From assembly GCA_030695565.1 (NCBI GenBank), contig JAUYRZ010000097.1, positions 1 through 44,946 of the forward strand: DNA of 44,946 bases, given 5' to 3'. Made by a program: the position numbers and the translations under genes. Positions 1 through 44,946 of the stretch are shown here, in pieces; the first letter of the stretch is position 1; the number at the start of each line of letters is the position of its first letter. The notes beneath the pieces are model-generated. The model ran no database searches and was not told where the DNA came from. It worked only from the letters and a program-made list of their open reading frames with translations. The stretch is from Archangium sp. (GTDB taxonomy: Bacteria > Myxococcota > Myxococcia > Myxococcales > Myxococcaceae).

Positions 1-1
1 G

Positions 2-1798
2 CGTTGGCGGGTGGCGGGTCTGCAGGTGGGCACCGAGCTCGATGTGAGCCGGCCTTCATCGGGTCTCGCTTCGGAGGCGGCCTACGGCCTGCTGACCCTG
101 GTGCCGCCTGGGGTCGAGGCGAAGATGGCGGCGCTGCCGCGCGATCTGATCGTCTTGCTCGACACCTCGGGTTCGATGTCGGGTTCTCCGCTCGATCAAG
201 CGCGCCGGGTGACCTCGGCGCTCGTCGACTCATTGACGGATCAGGATCAGCTCGAGCTGATCGAGTTCTCGAATTCTCCGCGAAGGTGGAAACGCGGCTC
301 GGTGCAGGCGACCGAGAGCAATCGGCGCGACGCGCAGGCCTGGCTCGCCCGGCTGCGCGCCAGCGGCGGCACCGAGATGAAGAGCGGCATTCTCGAAGCG
401 CTCGCGCCCCTGCGCGCGGAGAGCCAGCGCCAGGTGATCCTGATCACCGACGGGTTGATCGGCTTCGAACATGAGGTGCTCGACGCGATCAGCAAGCGGC
501 TGCCGAAGGGCTCGCGGGTGCACACGGTGGGCGTGGGCAGCGGCGTCAATCGCAGCCTCACCCTGCCGGCGGCGCGTGCAGGCCGGGGCGTGGAGCTGGT
601 GATTGGCCTGGGCGAAGACGCAGAGCCGTTCGTGCAGCGGCTGCTCGCGCGCACCAACGCGCCCCTGCTCACCGACGTGGAGATCAGCGGCAGCGCGGTG
701 CTCGGCGTGTCGCCTGCGCGCATTCCGGATCTGTTCGGGGGCAACCCCGCGCTCGTCTCGCTCAAGCTGCGGCCCGAAGGCGGCGAGGTGATCATCCGCT
801 CCCGCAGCGCAGACGGTGACGTGGAGGATCGCGTGACGGTGCGCCCGACCGCCCATGGTGAAGGCAGCCAGACCGCCGCCACGCTCTACGCCCGCGAAGT
901 GGTGGAGGATCTCGAGCTCGGCGTCGCCACCGGCGGCAACAAGGCGGAGCTGGATCGGGAGATCGAACGTCTCGGCATCGACTTCCAGATCTCCACGCGC
1001 CTGACGTCATGGGTGGCGGTCAGCGCGAAGCAGATGGTCGACCCGCGCGCTCCGCGCCGCACGGAGACCATGCCCCAGGCGCTCCCGTTCGGGATGTCGG
1101 CCGAAGGTGTGGGGCTGCGTGCTGCGACGGCCGCTCCCCTGCAGGCGGCCGTCGGCCGGACCCGCTCGATGGCGGCTCCCGCGCCGATGATGGAGAAGCT
1201 GTCGAAACGCGAGTCGGCCCGCGGCTCGTCCGCGACCGTCGAGGCGCCCGCGGAAGAGCAAGCCGATGCCGAGGGCTCCGCGGAGATGGACGACTCGCTG
1301 TCGACGCTCACCGGTGGCGTCGCCCCTCCTGCCCCCAAGGCCCCTCCGGCGCGCGCGGGGCGCAGCATGCCTTCGAAGAATGCACCCTCTCGCGATGAAG
1401 CGCCCAGGGGTGCAGAGAAGAAGAAGGAGGGCCTGGTCGACTTCGCCAGGCGCCTGCTCAAGCCGCTCACGCAGGGCGAGGCGAAAACGCAGGGTCCGGC
1501 AGCAGCCGCGCCCACCCCGCGGCGGCTCAACGGCAAGGTGCGTCGCCAGGGCAAACGGTTGATCATCGAGATCGACGTGACCTCGGTCATCACCTGGGCC
1601 CCGGGCGGCACGGCTCAGCTCGAGCTGAGCGACGGCACCATCGTCAAGGCGCCGGTGGTGTTGGCCTTGACCACCGCCGAAGGCCAGTACGGCCTGGGGC
1701 TCACCATCACCCTGGTGCTCGAGGTCGACGAACGCACCGGAGAGCCCGCCACCGTGCACCTCAGCAATGGCGGCGAAGTGCTCGAGATCGTGCTCTGA
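2..1798 (+). CDS. VWA domain protein (VIT/VWA type), 5' end outside window
   Basis: The reading frame is open from the first bases of the window, so the true start lies upstream; the GTG at 11 is probably internal. A von Willebrand factor A domain begins about 40 residues after that GTG. It carries the metal-ion-dependent adhesion motif DTSGSMS, a later Thr in GGTEM and an Asp in LITDG. A Ser/Ala/Pro-rich low-complexity linker with Lys/Arg patches follows, then a small C-terminal beta-rich domain. Proteins of this layout usually carry an N-terminal VIT domain, which would lie outside the window. The stop is 10 bp before the sigma factor start, so the two are probably cotranscribed. The VWA call is secure; the cellular role is unknown. 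Confidence 0.85.
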   Translation, partial: RWRVAGLQVGTELDVSRPSSGLASEAAYGLLTLVPPGVEAKMAALPRDLIVLLDTSGSMSGSPLDQARRVTSALVDSLTDQDQLELIEFSNSPRRWKRGSVQATESNRRDAQAWLARLRASGGTEMKSGILEALAPLRAESQRQVILITDGLIGFEHEVLDAISKRLPKGSRVHTVGVGSGVNRSLTLPAARAGRGVELVIGLGEDAEPFVQRLLARTNAPLLTDVEISGSAVLGVSPARIPDLFGGNPALVSLKLRPEGGEVIIRSRSADGDVEDRVTVRPTAHGEGSQTAATLYAREVVEDLELGVATGGNKAELDREIERLGIDFQISTRLTSWVAVSAKQMVDPRAPRRTETMPQALPFGMSAEGVGLRAATAAPLQAAVGRTRSMAAPAPMMEKLSKRESARGSSATVEAPAEEQADAEGSAEMDDSLSTLTGGVAPPAPKAPPARAGRSMPSKNAPSRDEAPRGAEKKKEGLVDFARRLLKPLTQGEAKTQGPAAAAPTPRRLNGKVRRQGKRLIIEIDVTSVITWAPGGTAQLELSDGTIVKAPVVLALTTAEGQYGLGLTITLVLEVDERTGEPATVHLSNGGEVLEIVL

Positions 1799-1808
1799 AG
1801 AGCGCCCG

Positions 1809-2378
1809 ATGAAAGAGGAGCTTCAGACCCTCGGAGCGATGGCCAGCGGCGACGCCCACGCGTTCGCCCGCTGGGCCTCGTCGGTGGAGCAACCCCTGCG
1901 GGGTTCGCTCCGGGCGTTCGCGGCCTCGGTCGATACCGAGGCCGTGTTGCAGGAGACCCTGCTGCGCATCTGGCAGGTCGCGCCGCGTTTCACGCACGAC
2001 GGCAAGCCGAACGCGTTGCTGCGCTTTGCGATGCGCACGGCGCGGAACGTGGCGGTCAGTGAGTGGCGGCGGCAAGGGCGCGCGGATCAGCAGGAAGCGC
2101 TCGAGCAGCACCTGAGCGCTGAGCTCACCATCGCGCCCATCACGCCCGACCCGCACCTGCGCGAGCAGATCGTGAAGTGCCGGGAGAAGTTGCCTGGCAA
2201 ACCTAAAGTCGCCCTCGAGCAACGGCTGGTCTCGGATGGAACCGAAGACGACGGCGTGCTGGCGCAGCGCCTCGGGATGTCGCTCAACACCTTCCTGCAG
2301 AACTTCACGCGCGCGCGGAAGTTCTTGAAGGAGTGCCTCGAGAAGGCCGGCATTCACCTCGACGGGGAGCTGTCATGA
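1809..2378 (+). CDS. RNA polymerase sigma factor, ECF-like (sigma-70 family)
   Basis: A 189-residue protein with the two-domain size of ECF sigma factors. Residues 44-60 (EAVLQETLLRIWQVAPR) look like region 2, with the usual LQETLLRIW core. Residues about 148-178 form a C-terminal helix-turn-helix of region 4 type (LAQRLGMSLNTFLQNFTRAR). I chose the ATG at 1809, 10 bp after the VWA stop, rather than the longer frame that runs back into that gene. It overlaps the next gene by four bases (ATGA), which implies translational coupling. The middle is divergent, so the family call rests mainly on the two helical regions and on size. It probably regulates its own operon, but no binding site was identified. 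Confidence 0.75.
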   Translation: MKEELQTLGAMASGDAHAFARWASSVEQPLRGSLRAFAASVDTEAVLQETLLRIWQVAPRFTHDGKPNALLRFAMRTARNVAVSEWRRQGRADQQEALEQHLSAELTIAPITPDPHLREQIVKCREKLPGKPKVALEQRLVSDGTEDDGVLAQRLGMSLNTFLQNFTRARKFLKECLEKAGIHLDGELS

Positions 2379-2599
2379 CGCCTGAAGACGAGCTGCTGCT
2401 CGAGCAGGTCACCAGCGCGCACCGCGAACGCCACGCCGACGGCAGCATCCGTTCGCACCCGGCGTGGCACGACCTCGACGAAGCAGGCCGCGCCGAAGCC
2501 TTCGAAGCGACGCTTACCTTGCGCAAAATGGAAGCCGCCCTCGACGCCGACGGTCACAGCGCCACCGTGCGAGCCCTGCTCAATCGCCTCCAGAAATGA
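2375..2599 (+). CDS. Small hypothetical protein coupled to the sigma factor
   Basis: A 74-residue soluble, charged protein with no signal peptide or membrane segment. Its ATG overlaps the sigma factor stop (ATGA), so the two are translationally coupled. It is rich in Glu, Arg, His and Ala and likely helical. I do not recognise a family. Its position is where a small anti-sigma or sigma-accessory protein would be expected, but it lacks the membrane helix and zinc motif common to anti-sigma factors, so that role is only a guess. It ends 11 bp before a palindromic repeat that may terminate the operon. Confidence 0.65.
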   Translation: MTPEDELLLEQVTSAHRERHADGSIRSHPAWHDLDEAGRAEAFEATLTLRKMEAALDADGHSATVRALLNRLQK

Positions 2600-2610
2600 C
2601 GAAACGAAGT

Positions 2611-2655
2611 CCCCTCTCCCTTCGGGCCCTTCGGGAGAGGGTCAGGGTGAGGGCC
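2611..2655 (+). repeat. Interspersed palindromic repeat, copy 1
   Basis: CCCTCTCCC at 2612-2620 pairs with GGGAGAGGG at 2633-2641, followed by the tail TCAGGGTGAGGGCC. It lies just after the sigma-factor operon and could act as a terminator hairpin. This is the clearest intergenic copy of a family seen twelve times in the window. Confidence 0.9.
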
Positions 2656-2659
2656 TCAC

Positions 2660-2802
2660 TTCAGTCGAAATGAGTTCCTCCCGGCTGCTGAGTTCAATCG
2701 AAGTGAAGGAACCCGCACAGCCAACCGTGCGCGCTTGCTCGATCAGCGTTGATGGCGCGAATGCTGCGTAACGGCCGTGCAGCTGTTCCCCCTTCACTTC
2801 GA
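2660..2802 (+). promoter_or_regulatory. Three copies of a TCGAARTGA motif upstream of the GlsB-type gene
   Basis: Two direct 14-bp copies, TTCAGTCGAAATGA (2660-2673) and TTCAATCGAAGTGA (2693-2706), lie 33 bp apart, about three helical turns. A third, inverted 9-bp core (TCACTTCGA, 2794-2802) sits 11 bp before the start codon at 2814. The geometry resembles operator sites for a dimeric regulator. The function is inferred from layout only. Confidence 0.4.
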
Positions 2803-2813
2803 GAGAACGACAC

Positions 2814-3092
2814 ATGAACCCTCAATACGGAATCTTCGCCTGGCTGGTCATCGGCGGTCTGGCTGGCTGGGTCGGCAGCATGATCATGAAGACCAACGCG
2901 CGCATGGGCGTGCTGGCGAACATCGCCTTCGGCATGGTGGGCGCGGTGCTCGGTGGGTACATCACGCGCACCTTCTTCAGCGATCACCTGGGCAACAACG
3001 GGCTGGTCGCGAGCTTCGGCGTGGCGCTGCTCGGTTCGTGCATCGTGATCGGACTCATCAAGGCGATCTCGGGCAACCGCAGCTTTGCGTGA
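2814..3092 (+). CDS. GlsB/YeaQ/YmgE family stress-response membrane protein
   Basis: A 92-residue, glycine-rich, three-helix inner-membrane protein. Helix 1 is around residues 7-24 (GIFAWLVIGGLAGWVGSMI). The second follows a short KTNARMG loop (about 32-50) and the third is about 66-85. The pattern, glycine spacing and length match the transglycosylase-associated (GlsB/YeaQ/YmgE) family, which is often induced by stress; the biochemical role of that family is not settled. It is transcribed alone, convergent with the SDR gene. A repeated 9-bp motif upstream may control it. Confidence 0.88.
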   Translation: MNPQYGIFAWLVIGGLAGWVGSMIMKTNARMGVLANIAFGMVGAVLGGYITRTFFSDHLGNNGLVASFGVALLGSCIVIGLIKAISGNRSFA

Positions 3093-3107
3093 GTGAAGGC
3101 GGCCAAC

Positions 3108-3140
3108 GCCCTCTCCCCCCCTCGGGGAGAGGGAGAGGGA
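3108..3140 (+). repeat. Interspersed palindromic repeat, copy 2
   Basis: CCCTCTCCC (3109-3117) and GGGAGAGGG (3125-3133) with a short loop. It lies between the convergent GlsB-type and SDR genes, where it could serve as a terminator in both directions. Confidence 0.85.
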
Positions 3141-3176
3141 GACGGTGGAGTGTGGAGTTCTGGTTTTGATTCGCGC

Positions 3177-3920
3177 TTAGAACTTCGCGCGCCGCATCAC
3201 GAACCGCGGCATCGCCTTGATCGCCGTCATCACCGCTCGCCAGATCGCAGGCGCGTAGACGACCGGAGTGCCCGCATCGATCGCTTCGATCACGGTCTGC
3301 GCGACCTCATCGGGATCTCCCGCGAACGGAGGAATCGGCAGCCCCGCGGTCATCGCGGTCTTCACGAAGCCCGGCTTCACGCACACCGTGGTGAGCCCCT
3401 GGCTGCGGTACCGGTGATCGAGCCCCTCGAGGTACGCCGAGAGCCCCGCCTTCGCAGCGCCGTAGAGCACCACCGGCTTGCGCGCGCGATCTCCTGCGAC
3501 CGAGCTGAACACACACAGCGTGCCCGAGCCGCGCAGGAGCAGCTTCTTGCGCGCTTCCTCGCAGAACACGATGGTGTTCGCGAAGTCGACCGTGAGCATC
3601 TTGTGAGCGAGCACGGGATCCTGCTCGAGCTTCTCTTGCGTCGCGAAGACGGCCGCGGTCACCACGACGGTGTCGAGGCCTTCCAGCGCCTGCTCCACGC
3701 CTTCGAGCGCCGGGCGAAAGCTGTTGGTGTCTTCGAGATCGCACAGCCCCACCGCGACGCGCACACCGGGCGTACCGCGGGCCTCGAGATCCGCCTTGCT
3801 GCGGGCGAGCTCGTCGGCGTCACGGCCCAACAACGCGACCCAATCGCCTCGCTCGACGAAGCGCCGGGCCAGCGCGCGGCCCATGCCGCGGGTACCACCT
3901 AGAATTGCGACTCGACGCAT
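3177..3920 (-). CDS. SDR-family reductase, DprE2-like
   Basis: A 247-residue short-chain dehydrogenase/reductase. The Rossmann glycine motif GGTRGMG is at residues 8-14, the catalytic Ser is at 139/140 in VFSSVAG, and Tyr153 and Lys157 lie in YGAAKAG. The C-terminal stretch (VVYAPAIWRAVMTAIKAMPR) resembles mycobacterial DprE2, which reduces the 2'-keto intermediate to decaprenylphosphoryl-arabinose. The gene starts 15 bp after the DprE1-like gene, the same order as the mycobacterial pair, and this strengthens the assignment. Substrate is inferred: no phosphoribosyl transferase is in the window, so an epimerisation of some other polyprenyl-phosphate sugar is also possible. The ATG at 3920 gives a full-length N terminus. 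Confidence 0.8.
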   Translation of the reverse strand: MRRVAILGGTRGMGRALARRFVERGDWVALLGRDADELARSKADLEARGTPGVRVAVGLCDLEDTNSFRPALEGVEQALEGLDTVVVTAAVFATQEKLEQDPVLAHKMLTVDFANTIVFCEEARKKLLLRGSGTLCVFSSVAGDRARKPVVLYGAAKAGLSAYLEGLDHRYRSQGLTTVCVKPGFVKTAMTAGLPIPPFAGDPDEVAQTVIEAIDAGTPVVYAPAIWRAVMTAIKAMPRFVMRRAKF

Positions 3921-3935
3921 GGTGACTCCTGCCCG

Positions 3936-5246
3936 TCAGTCGCCGAAGAGGCGAACCGACTGAGCGCTCTTGAATCGCTTCTCGGGATCCCACTTCGCGC
4001 GCACTTCCTGGAAGGCAGGCAGGCGCGTCTCCATGGCCTTGAAGTGCTCGGGGCGGGTGAACTGATCTTTGGCCAGGTAGATGCGGCCGCCTTCGCGGAG
4101 CACGTGCTCGTTGAGTGCGTCGATCAGCGCCTGGGTGTCGTCGCGCACCGCGATGTCGAGCGCGATGGAGATGCCCGGCTTGGGGAACGACAGGTACGCA
4201 GGGCTCTCAGGGCCGCAGTCCTTGATGACGCACAAGAAGCTCGCCCCGCCCCGGGCGGAGAGAATCTCCAAGAACCGCCGCGCCGCTTCCGAACCGGCCG
4301 AGTCGGGCAGCACGCACTGGTACTGCGTCAGGCCCCGTTTGCCGTAGCCGCGGTTCCAGTCCTGCACGAAGTCGAGCGGGTAGAAGAAGCGGAAGGGGTC
4401 GACCCGGCCGACCTTCTTCTTCTGCCAGTGCGAGTTGTAGAGCGCGAAGTTGAACGCCTGCACGGTGGGCCGCGAGAGCAGGAACTCGGGCGCGGTGAAC
4501 GGCATGCGGATGTTCGGGAGCTCTTTGGGGAAACGCGCCGGAGCTTCGTGCGCCTGCGCCCAGCGGCCCTTCATCAAGAAGCCGCGACCCAGGCTCTTGC
4601 CGCGCGCGAGGCAGTCGATCCACCCCACCGTCATCGGCCAGTCCTTCGCCGACTGCTTCAAGCACGCGATGTACTCGTCGATGTCGGCGACGCGTTCGCT
4701 CTCCTGAATGAGCCAGGGCGTGGGAATGCGGCGCAGCCCGAACTCGACCTCGAGGATCTGCCCGGTCAGGCCCATGCCCGCGACGGTGGCGAGAAAGAGT
4801 TCGCGCTCGAGATCGGGGCCACACTCCAGCACCCGGCCGTCAGCCACGCGCATCTTGAGCCGCGTGACGTGCGAGCCGAAGCAGCCGTCGACGTGGTGAT
4901 TCTTGCCGTGCACGTCGGCGGCGACCATGCCGCCCAGCGTGACGAACGAGGTCCCCGGCGAGACCGGGGTGAACCAGCCGCGCGGCAGAAAGGTGCGGTT
5001 CATGTCGACCAGCGACAGGCCCGCTTCAGCGCGGAGCACGCCGGTGGCGGCATCGAAGTGAATGATGCGGTTGGCGCGCGTGGTGTTCACCACCACCGGG
5101 CTCGAGGCTGCCGGCAGCGACGAGTCGCCGTAACTGCGCCCCAACCCGCGGAAGAGCACCGGAGGCGCACCGTCGAGGGTCTCCGGTTGGAGCTCCTCGC
5201 CTTCGACGAACTGTCGCCCCCAGCCGCCGATTCGGGTGTTTGCCAT
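3936..5246 (-). CDS. FAD-dependent oxidase, DprE1-like
   Basis: A 436-residue VAO-type flavoprotein. The FAD-binding motif RGLGRSYGD is at 33-41. The signature HGKNHH at 113-118 is the same as in mycobacterial DprE1, where the flavin is attached to a His. The substrate-site Lys equivalent to Lys418 of M. tuberculosis DprE1 is Lys393 in YLAKDQF. The residue aligned with Cys387, the target of benzothiazinone drugs, is Ala362 (SIALDI against NICVDF). DprE1 oxidises C2' of decaprenylphosphoryl-ribose and DprE2 then reduces it. I chose the ATG at 5246 because the longer open frame runs out of phase through the end of the preceding gene. It lies 53 bp downstream of the lipase maturation factor gene. 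Confidence 0.85.
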   Translation of the reverse strand: MANTRIGGWGRQFVEGEELQPETLDGAPPVLFRGLGRSYGDSSLPAASSPVVVNTTRANRIIHFDAATGVLRAEAGLSLVDMNRTFLPRGWFTPVSPGTSFVTLGGMVAADVHGKNHHVDGCFGSHVTRLKMRVADGRVLECGPDLERELFLATVAGMGLTGQILEVEFGLRRIPTPWLIQESERVADIDEYIACLKQSAKDWPMTVGWIDCLARGKSLGRGFLMKGRWAQAHEAPARFPKELPNIRMPFTAPEFLLSRPTVQAFNFALYNSHWQKKKVGRVDPFRFFYPLDFVQDWNRGYGKRGLTQYQCVLPDSAGSEAARRFLEILSARGGASFLCVIKDCGPESPAYLSFPKPGISIALDIAVRDDTQALIDALNEHVLREGGRIYLAKDQFTRPEHFKAMETRLPAFQEVRAKWDPEKRFKSAQSVRLFGD

Positions 5247-5299
5247 CACGAAGCGAGCTGTAGACGAGCCCAGCCCTGACTGCAACGCAGTGAACGGGG

Positions 5300-6688
5300 T
5301 CAGAAGGCGCGCTGGAGCGTCCCATTCGTTCCCAGCATTACGGACGGGCAATACGGGCCGCTCTCCGTGCGGGTCCACCAGACGCCCTGCTCGCGCCAGG
5401 GGGCGAAGCGGTACTCGAAGACGCGCGTGCGCAGGTACCTCGGCGGGGCGTTGGGGAACGGGTTCGTTTCGAGCAGCTTCAACACCGCGGGAGTGTTGGT
5501 GAGCAGGCGTCGTTGCAGCTCGAGCACCCAGGGGTTGCCGGCGCAGGTGCCCAGGGCAGCGAACCACATCTGCCAGTCGAGGCGCGGTTGCCACGGGGCC
5601 ACGAAGGTGGGCCTCCGGGTGACGTCGCCGGGTTTCCAGGGGAACTCATAGGCAAGCCACGTGGCGCCGTCGCTGCTGCCTTCGACGATGATCTCGGCGC
5701 GGCTCTTGGTCATCACCGCGAAGGCGCCGTACGCATTGACGGTGTGGAAGCGGCGAACCACGTCGACCCGTCGTCCTGCGAACATCGCGATGCTCAGCAA
5801 GGTGAAGGTGGCGGCGATGAGCCAGGGCCAACGGGTGACGGCCCTCTCCCCCTCGGGGCCCTCGGGGAGAGGGAGCACGCGGTCATCGAGCAGCGGGATC
5901 GCCAGAACGAAAGTAAGCAGATTGTAGAAGCTGTAATTCCCCGCAGCGAACAGAGCGGCCTGCAGCGCCATCAACCCCATCCCCGAAACGATCCGAACCC
6001 GCCGGGGACCCAGCGCCATCACGGGGACCACCAACTCGAAGGCGAACATCGTCAAACACATCGCCTTCTGAACCCACATCGGCAACGCCGCGATCATCAC
6101 GCTGCTCCACGTCGGCAGAGGCTGCGACCACCAGTGGTAGGTGAGCGCGGTCAAATCTCTCCACGTGGGATCGCCGCTGCTCAACTTCACGATGCCCGAC
6201 TGCAGCGTGACCTTGCACGCGAGCACGATCATCACCCACCGGAACGCGGAATGAGGTTCAGGCTCACTCTCCAGACGTGGACGCAGCCCCGGCGGCGCGA
6301 AGAACGCTGAACAGAACGCGGCCTCGACGAGCAACACGTCCCATTGAAACGCGAGAAACGGGTGACCCAATTGCACCAGCGACAGCCAGCTCGCCCACAA
6401 CACGATGCAGGCGATCCGAGGAGCGACGCCGATCACCAACAACACGCCACTCGAGAACGCGACCGCACACAGCAGGTGCAGCATCACGTCCGACGACGAG
6501 ATCCACAGCAGCGTGGGCACATCGAAGAAGCCCAGGCCCGGAGCCTGCCGCACCGACTCCATGGTGGCGCCTAAGGGGGCGATGCCCTGCATCCCCGCGA
6601 GGCCGGGCAGCTGCCACCAGTAGCTCCCCACGGCGACGAGCGTGGTCAACCCCAGCCCGATGAAGAACAGCCGTCGCGTGCGCCGCAT
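5300..6688 (-). CDS. Lipase maturation factor (LMF) family membrane protein
   Basis: A 462-residue polytopic membrane protein. Family landmarks are FQWDVLLVE (115-123), the segment SGIVKLSSGDPTWRDL (164-179) and AGNYSFYNLLT (249-259). The C-terminal third is soluble and rich in Trp, with the typical DWQMWFAAL segment. In animals LMF1 helps lipases fold in the ER; the bacterial role is not established. It is the first gene of a probable operon with the DprE1/DprE2-like pair. Residues about 271-284 (VLPLPEGPEGERAV) are encoded by a copy of the interspersed palindromic repeat, placed in the loop after a transmembrane helix. Confidence 0.82.
   Translation of the reverse strand: MRRTRRLFFIGLGLTTLVAVGSYWWQLPGLAGMQGIAPLGATMESVRQAPGLGFFDVPTLLWISSSDVMLHLLCAVAFSSGVLLVIGVAPRIACIVLWASWLSLVQLGHPFLAFQWDVLLVEAAFCSAFFAPPGLRPRLESEPEPHSAFRWVMIVLACKVTLQSGIVKLSSGDPTWRDLTALTYHWWSQPLPTWSSVMIAALPMWVQKAMCLTMFAFELVVPVMALGPRRVRIVSGMGLMALQAALFAAGNYSFYNLLTFVLAIPLLDDRVLPLPEGPEGERAVTRWPWLIAATFTLLSIAMFAGRRVDVVRRFHTVNAYGAFAVMTKSRAEIIVEGSSDGATWLAYEFPWKPGDVTRRPTFVAPWQPRLDWQMWFAALGTCAGNPWVLELQRRLLTNTPAVLKLLETNPFPNAPPRYLRTRVFEYRFAPWREQGVWWTRTESGPYCPSVMLGTNGTLQRAF
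5840..5874 (-). repeat. Interspersed palindromic repeat, copy 3, inside the LMF gene
   Basis: CCCTCTCCC (5842-5850) and GGGAGAGGG (5865-5873) are fully within the coding sequence and keep the frame. They encode a Pro/Glu/Gly-rich loop between membrane helices. Confidence 0.85.
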
Positions 6689-6747
6689 TGGGTCGAACGA
6701 TTAGTTCATCTCGGAACTGGGCACGAGCTGGGGGTTACAGTGCAGCC

Positions 6748-7431
6748 ATGTGTGGGCGGTACGTGCTCAAGGCCAGCGCGCTGGATCTCCGGCGGGAGTT
6801 CCGCCTCGACGAGGTGCCGTCGCTCGCTGCCCGCTACAACATCGCGCCGATGCAGGCCGCGCCCATCATCACGGACGCTGCGCCGAAGAAGCTGACCATC
6901 GCGCAGTGGGGGTTGCTGCCGCACTGGGCGAAGAACGCGAAGATCGCCCATCAGCTGATCAACGCGCGGGCTGAAACGCTGCACACCAAAGCCGCCTTCA
7001 AGGCGCTGCTCACCACCCACCGTTGCCTCATTCCGGCGGATGGCTTCTACGAGTGGCGGCATGAAGGCCGCAGCCGGCTGCCGCACTTCGTGCATCGGCC
7101 TGATGGGCACCTGCTGGCGATGGCCGGGTTGTGGAGCCGCTGGCGCTCCCCCGATGGCCTCGACCTCGACACCTTCGTCATCATCACCGCGGGTGCGAAC
7201 GCCGAACTGCAGACCCTGCACGATCGCATGCCCGTGTTTCTGGATGAGGAGGGCCGCCGGCGCTGGTTGTCGGGGCCGACCCGGGACTTCGCTGCTTTGG
7301 ACGAGCTGCTCAAGCCCTGGCACGCGTCACCGCTCGTGGCCACCGAGGTCTCCCAGCACGTGAACTCGGTGCAGGTCGACGACGCGGCGTGTCTCGCGCC
7401 GCCCGCGACCCAGCAACTTCGGCTGATTTAG
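6748..7431 (+). CDS. yedK: SRAP domain protein (YedK/HMCES-like abasic-site sensor)
   Basis: A 227-residue SRAP protein. Cys2, exposed after Met removal, is the residue that crosslinks to abasic sites in single-stranded DNA. Other active-site positions are present: Asn31 in NIAPMQ, Asn72 and Arg74 in NARAET, Glu102 in FYEW and His158 in LHDRMP. The start at 6748 is fixed by the requirement for Cys at position 2 (MCGRYVL). Family proteins shield abasic sites as a stable thiazolidine crosslink during replication. Transcribed alone, divergent from the LMF operon, with 59 bp between the two start codons. Confidence 0.93.
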   Translation: MCGRYVLKASALDLRREFRLDEVPSLAARYNIAPMQAAPIITDAAPKKLTIAQWGLLPHWAKNAKIAHQLINARAETLHTKAAFKALLTTHRCLIPADGFYEWRHEGRSRLPHFVHRPDGHLLAMAGLWSRWRSPDGLDLDTFVIITAGANAELQTLHDRMPVFLDEEGRRRWLSGPTRDFAALDELLKPWHASPLVATEVSQHVNSVQVDDAACLAPPATQQLRLI

Positions 7432-7630
7432 GAAAGAAGCGGCGGCCCCCTCGAGGACCTCGTCAGCCCAGCCCACGCCCATCCTCCTCATTTCAGACAT
7501 TAGAGCAGGTCGCCCGAGAGCCGCCGGCCCTCGCCGATCTCGCGCCGATCGTCGAGCGCGGGCATCACGGGCGCGTGACACAGGGTCGCCAACATTTTTT
7601 GGCCACGTCCCTGTTCCGGAGTATCCCACC
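7432..7630 (+). promoter_or_regulatory. Leader region and ribosome-binding site of the rhodopsin gene
   Basis: This 199-bp gap must hold the promoter for the rhodopsin operon. I see no convincing -35/-10 pair. GGAG at 7618-7621 lies 9 bp before a TTG at 7631 and supports that codon as the start. No other gene is seen here. Confidence 0.5.
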
Positions 7631-8413
7631 TTGCTACCCATTGACCTCACAGCGGCACAGTACAGCCTTGTCAGCAACGTGCTCTCGCTTGCTGTTGCAG
7701 CAATGCTGGCTTCATTTGTCTTCTTCGTGCTTTCGCGGCAGCAACTGAGCAGCGCGTATCGACCCGCGATGATCATGTCGAGCCTGGTCGTCGTCATCGC
7801 CGGGTACCACTACCTGCGAATCTTCAGCAGCTGGCACGACGCCTACCACCTCGTGAATGGCGTGTACGTGCCGACGGGGCAACCTTTCAACGACGCCTAT
7901 CGATACGTCGACTGGCTGCTGACGGTGCCTCTCCTGTGCGCCGAGCTGGTGGCGGTCATGAACCTCAAGGCAGGCGTTCGGGGCCCCCTGATGGCAAAGC
8001 TGGTGGTCGCCGCAGCCTTGATGATTGGCCTGGGGTACCCAGGCGAGGTCAGCACAGACACGACGACTCGCACCGTATGGGGCCTGCTTTCGACCGTTCC
8101 TTTCATCTATATTTTGTATGCCCTGTGGTCGGAGCTCTCGAGGGCCGCCGCCGGCGAGTCGGCTGAGGTGAAGGTGCTGCTTCGCAACACACGCTTGCTG
8201 TTGCTTGGAACCTGGGGCTTCTACCCCATCGCCTACCTCATGCCTTTGATGGGGGTCTCGGGCTCGAATGCGATGATCTCGATCCAGGTCGGGTACAGCT
8301 TTGCCGACATCTTCGCGAAGTGCGGCTACGGCGTCATGATTTACGCGATCGCGCGCGCCAAGATGGCAGCGAACGACGAAGTGGCCGAGGGGCCCGCGTT
8401 GAGGTTCGCGTGA
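7631..8413 (+). CDS. Xanthorhodopsin-like light-driven proton pump
   Basis: A 260-residue, seven-helix microbial rhodopsin. Lys230 in FADIFAK is the retinal Schiff-base lysine, with Asp226 four residues before it. Helix C has RYVDWLLTVPLLCAE with Arg91, Asp94 (proton acceptor), Thr98 and Glu105 (proton donor), the DTE set of proteorhodopsin-type outward proton pumps. His60 in GYHYLR matches the acceptor-linked His of that group. Leu102, at the proteorhodopsin position-105 tuning site, predicts green absorption. Gly151 in VWGLLST replaces the bacteriorhodopsin Trp138, as in xanthorhodopsin, where it opens a window for a carotenoid antenna. Start is a TTG with a good GGAG; the next in-frame Met would lose helix A. 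No retinal-forming blh gene is in the window. Confidence 0.93.
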   Translation: MLPIDLTAAQYSLVSNVLSLAVAAMLASFVFFVLSRQQLSSAYRPAMIMSSLVVVIAGYHYLRIFSSWHDAYHLVNGVYVPTGQPFNDAYRYVDWLLTVPLLCAELVAVMNLKAGVRGPLMAKLVVAAALMIGLGYPGEVSTDTTTRTVWGLLSTVPFIYILYALWSELSRAAAGESAEVKVLLRNTRLLLLGTWGFYPIAYLMPLMGVSGSNAMISIQVGYSFADIFAKCGYGVMIYAIARAKMAANDEVAEGPALRFA

Positions 8414-8661
8414 CCAGGCAAGAGGTCGGTCAGGGGCGTGCCGTGGCCAATACGCTGCTCGGCATGGGCGGGGTCGCAGCGATCGGCGCCAGCGCTGCCG
8501 CTTTCGCGAGTCTCGATCTCCGGTTCATCGACCCCTCGAGCATGGCCGCGTTTGGCGCCCTGATGGTGGCCACGGGCCTGATGCAGCATTGGCTGGTTCG
8601 GCAGCCCTCGCCCGCACCCGCTCGTGCTCACGACCGCGACCGCGACCGCGACCGCACGTGA
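8410..8661 (+). CDS. Small two-helix membrane protein coupled to the rhodopsin
   Basis: An 83-residue protein starting at a GTG that overlaps the rhodopsin stop (GTGA), so it is translationally coupled. Two hydrophobic segments, about residues 14-33 (NTLLGMGGVAAIGASAAAFA) and 40-60 (PSSMAAFGALMVATGLMQHW), suggest a membrane hairpin. The tail is PSPAPARAHDRDRDRDRT, whose DR pairs come from a short CGACCG tandem repeat (about 8632-8655). I do not recognise a family. The coupling suggests expression together with the rhodopsin and possibly an accessory or assembly role, which is inference only. Confidence 0.7.
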   Translation: MTRQEVGQGRAVANTLLGMGGVAAIGASAAAFASLDLRFIDPSSMAAFGALMVATGLMQHWLVRQPSPAPARAHDRDRDRDRT

Positions 8662-8737
8662 GTCAGCGGCGGTTGCCACCTCGGCTGTGCATCTCGACTG
8701 CGTTCGATGCGAACGGTGCTGTACGATGTTCGTGCAC

Positions 8738-9115
8738 ATGAGCAGCCCGTGGGACGACGTTCGCAAGGAGTCGCTGGAGATGCCCGCAGTGGGTCGTCAG
8801 ACCACTCCGTCTCCCCTGCCCTGGATGCTGCTGACCGTCTCCATTGCCATGACCATCGGCGTGTTGATCCTCGGGCGCTCTCGGCTGGAAGACGAGCGCG
8901 TGCGGACGGCGACGGCGCTGCGGGCCAACGATGAGGTGAAAGGCCAGCTCAAGTCGGCGATCGAGGATCTCGATCAGTCACGCGCCGCCTGCAACGCGGC
9001 CGACCAGAGCACCGGCGAATTGCAGAAGCAGATCCTCACGCTCGAGCTGGCCAACCGGCGTCAACAGGAAGAGCTCACGAGGCTCAAGAGCGCTGCGAAA
9101 GGACCGAAGCGATGA
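8738..9115 (+). CDS. Membrane-anchored coiled-coil hypothetical protein
   Basis: About 125 residues: a short N-terminal cytoplasmic part, one membrane helix (PWMLLTVSIAMTIGVLILG, about 28-46), then a region rich in Glu, Gln, Lys and Leu that looks like a coiled coil in the periplasm. The start could equally be the ATG at 8726, four codons earlier; neither has a strong ribosome-binding site. It overlaps the next gene by ATGA. No family recognised. The layout resembles small envelope spacer or scaffold proteins. Confidence 0.65.
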   Translation: MSSPWDDVRKESLEMPAVGRQTTPSPLPWMLLTVSIAMTIGVLILGRSRLEDERVRTATALRANDEVKGQLKSAIEDLDQSRAACNAADQSTGELQKQILTLELANRRQQEELTRLKSAAKGPKR

Positions 9116-9531
9116 TCGCGCTGGTGCTCAGCCTGGTGGTGGCCGCGCCGTTTCCGCTGCCCGCGATCGATGGCAAGCCGCTGGCGGTCTCCGAGGGGCA
9201 GAAGGTGTTCCGCCTGCCCATGCGCTTCGAGAAGGTGAAGTCGTTCTACCTCGAGCAGCTGGGTGCTTCGGCGACGGTCATCGAGAAGAGCGTGGCGGGC
9301 AACCGCGTGCTCCACGTGACGGCGAAGGGCAAGGCCGAGTCGTGGGTGAAGGCGGTGGTGCGGGAAGGTGAAGTGGACACCGTCATCGAGGTGACCCCGG
9401 TGATGCGGCTCGCCGAGGAGGAGATCTCAGGGAACGGGCGGCCTTTGGTGGAGTTCATCATCGGGCGATCAGGTGATGTTCAGAAGGCGCTGAACACCAT
9501 CGATCACGCGGAGCAGATGCGGTCCAAGTGA
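9112..9531 (+). CDS. Secreted hypothetical protein
   Basis: A 139-residue protein with an N-terminal signal peptide (MIALVLSLVVAAPFPLPA) and a mature part that alternates short beta-like segments. It is translationally coupled to the coiled-coil membrane protein (ATGA overlap), so the two probably work together in the envelope. No family recognised. It is convergent with purA across a palindromic repeat. Confidence 0.65.
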   Translation: MIALVLSLVVAAPFPLPAIDGKPLAVSEGQKVFRLPMRFEKVKSFYLEQLGASATVIEKSVAGNRVLHVTAKGKAESWVKAVVREGEVDTVIEVTPVMRLAEEEISGNGRPLVEFIIGRSGDVQKALNTIDHAEQMRSK

Positions 9532-9532
9532 G

Positions 9533-9560
9533 GTGAGGCCCTCTCCCAGAGGGAGAGGGA
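9533..9560 (+). repeat. Interspersed palindromic repeat, copy 4
   Basis: CCCTCTCCC (9539-9547) and GGGAGAGGG (9551-9559) with a 3-base loop. It lies between two convergent genes and is a good candidate for a bidirectional terminator. Confidence 0.88.
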
Positions 9561-9572
9561 GTTTCTGGTCGA

Positions 9573-10892
<1,320 letters not shown>

Positions 10893-11054
10893 TTACGCGC
10901 TCAGGGGTGCCACCGGTAGACATACCCGCAAGCCCCGAAGCCGGAGTGTTGGGTACCACCAGCAGCTGTCGGCTCGGAACTTCAGTCGGGGCGGCCGCTC
11001 CCCTCGGAAACGGGGCGGCATGGTTGCTGCTCATGGGGTCGGCTCCACCCACTT

Positions 11055-11060
11055 GGAGGA
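11055..11060 (+). promoter_or_regulatory. Ribosome-binding site deciding a TTG start
   Basis: GGAGGA, 7 bp before the TTG at 11068. It places the lipoprotein start so that a normal signal peptide results; the open frame itself extends upstream into the purA start. Confidence 0.75.
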
Positions 11061-11067
11061 TCCCACC

Positions 11068-12624
11068 TTGATTCCCACCCGCTTCGGTTTCCGTCTGGCT
11101 GCCGTCACTCTCGCGCTCACGCTGAGCGCCTGCCTCCCACCACAGACGCCGGAGGAAGACGATCAGGCCTACGTGGTGCCCTCGAAGATCTCCCAGGAGC
11201 TCGGCCCCGAAGGCGGGGAGATCGTCGCGCCTGACGACAGCCCGCTGGCCGGCGTGCGGCTCAAGGTTCCACCCGGCGCCTTGTCTTCGAAGGTGCTGCT
11301 CACCCTCGATGCCACGCAGGATCCCACGCCCCTCGGAAGCGCCGCTGAACGGGTCGGCCTCCAGGTGGTGATCGGCCCCAGCGACGTGGTGTTCGCCTCG
11401 CCCGTCGAGCTCACCGTGCCCATCGACGCACGCTCGCTGGGCCAGCACGCGCAGACGCATGAGGACTGCAAGGTGTGGTTCCGCACCACCGCTCAGTGGG
11501 CGCGCCTCGAGCGGAAGCTCAGCGTCGAAGGCGAGGTCACCGTCGAGCTGCCCGGCCCCGGCGTGGCAGCCGCGGGCGTGGTGTCGCGCACCGGCGCGTT
11601 GAGCTGCGTCACGCAGCCCCTGTTGTGCATCGGCGGGCTCACCCCGAAGATCACCATTTCCACCTGCACCAGCCCCACCGGCTACTGCATCGTGAAGCTG
11701 CCCGCGCCGCAGTTCACGCCCGACAACCGGCTGCCCAACTTCACCATCGTGGGCCGCAAGCTCTATTACACGCACGTTCCGGGCATCGATAAGGTGAGCG
11801 TCGCCCGCTACGACCTGGACACCGGAGAATCGGTGCTGCTGGGCACCGTGAACACCACCTCCAGCCCCGAGCCGACGCCCATCGCGGTCGAAGCCGATGG
11901 CAGCGCGTGGCTGGCGCTCGACCGCTTCGGCAACGTGAAGTTCAAGCAGAACACCGTGCCCTTCCGCTTCGACACCGGTCTCGAGAACGGGCGCAGCAAA
12001 GAGGGCCAGGGCGTGGTGGTGACCGGCGGCAAGGCGCTGCGGTTTCTCGAGGTCGGCAACGTGCGGAAGATGGCCGAAGGCACCACCATCAAGCCGTTCC
12101 CCTCGGTCGACGTGCCCTCGTCGCGCACCTTCAGCTTCCAGCCGCGGCCCACCGTGCCCGGTGAAGTGATCGCCGTGGAGACCATCGACTTCCTCGGCTT
12201 CAACTTCGACTCGACCTTCGCCCCTGAGGTCTTCGGCGCGAACGCGTACCAGGACGGCGCCGGCTCGTTCAAGAACGAGGGCATCGCCGCGCTGATCCAC
12301 AACCCGGATCAGGTGTTGTGGAAGACCGCCACCAACGGGCTCCAGCGCATCGCGATCCCCCCGGAGCAGCAGCTGTTGGCCTTCGACGCCGATGACCTCG
12401 TCTACACGGCGGGCACCCTGGTGCCGCAGCTGACCATCGTGCGCGAGGACAATGGCGTGGCGGTGCTCCCTCTGACCGATGCGGCCGCGGGCACCGATGA
12501 ATACCGGCGCATGCGCCCGCGGGCGCTGGTGGGCGTGCCCAACCGGAGCGAAGTCTTCCTGCAGACCGCCGGCGCCGGCACCGAGCAGACGCGGGAGTTC
12601 TACCTCGTGCGCAAGTCGAACTGA
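11068..12624 (+). CDS. Lipoprotein with ZU5-like domain
   Basis: A 518-residue lipoprotein. The signal peptide ends in the lipobox LSAC at about residues 18-21. Residues about 40-110 resemble a ZU5 domain (EGGEIVAPDDSPLAGVRLKV, then VPPGALS, then VVFASPVELTVPI). The remainder is a long beta-rich domain of propeller or sandwich type with repeated short strands, including a Cys-rich stretch near ISTCTSPTGYC. Such proteins are common surface lipoproteins of myxobacteria with unknown roles. I chose the TTG at 11068 for its ribosome-binding site and signal peptide. The last 25 bp overlap the convergent addA stop region. Confidence 0.75.
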   Translation: MIPTRFGFRLAAVTLALTLSACLPPQTPEEDDQAYVVPSKISQELGPEGGEIVAPDDSPLAGVRLKVPPGALSSKVLLTLDATQDPTPLGSAAERVGLQVVIGPSDVVFASPVELTVPIDARSLGQHAQTHEDCKVWFRTTAQWARLERKLSVEGEVTVELPGPGVAAAGVVSRTGALSCVTQPLLCIGGLTPKITISTCTSPTGYCIVKLPAPQFTPDNRLPNFTIVGRKLYYTHVPGIDKVSVARYDLDTGESVLLGTVNTTSSPEPTPIAVEADGSAWLALDRFGNVKFKQNTVPFRFDTGLENGRSKEGQGVVVTGGKALRFLEVGNVRKMAEGTTIKPFPSVDVPSSRTFSFQPRPTVPGEVIAVETIDFLGFNFDSTFAPEVFGANAYQDGAGSFKNEGIAALIHNPDQVLWKTATNGLQRIAIPPEQQLLAFDADDLVYTAGTLVPQLTIVREDNGVAVLPLTDAAAGTDEYRRMRPRALVGVPNRSEVFLQTAGAGTEQTREFYLVRKSN

Positions 12625-15600
12625 GTTCCGGCCGGGTGGCAGCGGTACACGTAGCCGCAGCCCAGGGCCTCACAACGTTCGCGAGGTTGGCCTGGCCAGA
12701 TCCCGGTGCGCTGGGATTCGGCCAGGCCTGCGCTCTCCACCGCGAGCGGATCGGCGAGCGCGTTCGGCTCGAAGTGGCTGAGCATCCGCGGCTCGGGGCT
12801 TTCTTCTCGCAAGAAGACGATGCCCGCTTTCACCTCGCGGCGCCCGGGCCCCTCACCCCGCTGCGCAGGGAGAGGGAGCGTGAAGCGCTGCGCGGCGAGC
12901 GCGTAGCAGCCGAGCTGGAAGCGATAGGGCTCGAGGCCCGCGGCCGGCATGGTGGCGGTTTTGTAGTCGATGACCAGCAGCTCATCGTCTCGCTCCACCA
13001 GCAGGTCGATCTGCCCGCGGAGGATCAACGCCGGGCCGTCTCCACCCGGCAGCCGCAGGGCGAAGGGCAGCTCGCGGTGCACCCGGGCGTTCGACAAGGA
13101 GCGCCCGAAGTTCGAGTTCCAGAACCGCTCCACCCAGCCGAGCGCCTCTTCGGTGAGCACGAGGCCCGCGGTGCGTTTGACCTCTCGCAAGGTGGCGCCC
13201 AACGCAGGCGTGCCGACCGCGTCGAGGGGCGTGAGCTCGAGCAGCCGGTGCACCGCGGTGCCGCGCTCGCGCACGTCTTCGTCGCTCGAGGTGTCTTCGT
13301 CGAGCCACTCACCGCGCATGGCTTCTTCAGACAACCCGACCTGGTGCGCGAAGTGGAACCGCCGCCGGCACGACACGAGGTCCTGCAGCTGGGTGACCGG
13401 CAGCACCAGGGCTGCCGTCGTACTCTCCCGGGGCGCGCGCACCTGGGCGATCAGCGCGGCCACTTCTTCCCGTGAGCCGGGCACCACCGGCGCCGCCTCT
13501 GCTTTGCGCGGGGCGAGCGCGGCCACGTCGAGGTGTTCGGGGCGTTCACCGGAGACGCGCAGGGCGAAGAAGGCGTTCAGATCGTGGGCCCAGGTGTTCA
13601 CCGTCGACGAAGGCGGCCGCAGCCCGAGCACCAGGCGATCTCTCGCCCGGGTCATGGCCACGTAGAGCAGGCGCAGGTTCTCCGCGCGCGCGCGCCGGGC
13701 GAGCTGGGTGCTGATCTCGGTGGCCGAGCGGGAGCGGAACTCGGTCGCGCCTCTGGGCCGCACCACGCTCAGCCCCAGCGTGCGATCGAACCGCACCGCG
13801 GCGGTCTCATTGCGCGGCATGGTGGGCAGGTCGGGCAACACCACGATGGGCCACTCGAGGCCCTTGGCCTGGTGCACCGTGCACAGGGTCACCGCCTCGA
13901 GATCGAGCTCGTCGACCACTTCACCTTGCGCTTCTTTCGGCGCGTCGTCGGCCAGCTCCAGCAGCTCGCGGGCGAAAGCAGAGACGCCCACGCCCCGGTT
14001 CTCCCGGGTGGTGGCCAGCACCAGCAGCTTGTCGAGGTTGGCCAGGGCCTGCTCTCCGAAGGGCCCGGCGGCGACGGAGACGCGGTATTCGAAGACCTCC
14101 AGCACCACGCGCAGGAGTGAACGCAGCCCGAGTCGGTCGCGTTCGGCTCTCAACGCGGCGTAGCGCGCTCTGAAGGTGACGACGCGGTCGGGGAGGTCAG
14201 CCAGATCGCCCAGCAACACCCGCCGGCTGTCGAGCTGCCAGCGATGCGAGCCGTCACGGGGGCGCGCGAGGCCCACCCACTGCGCGTCGGTCAGGCCCAC
14301 CAGCGGTGAACGCAGCACCGCCGAGAGCGAGATCGCGTCGTCGGGATCGGCCAACACCGCCAGCAACGAAGCGAGGTCGACGATCTCCTGCGCGCCGTAG
14401 AACCCGCGCCCTCGCACCACGCGGTGCCGCACGCCGTGGCGCACCAGGGCCTGGCGGTAGACCTCCAACTGGGTGAAGCGCTGGAAGAGCATGGCCACGT
14501 CGCCGCCGCGGGCTTGCCGCTCCAGCTCGTCTTTGCCTTCGAGCACCGTCCACCCGCCGCTCAGCCCATGGCCGATCGCGCGCGAGACGGCGTCTGCATC
14601 GGCGGCGCGTTGGGCTTCGGCGTCGAGCTTGTCGGCGCCCAGGTGGGAGTTCTCCAGCTGCAGCAGCGCGATGCCCCGGGGGGCGCCCTTTCGCACCGCG
14701 GTGAGGTCGTCCTGCTCCGGTGCGTAGACGACCTCGAAGTCAGTGGGTGGATCGCTGGCGGCCTTCGGGCCGAGCGCCTGGGTGAAGCCGGCGTTGAGGG
14801 TATCGAGCAGCGGCGCGGTGGAGCGGCGGGAGTGGCGCAGGTACGCGCGGCCGCCTCCGTTGGCTTCGATGGCGCGGGCCATCACCTCGAACACGCTGAC
14901 GTCGGCGCCGCGGAATTCGTAGATGGACTGTTTGCGATCGCCCACCACGGCGAGGAACCCGGGCTCCTGCGGGAGCTGGACGATCTCGTGGTGCTGGGCC
15001 TCGAAGGCCTGTGACACCGGGCGAGGACGGCCTTCCCGTTTTTCGGCCAGCAGGAGCACCAGCTCGAGCTGCACCCGGTTGGTGTCCTGGAACTCGTCGA
15101 CCAGGAGCGCCTTGAACCGGCGCTGCGCGTCGACGCGGGCCTCGGGGTAGTCACGCAGCAGGTTGCGCGCCTGGACGAGCAGGCCGGTGAAGTCGAGCAC
15201 GCCGCGCGAGGTGAGCGCCTCTTCGTGCGCGGTGGCCACTTCGACCAGCAGCTCGCGCACCTCGGCCTCGAAGGGGGCCACCACGCAGGCGCCGTAGATC
15301 TGCGCGAGCGCTTCGACCGCGTCACGCAGGTGTTGCCAGCCGTGCACCTTCTTGAGCGCTTCGCCGAGGCGTTTGTGCTCGGTCTCGAAGTTGTCCCAGG
15401 TCAGGCCCAGCGCGATGGCCATGGCCACGGGGTGCCGCTCGCGTTGTTGCGGCTTGCCGGCCTCCACGTTCCGGAGCAGGGACTTGAAGGTCTCCAGCTC
15501 GGTGCTGAAGAGCGCGCGCAGGGTGGGCCCGTCGGCGACGGGCACGTAGTCGGGCTGCACGCCTTCTTCGCGGATGCGGGTGGCGATGGGTACGAGGCCC

Positions 15601-16379
15601 TCGACCAGGCGGCCGAAGCCGATCTCGGCGACGAGGGTGCGCAGCGAGCTGCCGCGTTCGACCCGGGCGAGCAGGATCCGTTCGACGAGATCGCGCAGCA
15701 ACGCGCGGGCGTCGCGTTCGTCGAGCAGCTCGAAGTGCGGTGAGACGCCGCTGTTGGGTGGGGCGCGCCGGAGCAGCTGCGTGCACAGCGAGTGGAAGGT
15801 GCCGATGGTGGCGGCGCCGAGCTCGTCGCGGATCGCGCGCCAGCGGCGTTGTGGGGGGAAGGGTTGGCCCGCGGTCTCGAAGGACTCGCGCAGGGCGGGC
15901 TCTTCTCCGCGGCCTTCGGCGAGGGCGTCGAGGCGTTCGCGCAGGCGGCTGCGCATTTCGTCGGCGGCCTTTTCGGTGAAGGTGAGCAGGCCCAGCTCGG
16001 AGCAGGCGATGGGGGCGTGGCCGGTGCGTGCGCCGCCGAGCAGGTGCAGACACATGGTGACGAGGCTGTAGGTCTTGCCTGCACCGGCGCCGGCGAGGAT
16101 GGCGAGGTTGCGCTCGAGTCGAAGCCCGGCAGGCAACCCTATTTCTCCCTCTCCCACCGAGGGGGGGGAGGGTCGGGGTGAGGGGCCCAATTCGTGGACC
16201 GGAAATAGAAACCCAGCGTCAGCCCTCTCCCCGACCCTCTCCCCCTCGGGGAGAGGTAGAGCAGGGGCGAGAGGAAGTTCGGGAGCGAGCGGAAGGGCCG
16301 GCGCAAGAGAAGGAGCCGGAGCCGGCGCGAACAAGTCGTACTGATCGGCGCTGACCGCCTTGTTCTTCTTCCGGCTCAC
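12600..16379 (-). CDS. addA: AddA-type helicase-nuclease (UvrD/RecB family)
   Basis: A 1259-residue double-strand-break resection enzyme subunit. Superfamily 1 helicase motifs run in order: Walker A AGAGAGKT at about 96-103, LLVDEFQDTNR (motif II), VVGDRKQSIYEFRGAD (motif III) and LLYVAMTRARDRLVLG (motif VI). The C-terminal nuclease has LVIDYKTATM of the PD-(D/E)XK type. The GTG at 16379 overlaps the addB stop (GTGA); the longer upstream frame is out of phase with addB. The N-terminal 80 residues before Walker A are unusually Pro/Ala/Glu rich and include two copies of the palindromic repeat, and a third lies before the end of the nuclease domain. Length fits AddA. Confidence 0.88.
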   Translation of the reverse strand: MSRKKNKAVSADQYDLFAPAPAPSLAPALPLAPELPLAPALPLPEGERVGERADAGFLFPVHELGPSPRPSPPSVGEGEIGLPAGLRLERNLAILAGAGAGKTYSLVTMCLHLLGGARTGHAPIACSELGLLTFTEKAADEMRSRLRERLDALAEGRGEEPALRESFETAGQPFPPQRRWRAIRDELGAATIGTFHSLCTQLLRRAPPNSGVSPHFELLDERDARALLRDLVERILLARVERGSSLRTLVAEIGFGRLVEGLVPIATRIREEGVQPDYVPVADGPTLRALFSTELETFKSLLRNVEAGKPQQRERHPVAMAIALGLTWDNFETEHKRLGEALKKVHGWQHLRDAVEALAQIYGACVVAPFEAEVRELLVEVATAHEEALTSRGVLDFTGLLVQARNLLRDYPEARVDAQRRFKALLVDEFQDTNRVQLELVLLLAEKREGRPRPVSQAFEAQHHEIVQLPQEPGFLAVVGDRKQSIYEFRGADVSVFEVMARAIEANGGGRAYLRHSRRSTAPLLDTLNAGFTQALGPKAASDPPTDFEVVYAPEQDDLTAVRKGAPRGIALLQLENSHLGADKLDAEAQRAADADAVSRAIGHGLSGGWTVLEGKDELERQARGGDVAMLFQRFTQLEVYRQALVRHGVRHRVVRGRGFYGAQEIVDLASLLAVLADPDDAISLSAVLRSPLVGLTDAQWVGLARPRDGSHRWQLDSRRVLLGDLADLPDRVVTFRARYAALRAERDRLGLRSLLRVVLEVFEYRVSVAAGPFGEQALANLDKLLVLATTRENRGVGVSAFARELLELADDAPKEAQGEVVDELDLEAVTLCTVHQAKGLEWPIVVLPDLPTMPRNETAAVRFDRTLGLSVVRPRGATEFRSRSATEISTQLARRARAENLRLLYVAMTRARDRLVLGLRPPSSTVNTWAHDLNAFFALRVSGERPEHLDVAALAPRKAEAAPVVPGSREEVAALIAQVRAPRESTTAALVLPVTQLQDLVSCRRRFHFAHQVGLSEEAMRGEWLDEDTSSDEDVRERGTAVHRLLELTPLDAVGTPALGATLREVKRTAGLVLTEEALGWVERFWNSNFGRSLSNARVHRELPFALRLPGGDGPALILRGQIDLLVERDDELLVIDYKTATMPAAGLEPYRFQLGCYALAAQRFTLPLPAQRGEGPGRREVKAGIVFLREESPEPRMLSHFEPNALADPLAVESAGLAESQRTGIWPGQPRERCEALGCGYVYRCHPAGTQFDLRTR
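12846..12877 (-). repeat. Interspersed palindromic repeat, copy 5, inside addA
   Basis: CCCTCACCCC followed by GGGAGAGGG (12868-12876). It is in frame and encodes LPLPAQRGEGPG in the C-terminal nuclease part of AddA. Confidence 0.75.
16144..16190 (-). repeat. Interspersed palindromic repeat, copy 6, inside addA
   Basis: CCCTCTCCC (16147-16155), then GGGGGGGGAGGG and TCGGGGTGAGGGGCCC. It encodes LGPSPRPSPPSVGEGE between the AddA N terminus and Walker A. Confidence 0.8.
16222..16258 (-). repeat. Interspersed palindromic repeat, copy 7, inside addA
   Basis: GCCCTCTCCCCGACCCTCTC followed by CCCTCGGGGAGAGG. It encodes LPLPEGERVGERA. It lies only about 30 bp from copy 6, forming a pair. Confidence 0.8.
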
Positions 16380-19300
16380 GGCTCCTCCGCGAGCTGACGC
16401 TGCGAAATGCGGCACACCGGCTTCAACTCGCAGTACGCGCAATCCACCGGGCGCGCCCCGAAGTCACCCGTGCGCAACCGCCCCAACAGGTCATGCACCG
16501 AGTTGGCGAGGTTGTGCTTGCCCTCTTTCTCCAACCGGACCCGGGTGAACTCATCGGTGGCGAGCAGTTCCTTCACGTTCGAAGACCTGTCGAGCACGGA
16601 GGTGACCGACTTGAGCTCACCCTTCCCCAGCCCCAACCACGCCCCGCTGGGCACCGCCTCGGGCATGAGCGCTTTGACGGCGAGCAGGTACAGCGCCATC
16701 TGAAACTCGCTGCGCAAGAAGTCCTGCCCGAGCGTGCGCTTCACGCTGGTCTTGTAGTCGAGCACCCCGACCGTGCCCTCGACGAGGTCGACCCGGTCCA
16801 TCTTCCCGGTGAAGTACACGTCGAGTTCACCGGGCAACGCGGCCGGCAGCGTCACCTCGCGCAGCGCTTCGGGGGCGCGGCGATCACCGAACCAGGTCTC
16901 GATGTACTTCGGCCGGGCGAGCCCAAAGGGCTGCGCTTCAGGGCCGGTGACGATCCGGTGCAGCACCGTCACCGCCCATTCCTGAGCCAGCGCCCAGAGC
17001 GCCGGGTGCCCGGTCGGCTTGGTGCGAGCGATGTCGCGAGCGCCCGCCTTCACGGCTTCCTCAACCCGCCGCCGCACGGAAGGATCGTCTTTTCCCAGCA
17101 GCCCCGCTTCGGTCAGCTCAGGCACCAGCCTGGCCAGCGCCTCGTGCCAGAAGCTGCCGCGGGTGCGTGAGTCGAGCTCTTCCCCCGCCTGCTCCCCGCC
17201 TTCGAGATCGAGCACCACGGTGGCCAGCCCCTGGAACGAGCAGGTGCCCCACTTGCCCAGCTCGAAAGAAGAGACCGGGTGCACGGCATCGAAAGCGAGC
17301 CGGGCCTGAAGGGCCTCGAGCACTTCCCCGTCGACCTGGCCGGTGAAGGGCCCCGAACGTTGTTCGGGATCGGTGAAGTATCGAAGGCGCTCGGCCTCGA
17401 TCTGGCTCTTCGCCTTCGCGTCTTGAAACCACGCCTCGGCGGCGAGCGCTTCACCCAGCGCCCCGCGGCGCACGTCGGGTTCGGTCTGCCGGGTGATGGC
17501 CGGGCCCAGGGCCTCCAGCGCCGCGCGCACCCGCAGCTCCGCCTCGCTCTGCACCTCGTCGAGCCGGGCCACGGCCGCGCGGTGCACGGGTTCTTCGCGG
17601 AAGCCCTCCACGCAACGAGCGAGCGCAGCTCGAAACGGAGACGCGAGCAGCTCACGCCCTCCATCGTCGTACCGCGCGCGGCTCACGGTCACCGATGCAG
17701 CCGAGGAGAGCGCGAGGTGGAGCAACAGGCGATCTTCCGCCAGCCTCGTCGGGAGCCGCACGTCACCTTCCCCCACCGTGGTGCGGAACAAAGCGCGCTG
17801 CGCGATGCGGTTGAGCGTGCCGCGTTCCTCCTCGCTGAGGAGCGCCAGCGGCGTGGGCCTGCCGGGGAAACGGCCGTCGAGCAGGCCTCCAAGGAAGAGC
17901 TGAGCGAACTGGCGGCCAGCGACTTCGCGGGCGTCGATGAGCCAGACGGCGCTGGCGCGGGCGCCACGAGCCACCAGGTTCTTCTCGGCTGCAGAGAGCC
18001 GAACCCAGCGGGCGAAGTCGCGCCGGGCCATGAACTGCCGGGCCAGGCCGCTGTCTTTGAGCGCTTCTTTGAGCTCGGTGAGCAGCGACATCAACGCTTC
18101 GACGGCGGCTTGATCGCGAGCGAGCGCTCGATCGACCTCGGCAGACATCGAGCCGGCCAGCGGCGGCACTTCACCGCGGCGGGCGGGCTCGAGCAGGCCC
18201 AGGCGGGTGACGACGTCCCACCAGGCCTCGAGCAGCTCGAGCGCGGTACCTTGCTCGGGCACGGAGTTGCACCAGCCGATCACCTTGTCGACGGCCTGGG
18301 CAAGCAAGTTCACCCGGCGGCCGGCTTCACGGGAGCGCTGCGCGAGGGAGGCGAGGCGCACCGCGTAGGCGCCTTTGGGACTGCCCTCTCCCTCTCGGGG
18401 AGAGGGAGGCATTGCTCGTTGTTGGTGAGTTTCGCGTTGTTCGCCTCCCACCACGTCGTCGCGGACGCCCGCTTCCCGGAAGGTGCGGCGCGGCTCGCTG
18501 GCTTCTTTGTCGAGCACGGTGATCGACCGGCTCTCGAGCAGCGAAGCCACGTCTTCCGCGGGGAACCCGTCTTCAGGCAACTGCAGCACTGCCAACGCCA
18601 GGCGGCCGTGGGGACTCTGGGCCAGGGGAACACCCAGGCGGGCGCGCGCCGGAACGCCGAGGTCGGCGAGCGCTTCGACCAGCAGCTCAGTGTCGGCCGC
18701 CAGATCGCGATACGCGATACCGATCGCCTCAGGCGGAACACCCGCGGTGATCAACCGGCGCACCCGCCTCGCGATCTCCCTCGCCTCATCCCGCGTCGAA
18801 GGAGCGCAGAACGCCGAGAGCTCGGGCGCTTCACGCGGCCGCACGTCTTCCGAGAAGATCTCCTGACCAATCCACGCGAGCGGGCCATCGGGCACGTCGG
18901 CCTCGAGCTCGACCTCGAGCGCCTGCCACTTCGCCTCCACCTCGCGCACGGTGTTGATGATGAACGCATCGGTCGCCGCATGCCCGCTCGCAGGCCACCG
19001 CCACACGAAGCGGACACCCGCCGCGTTGCAGGCCTTCGCCAACGCCTCCAGCAACGCGAGCCGGGACGGAGGCACGTCGTGCACGTGCTCGACCTCGATC
19101 GACTCGAAACGCTGCAACGCGACCGGAAGCCCATCGGCTGCCACCCGCTCGGCCGCGAGCCGCCACCAATCCGCGCGATCGACCAGCCGGCGCTCTTCCA
19201 GAAAACCGTCCACCGCGCGCCACAAGGCGGCGAGCGCCTTCGCCCTGACCGCGAGGCTGCCCTCCACCTGCCCTGCCGCGAGCTCGAGCTGACGCGCGGT

Positions 19301-19600
19301 GACGGCCTGGCCACGCAGGTGATTGATCAGCTCCTGAGCCTGGGCGGCGAACTCCGCAGAGTGCGCCACCACGCCATACGCGCTGACCGCGTGCTGGGCG
19401 GCCAGCTTGCCGAACGCCATGCGCACCAGCAGTGGATTGGCCGGGCCGCGCCGCGAATCGCCTGCGGGATCGCACCGTTCCACCAGCTCGGAGAGCGTGC
19501 ACACGCCGCGCAAATCCACGAAGTCCGCCTGACGCGACTGATCGAGGAGCCACTGCTCCACCCGATCTGAGTCTGGGACGACGACGAGGCGACGCGACAC
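16376..19600 (-). CDS. addB: AddB-type nuclease subunit with iron-sulfur cysteines
   Basis: A 1074-residue partner of AddA. The C-terminal PD-(D/E)XK nuclease has VGVLDYKTSVKR. Four cysteines fit the AddB 4Fe-4S cluster: Cys787 in WGTCSF, then Cys1054-x2-Cys1057-x5-Cys1063 in VDCAYCELKPVC. The N-terminal part is a degenerate helicase without a clear Walker A, as in AddB. The gene starts with GTG and overlaps addA by GTGA, so the two subunits are made together. About a third of the way in, a palindromic repeat encodes PPSPREGEGSP in what should be a surface loop. Together the subunits degrade and unwind DNA ends for RecA loading. Confidence 0.85.
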   Translation of the reverse strand: MSRRLVVVPDSDRVEQWLLDQSRQADFVDLRGVCTLSELVERCDPAGDSRRGPANPLLVRMAFGKLAAQHAVSAYGVVAHSAEFAAQAQELINHLRGQAVTARQLELAAGQVEGSLAVRAKALAALWRAVDGFLEERRLVDRADWWRLAAERVAADGLPVALQRFESIEVEHVHDVPPSRLALLEALAKACNAAGVRFVWRWPASGHAATDAFIINTVREVEAKWQALEVELEADVPDGPLAWIGQEIFSEDVRPREAPELSAFCAPSTRDEAREIARRVRRLITAGVPPEAIGIAYRDLAADTELLVEALADLGVPARARLGVPLAQSPHGRLALAVLQLPEDGFPAEDVASLLESRSITVLDKEASEPRRTFREAGVRDDVVGGEQRETHQQRAMPPSPREGEGSPKGAYAVRLASLAQRSREAGRRVNLLAQAVDKVIGWCNSVPEQGTALELLEAWWDVVTRLGLLEPARRGEVPPLAGSMSAEVDRALARDQAAVEALMSLLTELKEALKDSGLARQFMARRDFARWVRLSAAEKNLVARGARASAVWLIDAREVAGRQFAQLFLGGLLDGRFPGRPTPLALLSEEERGTLNRIAQRALFRTTVGEGDVRLPTRLAEDRLLLHLALSSAASVTVSRARYDDGGRELLASPFRAALARCVEGFREEPVHRAAVARLDEVQSEAELRVRAALEALGPAITRQTEPDVRRGALGEALAAEAWFQDAKAKSQIEAERLRYFTDPEQRSGPFTGQVDGEVLEALQARLAFDAVHPVSSFELGKWGTCSFQGLATVVLDLEGGEQAGEELDSRTRGSFWHEALARLVPELTEAGLLGKDDPSVRRRVEEAVKAGARDIARTKPTGHPALWALAQEWAVTVLHRIVTGPEAQPFGLARPKYIETWFGDRRAPEALREVTLPAALPGELDVYFTGKMDRVDLVEGTVGVLDYKTSVKRTLGQDFLRSEFQMALYLLAVKALMPEAVPSGAWLGLGKGELKSVTSVLDRSSNVKELLATDEFTRVRLEKEGKHNLANSVHDLLGRLRTGDFGARPVDCAYCELKPVCRISQRQLAEEP
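18383..18407 (-). repeat. Interspersed palindromic repeat, copy 8, inside addB
   Basis: CCCTCTCCC (18384-18392) and GGGAGAGGG (18398-18406), in frame in addB. Confidence 0.85.
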
Positions 19601-19958
19601 GCGGCGTTCATATACCCACCCACCGACTTCCGGGGGCGCAGCGAGTGAGGCGAAAACTGCGGCGGGCAGGGATCGCAGGTGACGCCGTAGATGCCCGAGT
19701 CGACCATCACCTCAGGTGGAGGCAGCGCGCCTTGCCACGCAAACTCCGTGATGGCCGCGGCCGGGTTCTTCTTGAAGGTACGCCCTGGCAACACGCATGA
19801 GGGGGCTCCTTGGGGAGGTCGCGGTGCGACGCCGCTCAGGGTGGCGCCGTTCCACGACCAGCGTACGCGACGCTTGAGCTCAAGGCTGCGTGTTCACGCC
19901 CCTCAAGGGCCAGCCCCGAGCTGACTGTTGGAGCTCAGCTCGAGGGCGGGCGCATCCA
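19601..19958. other. 358-bp intergenic stretch between addB and the DUF4331 pair
   Basis: This holds the upstream region of addB and the end of the small lipoprotein operon. On the minus strand about 50 codons (roughly 19794-19640) read as fairly protein-like sequence with no stop, but no start, ribosome-binding site or homology is visible. It may be a gene remnant or chance. I see no RNA gene or clear terminator here. Confidence 0.35.
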
Positions 19959-20267
19959 TCAAGGGAAGAATGCAGGAGTGAAGGTGATCGGGCTGACGTC
20001 GATGAGCCCCTTGTTCTCGGTCGTGGACGGCACGGTGTGCTCCGCGGTCTCGTTCAGAATGAGGTCGCGCGCGAACACGGTTATCTCCGTCCCCCCGCCT
20101 GGCGGTCCTCCGCCTCCGCCGCCTCCTCCACTCCCGCCGTCGCTGTTGTTCCCCCTCTTCTCGGCGGGGCCTCCGTTGCCGGCCGATTTGTCGTCGTCAG
20201 GTGTATCGCACCCGAAACTCCCCACGAGTGTCACCACCAGCAGGCTGCTCAAGAGAATCGTCTTCAT
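19959..20267 (-). CDS. Small glycine-rich lipoprotein
   Basis: A 102-residue lipoprotein. The signal peptide MKTILLSSLLVVTLVGSFGC ends at a lipobox (GSFGC). It is followed by an acidic segment (DTPDDD), a glycine-rich linker with a run of eight Gly, and a C-terminal beta-like segment TEITVFARDLILNETAEHTV. Start chosen at the ATG 2 bp after the DUF4331 stop, with GGGAG 6 bp before it. Coupling with the DUF4331 gene suggests the two are exported and act together. No family recognised. Confidence 0.72.
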   Translation of the reverse strand: MKTILLSSLLVVTLVGSFGCDTPDDDKSAGNGGPAEKRGNNSDGGSGGGGGGGGPPGGGTEITVFARDLILNETAEHTVPSTTENKGLIDVSPITFTPAFFP

Positions 20268-20269
20268 GA

Positions 20270-21793
20270 TCAGCTCCCATCGCCTTTGGCGCCCGGCAGC
20301 GGCGTCTTCAGGTACGGGAACGCGTTGTCGAACTGGTTGTCGCACTGCAACACCGCGTCATGGAAAGGGACGTTGCGTGACGGCGCGTCGACGTTGTTGC
20401 CGAGGAGGTAGCCCATCGACACCCTCAGCTCGATGTCGACGACATCGTCACCGGGCCGCCGGCCATTCGGGAAGCCAGCCGGGTCACAGCCGGGGTTGGT
20501 GAGGGTGAGCACGCCGTTGACGAAGCACGCCGCCGCACCCAGATTGTTCTGCCGCCCTGCAGGCGTCGCGGGCAGCGCCGTGTTGAGCCGCTGATACTCA
20601 CAGGTCGATCCGTTCGCGTTCACGCCGGGAACCCCGGTGAGAAAGGCAGCGACCAGGTCACCGCGGGGGAAGAGCGTCGGTGCCGGCGTCTCGAAGAGAA
20701 GCTCGAGGATCGCGGGCAACGTCGGGTTGGTCACATACGGGAGGAACTGCGCGTCGTCCTTTGGATGTGAAGAATTGAAGCGATCTTTGTCTTTGATGCC
20801 AATCACAACCTCGTTGACGAGCGGCATCCCGAGTCTCGAGACCTGCGTCCACGCGCCCCCTTCTCGTGAAGGCCGATCATAGGTCGCGGCAGGGTTGATG
20901 ACCCGCGCCTGTCGAACGCTCGCCGTGGACCACGCGCCGACGATGGTTTGAGTACCTGAAGTGACGCACGCGATCGGCAACTCGAGCGCGAGACTCGTGA
21001 TGTTCTTGTTGTACAGCGCATTTCGAACCGCGCCCCGTTTGGAAGGGTCGGTGATCACGGCCGCAGGTGCATTGACGAGGTCGAAGATGGGCCCGATGTT
21101 GACCGCGAACCCCTCCTGCCGTTGGCCAACGAACATGCGCGCAGGCGTGGAGCAGCCGGGAATGTTGACCGTCTGAATGAAGCCGTTCGCATACGCCTCG
21201 TAGTTGCCGTCACCGCCATCGGCGTTGCCGAACGACTTTCGGCCCGCGTAGTCGAACGGCTTGATGAACGTGGTGCTCCCGTCTGGCGCGCGGATGGGCT
21301 CAGCCCTCCCGGAGCGACGGTCGCCTCTGACCAGCGTCACCGAGTACGTCTCGAGCACCGACAGCTTGCTGCGATCGGCCGGGTTGCCCACGTTGGCGAA
21401 GGCGACAGAGACGTTCTCCTTGGCCCCGCCGTCGCTCGGCCCGATCGGCAGCGCGATGCCAGCGCCGCCATTGTTGAGTTCGTTCTTGAAGCGAAACTGA
21501 AAGGTGAGGTCCTCGGTGCCATCGCCGTCGTTGTCGAGATGAAGCTCGTAGAGCGCTTCTGGATCGAGGGCGAAGAAGTTGGGCCCGCCGCCGGGGTCCT
21601 GCAGGGGAAGGTAGTTGGCGATGAACGTGACGAACGAGCTCCTGCCTGGCTCGTAACTTCTGAAGAAGTACACGTCGGTGCCATCGACCTTCGGGTTTTT
21701 GGTGAGGAAAGGCGCTTCGCGATGACTTGACGCGAGCGCGGTTCCGGCGAGCGCGATGATCGCGCAGGTCGTGAGTGAAGTGACGATTCTCAT
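20270..21793 (-). CDS. DUF4331 domain secreted protein
   Basis: A 507-residue exported protein. The signal peptide MRIVTSLTTCAIIALAGTALA is followed at the mature N terminus by SSHREAPFL, a hallmark of DUF4331. Other family landmarks are TDVYFFRSYEP, FIANYLPLQDPGGGPNFFAL, and the acidic LDNDGDGTEDLTFQFRF, which looks like a calcium-binding loop. The function of this family is unknown. The ATG at 21793 was chosen because it gives a normal signal peptide; the longer frame adds only an Arg/His-rich extension. It is followed by a lipoprotein gene 2 bp downstream. Confidence 0.85.
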   Translation of the reverse strand: MRIVTSLTTCAIIALAGTALASSHREAPFLTKNPKVDGTDVYFFRSYEPGRSSFVTFIANYLPLQDPGGGPNFFALDPEALYELHLDNDGDGTEDLTFQFRFKNELNNGGAGIALPIGPSDGGAKENVSVAFANVGNPADRSKLSVLETYSVTLVRGDRRSGRAEPIRAPDGSTTFIKPFDYAGRKSFGNADGGDGNYEAYANGFIQTVNIPGCSTPARMFVGQRQEGFAVNIGPIFDLVNAPAAVITDPSKRGAVRNALYNKNITSLALELPIACVTSGTQTIVGAWSTASVRQARVINPAATYDRPSREGGAWTQVSRLGMPLVNEVVIGIKDKDRFNSSHPKDDAQFLPYVTNPTLPAILELLFETPAPTLFPRGDLVAAFLTGVPGVNANGSTCEYQRLNTALPATPAGRQNNLGAAACFVNGVLTLTNPGCDPAGFPNGRRPGDDVVDIELRVSMGYLLGNNVDAPSRNVPFHDAVLQCDNQFDNAFPYLKTPLPGAKGDGS

Positions 21794-21945
21794 GTGATTG
21801 CCTTTCAGAGCCTCTTCCGAATTTACGGGCGCATGCGCCCGAGACCGGGCCGCATGTCTGTAGAGGTACAAATGAGGCTGCATTTCGGCTGAGGCCTGAC
21901 GGGCAGGCCCACTGGTCTTTCAGCCCACCTGATTCTGGGTTGTGA

Positions 21946-23175
21946 TCACCACCAGTTGTCGACGACCTCGATCTTCAACGGCGCGAGTTCGGCGCTCAGG
22001 TCGGCGAGCATCCTGGGCGTCGGCGGCAGCTCGAAGTTGAAGCCGGGATCCGCGCTCATGGGCACCACCCGAAGCGTGCCGATCGTGCCCTTCGGCAGCG
22101 CCGCGAGATTCAAGGTGGGCACCGCATCCACGTACGTCTCGACGGTGACGCGCTTCGAGCGAAGATCGCGGTACACGTCGCCGTTGACGGTCAGCTCTTC
22201 GACCTTCGTGCTCCTCAGCAGTGCGAACAGTGCGGGCCGCGACTCTTCGAAGGTCCGAAGCTCGAGCCGCATCAACCGCGGGAGACGCTCGAGCACCTTC
22301 GCGAGCACCTCGAGTGATGGATCGTGACGGGTGAGGTTCAGCGACTCGAGGGGGAGCTGCGCCCAGAGCGGATCGTCAGTGAGCTCCTCGAGCTCGAGTT
22401 GGCGAAGCTTTCGGCACCCACGCAGCGCCGCGATCGGTAGCGCGTTCATCACGGCCAGCTCCTCGAGCGAGGCCAGCTGCGCGAGGGCGTCAGGCGGCAC
22501 GTTGACGCTGAGCAGGCGAAGCGAGCGCAGGCGGGAGAGCGCGGGCAGCACTGAAGGCAGGAGATCGGGTTCCTTGCTGCCCGAAACGACGAAGAGCTGC
22601 TCGAGCTTCGGCATGCGCTCGAGCACGCCGACGGTGGGCATGAAGTCGAGCTGCACGGAGGTCCACCGGCCGGGCACCCCGCCCAGCGCGTCGAGATCCG
22701 CCGCGTACCGAAACGAGCCGACCTCGCGAAGGTGGGCCAGCGACGGGCTGGTCAACAGCGCCGCCAGCTCGGTGCGCTTCACGGCCGGTGGCAAGTCGAG
22801 CTTGCCCACGGTGCTCCATGCCGGGTGCCCTGCGAGCGCGGCGGCGGCTTTGCCCATGCTGACGGCGACCGGCATTCCGCGCTCGAAGTGAACCCCCATC
22901 GACGGAAACGGAGCGCCGAAGGCCTTGTTCGACTTGAGCTTCGCCCGCAGCTCCCGCTCGCGCCGTCGCATCTCGTTCGTGGCTTTGCCATTGGCCCGGG
23001 CGATCTGCAGGACCATGAATTCCCCCCGGGGATCTGCGCGCTCGGTCAACGCATCGGCCAGGACCAGGCGCGGCGCATCGTCGTCCGGGGCGCTCCACAC
23101 CGCGGCGAAGAGGGCTTCGAGTGGGTCGCTGCCAGACTTGATCTGGTTCGAGGTCTTCTTCCGGGCGGGTGACAT
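21946..23175 (-). CDS. TIGR02996 (repeat-companion) domain protein with leucine-rich region
   Basis: A 409-residue cytoplasmic protein. The N-terminal part contains the TIGR02996 domain (DPLEALFAAVWSAPDDDAPR, then LVLADALTERADPRGEFMVLQ). The rest alternates leucine-rich segments such as LRSLRLLSVNVPPDALAQL and LRQLELEEL, which resemble degenerate leucine-rich repeats. The family is typical of Myxococcota and Planctomycetes and its role is unknown. I chose the ATG at 23175 because the TIGR02996 domain begins soon after it; the longer frame overlaps nothing else but adds 33 unlikely residues. It lies 88 bp downstream of the hydrolase. Confidence 0.8.
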   Translation of the reverse strand: MSPARKKTSNQIKSGSDPLEALFAAVWSAPDDDAPRLVLADALTERADPRGEFMVLQIARANGKATNEMRRRERELRAKLKSNKAFGAPFPSMGVHFERGMPVAVSMGKAAAALAGHPAWSTVGKLDLPPAVKRTELAALLTSPSLAHLREVGSFRYAADLDALGGVPGRWTSVQLDFMPTVGVLERMPKLEQLFVVSGSKEPDLLPSVLPALSRLRSLRLLSVNVPPDALAQLASLEELAVMNALPIAALRGCRKLRQLELEELTDDPLWAQLPLESLNLTRHDPSLEVLAKVLERLPRLMRLELRTFEESRPALFALLRSTKVEELTVNGDVYRDLRSKRVTVETYVDAVPTLNLAALPKGTIGTLRVVPMSADPGFNFELPPTPRMLADLSAELAPLKIEVVDNWW

Positions 23176-23263
23176 CGCCAGAACTATACGGGGCTCACTC
23201 GAGGGAATAGTGCATGACCACGCGACCGGCTGGATCGAAAGGTGCGGGGCGCCATCGACTTCC

Positions 23264-24097
23264 TCAAGCGGCACCTCCCCGCTCGACGTGGCTGAGCAGC
23301 TTCGTGATGAGCGGCTCAGGGGCTTCGCGGTGACAGAAGTGCCCGCCGGGAATGACGGCGACCTCGAAGGCGCCGCTGTAGTGCGTGCGCGTCGCCTCGT
23401 AGACTGAGGGGCTCACACCGGGATCATCGGCGCCCGCGAAGTTGAGCGTGGGCACGGCGATGCGGTGCTTCATGAACGCGGGAAGGAACACACTGGCCGC
23501 ACGGTAGTAGCCGAGCGCCGCGTGCACCGTGCCCGCGCTCCGGAAACACGCCTTGATCGGCGCCAGCTCGGCAGCGGTGAACTTCCACGTCGGTGACCAG
23601 CGGCGAATCAAGACCTCCAGCTCAGCGAAGTCATCGCGCGCGAAACGCTGCTCGGCGCCAGGCAGCCGAAGCGTGGCGAAGTGACGCAGCGCCCAGCCCA
23701 GCTTCGGCGTGGGCCTCACCGCCGCACGATGCGGAATACCGATCGCGGTCAACGTGATGACGCGCTCGGGAGCAAGGCCGACGGCCGCGTAGACGGCTTC
23801 TGCGCCCCAATCGTGACCGACGAGGTGCGCACGCTGCGCCCCGAGCGCCGTCATCAACGCGAGGGTGTCTTCACCGAGATCGCGCGGGGTGGTGTCGCGA
23901 GCAAGCGCTCCACTCGGCGCGTAGCCGCGAAGAAAAGGAGCGACCACCCGAAAGCCCTTCGCCGCGATCGCAGGCCCGATCACGTCCCACGTGTGCGGCG
24001 TATCGGGGAAGCCGTGCAGGGCGAGCACGAGCGGCCCTTCGCCCCACGCGAGGTAGACGAAACGCAGGCCGTTGGCGTCGACGACGGAGTGGCTCAT
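23264..24097 (-). CDS. Alpha/beta hydrolase
   Basis: A 277-residue alpha/beta-fold hydrolase. The oxyanion-hole segment is [10 protein letters not shown] (28-37). The nucleophile elbow is GHDWGAE with Asp96 as nucleophile, which places it with epoxide hydrolases and haloalkane dehalogenases rather than Ser esterases. The C-terminal [11 protein letters not shown] gives the catalytic His. No signal peptide, so probably cytoplasmic. Substrate unknown. It is upstream of and in line with the TIGR02996 gene, and divergent from the restriction endonuclease gene. Confidence 0.85.
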
Positions 24098-24291
24098 GGG
24101 CGCTGAACGCTAGCTCCGTCGTTCACTCAAGTAGAAACGGGGTGAGCCACCAGGGCCACACCCGACCACAGCGCTCAGTTCGGTTCGCCGGTGGGGTCAC
24201 CGCGTGCAGGGTCACGGCGGTCTGCGCGAGAAGTCGTCCCCTCGGTAGTTTCTTGTTGATCAGGGTCGCTTGAACACCCCAGATCGCGCTC

Positions 24292-24296
24292 AGGAG
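24292..24296 (+). promoter_or_regulatory. Ribosome-binding site of the NaeI-like endonuclease gene
   Basis: AGGAG, 8 bp before the GTG at 24305, supporting that start. The 207-bp gap upstream (24098-24304) shows no other gene. Confidence 0.65.
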
Positions 24297-24304
24297 CGTG
24301 ATCA

Positions 24305-25255
24305 GTGGCGAAGGCAGTGGGTTTGAAGACCGTGTTGAAGGCGCTGCAGAGCGAGAGGGCTTTCGAGAACCGCGTCGCCCGAGTACTGCGGGAGACCTTC
24401 GACCAACTCTACGACGGCGTTCGTACCGGCCGGTTTCGTTGGGAGCAGTTGAACAAGACAGAGAAAACACACGCTGGAACAGTTCTGCAGCTCAACTTGC
24501 GCCGCGAGTTCGACGGCTTCATCGGGGACGGTGTGGAGCAGGACTTCTTGATCGACAACGTGGACGTCGACTGCAAGTTCTCCAAGGACTTCGGGAAGTG
24601 GATGATCCCGCCAGAGGCCGTCGGCCATGTTTGCCTTCTGATCTGGGGCAGCGAGCAGGATTCTGCGCATCGAACCGTTTGGTCGTGCGGCCTGATTCAG
24701 ATCGAAGAGTCGGGACTGCGACCGTCGAAGAATCGTGATGCCAAGCGCAATCTGACACTGGAGGCGATCTCCAGCATCAAGTGGCTCGCGCGCGATGCGG
24801 CGTATCCTGAAAACCTGTTGGCGAGTCTCGATGCCGTCACCGCGGAAAAAATCTTTCCGTCAGGCGATTCCCCCTATGCGCGCGGCAAGGGCTCCGAACG
24901 GGTGCGCTCGCTCTTTCGGAACGTGCAAAGGCGATTGATCCCTCGGACGGCTATCGAAACGGCCGCACGCCAGAAGGATCCGCTCAAGCGAGTGAGGGGG
25001 AACGGCGGTGCCCGAAGTGTCCTTGCGCAGGAGGGCATCATTATTTTGGGGCATTGGGATGAGCACTGCCGCATCGCTTGGGCGCTCAGACTGCCTGAGC
25101 CGACGCAAAGCGGTGAGTTCGTCAGCGCTCAGGTGGAACGCACCTCGGATCACCAGCAATCGGTCGAGATCGATGGAGGGCGCTGGCGGCTTGCTCGCCC
25201 CGGCGCGGCAGTGTCTCCCGCGCCTGATGTTCCAATGAAGAACGACGACGACTGA
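24305..25255 (+). CDS. NaeI family type II restriction endonuclease
   Basis: A 316-residue enzyme, close to the 317 of NaeI. The metal-binding core is Asp80, then Asp89-Cys-Lys91 in VDVDCKFS, the same D-x8-D-x-K spacing as Asp86, Asp95 and Lys97 of NaeI, followed by KWMIPPEAVGH. An LYDGVR motif at 35-40 matches the ligase-like KxDGxR site in which NaeI has Leu43 in place of Lys, the position at which a single change gives topoisomerase activity. The C-terminal half fits the NaeI DNA-binding (Topo) domain. NaeI cuts GCCGGC only when a second site is bound; target identity here is inferred. It is convergent with the methylase, 1 bp between stops. Confidence 0.9.
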   Translation: MAKAVGLKTVLKALQSERAFENRVARVLRETFDQLYDGVRTGRFRWEQLNKTEKTHAGTVLQLNLRREFDGFIGDGVEQDFLIDNVDVDCKFSKDFGKWMIPPEAVGHVCLLIWGSEQDSAHRTVWSCGLIQIEESGLRPSKNRDAKRNLTLEAISSIKWLARDAAYPENLLASLDAVTAEKIFPSGDSPYARGKGSERVRSLFRNVQRRLIPRTAIETAARQKDPLKRVRGNGGARSVLAQEGIIILGHWDEHCRIAWALRLPEPTQSGEFVSAQVERTSDHQQSVEIDGGRWRLARPGAAVSPAPDVPMKNDDD

Positions 25256-25256
25256 A

Positions 25257-26258
25257 TCAGGCGACGAGCCGACTCTGAATCGGGCGCGCGATCGATCGCT
25301 TCAGCGTCGAACTCTTTACGAGCGCTGACCGAATCGCAGCGCCGACTGCAGCGGCGACCGGCGGCGGGAACGCGTTGCCGACCTGTCGATACGCTGCGGT
25401 CTTGCCGCCGAAGAACTTCCAGTCGTCAGGAAAGCCCTGGATGCGCGCGACCATGCGCAACGTCAATCGAGGGAAATGGGCTTTCGGAAAGTCGGGGCCT
25501 GGTGCCTCGTTGGCGATCCCACGCCCGTCCACTCCAAGCGTCGCCCACTCACGGCGCGCGCGCGTCGGCCCCAGATCCGGGCCCCCGTGCTTCTTGGAGC
25601 CGCCCACGACAGTCGGCGCGATGCGAGCCGCGCCCTTGGCCCATTCATCTGCGTGCGGCCAACCCCGATCCTCCATCAAGTCGGTTATGACGTCCGCAAC
25701 GTTCGTGCGGTCCGTGCTCGGCGCAGGCCACTTGAAGTGCTTCATCGCTTCGGGACGGAGCGCCACCAGCAGGAAGCGGGGTCGCAGTTGAGGCACTCCG
25801 TAGTCGCATGCGTTCAGGAGTTCCCACTTCACCTCGAACCCCTGTTTGTTGAGCCGCTTGATGATCGTGGCGCGGTACTCGTCGAACTTTCTACTCGCGA
25901 GCCCACGAACATTCTCGAGCAGCACCGCACGGGGATTGATGTCATCGATGAGGTCAAGTGCTCGGGGAAAGAGGTCGCGCTCATCGTTCTTTCCCAACTG
26001 CTTGCCCGCGATGGAGAACGGAGGGCACGGCACGCCTCCAGCCAGCAAGTCCGCTCCACGGAACTCCCGGCCATCAAAGTCCCACAGATCTTTCTTTACC
26101 GGGCGCCAGTTGGGTCGGTTCAGCTTCAGGGTCTCGACCGCGTGAGCATCGATTTCTACGGCGGTGAGGTGCTCAAAGCCTGCTTGCTCAAGCCCGAGCG
26201 CCTGCCCGCCGGCGCCTGCGCAGACTTCGACTGAGGTGAATACTGAACGCTTGGCCAT
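25257..26258 (-). CDS. DNA (cytosine-5) methyltransferase, partner of the NaeI-like enzyme
   Basis: A 333-residue C5-cytosine methylase. Motifs appear in order: I VEVCAGAGGQALGLEQAGF (10-28), IV GGVPCPPFSIAG with the nucleophile Cys78, VI LLENVRGL, VIII RPRFLLV, then IX RMVARIQGFPDDW and X QVGNAFPPPVA. It would protect the site cut by the adjacent NaeI-like enzyme; NaeI itself is paired with an m5C methylase. The ATG at 26258 has an excellent AAGGAGG, so the longer frame is rejected. The pair looks like a self-contained, mobile defence unit. Confidence 0.95.
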   Translation of the reverse strand: MAKRSVFTSVEVCAGAGGQALGLEQAGFEHLTAVEIDAHAVETLKLNRPNWRPVKKDLWDFDGREFRGADLLAGGVPCPPFSIAGKQLGKNDERDLFPRALDLIDDINPRAVLLENVRGLASRKFDEYRATIIKRLNKQGFEVKWELLNACDYGVPQLRPRFLLVALRPEAMKHFKWPAPSTDRTNVADVITDLMEDRGWPHADEWAKGAARIAPTVVGGSKKHGGPDLGPTRARREWATLGVDGRGIANEAPGPDFPKAHFPRLTLRMVARIQGFPDDWKFFGGKTAAYRQVGNAFPPPVAAAVGAAIRSALVKSSTLKRSIARPIQSRLVA

Positions 26259-26489
26259 GAATCCTCCTTGAAGAGGAGCACCACGTACCACAGCCAACCG
26301 ACATTCCCGGACAGGCCGAGCCTACGGTGAGGCCGTTTCAGGTCCGCCAGATGTCAATGGGTGGGTACATCATCACTCGTCTCGCTACGGACTCAGCTCG
26401 CGAGCAGGGCAAATTTGCAATCTGCTCGGGAATCCGGGGGTGCCATGAGATTTCCGAGCCGCGGACTCCGGCATGCCCCGTTCAGCCAA
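26259..26489 (-). promoter_or_regulatory. Ribosome-binding site and promoter region of the methylase
   Basis: AAGGAGG complement at 26263-26269, 4 bp from the ATG at 26258. The remaining gap, 231 bp in all, to the stop of the antiporter gene must hold the methylase promoter. I see no controller-protein box and no other gene I would defend. Confidence 0.5.
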
Positions 26490-27776
26490 TCAAGACGGGC
26501 GGCTGGTTCTGCGTCGCCAGAAACGATCGAGCATCGGCTTGACGCTCGTGCCGTGAATGAGGATCGAGAGCATCACCACCACGATGGTGATCTGAATCAG
26601 CTCGCGATCGAGCGCGCGGGGCAGGCCGTGATTCATCGCGTACATCAAGTAGTACACCGACCCGATCCCCCTGACGCCGAACCACCCCGCGATGCTTCGC
26701 ACCCGCATGGGCGTGTCAGAGCCCAGCAGCCCGAGCATCACGCTCAACGGCCTGGCCACGATGAAGAGGAAGAGCGCCGTGCCCACCGCCCGCAACGTCC
26801 AATCCTCCGTCGAGACCATGCCGCCGAGCAGCAGCACGAGCGTCAGCTCCGAGAGGCGCTCGAGGTGTTCCTTGAAGACGAGCGACTCGGCGCTGACGGT
26901 GAGCGGCACGTCGGGCGTCGCCTTCTCGGGCACGAGCAGCCCCTGGCGATCTTTGTGCGCACCCGACAAGACGAGCTCGGTCTGCCGCAGCGCCACGCCA
27001 GAGAAGAACACCGCCAGAAAGCCCCAGGCCTCGAACGCCACGCTGACCCCGTAGACGACGGCGATGAGCCCGAGCGCGACGAGATCATCCAGCACCTCGT
27101 GCTTCGGCGCCTTGCCGCGCAACATCCACCCCAACCGCGCCAGGCCCGCGCCCCCCAGCACGCCGATGGCCATCGCCGCGAGCGTCGCCCAGAGCACGTC
27201 GACCATCACCCAGCGCCAACCGAAGTCACCCAGCTCGTGCGCGCCCAGCAACCCCAACCCCAGCATCACGAAGGGGAAGGCCGCTCCGTCGTTCATGCCG
27301 GCCTCACAGGTGAGCGTGAAGCGAAGCTGATCGCGATCATCGGGGTGGCGCGACTGCACGTCAGTGGCGAGCACCGGGTCGGTCGGCGCGAGGATGGCCC
27401 CGAGCAAGATGCCTGCCCCCAACGGCAGGCCCAGCACGAAGTACGTGAAGGCGGCCACCAGCCCCACGCTCAAGGTCATCGACACCCACGCGAGCCGAAC
27501 GGCCGGCGCCCACCGTTTGCGCGTCAGGGGCACCGGCATCTTCACGCCCGCCGAGAAGAGCGAGATCAACACCGCGATCTCCGTGAGGGTCTCCAGCAGG
27601 TGCGATTGTTCGCGCGCGTTGAAGGCGAAGATGTTGAGCGCCATCGGCCCCAGCACCAGGCCCACGCACAGATAAATGATGCTCGAGGTGAAGGGCAGCC
27701 GCGACAGGCTGGTCGTCGCCAGGCCGCGCGCCAGCATCAGGCAGCCGACCAGGATGAACCAATGCGTGGTGGTCAT
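26490..27776 (-). CDS. CPA1-family cation:proton antiporter (NhaP-like)
   Basis: A 428-residue membrane protein with about 12 helices. CPA1 landmarks are TDPVLATDV (132-140) and CEAGMNDGAAFPFV (157-170) with the paired Asn162-Asp163 typical of electroneutral NhaP/NHE exchangers. It exchanges a monovalent cation (Na+ or K+) for H+ across the inner membrane. There is no long cytoplasmic tail. It starts 52 bp after the channel/binding-protein fusion on the same strand, so the two may share a transcript. Ion specificity cannot be told from sequence. Confidence 0.9.
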   Translation of the reverse strand: MTTTHWFILVGCLMLARGLATTSLSRLPFTSSIIYLCVGLVLGPMALNIFAFNAREQSHLLETLTEIAVLISLFSAGVKMPVPLTRKRWAPAVRLAWVSMTLSVGLVAAFTYFVLGLPLGAGILLGAILAPTDPVLATDVQSRHPDDRDQLRFTLTCEAGMNDGAAFPFVMLGLGLLGAHELGDFGWRWVMVDVLWATLAAMAIGVLGGAGLARLGWMLRGKAPKHEVLDDLVALGLIAVVYGVSVAFEAWGFLAVFFSGVALRQTELVLSGAHKDRQGLLVPEKATPDVPLTVSAESLVFKEHLERLSELTLVLLLGGMVSTEDWTLRAVGTALFLFIVARPLSVMLGLLGSDTPMRVRSIAGWFGVRGIGSVYYLMYAMNHGLPRALDRELIQITIVVVMLSILIHGTSVKPMLDRFWRRRTSRPS

Positions 27777-27828
27777 GCGCCCCCTGCTTCAGATTTGATC
27801 GCCCCCCCGCCCGCCCGCCACGAGGGTG

Positions 27829-30204
27829 CTACCTGTTGGAGGGGGCCCCTTTCCGGTGCCACTCCGAGACGTTCCACCACAACGACTCGGCCTGACCCCA
27901 CTCGGGCCCTTCCAGGTCGGCGCGCACCGCGGCCAGCCGGGAGGTGAGCACCAGCGGCAGCATGGGCAACCTCGTGAACCACGCCCGTTGCATGTGAGCC
28001 TCCAGCGAGGCGCGTCGTTCGGCATAGAGCGACGCGTCGAAGGCCTCATAGCGCTCGGCCATCTCGTCGTCGTAGTGCGGGCCGACTGCCTTACTCATGT
28101 CGGGCGTTCCCTCGGGCGCCGCCACGTTCATGAAAGGGCCGGGCGAGTTGGTTTCTCGCCCCAGCAGCGCCAGCCCCTCGAAGTCACCGCGTTGAACCGC
28201 CTGATCCAGCTGGTCCCGCTGCACGATCTGAACCTCCACGCCCGCCGCCTTCAGGTTGGCCTCGATGAGCCGGGCGAGCAACGCGTGCGTCTCGCTCTCT
28301 GCATGGATCGGCTCGACGTTCAGCGTCACCCGGCTCAGCTCGAGCCGCGCTGCCCTCGGCGCGGTGAGCTCGGGCTCTGCGCGCCAGCCCCACCCCACCC
28401 GGGTGGGCATGGGCTCGAGCGCCTTCACCATGGCGAGCCGATCCAACGTGGTCAGCAAGGCCTGCCGCGCCTCCAGCGAACTCCACGGGGGCCCGCTCAG
28501 GTTCGGCACCAGCACCCAGAGCAGCTCGCCGGGCTGCTCCAGCACCTTGACGCGCGCGTCGCCCTTGAGCAGCTCGTAGCCGTCGGCCGTCAACGTGGGC
28601 ACGACATCGACCTCGTTGGAGAGGAGCGCCTTGACCGCCTCTTCCGGGGTGAGCAGCTTTGCTTCCACACGCTCGAAGGCCGGCTTCATCGCCGCGAACT
28701 GCTCGTTGCGGCGCAGCGTGTGTTTCGTGCCCTTCTCGAATTCGCCCAGCATGAAGGCGCCGCTGGTGGCGATCAGCCCGTCGTTGTTCGCCTGGCTCAG
28801 CGCCGCTCGCCCGCCATCGGCTGCGTAGAGGGCGGCGCTCTTCGGAAACACCGCGAAGCCCGCCAGCCACTCGGTGCGCCGCTCTGAATACGTGACGTCG
28901 ATGGTGCGATCGTCGATGCGCGCGATGTTCACGCGCTGCGCGTCGGTCACGGCATTCAGCGAGAAGATGAGATCGTCCGAGGTGATCCTCGTGCCGTCGC
29001 TCCAGCGTGCGTCGGCGCGCAGCGCCCAGCGAATGCGCATGCCTCCATCAGGCAACAACCGCACCAGCGAGTTGGTCATCGCCGGCGCTTCCTTCGCCAG
29101 CATCGGCCGGAAGGTGCCATCGGCCGCGCGCACCACCAGCGCTCCACGCCGCGCAGGGAGCTCACCTCCGCCCGGGTTGTCCATCGACGTCACCGCCACC
29201 CGCAGCAGCGGCTGCGTGGGAAACGGGTTGTTCGGCACCACGGGCTCTTCAGGGCCGGGCTGCCAGAGGGCGCCCGTCACGAGGCTCAACACCCCGACCG
29301 CGGAGAGGATGGGCAGCAGGAACAAGCCCAGTCGATCGCCTCGCTGCGCGGTCTCGTGTTTCGCCTCGCTGAGCCGGAACGCGATGATGCTCAGCAGCAG
29401 CGTGGCCGCGACGAAGACGTACGCACCCAGGAAGAGTTTGTCGGCCGCCACCAGGTACGTGACGTTCGGGAGCGTGTCGGCCTGCGTGTAATGAAAGGCG
29501 ATGCACGAGAGCAGCGCGGTGATGCCCATCGCCGAGCGCACGTCGAGCCGCTCGGGAGGCAGGAGCAGCGCCAGCAACGCCACGAGCAGGATCAACGCCA
29601 GCGGCAGCGCGAACTTGATGAGGTAGGGGCCGAAGGGGCGGCGCATCTCCACCGAGAAGGTCGCGAGGCCCTGCCGGGCGTTCTTGCCCTCGCGCGCGAT
29701 GCTCCCGAGATCGGAGCCGTAGACGCGTTCTTCGGAGCTCGCGGCGAACTGAGGCTCGTACGACCAGCCGCTCACCGAGAACGACGGGCTCATGCCGCTC
29801 GCGCCCAGGTCAGGCACCAGCCGGCCGTCAGCGTTGTTGAGGCCGAAGATGATGGGCAGCGTCTGCCGATCGAATGGAAACGCGTGCACGGGAAACTCCC
29901 CGCGGAACGTGCCCTGCACCCGCCAGTGCAGGGAATACCACTCGGCTTCGTGCTCGGTGCTGAGCACCTCCTTCGACTCGATCTCCCCGTTCTCGAACGT
30001 GACGTTCGGGGGCACCTCGTCACCCAGCCACTTCATCCACACGTGGAGATCGGCCTTGAAGCGCCCGGCCTTCAAGTCGAAGTCGGACACGTCGGTCAGG
30101 TACATGCCCACGTAGACGTGGTGCGGAGCGATCGTCGCGGCGGTGGTGATGGTGGTGGTGGGGGAAGCCGCGGCGCACAGAATCAGACTCAAGGCTGAGA
30201 ACAC
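27829..30204 (-). CDS. Pentameric ligand-gated ion channel fused to a solute-binding protein domain
   Basis: A 791-residue protein in one uninterrupted frame. After a signal peptide (about 1-20), residues 28-190 form the pentameric-channel extracellular sandwich: VGMYLTDVSDFDLKAGRF, then the loop Phe109-Pro-Phe-Asp112 that stands for the Cys-loop in bacteria. Membrane helices are about 195-215, 222-241, 252-276 and 291-312. M2 (LDVRSAMGITALLSCIAFHY) has Arg at 0', Asp at -2', Thr at 6', Leu at 9' and Ala at 13', close to ELIC. A Pro-rich linker (313-333) leads to an SBP_bac_5 domain (334-785; RWALRADARWSDGTRITSDD and a second lobe with GVEVQIVQRD). M4 exits to the periplasm, placing this domain next to the sandwich. 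GTG start. An antiporter gene follows 52 bp on. Confidence 0.88.
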   Translation of the reverse strand: MFSALSLILCAAASPTTTITTAATIAPHHVYVGMYLTDVSDFDLKAGRFKADLHVWMKWLGDEVPPNVTFENGEIESKEVLSTEHEAEWYSLHWRVQGTFRGEFPVHAFPFDRQTLPIIFGLNNADGRLVPDLGASGMSPSFSVSGWSYEPQFAASSEERVYGSDLGSIAREGKNARQGLATFSVEMRRPFGPYLIKFALPLALILLVALLALLLPPERLDVRSAMGITALLSCIAFHYTQADTLPNVTYLVAADKLFLGAYVFVAATLLLSIIAFRLSEAKHETAQRGDRLGLFLLPILSAVGVLSLVTGALWQPGPEEPVVPNNPFPTQPLLRVAVTSMDNPGGGELPARRGALVVRAADGTFRPMLAKEAPAMTNSLVRLLPDGGMRIRWALRADARWSDGTRITSDDLIFSLNAVTDAQRVNIARIDDRTIDVTYSERRTEWLAGFAVFPKSAALYAADGGRAALSQANNDGLIATSGAFMLGEFEKGTKHTLRRNEQFAAMKPAFERVEAKLLTPEEAVKALLSNEVDVVPTLTADGYELLKGDARVKVLEQPGELLWVLVPNLSGPPWSSLEARQALLTTLDRLAMVKALEPMPTRVGWGWRAEPELTAPRAARLELSRVTLNVEPIHAESETHALLARLIEANLKAAGVEVQIVQRDQLDQAVQRGDFEGLALLGRETNSPGPFMNVAAPEGTPDMSKAVGPHYDDEMAERYEAFDASLYAERRASLEAHMQRAWFTRLPMLPLVLTSRLAAVRADLEGPEWGQAESLWWNVSEWHRKGAPSNR

Positions 30205-30352
30205 GGGCGCACCATAGCGGAGCCGCCCGCCTCAAAGCTGGTAGACCCCGGAGCAGCACCTCGCCGCGCGCGCTGGAGGGCGTGAGTCGCCGGCGTGACG
30301 GTGGAAAAATGCGCGGCTTTCGCCCGAAAGCAAGAGTGATACCCGGACAGCC
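30205..30352. promoter_or_regulatory. Divergent promoter region
   Basis: 148 bp between the start of the channel fusion (minus) and the protease-like lipoprotein (plus). It must carry promoters for both. No clear -10/-35 boxes or operator palindromes are visible to me. Confidence 0.4.
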
Positions 30353-32002
30353 ATGAATCGGACCTTGATCTTCGCGGCGGTGGTGATCCTCGGCTGTTCA
30401 GAACTCCCGATGAGCGGCACGGGTGGGGGTGCCGGTGGTGGTTCCACGGGTGGTGGAGGCGGCGGCTTCGGCAACACCGGCGGCGGCTTCATGATGGGGG
30501 CTGGCGCGGGCCCGGGGAGCGGTACCATCACCGCGAGCTCCGGCTTCCGCAGCAAGCCCCACGGGTTCTCCTTCGAGAACTACACCAATGAAGGCGTCAC
30601 CAACCTCACCAGCGTCGAGCTGCGCCGGCTCTTCGGTGACGCCGTGTGCGCGACCCTCGAGAACGGCGCCTGCACCCTCACGCCCGTGGCGACGCAGTGG
30701 ATGGAACAAGCCAACGGCGCCATGAACGGCGGCCACTGCTTCGGCATGTCGCACACCGCGCTGCTCATGCAGAAGGGCACGCTCGCCGCCAGCGCGTTCG
30801 GCGGCCCTGACGCGTTCGCGCTCCAGAAAGGCGACGAGCGGCTGCAACGGGAGATCGCCTACTGGATGTCGACGCAGTTCACGGCGCCCGGCAACAGGTC
30901 GATCACCAGCACCCGGCCCACGCCCAACGAGCTGCTCACTCAGCTCGCCGAGGGGTGGGCCCGCAACGAGCGCTTCACGCTGGCCTTCTTCATGCGCCAG
31001 GGCGGTGGCGGGCACGCGGTGACACCGCACTCGCTGCAGACGCTGCCTAACGGCAAGGTCGAGCTCGTCGTCTACGACAACAACTACCCGAACGCAGATC
31101 GGGCGATCACCTTCGACGCAGCGGCCAACAGCTGGTCGTACAGCGCCTCGGTCAACCCCATGGCGCCTGCGTCGGGCTACGACGGCGACGCGACGACCCG
31201 CAACATCTTCGCGGTCCCCGTGGCCGACGCCGAACAACCGCAGCAGTGCACCTTCTGTGGCAACGCGAGCCCCACCAACGCGATGGCGGCCCCTCGAACC
31301 GTCAGCGCGCTGGGCGGGGGCGATCTGGTGGTCGACGACGGGCAGGGGCACCAGGTCGGCACCGACGGCGCCGAGGTCGGCAACACCTTCCCGGGTGCAC
31401 AGGTGCTCGCCCCGCTCTCGGCTGAGCTGTACGCCGATGACACCGAGCCGCGGTACGTCATCCCCGCTGGCTCCGATCTCACCGTCACCCTGAGCGGTGC
31501 ACGCCTCGCCGCGCGGGCCGCGTCGTCGGTCTCGATCGTCGGCCCGGGCTACGCCCTCTCCGTGGAGGGGTTGCAGCTCGATCCGGGACAGACCGATCAG
31601 CTCTGGGTGAGCGCCGACGGGCAGGCCGTGGGCTACGCCACGCAGGGCCCCGAGACGCCGACGGTCTTCAACACCTTCACCACTGCGGGCGACGACTTCG
31701 AAGTGGGTGTGCAGGTGGTCAGTGATGCCGATGGCGCTCAGTTTCTGCTCGAGCGCGCGGGCTCGGTCGTCGCGCTCAAGCTCAGCGGCGCCGGGGCAAC
31801 CCAATACGGTGTGCTCCTGACGCGCGTGGGGGCCAACGGCAGCGAGCACTTCCTGCACGCCGGCACCGCGCTCCAGGGTGACGCGACGCTCTCGTTCGAC
31901 CTCGCCACGTGGGCGGGCAACGGCTCGCCCCTGACGCTCTCAGTCGACCTGGGTTCAGACGGGAGCGTCGACCAGACCGAAGTGCTGGTCGATCAAGACT
32001 GA
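30353..32002 (+). CDS. Lipoprotein with papain-like Cys/His/Asn signature
   Basis: A 549-residue lipoprotein. The lipobox Cys is residue 15 (VILGC), followed by a long glycine-rich linker (22-57) typical of myxobacterial surface lipoproteins. The catalytic-looking core has Cys129 in GGHCFGMS, His221 in GGGGHAVTPH and Asp242-Asn243-Asn244 in YDNNYP, an order and spacing found in papain-like or transglutaminase-fold peptidases. The C-terminal half is beta-rich and ends with an acidic segment (DLGSDGSVDQTEVLVDQD). Peptidase activity is predicted, not proven. It is divergent from the channel fusion. Confidence 0.72.
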   Translation: MNRTLIFAAVVILGCSELPMSGTGGGAGGGSTGGGGGGFGNTGGGFMMGAGAGPGSGTITASSGFRSKPHGFSFENYTNEGVTNLTSVELRRLFGDAVCATLENGACTLTPVATQWMEQANGAMNGGHCFGMSHTALLMQKGTLAASAFGGPDAFALQKGDERLQREIAYWMSTQFTAPGNRSITSTRPTPNELLTQLAEGWARNERFTLAFFMRQGGGGHAVTPHSLQTLPNGKVELVVYDNNYPNADRAITFDAAANSWSYSASVNPMAPASGYDGDATTRNIFAVPVADAEQPQQCTFCGNASPTNAMAAPRTVSALGGGDLVVDDGQGHQVGTDGAEVGNTFPGAQVLAPLSAELYADDTEPRYVIPAGSDLTVTLSGARLAARAASSVSIVGPGYALSVEGLQLDPGQTDQLWVSADGQAVGYATQGPETPTVFNTFTTAGDDFEVGVQVVSDADGAQFLLERAGSVVALKLSGAGATQYGVLLTRVGANGSEHFLHAGTALQGDATLSFDLATWAGNGSPLTLSVDLGSDGSVDQTEVLVDQD

Positions 32003-32115
32003 GCACACAGCTTGCCCTCGCGTTCGTGCATCGCGTGCGGTGAGTCGGCGATCGCCCTCAACGAAATCGTAAGCGCGACACAGTTCAGAACTCGAGTCTG
32101 ATAGGCGGGCGCCCG

Positions 32116-34245
32116 ATGGAAACGCTCAGCGAACGAGAAGCGGCTGCTCTCGCCGAAGAAGAGGCCTTCCTCACCAGGGTCCAGACCGCGCTGGACGTCG
32201 CGAAGGCGGCGGCTCCGGCGGCCCGGGTCTCGGTGTCCAACGACGAGCTGCGTGCGCTGCGTGAAGAGGCGGCCTCGGAAGACGAAGACGACGTGGGCAC
32301 GCTGCTGCACGAGCTGGCGGTGCGCCAGAAGCTCTCGGCGCGCACCCAGCCGGTGTTGCCTGATGGCCGCTCGCCGTACCTCGCACACCTTCGGCTCGAA
32401 GAAGCGGGCGAGTCGCGCGACTACCTGCTCGGGCATGGCACCTTCATCGACACGCGGCAGAACCTGCGGGTGGTCGATTGGCGCGTCGCCCCGGTGGCGC
32501 AGCTGTTCTACCGATACCGCGAGGGCGATCACTTCGAGGAGCAGCTCCCCGGGCGGCTGGCCACGGGCACCGTGACGTTGCGGCGCGTGGTGGTGATTCA
32601 CCAGGGCAAGTTGATGCAGCTGCTGGGTGACGACTTCTCGATCTTCCGTGACGTGAACGGGGCGTGGCGCTCGAGGGGCAGCAGCTCGCTGGCCACCGGA
32701 GGCGCGGGGACTTCGGCGCGTGATGGGCAGCTGGGTGTGTCGATCGGTGCACAGGCGAAGGGCACCCGGGTCGACGTGACGGCCTTGTTGGACGCCGAGC
32801 AGTACGCGGCCATCGCCGCCCCGGCCGACGAGCCGTTGCTGGTGCTGGGCAGCGCAGGCAGCGGCAAGACCACGGTCGCCCTGCACCGGCTGGCGCGGTT
32901 GACGGTGGGCGCGCCCGAGAAGATTCCGCTCGTGCGTGCGCGGGTGGTGGTGCCTGAGCCGGGTCTCGCTCGCCTGGCGCAGCGGCTGCTCGCGCCGTTG
33001 TTGCCTGCCCCCGAAGGCGATGACGACGTCGGCCCCGAGGTGGTGCACACGCTCGATGATTTCCTCCTGCGCATGGCGCGGCGTGCGTTCGGCCCCCTGC
33101 CCCGGGTGAACATGGAGCCGCCGGCCCTGGTCACCTCGCTCAAGCGGCATCCGGCCCTCTACGACGCGCTCCGGGAGGCGGTCTCGGCGGAGAAGACGGT
33201 CAAGGCCGAGCTGCGCCCGTTGTGGCGGCAGCTGGCGTTGTTCCTGTCTGACTCGGTGTTCCTCGCCAACGTGGTGAACCTGGCGAAAGGCACGCTGCCC
33301 AGCACGGCCATCGCCGAGTGCATCGAGCACACCTCGAATCAACTGCAGACGAAGTTCAACGCGAGGGACATCACCGATGCGTCGAGGCGCACCACCATCG
33401 ATGGGCGTGGCCTCGATGAAGGCACGCCCGATGAGCTCGCGGGCTCGATCGACGTGGAAGATCTGCCGCTGCTGCTCTCGATGTTGTCGTGGCGCAACGC
33501 GCTGAACCTGCCGCAGGCCTCGCACCTGGTGCTCGACGAAGCGGAAGACTTCTCGCTGTTCGACTTCGAGACGCTGCGGGCGATCACCAGAGAGTTCGAG
33601 GGCCTCACGCTGGCCGGTGACGAGGCGCAGCAGACGCACTCGTCGTTCGCCGGTTGGCAGCGCAGCCTGGAGGTCGCGGGCGCCGGAGGGGCTGCCACGG
33701 TGCGGTTGACCACCAGCTACCGCTGCCCGCGGCCGATCGCCGAGCTGGCCCGGCAGGTGTTGGGGCATCTGGCGCCGCAGACGCCGGCGAAGGCGTCGCG
33801 CGAAGGGGTGCCGGTCGGCCGGTTTCATTTCCCGGGCGAGGCGCCGGCACACTTGTTCCTGGCGGGGGCGCTCAAGGATCTGCTCGAGGCCGAGCCGCAT
33901 GCGTCGGTCGCGGTCATCACCGCGGATGCCGCGGCGGCGCGCCGGTTCTTCCCGTTGGTCTCTCACCTGCCGCAGACCCGGTTGGTCGAGCGCGGTGAGT
34001 TCCCCTTCACGCCGGGTCTCGACGTCACAGACGTCGACTCAGTGAAGGGCCTCGAGTGGGACTACGTGGTGATCGCCGACGCGAACGCGATGAACTGGCC
34101 GGGCACCGATGAAGGCCGGCGGCGGTTGCACGTGGCGGTGACGAGGGCCTCGCATCAGCTCTGGTTGGTCAGCCCGGGCACGCCGTCTCAACTGATCGCC
34201 GCTGAGCTCCCTCTCCCTGCGCCCGCGGGGAGAGGGCCGGGGTGA
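32116..34245 (+). CDS. HelD-like UvrD-family ATPase (RNA polymerase recycling)
   Basis: A 709-residue superfamily 1 ATPase. The region RSPYLAHLRLE, then GTFIDTRQNLRVVDWRVAPV and AQLFYRY, is characteristic of HelD-type proteins. Walker A is GSAGSGKT (245-252), the Walker B is HLVLDEAEDFS, and motif VI is LHVAVTRASHQLWLV. The N-terminal acidic helical segment could be the arm that enters RNA polymerase. HelD proteins release stalled or inactive RNA polymerase from DNA. The last 12 residues (PLPAPAGRGPG) are encoded by a palindromic repeat that also holds the stop and the start of the next gene. Confidence 0.82.
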   Translation: METLSEREAAALAEEEAFLTRVQTALDVAKAAAPAARVSVSNDELRALREEAASEDEDDVGTLLHELAVRQKLSARTQPVLPDGRSPYLAHLRLEEAGESRDYLLGHGTFIDTRQNLRVVDWRVAPVAQLFYRYREGDHFEEQLPGRLATGTVTLRRVVVIHQGKLMQLLGDDFSIFRDVNGAWRSRGSSSLATGGAGTSARDGQLGVSIGAQAKGTRVDVTALLDAEQYAAIAAPADEPLLVLGSAGSGKTTVALHRLARLTVGAPEKIPLVRARVVVPEPGLARLAQRLLAPLLPAPEGDDDVGPEVVHTLDDFLLRMARRAFGPLPRVNMEPPALVTSLKRHPALYDALREAVSAEKTVKAELRPLWRQLALFLSDSVFLANVVNLAKGTLPSTAIAECIEHTSNQLQTKFNARDITDASRRTTIDGRGLDEGTPDELAGSIDVEDLPLLLSMLSWRNALNLPQASHLVLDEAEDFSLFDFETLRAITREFEGLTLAGDEAQQTHSSFAGWQRSLEVAGAGGAATVRLTTSYRCPRPIAELARQVLGHLAPQTPAKASREGVPVGRFHFPGEAPAHLFLAGALKDLLEAEPHASVAVITADAAAARRFFPLVSHLPQTRLVERGEFPFTPGLDVTDVDSVKGLEWDYVVIADANAMNWPGTDEGRRRLHVAVTRASHQLWLVSPGTPSQLIAAELPLPAPAGRGPG

Positions 34246-34249
34246 GGGG
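34209..34249 (+). repeat. Interspersed palindromic repeat, copy 9, at the HelD/MFS gene junction
   Basis: CCCTCTCCC (34209-34217), GGGAGAGGG (34228-34236), then CCGGGGTGAGGG. The GTGA inside the tail (34242-34245) is both the HelD stop and the MFS start. Confidence 0.88.
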
Positions 34250-35408
34250 ACCAGCGAGTCACCCCGCCCGCTGGCCCGCCTTCCTCGGAGCCTTCGCAGC
34301 CGCCTTCGACAACTTCGCGATGACCCCGCTGGTGAAGGCCATCGCGTTGGACATGAAGGTCGACCTCGCGCAGGCCACAGCCGTGGCGAGTGCCTACTTC
34401 CTCGCGTACGGGCTGCTGCAGGTGCCGTGGGGGCTGGTCTCCGAGCGGCTGGGCCGCGTCCTGGTGATGCGCCTGGGCCTGATCGCCGGGCTCATCGGGG
34501 CGATCGCCTCGGTGTTCGCCTCGACGCTCGACCAGCTCCTGGTCGCCCGCTTCATCGCCGGTGCCGGCATGGCGTCGGTGGTGCCCTCGGTGATCGCCTG
34601 GCTGGGTGAAGTGCTCCCCGCAGACCAACGCGGCAGGGCGGCGACCGACATGAACGCGGCCTACGCACTGGGCGCGGCGTCGGGGGTGCTGGGGGCGGGG
34701 CTGCTGGCGGATCGACTCGGCTGGGCCTGGGGCTTCGGTGCGTCCGGAGTGCTCGCGGCCTTCTCGCTCGTGGGCATGAACTTCCTGCTCGCGCCGCCAA
34801 GGCCTGCGGTGCCCGGTGAGCTGCGGCAGGCGCTCCGGGTTCCGGCGGTGCGGGCGCTGGCGGTGATCGCGTTGGTGGAAGGAGCGGTGCTGTTCGGGTT
34901 GTTCGTGTTCCTCGCGCCGACGTTGCTGGCGTCGGGCGCATCGGCAGGGCTGACCGGTGGTCTCATCGCGGCGTATGGCGTGTCGGTGGTGATCTGGGCG
35001 CGCGTCTCGGCGTGGCTTTCGGGGCGCATTCCCCTGCTGCGGGCGATGTCGTTCGGGGGCGCGCTGCTCGTCATCGGGTGGGCGGCGGTCGCCATCTCAC
35101 CTGCACCCGCGGGCGTGCTGACCGCAGCGGTGCTGATGGGCGCCACCATCGTGTTCTTCCACGCAAACCTTCAAGTCTGGGCGTCGCAGGCAGCGCCGCA
35201 TGCGCGGGGGCCGGCCATCGCGATGTTCTCGGGCAGCCTGTTCGTCGGAGCGTCCCTCGGTACGGCGCTGGCGAGGCCGCTGTTCGCTGCGGGGGAGGTG
35301 CGCTGGTTGTTCGCGATCGGCGCCGCGCTGGCCGCCGTGGTGGTGGTCGGGGCCGTGATGGCCCGCCTCCACCTGTCTCCCTCTCCCGTCGGGAGAGGGT
35401 CGGGGTGA
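34242..35408 (+). CDS. MFS transporter
   Basis: A 388-residue, 12-helix major facilitator transporter. Family landmarks are the GRV loop between helices 2 and 3 (SERLGRVLVMRLG) and the paired glycines at ARFIAGAGMASV. The GTG start lies within a palindromic repeat and overlaps the preceding stop (GTGA). The C terminus (HLSPSPVGRGSG) is again encoded by a repeat copy. It follows the HelD-like gene, so it may export a compound whose target is transcription. Substrate unknown. Confidence 0.85.
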   Translation: MRGPASHPARWPAFLGAFAAAFDNFAMTPLVKAIALDMKVDLAQATAVASAYFLAYGLLQVPWGLVSERLGRVLVMRLGLIAGLIGAIASVFASTLDQLLVARFIAGAGMASVVPSVIAWLGEVLPADQRGRAATDMNAAYALGAASGVLGAGLLADRLGWAWGFGASGVLAAFSLVGMNFLLAPPRPAVPGELRQALRVPAVRALAVIALVEGAVLFGLFVFLAPTLLASGASAGLTGGLIAAYGVSVVIWARVSAWLSGRIPLLRAMSFGGALLVIGWAAVAISPAPAGVLTAAVLMGATIVFFHANLQVWASQAAPHARGPAIAMFSGSLFVGASLGTALARPLFAAGEVRWLFAIGAALAAVVVVGAVMARLHLSPSPVGRGSG

Positions 35409-35413
35409 GGGCC
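35379..35413 (+). repeat. Interspersed palindromic repeat, copy 10, end of the MFS gene
   Basis: CCCTCTCCC (35379-35387), 3-base loop, GGGAGAGGG (35391-35399), then the TCGGGGTGAGGGCC tail. It provides the last codons and the stop of the MFS gene. Confidence 0.9.
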
Positions 35414-35477
35414 TTACAAGCCACCGCCCAAAGCCAAGGCAGCAAGGAGAGAGGCGAGGTGCAGGGCTTGCGAAGCA

Positions 35478-35688
35478 CAGCAAGTGGCTTGGGGAAGCAC
35501 AGCAAGTGCCTTCAGACGCGCAGCAAGTGCCTTCGGGCGCCCAGCAAGAGCCTTCGGCCGCCCAGCAAGTGCCTTCAGGCGCCCAGCAAGAGCCTTCAGG
35601 CGCCCAGCAAGAGCCTTCGGGCGCCTAGCAAGTGGCTTCAAGCGCCCAGCAAGAGCCTTCGCGTTCGCGGCAAATGCCTCTGGGCGGC
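35478..35688 (+). repeat. 21-bp tandem minisatellite, ten units
   Basis: Units begin at 35478, 35500, 35521, 35542, 35563, 35584, 35605, 35626, 35647 and 35668. The first spans 22 bp and the rest exactly 21. Consensus is CAGCAAGNGCCTTCNGGCGCC. A 21-bp period keeps open frames on both strands, giving 7-residue peptide repeats that are not evidence of a gene. No spacers, so it is not CRISPR. It fills most of the 389-bp gap between the MFS gene and the next gene. Confidence 0.93.
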
Positions 35689-35748
35689 GCGCGTGGATTC
35701 GCTGCGCAGCACCCGGTTACTCGCGGGCTGACGGCGCGACTCGTGAGA

Positions 35749-35780
35749 CCCTCACCCCGACCCTCTCCCGAAGGGAGAGG
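35749..35780 (+). repeat. Interspersed palindromic repeat, copy 11
   Basis: CCCTCACCCCGACCCTCTCC, with CCCTCTCCC at 35761-35769 and GGGAGAGG to 35780. It is downstream of the minisatellite, between convergent genes, followed by a short ATC run. Confidence 0.85.
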
Positions 35781-35797
35781 AGACATCATCATCATCA

Positions 35798-36694
35798 TCA
35801 GGCGGGCGGAGGCGTCGGCGCGGGCGCTTCGACCGCGTCCGCCTTGCCGAAGATCGCCTTCAAGCTCGGCCCCGCGATCAACGCCGGAACGTTCACGCCC
35901 GCTTCACGCGACTCGTTGAACAGGCGCTGCGCCAACCGCATCTCGCGCAACACGCGACCTTCGATGCGATTGACCGACGGTGCATCACCCTCGTTCGCCG
36001 CCGCGTTCAGCGACACCGAGCTCGCACCCGTCAACGCCTCGAGCGCCGAGTACGCGCTGTTGAGCCGCGCCTCAGTCAGCCCCACGTCATCCGCCAGGGC
36101 CTCCATGATCTCATTGCGACGCAGCTTCACCGCGAGATCGATGGTCGCCGTCAACGAGTCCTGCACGTCACTCGGAGAACTCTCGCTCGCGGGCGCCACC
36201 TGGGCGACCTCACCGAGCAGCTTCTGCTGACCACCCGCCAGCGCCCGCAGACGCCGCGCGAGCTCCTTGCGCGCGTTGTTCGCCACCGCCAGGGCGGCGC
36301 TGCGCGTGCTGCGCAGATCCCCGCTGGTGGTGTCGGTGGTGTGCGCGACCTCATCTTCCAGCAACACCAACAGCTCACACAAGAACGCCAGGCGCCGCCG
36401 CGAATACGTCACGTCGGTGGTGTCGTTGAGCGCGCGATTCATGGTGGCGACGAACTTCGAGGCCTCCTCGATCACGTTCTTCGCCTTGGTCTGCGCACCC
36501 CAGGCGTCACACTGCTCATCGGTGAACGCCGAGCGGAACGCCGCGCGCAGCTTGCCGGTGAGCGCGGGCAACGAGCCCAGCGTCTTCACCGCGACGGAGT
36601 CAGGCAGCTTCCTGGCGGCGACCGGCTTCTTCGCGGCAACGGACTTCTTCGGAGCGGCAGCAGCAGCGGGCTTCTTCGACTTCGACGACGCCAT
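35798..36694 (-). CDS. Hypothetical protein with Lys/Ala/Pro-rich N-terminal tail
   Basis: A 298-residue protein. The first 30 residues (MASSKSKKPAAAAAPKKSVA onwards) are Lys/Ala/Pro rich like the tails of histone H1-like DNA-binding proteins. The rest is helical, with segments such as LRSTRSAALAVANNARKEL and NEIMEALADDVGLTEARLN, and the C terminus is Pro/Ala rich. No known domain recognised. No signal peptide, so probably cytoplasmic; DNA association is a guess from the tail. The ATG at 36694 was chosen because the tail starts there. It is downstream of the repeat protein and could be on the aryl-polyene transcript, though a 58-bp gap separates them. Confidence 0.7.
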   Translation of the reverse strand: MASSKSKKPAAAAAPKKSVAAKKPVAARKLPDSVAVKTLGSLPALTGKLRAAFRSAFTDEQCDAWGAQTKAKNVIEEASKFVATMNRALNDTTDVTYSRRRLAFLCELLVLLEDEVAHTTDTTSGDLRSTRSAALAVANNARKELARRLRALAGGQQKLLGEVAQVAPASESSPSDVQDSLTATIDLAVKLRRNEIMEALADDVGLTEARLNSAYSALEALTGASSVSLNAAANEGDAPSVNRIEGRVLREMRLAQRLFNESREAGVNVPALIAGPSLKAIFGKADAVEAPAPTPPPA

Positions 36695-36752
36695 GGTGTG
36701 ATTCCCCCTCTTGGGATTGAGGGGGCGAAAGCTACTCCGCACAGGGCGAGGG

Positions 36753-37520
36753 TCAATCGCAGCGGTCGTACGGAGCGCGGCGTTCGCGGCGGCCGGTGCG
36801 CTGCCAGTGCGCGAGCCCTGAACGCTCTTCCCCGCTCGACACGGCCTGCGCCACGTCGGGGTTGGCGGCGAGGTAGCGCGTCTCGTTGAAGTCGCAGGCC
36901 GGGTACTGGAGGTCCGACCTTTCGCGCGTGCTGGAGCCGGAGCACTCGAATGACTGCGCCCTGCCCTCCGACTGGCCGAAGCGCGCGTAGTGGGCAGCGC
37001 CGGTGGCGAACTGGCCCATGGCCACCGCGCGGGCGACGTCGGGGTTGAGCTTCAGGTACTGGCTCTCGGAGAAGGCGCACTTCGCCACGGCCGGCTTGCA
37101 CCCCGCGTTGGGGAGCCGGCCTTCACGCGCTCCGAACTGAAGATAGTGAGACGCGCCCGACACCACCGCCCCCCGGCGCACGGCCGCGGCGATGTCGGGG
37201 TTCAGGGTGAGGTAGGTGCTCTCGTTGAAGTCGCAGGGGGCCATCGTGGCCTCCGCCCGGCCGCGCGTGCTCATGCCGGGGCAGTGCAGCGCCTGGGCCC
37301 GCCCTTCGCCTCGGCCGAAACGCTCGAAGTGCGCCCACCCCGAGGAGAACTCCTGGCGAACCACCGCCCGCGCCACGTCGGGGTTGAGCTGCAGGTACTC
37401 GCTCTCGTCAAAGCTGCACCCCACCGGGCTCCGGGTTGGCGCGGCAGAGGCTTTCATCAACACCATCGCGCCCGCGGAGAGGAGCAACGCAGCGGCGAGG
37501 ATGAGTGCGGTTCGATTCAT
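36753..37520 (-). CDS. Secreted protein with four Cys-framed NPDV repeats
   Basis: A 255-residue exported protein with a signal peptide (about 1-27). It has four repeats, each with Y-L-x-x-N-P-D-V/I-A, then G-x-x-H-x-x-x-x-G-R/x-x-E-G-R. Each is framed by two cysteines exactly 45 residues apart: 35/80, 96/141, 148/193 and 209/254. The same kind of repeat occurs in various secreted and calcium-binding proteins. The cysteines suggest one disulfide per repeat in the periplasm. Its ATG overlaps the exporter stop (ATGA). In other aryl-polyene clusters a small lipoprotein usually follows the exporter, so this is a different partner in that place. Confidence 0.75.
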   Translation of the reverse strand: MNRTALILAAALLLSAGAMVLMKASAAPTRSPVGCSFDESEYLQLNPDVARAVVRQEFSSGWAHFERFGRGEGRAQALHCPGMSTRGRAEATMAPCDFNESTYLTLNPDIAAAVRRGAVVSGASHYLQFGAREGRLPNAGCKPAVAKCAFSESQYLKLNPDVARAVAMGQFATGAAHYARFGQSEGRAQSFECSGSSTRERSDLQYPACDFNETRYLAANPDVAQAVSSGEERSGLAHWQRTGRRERRAPYDRCD

Positions 37521-39748
37521 GGATGCTTCTGTTGCGAGAGCGGCGAGAGCAGCCAGACGAGCGTGACGCCCACGCCCAGGGTGACTCCGAACGCGTGAAT
37601 CGCCGGCGTGGTGGAGACCGCCAGCAGACCGAAAGACAGCAGCGTGGACACGGCGCCCAGACCCACCGCGAGCCAGGCTTCACCCTGATCAGCCGAGTGC
37701 TCGAGCAGGAAGATGCCGTAGTCGACGCCCATGCCCAGCAGCAGCCACAACGCCAGCACGTGGAACAAGGTCAACGGCTCACCCAGGAAACCCACCGTGG
37801 CCAACGCGAGACCCGAAGCCACCGCGGTCGGCAACAACGCGCGCCACGCCCTGCCCCGAAAGCGCGAAAACAGCGCGAGGAAGATGACGGTGTAGCCGGC
37901 CAGCAGCAGCTCCGTCATGCCCACGCGCCAGCGCCTCATCACCGAAGACAGGTCGGCCGTGCGATCGACGAAGCGCACCCCGGGCAGGGAAGAGAGTGCA
38001 CCGAGTTCATCGAGCCGATCCCGCTTCGGCGCGTGCACCAGCACCACGCTGGCGTCCTTCAACCAGAGCGGGCGGAGTGCTTCTCCCAGCGAGGTGGCGA
38101 GCAGCGTGTCGACCGTGAGCAAGGTGGACTCGACGCGAGGACCCGGCGCGTCGTCGAGCTCGTCTGCCAGCCGGCTGATCACCGCGTCGCGAGTACGGGT
38201 GAAGAGGGCGCGCTGCGCTTCCTGGCGGGCCGGCGACGGCACCCAGGAAGACACCGCTTCATGGCCGGTGAGCACGCCCTCCTTCGCGAGTCGCTGCAGC
38301 TTCAGGGTCAACGCCTCTTCGCGCTCCAGCCGCTGCGCTTCGTCGTCACCGCGCACGATGAAGAACTGCGCGGGGCTGGGCAGACCGATGGTGGCCGCGA
38401 TGATGCGCTGCGCGTCGATCAACGCCGGAGGACTGCTCTGCAGCGCGCGGATGTCGTCGAGCGCAGAGAGCCGCGAGACCCCGATGAACGTGACGACGGT
38501 GGTGACGAGCACGCCGATGGCCAACGCCTTGCGTGACAACGACGGCCACTTCGAGCGCGTGGCCGCCCACGCGGTGGCGAAGCGGGTCGACTTCACCTCG
38601 CCGCGATCCAGATACGGGAACCAGGCCAGCACCGTGAGGAACGCGCCGGCCAGCCCGCCCGAAGAGAACACCGCGACCTGGCGCAGCCCGGGCATCGGCG
38701 CGATCGCCAACATCACGTAGCCCGCGACGCTGGTGAGCATCGCCATGAAGAGGCCCGGCGTGAGGTGACGGAGCAGCTCGCGGCGATCTCGCGCCGGCTG
38801 GGCTTGCCGCGAAGCGAAGTAGTGAATGCCGTAGTCCTCGGCGACGCCCACCAGGCCCGCTCCGAAGACGAGCGTCATCAGGTGCACCTTGCCGAAGATC
38901 AACACGCACACCGACAGCCCAGTCGCCACGCCCATGCCCACCGAGAGCACCACCAGCAGCAACGGCCGGGGCGAGCGGAAGGCGAAGAACATGATCAACA
39001 TGATCGCCGCGAGCGAGCCGAACCCCACCGTGCTCACTTCGGCGTTGGCCTGCACCGCGGCGGCCTCGGCGAAGAGCGGCACACCCGCGGCGAGCACCTT
39101 CACGTTCGCAGGCAGCCCCGCTTTCGCGAGCTCGATGGCGGTGGCCAGGTGCGCGACGCCGTCGAGGGCGAAGGCCGCTCCGGTGAGTTGGTAGCGGAGC
39201 AGCACCGAACCATCGACCACCAGGTGATTGCCTTTGGGCCGCACCCGCGTCGACTGCGCACGCTCTCGCAGGAACTCGGGGAAGAGTTGTAGCGGATCGT
39301 CGCGAAACTCACCCAGGCGCTGCGACATCGGCTGCTGCAGCTGCATCAACGCCAGCTGCTCGAGCTCTTCTGGCGCGGCGTCGGCCAACCGGTTCATTTG
39401 CCCTGAAGTCAGCAGGCGATCCCGAAACGGAAGCAGCTCATCGAGCGCAGAGACGTCGGCCCTGGGGCCCGCGAGGCGTTGCAGCCTGTCGAGCTTCAGC
39501 GCGCCAGCGAACCTGTCAGCGGCGTCCATCGAGTCGGCTTCGGTGGGGCCGGTGATCAACACCACCACCGAACGCGAGGCGGAGTCAGACAGGTGGCGCA
39601 GCACTTCATCGGCCGCCTGATCCCGTTCGTCGCTCGGCAACAGCGAGAGCAGATCGGTCTCGACCTTCAGCCCTCCAGTCCACAAGTGGGCGTGGTGAGC
39701 GAGGATCAACGCGGCGATCAGCGTCCAGAGGATCGACAGCGGTTTCAG
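37517..39748 (-). CDS. MMPL/RND-type exporter of the aryl-polyene-like operon
   Basis: An RND-superfamily exporter of about 743 residues with two blocks of membrane helices. Key segments are GAGLVGVAEDYGIHYF and LLLGMGVDYGIFLLEH. Matching genes in aryl-polyene clusters move the lipid product toward the outer membrane. Start choice is unusual. A CTG at 39748 overlaps the LolA-like stop (CTGA), has a GAGGG 6 bp upstream and begins right at the first membrane helix (LKPLSILWTLIAALILAHH). The alternative GTG at 39808 adds 20 Arg/His-rich residues that look out of phase. No ATG fits. It ends in an ATGA overlap with the repeat protein gene. Confidence 0.85.
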   Translation of the reverse strand: MKPLSILWTLIAALILAHHAHLWTGGLKVETDLLSLLPSDERDQAADEVLRHLSDSASRSVVVLITGPTEADSMDAADRFAGALKLDRLQRLAGPRADVSALDELLPFRDRLLTSGQMNRLADAAPEELEQLALMQLQQPMSQRLGEFRDDPLQLFPEFLRERAQSTRVRPKGNHLVVDGSVLLRYQLTGAAFALDGVAHLATAIELAKAGLPANVKVLAAGVPLFAEAAAVQANAEVSTVGFGSLAAIMLIMFFAFRSPRPLLLVVLSVGMGVATGLSVCVLIFGKVHLMTLVFGAGLVGVAEDYGIHYFASRQAQPARDRRELLRHLTPGLFMAMLTSVAGYVMLAIAPMPGLRQVAVFSSGGLAGAFLTVLAWFPYLDRGEVKSTRFATAWAATRSKWPSLSRKALAIGVLVTTVVTFIGVSRLSALDDIRALQSSPPALIDAQRIIAATIGLPSPAQFFIVRGDDEAQRLEREEALTLKLQRLAKEGVLTGHEAVSSWVPSPARQEAQRALFTRTRDAVISRLADELDDAPGPRVESTLLTVDTLLATSLGEALRPLWLKDASVVLVHAPKRDRLDELGALSSLPGVRFVDRTADLSSVMRRWRVGMTELLLAGYTVIFLALFSRFRGRAWRALLPTAVASGLALATVGFLGEPLTLFHVLALWLLLGMGVDYGIFLLEHSADQGEAWLAVGLGAVSTLLSFGLLAVSTTPAIHAFGVTLGVGVTLVWLLSPLSQQKHP

Positions 39749-40293
39749 GGCTGGCCCTCGGGCACGAGCGTGATGGTGGTCGAGTCGCCGTTCTGTTCCT
39801 TGAGCCACACCGAACGCACCGAACGATCACCTTCCAGCGCGATGCTCGCGAACACCTTCTTGAGGCCGTCCGACTTCGGCTGCAGGTTGATCGACCAGCG
39901 ATCGGCGCCCACTTCTCCGGTGGCCGCGAACTGCGACTCCAGCGCAGCCAGATCGCCTGCCAGCAGCGAGAACAACAGCTGGGTGATCACCCGCACGGTG
40001 GGCTCGGACTTCGCGTCGAGCCTGAACACCTCGGCGCCATTCTGCTTCGAGGAGATCTCATCGGCCTTCACGCTGAGCTCCGAAGGGAACGGCTTGAGCG
40101 TGTTCCACTGCACGCCTTCACCCTTCGTCACCACGTAGCTGCCACTCGACTTGAGCGGCCGCTTGAAGCCCTTCACCTGCTTGCTCTGCTCGAACGTGCC
40201 GCGCTGCACGGCGGCGTCACTGAGCTTCGACTTCACCTGGCTGGCGAGCTCCCCCGGTGCAGCGGCCAGCAGGATCAACAGGAGCGCGTTCAC
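39745..40293 (-). CDS. LolA-like outer-membrane lipid carrier protein
   Basis: A 182-residue periplasmic protein with a signal peptide (MNALLLILLAAAPG) and a LolA-type fold. Typical features are RGTFEQSKQVKGFKRPLKSS near the N terminus, then alternating strands (GVQWNTLKPFPSELSV) that build the lipid-binding half-barrel. In aryl-polyene clusters a LolA-like protein is thought to carry the lipid product between membranes. The GTG at 40293 overlaps the thioesterase stop (GTGA); the longer frame is out of phase with that gene. Confidence 0.82.
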   Translation of the reverse strand: MNALLLILLAAAPGELASQVKSKLSDAAVQRGTFEQSKQVKGFKRPLKSSGSYVVTKGEGVQWNTLKPFPSELSVKADEISSKQNGAEVFRLDAKSEPTVRVITQLLFSLLAGDLAALESQFAATGEVGADRWSINLQPKSDGLKKVFASIALEGDRSVRSVWLKEQNGDSTTITLVPEGQP

Positions 40294-40703
40294 GGTGAGA
40301 CGCCCAGGCGTTCCCAGAGGATCTTCGGGCACACGTATTGAAGCTCCATGGTCTTCGCGTCCACCGCGACTTGCAGCGTGTAGCCCTTGGTCACCTTGTC
40401 TCCCGAAATGCCGCTCGTGATGAGGTACTCGACGCGGAGCCTGCTCTCGAATTCGGTGATCTCTGCGCGGACTTTGAGCGGCTGGTTCAGCGTTGCGGGT
40501 TTCACGTACTTCACGCGCAAATCGACGATCGGCCACAAGTAGCCCGACTCCCGCATCTGCTCGTAGCCGTAGTTGAATTTTTCCATCAGCGCCGCGCGCG
40601 CCAGCTCGAAGTAGCGCACGTAGTTGCCGTGCCAGACCACCGCCATCGGGTCGACATCGTAGAAGGCCGGGCGGACCTCGATTTCGTGAAGAAGCTCAGG
40701 CAC
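40290..40703 (-). CDS. Acyl-CoA/ACP thioesterase (4HBT hotdog)
   Basis: A 137-residue hotdog thioesterase. The signature YDVDPMAVVWHGNYVRYFE contains the catalytic Asp and the conserved HGNY. The strand VKYVKPATLNQPLKVRAEI is typical of the FcbC/YbgC group. It would release or edit acyl chains on the acyl carrier proteins encoded upstream. The GTG at 40703 overlaps the acyltransferase end by 8 bp; the open frame further upstream is the acyltransferase read out of phase. Confidence 0.85.
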   Translation of the reverse strand: MPELLHEIEVRPAFYDVDPMAVVWHGNYVRYFELARAALMEKFNYGYEQMRESGYLWPIVDLRVKYVKPATLNQPLKVRAEITEFESRLRVEYLITSGISGDKVTKGYTLQVAVDAKTMELQYVCPKILWERLGVSP

Positions 40704-41616
40704 GCGGCGGCTCCCAGAAGGGGAAGAAGTTGAACCAGTCGTAGGGCGATTCACGGCACAGCTGTTCGAGTTTCTTCGCGTAGAGCGCGACGTACTCGGC
40801 GGCCGCCGCTTCCCTTTTGCCACGCGGCAGATCGACGCGATCGGCCAGCTTCTCGAACCGCACGCGGTAGCTCTCTCCTTCGCGCAGCACGGAGAAGAGA
40901 ATCACCTGGCACTTGAGCGCTGAGGCGAGCACCCAGGGGCCGACGGGGAACCAGGCCGTAGCGCCGAGGAACTGCGCCGGCACGGTGCGCCCGCTCGCGT
41001 CGGAGAGCGGCACGCGATCGCCGGTGATCACCACGAACTCTCCCGCGTCGACCTTCTGCGCGAGCATGGCGGCGGTGGCGGGCGAGAAGTCAGTCACCTG
41101 GATGAGCGAGACCTGATTGTCGGGCGAGAGCTTCTTCAAGACCGAGTTGAACTGTTCGGCGTTGCGCGTGTGCACCAGCACGTTGAGCTTCGGGCCGTGT
41201 TTGCGCCCCGCGGCCAGCCGGCAGACCTCGAGGCAGCCCATGTGCGCGGTGACCAGCACCCCACCCTGCCTGGCGTCGATCAGGTCGAACATCAGCTGGC
41301 GCCCGGTGAACTTGAGCTTCTCGAACGGGTAGCGGCCCGCGACGGCGATGGCCTTGTCGACCATCGACTCCGCGAAGGCGCCGATGTGACGGTAGGTGGT
41401 GCCGAAGCCCGCCTTGATGCCCAGGCGGCCGAGGTATTCCTCAGAAGAGCGGCGCGCCAGCTGGTGCCGCAGCACGTAGAACAAGAGCACCGGCGCCAGC
41501 ACCACGCGGAAAGGCCATCGGCCGAGGAACCGGTCGACGAAGTACATGAACCAGGTGCCGAAGACGAAGCCCGCCTCGGCCACGTTGCCCCAGTGCGTGG
41601 TGCGCCCTTCGCTCAT
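40696..41616 (-). CDS. LpxL/HtrB-like lipid acyltransferase
   Basis: A 306-residue membrane-associated acyltransferase. The HxxxxE motif is His125 to Glu130 in AHMGCLEV, and PVGPWVLASAL with VPAQFLGATAWFPV are typical of the LpxL group. One membrane anchor lies at about 16-48. It would place an acyl or aryl-polyene chain on a lipid head group. It overlaps the glycosyltransferase stop by four bases (ATGA), part of a chain of overlaps across this operon. Confidence 0.88.
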   Translation of the reverse strand: MSEGRTTHWGNVAEAGFVFGTWFMYFVDRFLGRWPFRVVLAPVLLFYVLRHQLARRSSEEYLGRLGIKAGFGTTYRHIGAFAESMVDKAIAVAGRYPFEKLKFTGRQLMFDLIDARQGGVLVTAHMGCLEVCRLAAGRKHGPKLNVLVHTRNAEQFNSVLKKLSPDNQVSLIQVTDFSPATAAMLAQKVDAGEFVVITGDRVPLSDASGRTVPAQFLGATAWFPVGPWVLASALKCQVILFSVLREGESYRVRFEKLADRVDLPRGKREAAAAEYVALYAKKLEQLCRESPYDWFNFFPFWEPPRA

Positions 41617-42347
41617 TTTCCAAACGCCTTACGCCACAGCAGCCACGGCAGGCGAACGAGCATCCCGAAGAACAAGCGCGTGTGCATGCCGGTGATGCGC
41701 ACGTTGTCCCAGAGCACGTCGAAGTGGCTCACGCCGTCGGTGGGGTAGGTCACGTGCGTGGGCAGGTTCACCACCTGCGTGCCCTGCCAGACCATGCGCA
41801 CGGCGATCTCGGGATCGAAGTCCATGCGTTTGCCGATGGACGGCACGAGGGCCGCCAGGGTGCGCGGCACGGGGTAGACCCGGAAGCCGCACATCGAGTC
41901 TTTGATCGCGAAGGAGAGCGTGTTGATCCACACCCAGATGTGCGTGAGGTAGCGGCCGTAGAGCCGGCCCTTCGGCACCGACTCGTCATAGACGGGCTGG
42001 CCGGTGATCAGCGCTTCGGGATGTGCGGTGGCCAGCTCGAGGAACTTCGGGAGATCGACCAGGTCGTGCTGACCATCGGCGTCGATCTGCACCGCGTGCG
42101 TGAAGCCCAGGCGATGCGCCTCTTGAAGGCCTGACATCACCGCCGCGCCTTTGCCGCCGTTCTGCGTGCGGCGGTAGAGCTGCACCTCGGGCGGCTTGAC
42201 CAACGCGTCGAGCGCCGCGGCGCAGGAGGGCTTGCTCCCATCGTCGACCAGCAACACCGGCAGGCCGCGCGCCCGCACCGCGTCGACCACTGCGCCGATG
42301 GCGTGCTCGTGGTTGTACACGGGGATCATCACGACCACTTTGTTCAC
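41613..42347 (-). CDS. Glycosyltransferase family 2
   Basis: A 244-residue GT2 enzyme. The N terminus VVVMIPVYNHEHAIG and LLVDDGS bind the nucleotide sugar; the metal-binding segment is QIDADGQHD. A membrane-associated helix occurs near the C terminus (LFFGMLVRLPWLLWRKAFG). It would add a sugar or similar head group in the lipid product. The GTG start overlaps the ligase stop (GTGA). The donor cannot be read from sequence. Confidence 0.9.
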   Translation of the reverse strand: MNKVVVMIPVYNHEHAIGAVVDAVRARGLPVLLVDDGSKPSCAAALDALVKPPEVQLYRRTQNGGKGAAVMSGLQEAHRLGFTHAVQIDADGQHDLVDLPKFLELATAHPEALITGQPVYDESVPKGRLYGRYLTHIWVWINTLSFAIKDSMCGFRVYPVPRTLAALVPSIGKRMDFDPEIAVRMVWQGTQVVNLPTHVTYPTDGVSHFDVLWDNVRITGMHTRLFFGMLVRLPWLLWRKAFGK

Positions 42348-43906
42348 GAGAGCACCACCCGGCCGCTGGAGTAGCTCGCGGTCTCCGAGCTGAACTTGAA
42401 GGTGAGCGTCTTCTTCTCGGGGTTCCAGTCGAGCACCAGCTTCACCTGGTGGCCCGGCATCATCAGCGCCTGGAACTTGAGCACTTCCAGTCGCACCAGG
42501 TGGCCTTCGAACTTGAACGCCTCGCGGCCCCAGTTGATGGCCCAGTCGAGCTGCGCCACGCCGGGCACCACGGGCGTCTCGACGAAGTGGCCCTCGAGCA
42601 CCTTGAGGCCGGGGCCGATGCTCATCTCCAGCACCGCGTGAAGGGGCGTGTGGTGCGACCAGGCGGCGTCAGGGCGCATCGGGCGCTCCACGAAGAGAGA
42701 GAGCACGCCGGCTTCGGTCACCTTCCCCTGCTCGTTGAGCGGCAGCGCGTCGACGAAGCGGAACCTGCGGGGAATCGCGACGCGCTCCACCGCGGCTTCC
42801 AGGGCGGTCTTGAGCTGCTCCAGCAGGAGTTTGCGATCGAGCGCGCGGCCGGAGGAAGACAGCACCGCCGCCAGGCCCAGCGTCACCCGGGCCCCCTGCA
42901 TCACCACCGCGCGCGCATCCGTGACCAGGCCCGTAGCGATGACCGTGCGCTCGATGAGCTCGAGGGACACCCGCTTCTCTTCGATCTTCGCGATGCGATC
43001 GGCGCGGCCCAGCAGCTTGAAGGTCTCGCCGGTCAGCTCGATGCGATCGGCCGTGGTGAGCCAGCTTTCGACGTCCGCCAGGTGCGCGCTCTTGAGCTCG
43101 AGCGTGCCTTCGGATGACCGGCGGAACTGCACTCCGGCCAGTGCGCGCCAGCTCGAGTGGGTGCCTTCACGCCAGGCGATGCCGCCCGTTTCACTGCTGC
43201 CGAAGATCTCGATGGGTTGATGGCTGAGCACCGCCAGCGCCTTCTGCGCGCCTTCTTCGGGGAGCGCACCACCTGAGGAGAAGACCGCCTTCAGCTTCGT
43301 ATTCCACGCAGTCACGTCGGGCAGCCGCTTGAGGTGCGCGGGGCTCGAGATCAAGACGCAGCTGGTGGGCGCGAGGAACTGCTCGAGCTCTTCGGGGTAT
43401 TCCAGGCGGCGTGGGGTCAACGTGCGGCCGGTGAGCACCGGCCAGAGCACGGAGAAGAGCAGGCCGTAGATGTGCTGGTGCGAGACCGTCGAGAAGAGGC
43501 TGACGTCTTTGCCGAGTCGCGGGCCGAAGGTCGCCTCGAGCGTGGTCACTTCGTCGAAGAGCTGGCGGAGCCTCTTGGGGATCGCCGTGGGCGCTCCCGT
43601 CGAGCCTGAGGTGAAGACGATGAGGCCTTCTGCTTCAGGGTCTGGATCTGTCCAGGGATCAGCGGAGGGCGTTCCGGGTTGGAGGGTTTCTTTGCCCGGG
43701 AAGTCGCCGACCCACGCGTCGACGTGCGGCTTCAAGGCTTCCAGCGTGGCGGGCAGCACGTCTCCGGGGAGCACCACGGTCTTTCGCTCTGCCCATGCGG
43801 CGAAGAGCGCCGCCGTGAACTCGTGGCGATCGTCGAGGAAGAGCGCGATTCGCTGGGCGCTGCTCGACTTGAAGGTATGGCGCCAGGCTCGCGCTTGGGG
43901 GTTCAT
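42344..43906 (-). CDS. AMP-dependent acyl/aryl ligase fused to a hotdog dehydratase
   Basis: A 520-residue two-domain protein. Residues 1-400 are an ANL-family adenylating enzyme: the phosphate loop VFTSGSTGAPTAIPK (97-111), FGSSETGGIAW, and LLGRADRIAKIEEKRVSL. Residues about 410-520 are a hotdog 3-hydroxyacyl-ACP dehydratase with LEGHFVETPVVPGVAQLDW and catalytic His440. In E. coli aryl-polyene clusters these are separate proteins (ligase and dehydratase); here they are one chain. The ligase would load an aryl starter such as 4-hydroxybenzoate onto a carrier protein; the dehydratase forms the polyene double bonds. The substrate is inferred. Confidence 0.87.
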   Translation of the reverse strand: MNPQARAWRHTFKSSSAQRIALFLDDRHEFTAALFAAWAERKTVVLPGDVLPATLEALKPHVDAWVGDFPGKETLQPGTPSADPWTDPDPEAEGLIVFTSGSTGAPTAIPKRLRQLFDEVTTLEATFGPRLGKDVSLFSTVSHQHIYGLLFSVLWPVLTGRTLTPRRLEYPEELEQFLAPTSCVLISSPAHLKRLPDVTAWNTKLKAVFSSGGALPEEGAQKALAVLSHQPIEIFGSSETGGIAWREGTHSSWRALAGVQFRRSSEGTLELKSAHLADVESWLTTADRIELTGETFKLLGRADRIAKIEEKRVSLELIERTVIATGLVTDARAVVMQGARVTLGLAAVLSSSGRALDRKLLLEQLKTALEAAVERVAIPRRFRFVDALPLNEQGKVTEAGVLSLFVERPMRPDAAWSHHTPLHAVLEMSIGPGLKVLEGHFVETPVVPGVAQLDWAINWGREAFKFEGHLVRLEVLKFQALMMPGHQVKLVLDWNPEKKTLTFKFSSETASYSSGRVVLS

Positions 43907-43907
43907 G

Positions 43908-44498
43908 TCAGCCCTCTCCCTGACCCTCTCCCCCTCGGGGAGAGGGGACCTCGGTGACCTGGGCGTGCGCTTTTTTGACCCTCAGGCGCACCAGGTACTC
44001 GGCCCCTGCGAACACGCCCATCAGGCCGTACGCGATGCCGCCGTTGTAGAGCGCCCACTGGGCGTCCGTGCCCCAGAGAGACGTGGCCGCTGCCAGCGCG
44101 CCGTTGACGATGAAGAAGCCACACCAGGCCATGGTCACCTTGCGCGTGTACTCCACCGCGTGCGGCGGGAGATCGGGTTCTCGCAACCGGGCCAGTCGTT
44201 CCGCCATCGACGGCGGCCGGAACAACGTCACCCCGAACAGCACCAACAACGAGCCGTTGATGAAGACCGGGTACCAGCGCAGCGGCCACCCCACGTTGAG
44301 CACGCCGGTGATCGCCGCCAAGCCGAACGCGCCCAGCGCGAGCCCGATCCACATGCGCTGACCGGTGGCCGCCAGACGCAAGGCCCCCAGCAACACCAAC
44401 GAGAGCGCCAGCCAACGCGGCTCGACCGAATCGCCGAGCAGCCAGATGGCCAGCGGATAGGTGAGGGTCAGCGCTGCGAAGGCGAGATTGCGACCCAC
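43908..44498 (-). CDS. COG4648-type inner-membrane protein of aryl-polyene clusters
   Basis: A 196-residue polytopic protein with about six helices, including LAFAALTLTYPLAIWLLG and LGAFGLAAITGVLN, and the conserved VNGALAAATS and WPLRWYPVFINGSLL segments. Genes of this family are regular members of aryl-polyene clusters but have no proven function. The C terminus (EVPSPRGGEGQGEG) is encoded by a palindromic repeat. It starts at a GTG 1 bp from the acyl carrier protein stop and ends 1 bp before the ligase. Confidence 0.8.
   Translation of the reverse strand: MGRNLAFAALTLTYPLAIWLLGDSVEPRWLALSLVLLGALRLAATGQRMWIGLALGAFGLAAITGVLNVGWPLRWYPVFINGSLLVLFGVTLFRPPSMAERLARLREPDLPPHAVEYTRKVTMAWCGFFIVNGALAAATSLWGTDAQWALYNGGIAYGLMGVFAGAEYLVRLRVKKAHAQVTEVPSPRGGEGQGEG
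43911..43948 (-). repeat. Interspersed palindromic repeat, copy 12, end of the COG4648 gene
   Basis: GCCCTCTCCCTGACCCTCTC followed by CCCTCGGGGAGAGGGG. It encodes the last residues of the COG4648 protein, just before its stop and the ligase start. Confidence 0.85.
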
Positions 44499-44499
44499 T

Positions 44500-44754
44500 T
44501 CACGCGGCGTCGTCGTGAATGAGCTTGTGCAGCGCGTCGACCACGTCTTGCACGGTGCGCACGGCCTTGAAGGCTTCGGGCTGCATGCGCTTGCCCACCA
44601 TCGGCTTCATGCGAACGATCAGATCGACCGCGTCGATGGAGTCGATGTCGAGCTCCTCGAACAACCGCGACTCGGGTTTGATCTTCTCGGTGGGGATGTC
44701 GAACGTCTCGTGGAGGATCTCCACGCAACGGGTGAAGAGCTGGTCCTTGGTCAT
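44500..44754 (-). CDS. Acyl carrier protein
   Basis: An 84-residue acyl carrier protein. The 4'-phosphopantetheine site is Ser39 in ELDIDSIDAVDL. The fold is four helices with the usual acidic second helix. It carries the growing polyene chain for ketosynthases that should be encoded upstream, outside the window. Its ATG overlaps the stop of the second carrier protein (ATGA), giving a tandem pair typical of aryl-polyene clusters. Confidence 0.93.
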   Translation of the reverse strand: MTKDQLFTRCVEILHETFDIPTEKIKPESRLFEELDIDSIDAVDLIVRMKPMVGKRMQPEAFKAVRTVQDVVDALHKLIHDDAA

Positions 44755-44946
44755 GGCGCCGCTCCCGCCGTGCGGTGGTCGTTGACCAACGCCGCCAGCG
44801 CCTGCACCGACGAGAAGTGTCTCTTCGTCTCGGCCGCGTCCGCGGAGAGCTTGATGCCGTACTTCTTCTTCAACCCCACGCCGAGCTCCAGGGCGTCCAT
44901 GGAGTCCAGACCCACACCCTACACGAAAAGAGGCGCAGACGGATCG
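44751..44946 (-). pseudogene. Second acyl carrier protein, partial, with an in-frame amber codon
   Basis: The minus-strand frame ending at 44751 reads DPSAPLFV-stop-GVGLDSMDALELG and continues normally to the C terminus (TAGAAP). GLDSM holds the phosphopantetheine Ser. The codon before GVGLDS is TAG (44919-44921), where family members usually have Glu (GAG), so a single G-to-T change on this strand would explain it. The 5' end lies outside the window. It could be a real inactivating mutation, a sequence error, or a separate short start at the GTG just after TAG. The short size hides it from length-filtered gene calls. Confidence 0.75.

Follow-up and report, generated by a model that had tools for sequence, protein, structure and literature searches.

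A probable laterally acquired two-gene light-energy cassette, a xanthorhodopsin pump with a putative two-TM partner, in an Archangium genome with no detectable blh

Light-driven pumps of the microbial rhodopsin type are commonly regarded as the product of one gene, with retinal as the sole further requirement. Within the xanthorhodopsins, mutagenesis indicates that polar residues at positions 208 and 209 of Kin4B8 hold 3-hydroxy-carotenoids, while hydrophobic residues at these positions go with 4-keto-carotenoids in Salinibacter ruber xanthorhodopsin (XR) and in Gloeobacter rhodopsin (GR), which binds keto-carotenoids (PMC12308411). Concerning the supply of retinal, the oxygenase Diox1 makes it from beta-apo-8'/10'-carotenals (PMC5133782), and the actinobacterium Aurantimicrobium has functional xanthorhodopsin-like pumps with neither blh nor diox1 (PMC7734400).

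Here we analyse a stretch of 44,946 nucleotides of contig JAUYRZ010000097.1 from Archangium sp., called the window below, which belongs to a genome of 8.5 Mb listed as 100% complete. It carries a xanthorhodopsin gene followed by a small gene for a protein with two transmembrane (TM) segments (Table 1). We consider it probable that the two form a laterally acquired light-energy cassette, made of a xanthorhodopsin pump and an associated two-TM partner, with retinal made without Blh. What is new here is the unit itself, a pump and a clade-specific two-TM partner inserted together; the original prediction dealt with the rhodopsin and did not mention the co-inserted partner gene or the clean insertion site.

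Table 1 Features of the rhodopsin locus in the window
Feature	Position	Strand	Basis or remark
Conserved SRAP-family gene on the left flank, shared with congeners	6688..7431	+	Pfam, congener comparison
Insert of ~1.3 kb, rhodopsin and small gene only	7432..8738		Three congeners lack it at this site
Shine-Dalgarno-like GGAG, 9 nt upstream of the TTG start	7618..7621	+	Read in the sequence
Xanthorhodopsin-family rhodopsin, predicted proton pump, 260 aa, TTG start	7631..8413	+	Pfam, PDB matches, motif, tree, fold
Small two-TM protein, putative partner, 83 aa, GTG start	8410..8661	+	4-nt overlap (GTGA) with the rhodopsin stop
Right flank, conserved hypothetical ORF	8739..9115	+	Directly after SRAP in congeners

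Taken alone, the rhodopsin is, as judged from its sequence, another member of a known family. Its reading frame matches Bac_rhodopsin in Pfam (E 2e-37), and in the PDB it is nearest, with E values of about 1e-84, to xanthorhodopsins without exception: psXR (9wfa, E 2e-85), GR (6nwd), XR (3ddl) and Kin4B8 (7ytb). The motif set is complete, with DTE in helix C, the helix-G Lys (K230) and the His partner of the counterion (H60). In the alignment, D94, T98, L102, E105, G151 and K230 each lie at the position under which they had been predicted. All of these but G151 are invariant, together with H60, in 85/85 aligned relatives; at position 151, 78/85 have Gly and 7/85 have Ala. The cited residues are thus family-wide and, by themselves, ordinary. 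The AlphaFold2 model contains seven helices (pLDDT 91.8), and the predicted fold matches those of psXR, Kin4B8 and XR with Z values of 34-36 and rmsd values of 0.8-1.3 Å. Motif, phylogeny and predicted fold therefore agree with the original prediction of a proton-pump rhodopsin of the xanthorhodopsin type, and outward proton pumping and a green colour are strongly expected. In the mechanism that we propose, gene 1 would be a light-driven outward proton pump, where D94, paired with H60, would serve as Schiff-base counterion and acceptor, E105 would be the proton donor, and K230 would bind retinal.

In a maximum-likelihood tree of 87 rhodopsins, the window protein is placed among the xanthorhodopsins (relatives of XR, GR, psXR and Kin4B8), as had been anticipated, and not among non-pumping rhodopsins. 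It lies in a clade of 18 rows (support 100/98), drawn from Myxococcota and from unplaced proteobacterial MAGs, with Chloroflexota rhodopsins as the sister group; it pairs there with L007 (94/84), while the most similar sequence is that of L006, at 70% identity. The residue that follows the Schiff-base Lys is Cys231 in 18/18 clade members as well as in the sister Chloroflexota clade, whereas it is Ala in XR and Kin4B8 and Pro in GR and psXR, and an effect of this Cys on the spectrum is possible.

A rhodopsin in a likely myxobacterium had been called notable. The host is indeed a member of the Myxococcota, with the L004 and L009 genomes assigned to the same phylum and family, and the rhodopsin is present, but other Myxococcota MAGs also carry rhodopsins, which are therefore not rare in metagenomes. 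By whole-genome search, PF01036 is present in one of 40 near relatives, and a rhodopsin scores over the family cut-off in 5/195 genomes of the phylum. Two Myxococcota rhodopsins fall outside the clade: L137 (genome G084) is cyanobacteria/GR-like and 57% identical to the window protein, and L138 (G191) is very divergent, being 31% identical and on a long branch.

The small gene belongs to a family, named here family A, whose members have 63-98 aa, two hydrophobic segments and the consensus GHYxxxGxALxGxG ... GFIDxxxM ... GxxM; the window copy is without the GHY motif and keeps FID. Its AlphaFold2 model contains helices at residues 3-32 and 42-63 (pLDDT 77, pTM 0.40). Family-A homologues adjoin the rhodopsin in 18/18 loci of the clade, and the partner-bearing rhodopsins are exactly that one clade (18/18 rows, support 100/98). 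A seed HMM was built from 15 proteins, the first found, and it matched among 17,402 ORFs the non-seed loci L002, L008 and L009, all beside rhodopsins. Second, diverged copies lie upstream in L010 (7538-7756) and L016 (7467-7673), so that the rhodopsin is flanked on both sides; these 17,402 ORFs held no other family-A match below E 0.7. Leave-one-out profiles recovered every seed member, the window copy with an E value of 1.6e-10 against 1.1 for the best background. Genome-wide, family A was found in 17/17 clade genomes and in 0/13 genomes with other xanthorhodopsins, with one locus per clade genome except for a borderline second match in G051 (E 6e-4). A scan of 195 Myxococcota genomes, which scored up to 30 candidates per genome and is a test of specificity and not of discovery, gave the family in three, each time beside a rhodopsin and each already in the profile; none was found in the 190 genomes without an over-cut-off rhodopsin, nor in G084, which has the only Myxococcota xanthorhodopsin seen outside the clade. 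Pfam gave no family common to the members, and no mention of a small xanthorhodopsin partner was found in the literature covered, which included few subscription papers. Family A seems never to have been described before.

The most likely reading of this gene evidence is a physical partnership of the small protein with the pump, in a role that we propose as follows. Gene 2 is probably translationally coupled to gene 1 through the overlap, and its two-TM hairpin would associate with the pump in the membrane, with assembly, stability, an oligomer interface, or retinal/carotenoid loading as candidate roles. Adjacency, overlap and co-inheritance are in themselves no proof of contact, and an alternative that we regard as unlikely is that of an ordinary xanthorhodopsin pump next to an unrelated hitchhiker, or next to an ancestral-operon leftover with its own function, such as that of a small general stress or membrane protein. 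Small two-TM proteins are indeed numerous, but this one has no copies apart from rhodopsin, save for the borderline G051 match, and has been kept in all 18 loci across a deep clade. The distance of 479 nt between the small gene and the rhodopsin in L002 would suit a hitchhiker, but a 4-nt overlap is found in 7/18 loci, the small gene is the sole other gene of the insert in the window, and extra copies flank the rhodopsin in L010 and L016. Likewise, conservation within family A is low (28% mean column identity) and the gene evolves faster, with a higher dN/dS, than rhodopsin, but its dN/dS of 0.18-0.33 in close pairs indicates a protein-coding gene under purifying selection.

Since the 18 partner-bearing rhodopsins form one clade, the association of pump and partner may be a single event, inherited many times; against this, the clade has long branches, which reach 0.6 changes per site, and the two genes stand together in the window's insert. 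Retention of the partner in 18/18 loci and the shared insert suggest an overlooked accessory protein of these pumps. Three residues of the rhodopsin are characteristic of the clade, M121 (17/18 clade rhodopsins against 0% elsewhere), T187 (18/18 against 22%) and M245 (18/18 against 4%), and they are candidates for the interface with the partner.

The small hydrophobic ORFs that follow 81 xanthorhodopsins were also compared all against all, which gave two further families of small two-TM proteins. Family B occurs at eight loci (L026, L040, L044, L048, L062, L068, L070 and L074), 24-131 nt after the xanthorhodopsin, in at least six phyla (Chloroflexota, Bacteroidota, Rhodothermota, Ignavibacteriota, Bdellovibrionota and Tanganyikabacteria); its invariant positions are GxxxGxxFGxxFGxxASxFxxGPxxxxGxxESxxWFxxxG, and it has no Pfam match above cut-off. 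Family C is found at three Deinococcales loci (L057, L058 and L078), where it overlaps the rhodopsin stop. Homology of family A to B or C is unsupported, with hhalign probabilities of 1-2%, which points, short of proof, to more than one independent origin of small two-TM genes next to xanthorhodopsins. We tentatively put forward, as a possibility somewhat short of even, that family A is a dedicated two-TM subunit or loading factor of the myxobacterial xanthorhodopsins and that the unrelated families B and C fill that role for other xanthorhodopsins. If true, light pumps held to be made of one protein would in many cases have a small accessory subunit as well.

The insertion site is well defined by the congeners. 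In three of them (G002, G003 and G005) the SRAP gene and ORF8739 are separated by a junction of only ~10-20 nt, and the flanks are closely similar to those of G003 (80% identity for SRAP, 81% for ORF8739 and 97% for PurA). The conserved start of the right-flank ORF is at 8739, its ORF call beginning at 8624. The flanks on both sides match the congeners in order, for which reason contamination and mis-binning were rejected and assembly error is unlikely. Direct repeats shared by the two ends of the insert, which would mark the boundaries of a mobile element, do not exceed 8 nt, and a scan of the insert for a sigma-70-type promoter gave no match, promoter and terminator scans being uninformative here. 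We infer that the two-gene cassette was gained laterally in the window's lineage, as well as the direction of this transfer.

The pair could instead be ancestral and have been lost in the congeners, which we judge rather improbable. A genome of the same family, G171 (= L009), does possess a rhodopsin and a partner of the same 18-row clade, but this rhodopsin groups with L005 and L020 in another subclade than the window's, and its insertion site differs, since its 12.6-kb contig contains none of the window's neighbour genes. Moreover, tight SRAP-ORF8739 junctions in three congeners are what is expected of an unoccupied ancestral site. Lateral gain thus understood, with clean empty sites in the congeners, implies that light-driven energy capture could join a heterotrophic lineage in one step.

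The search for blh and carotenoid genes called for by the original prediction bore fruit in part: a crt cluster was found, while blh was not and no ketolase could be assigned. No brp/blh gene (PF15461) was detected in the window genome by a search that was positive in 8/20 other rhodopsin-bearing genomes. A blh gene beside the rhodopsin is not the norm of the clade either, only L006 and L022 having it. Since blh was not found, retinal would come through an ACO/Diox1-type route or from outside. The genome encodes two carotenoid oxygenases. The one on contig C127 is by far closest to Synechocystis Diox1/ACO (2biw), scoring 195 bits where the next PDB family reaches 90, and retains all four iron-ligand His; the one on C28 most resembles enzymes that cleave carotenoids at 9,10 and 13,14. 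Contig C49 (in L098) carries the crt cluster, which comprises crtY (397 bits, over the NCBIfam cut-off), crtE, crtI, crtB, a crtD-like gene, a second crtI-like desaturase gene, a crtC-like hydratase gene, and genes for a glycosyltransferase, an acyltransferase and a CarH-like B12-binding MerR regulator. CrtE, CrtB, CrtI and CrtY would make beta-carotene in the host, which would then be cut to retinal by the 9,10/13,14-type CCD together with the ACO-type 15,15'-oxygenase. Such a two-step Blh-free route is plausible because Diox1 forms retinal from beta-apo-8'/10'-carotenals. The C127 gene, whose product has a predicted activity, lies away from the rhodopsin and has counterparts, 56-67% identical, in rhodopsin-less congeners and in one family member without rhodopsin; for this reason the ACO homologue is not dedicated to the window pump, and the host was pre-adapted. 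With a carotenoid cluster, an ACO-type oxygenase and no detectable blh in one genome, blh-independent retinal supply becomes a testable question.

It is very unlikely that the rhodopsin serves as a light sensor, or that its gene is silent, and that it is no working pump: the missing blh, the occurrence in a single genome among 40 near relatives and the insert without a sigma-70-type promoter match might suggest it, but the protein retains the complete DTE motif with its pump-type donor Glu105, as well as His60 and Lys230, no transducer gene adjoins the rhodopsin, the ACO-type enzyme could provide retinal, and the pumps of Aurantimicrobium function without blh and diox1.

The Gly of the carotenoid fenestration is present, as predicted: G151 aligns with Gly156 of XR and Gly153 of Kin4B8, and no model turning it away from the β-ionone ring emerged. 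The pocket is lined by Y202, L203, L206 and M207, which are hydrophobic, with the Tyr at the Kin4B8-204 position. Because of these residues and of G151, the pocket is predicted to be open and of the keto-carotenoid type of XR and GR. A carotenoid of hydroxylated type had also been envisaged, which does not agree with the pocket floor: where Kin4B8 has the Ser208/Tyr209 pair that binds the 3-OH of zeaxanthin, the window protein has Leu206/Met207, and polar residues marking the 3-hydroxy type are not found there. The fenestrated retinal pocket could then accept an antenna of the 4-keto type, and use of a carotenoid antenna by the window rhodopsin is possible. Five members of the same clade (L003, L006, L008, L019 and L023) have Ala for Gly at the fenestration together with Ala at the Kin4B8-205 position (YALL); in this part of the clade the opening is possibly narrowed and the antenna lost.

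The 'myxobacton' esters of myxobacteria, acylated glycosides of a monocyclic 4-keto carotenoid, are chemically close to salinixanthin. The crtC-, crtD- and crtY-like genes, the glycosyltransferase and the acyltransferase would fit a myxobacton-like product, with no ketolase assigned. In the search for CrtW or CrtO, five of the eight FA_desaturase genes were scanned and matched no NCBIfam model; the CrtI-like genes on C28 and C100 were rejected as CrtO, scoring <90 bits against a cut-off of 1000. A 237-aa FA_desaturase-family protein on contig C1 of the window genome (L150, 1408-2121) is a candidate ketolase, with what we take to be a CrtW-like histidine pattern, 'LPHRP...HHELHH'; a plasmid tblastn gave no match for it.

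The locus can be compared with the closest described systems. Kin4B8 from Bdellovibrionota (7ytb, 8i2z) has the fold, the DTE motif and the equivalent of G151 (Gly153) in common with the window rhodopsin, but its close relatives L052 and L075 have blh after the rhodopsin, whereas no blh was found in the window genome. GR (6nwd) and psXR (9wfa) belong to another clade, and cyanobacterial rhodopsin loci are without a family-A partner; their folds are nevertheless very close to that of the window protein (Z 32.9-36.0), and their pocket residues, YLML against YLLM, make the window pocket nearest to that of GR. Finally, XR (3ddl) is ~57% identical to the window protein and lies in a different clade from it, and the XR-group loci L077 and L081 are without the family-A partner, but XR and the window rhodopsin share the fold (Z 34.4), the DTE motif, the His and the Lys, the fenestration Gly, the Tyr and the hydrophobic pocket floor.

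Follow-up and report, generated by a model that had tools for sequence, protein, structure and literature searches.

The fusion gene and its domains

The window analysed here (the whole stretch of 44,946 nucleotides from Archangium sp., phylum Myxococcota) carries on its minus strand an open reading frame of 791 codons plus stop (27829..30204), which begins with GTG, runs without internal stop and encodes a pentameric ligand-gated ion channel (pLGIC) subunit followed by a solute-binding protein (SBP). As the frame and its uninterrupted orthologs attest, the fusion of channel and binding protein is real and its architecture is established. The initial annotation had proposed a single frame of this length without giving a strand, and its boundaries were exact; the order that it assigned, channel and then SBP_bac_5 domain, agrees with both the Pfam and the PDB sequence matches. 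All parts of the gene described below lie on the same minus strand. Residues 1–26 (30127..30204) form a signal peptide region, a short hydrophobic stretch with an Ala-rich end, and a comparable N-terminal hydrophobic stretch is found in every ortholog ahead of the conserved VYVG opening of the sandwich. The periplasmic pLGIC beta-sandwich (residues 27–190; 29635..30126), delimited by AlphaFold2, the GLIC fold match and its dN/dS values, starts at about residue 27 directly after the signal peptide, with no periplasmic binding protein (PBP) domain N-terminal to it. Within it lies the FPFD Pro-loop (residues 109–112; 29869..29880), a Cys-loop without cysteines that is invariant in 13 of 13 fused proteins; the Pro and Asp of this loop (P110 and D112) are also invariant across 30 pLGICs. 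The transmembrane helices M1–M4 (residues 191–313; 29266..29634), recognized from AlphaFold2 and dN/dS, are followed by a proline-rich, fast-evolving linker (residues 314–330; 29215..29265) marked by low pLDDT at 314–318, by its dN/dS and by in-frame length variation, and then by the family-5 solute-binding domain (PBP-II, cluster C; residues 331–787; 27844..29214).

Several lines of evidence bear on the channel half. The Pfam family Neur_chan_memb matches residues 201–289 (E 7.5e-5) with 23.5 bits, slightly below the cut-off of 28.1 bits, which is passed by three of ten orthologs. A phmmer search against PDB sequences aligned GABA-A and ELIC chains to residues 94–320 (E 1e-9 to 1e-6), and a profile of 30 relatives matched GLIC, ELIC, GlyR and GABA-A chains across the whole channel with E-values down to 1e-42, the best being a GLIC chimera at profile positions 5–293. 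The full-length AlphaFold2 model (13-row alignment; mean pLDDT 80.7, pTM 0.69, low-confidence linker) places the sandwich at residues 29–188, M1 at 191–214, M2 at 220–244, M3 at 248–281, M4 at 283–313 and the SBP at 331–787. Since a VIA-align search with this model listed SBP matches only, the channel half was folded alone (30 rows; pLDDT 89) and searched separately, which returned GLIC with Z 26 and an rmsd of 1.9–2.3 over 274–276 residues. The nearest solved fold is therefore GLIC and not ELIC, to which the initial annotation had likened M2, a minor correction. Homology, the predicted sandwich and four-helix arrangement of GLIC and the Pro-loop and M2 pattern together assign this half to the pLGICs (Pro-loop receptors). 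Several residues of the loop B/C region (W147, S164-D165, G167, E172-G173) show no variation within the fused clade, and the well-conserved inter-subunit sandwich pocket could be the true agonist site.

The M2 pore helix (residues 220–244; 29473..29547) aligns without gaps with M2 of GlyR and GABA-A. Arg at 0', T6', L8', L9', A13', F14' and D20' are invariant in the 13 fused proteins, so that the FPFD loop, the four helices and the Thr 6', Leu 9' and Ala 13' described in the initial annotation are all present. Twelve of the 13 have Asp or Glu at position -2', the remaining protein has Glu at -1', and the Pro -2'/Ala -1' of anion channels is absent from the fused M2. An acid at -2' is the arrangement seen in GLIC. 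Because this acid lies near the inner pore mouth and Pro -2'/Ala -1' is missing, the pore is likely to conduct cations.

In the binding half, SBP_bac_5 matches residues 386–676 with E 1e-32 and 114 bits (cut-off 32.4), the cut-off being exceeded in all ten orthologs tested, and family-5 binding proteins of the PDB match residues 366–607. Its predicted structure (pLDDT mostly 80–95) superposes on NikZ with Z 27.4 over 423 residues (rmsd 3.2), and AapF, AppA, DppA and SapA also match with Z of about 25–27. Sequence family and modelled fold both classify it as a family-5 SBP (PBP-II cluster C) with the full two-lobed fold, and the full SBP_bac_5 domain claimed at the outset is borne out by the Pfam score and the fold match. 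A profile of 12 SBP halves found OppA as the best match (E 3.5e-25), then AppA, AapF, DppA, AccA and NikA, and murein peptide-binding entries were among the matches. In the profile alignment to OppA, Glu684 (28153..28155) falls on the Asp of the ADYNEP segment, which we take to be Asp419, the residue that pairs with the peptide amino terminus. This column holds an acid in 10 of the 12 SBP halves (Asp in nine, Glu in the present protein), which suggests peptides or other primary amines as ligands; members of family 5 also bind metal chelates, heme, opines and sugars. The genome has three other SBP_bac_5 proteins, which score 209–262 bits compared to 114 bits for the fused domain, and the SBP half has evolved at a higher rate than the channel half; for both reasons, the binding pocket of the fused SBP may be altered.

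Conservation and joint descent of the two halves

The same domain order was found in at least 13 genomes from six genera of one myxobacterial family, with carriers that include Archangium sp. and a Myxococcales metagenome-assembled genome (15 genes, 33–86% identical). Ten copies, the present gene among them, are uninterrupted single frames of about 780–830 residues; the remaining copies end at contig edges, and one, from an 80%-complete draft, has a frame break within the SBP half. A contig scan with six peptides recovered two close relatives only, both also present in the whole-genome search. No fusion was found outside this family among 195 genomes of the phylum searched with a profile of all 13 fused rows, the other matches listed covering one half only, and the plasmid search likewise gave no fusion, the matches listed being SBPs or pLGICs on their own. 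Two genomes harbor two diverged copies each (L046 and L049 in G049; L040 and L045 in G091). L045 and L049 are the diverged copies without an acid at the OppA-Asp column, which hints at different ligands.

Selection was estimated as dN/dS by NG86 counting between close orthologs. Values of 0.05–0.29 for the sandwich, 0.08–0.19 for M1–M4 and 0.20–0.32 for the SBP indicate purifying selection on both halves, whereas the 17-residue linker has a dN/dS of about 1 in most comparisons (0.3–1.4). Selection on both halves together with a drifting joint marks a genuine two-domain protein. In a tree with 11 unfused pLGICs from the same bacterial family, the fused channel halves group as a separate clade (99/98). 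The fused SBP halves also form one clade (100/99), and the main inner branches of the two trees agree; the halves have thus evolved together since one fusion. Additionally, the unfused relatives extend only a few residues past M4 and stop at the point where the linker starts in the fusion, indicating that the SBP was appended after M4.

Gene neighborhood and related signaling proteins

Neither the neighbors of the fusion copies nor a Pfam search of the window neighbors revealed an adjoining ABC permease or ATPase gene. The neighbors vary among genomes, with the exception of two congeners and some response-regulator-like genes. With no linked permease and no conserved neighbor, the fused gene is not classed as part of an ABC importer, and sensing fits better than uptake where no ABC transporter adjoins. 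In the window, the gene is accompanied by genes for a Na+/H+ exchanger, a UvrD-like helicase, an MFS protein and a NaeI-type restriction–modification pair. The exchanger gene (26490–27776) is on the same strand, 52 bases downstream of the channel, and a conserved operon of the two was rejected because the exchanger is found beside no other copy. The restriction–modification genes (24305–26297) comprise a NaeI-type endonuclease on the plus strand facing a C5 cytosine methyltransferase on the minus strand, a complete-looking pair. A scan for promoters and terminators gave nothing above chance.

The nearest stand-alone relatives of the fused SBP are Opp-type proteins from another family of the phylum, one of which adjoins an OppB-type permease gene. 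One of the three other SBP_bac_5 proteins of the genome is a chemotaxis-type protein with an MCP signaling domain and a C-terminal SBP_bac_5 domain of a different SBP clade, from which it follows that signaling proteins in these bacteria have recruited SBP_bac_5 more than once; two unrelated signaling proteins with this domain at the C-terminus argue that it serves sensing here. The MCP/SBP protein (L078:4372-7491, contig C134) has 1040 residues and two N-terminal hydrophobic helices, and its SBP appears to be cytoplasmic, as no membrane helix precedes it. Frames of about 1050–1130 residues with the same SBP match occur across most of the family, and the MCP motif was present in three of the four checked.

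Proposed function and relation to known receptors

In pLGICs, the M4 C-terminus faces the periplasm, which places the appended SBP in the same compartment. The topology given in the initial annotation is backed by homology, conservation, selection and structure prediction. That annotation left open whether five such domains would crown or flank the channel; from a tether at the membrane surface, the SBP most likely flanks the sandwich, and crowning is the less likely position for a domain hung behind M4. The protein would form a homopentameric inner-membrane channel, probably cation-conducting, in which each subunit has a periplasmic SBP tethered behind M4 by a short, flexible linker. The SBP would capture a solute from the periplasm, with peptides or other molecules bearing a free amino group as the most likely candidates, and close; its closure, its docking on the sandwich or a pull exerted on M4 at its outer end would then shift the channel between closed and open states. 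The output would be that of an ionotropic chemosensor, with membrane potential or ion content changing in response to a nutrient or signal molecule. A ligand-loaded SBP that modulates a cation channel is in our judgment the best explanation and a fairly probable one, where pentamer, selectivity, ligand class and gating are what we infer. The boldest reading, a peptide- or nutrient-gated channel controlled from behind M4 and an independent counterpart of the pairing found in ionotropic glutamate receptors, is offered tentatively, its probability falling a little short of even. Activation of membrane receptors by ligand-loaded SBPs has been described as a general mechanism (PMC9602780). Whether the post-M4 segment is important differs from one pLGIC to another, and in the muscle nAChR this tail is dispensable for gating (PMC9260303). 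Control of the channel from its post-M4 end would thus be plausible, although the dispensable nAChR tail means that a handle at this position need not control the pore.

The main rival is delivery of ligand to the usual pocket: the SBP would act as a concentrator that hands its solute to the ordinary inter-sandwich agonist site, the sole gate. Tasneem et al. (2004; PMC549065) put forward such a role for bacterial pLGICs associated with PBPs, and the invariant residues of the loop B/C region and the loose linker speak for it. However, delivery needs no covalent tether, and both sites would have to keep one ligand although divergence is faster in the SBP than in the sandwich, which makes this alternative unlikely. 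Still less probable is that the SBP serves as an anchor or scaffold that binds peptidoglycan peptides or a protein and thereby places the channel, with gating by, for example, pH or calcium; some family-5 SBPs do bind murein peptides and the linker drifts freely, but a two-lobed fold and, in most copies, an acid at the OppA position, both under selection, exceed the needs of an anchor. It is very improbable that the SBP works in trans for an ABC importer and that the channel just holds it at the membrane: the kinship with Opp-type proteins, one of them next to a permease gene, points in that direction, but no transporter gene was seen beside any copy and the fused SBP has diverged from the other SBPs of the genome. 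An assembly chimera or a frameshift joining neighboring genes, conceivable because the window belongs to a 134-contig draft genome, was rejected on the in-frame junction of 10 gene copies, the near-neutral linker and the purifying selection on either side. A break at the junction, or a half that does not fold as its family, had been named as the dangers to the original reading; the junction is in frame in independent assemblies, and the predicted fold of each half is that of its family.

The fused protein can be compared with several known systems. The sandwich with M1–M4 and the cysteine-free Pro-loop are shared with GLIC (the fold match), ELIC and sTeLIC, which stop right after M4, whereas the present protein continues for about 475 residues. 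OppA, DppA, NikA and SapA have the same fold and belong to the same sequence family as residues 331–787; they are separate partners of ABC importers, whereas the fused SBP is joined to a channel. Ionotropic glutamate receptors (NMDA/AMPA) resemble the fusion in having a PBP-II domain covalently joined to an ion-channel pore. They are tetrameric, with a potassium-channel-like pore inside the PBP-II domain and an amino-acid ligand, and the pores are unrelated. Bacterial pLGICs with N-terminal PBP-I, MCP-N or Cache domains have been described, as have operons of pLGICs with stand-alone PBP-II genes, together with a proposed chemotactic role (Tasneem et al., 2004; PMC549065), and the DeCLIC papers treat N-terminal domains (PMC12664993, PMC9897478). 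The N-terminal fusions and DeCLIC share with the present protein an extra, presumably modulatory periplasmic domain on a pLGIC core (PMC549065, PMC12664993), but in these the PBP-I, Cache/MCP-N or two-lobed DeCLIC domain precedes the sandwich, whereas here a PBP-II domain of cluster C (SBP_bac_5) follows M4. The operons hold the same pairing as two proteins (PMC549065) and the present gene as one polypeptide; it is a natural covalent version of this pairing. The literature searched, which was mainly open-access, yielded no description of a domain of such size behind M4 and no paper in which both domain names occur. The concept is consequently less new than first stated, as pairings of PBP and pLGIC were described in 2004, and the novelty lies in a covalent type II, peptide-class domain after M4; the architecture and topology of the original interpretation stand, and its sensor reading is favored by the lack of an adjoining ABC permease, the Opp-like kinship and the MCP/SBP protein.

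Few bacterial relatives of neurotransmitter receptors have a known natural stimulus, and here evolution has attached the presumed sensor to the channel. As ligands of the SBP family are amenable to screening with standard binding assays, a physiological ligand of a bacterial pLGIC could be found directly. The fusion also allows a test of gating control from behind M4, a question that also arises for animal receptors, and is suggested as a template for engineered biosensors based on ion flow.

In long frames around unfused pLGICs (L063–L071), the only further fusion found was a pLGIC with an N-terminal dCache domain (L067:2209-4428 in G042, same family), a known Cache-type fusion. The genome of the present gene itself harbors three unfused pLGICs (L002, L003 and L004 on contigs C130, C56 and C30), which gives it four pentameric-channel genes.
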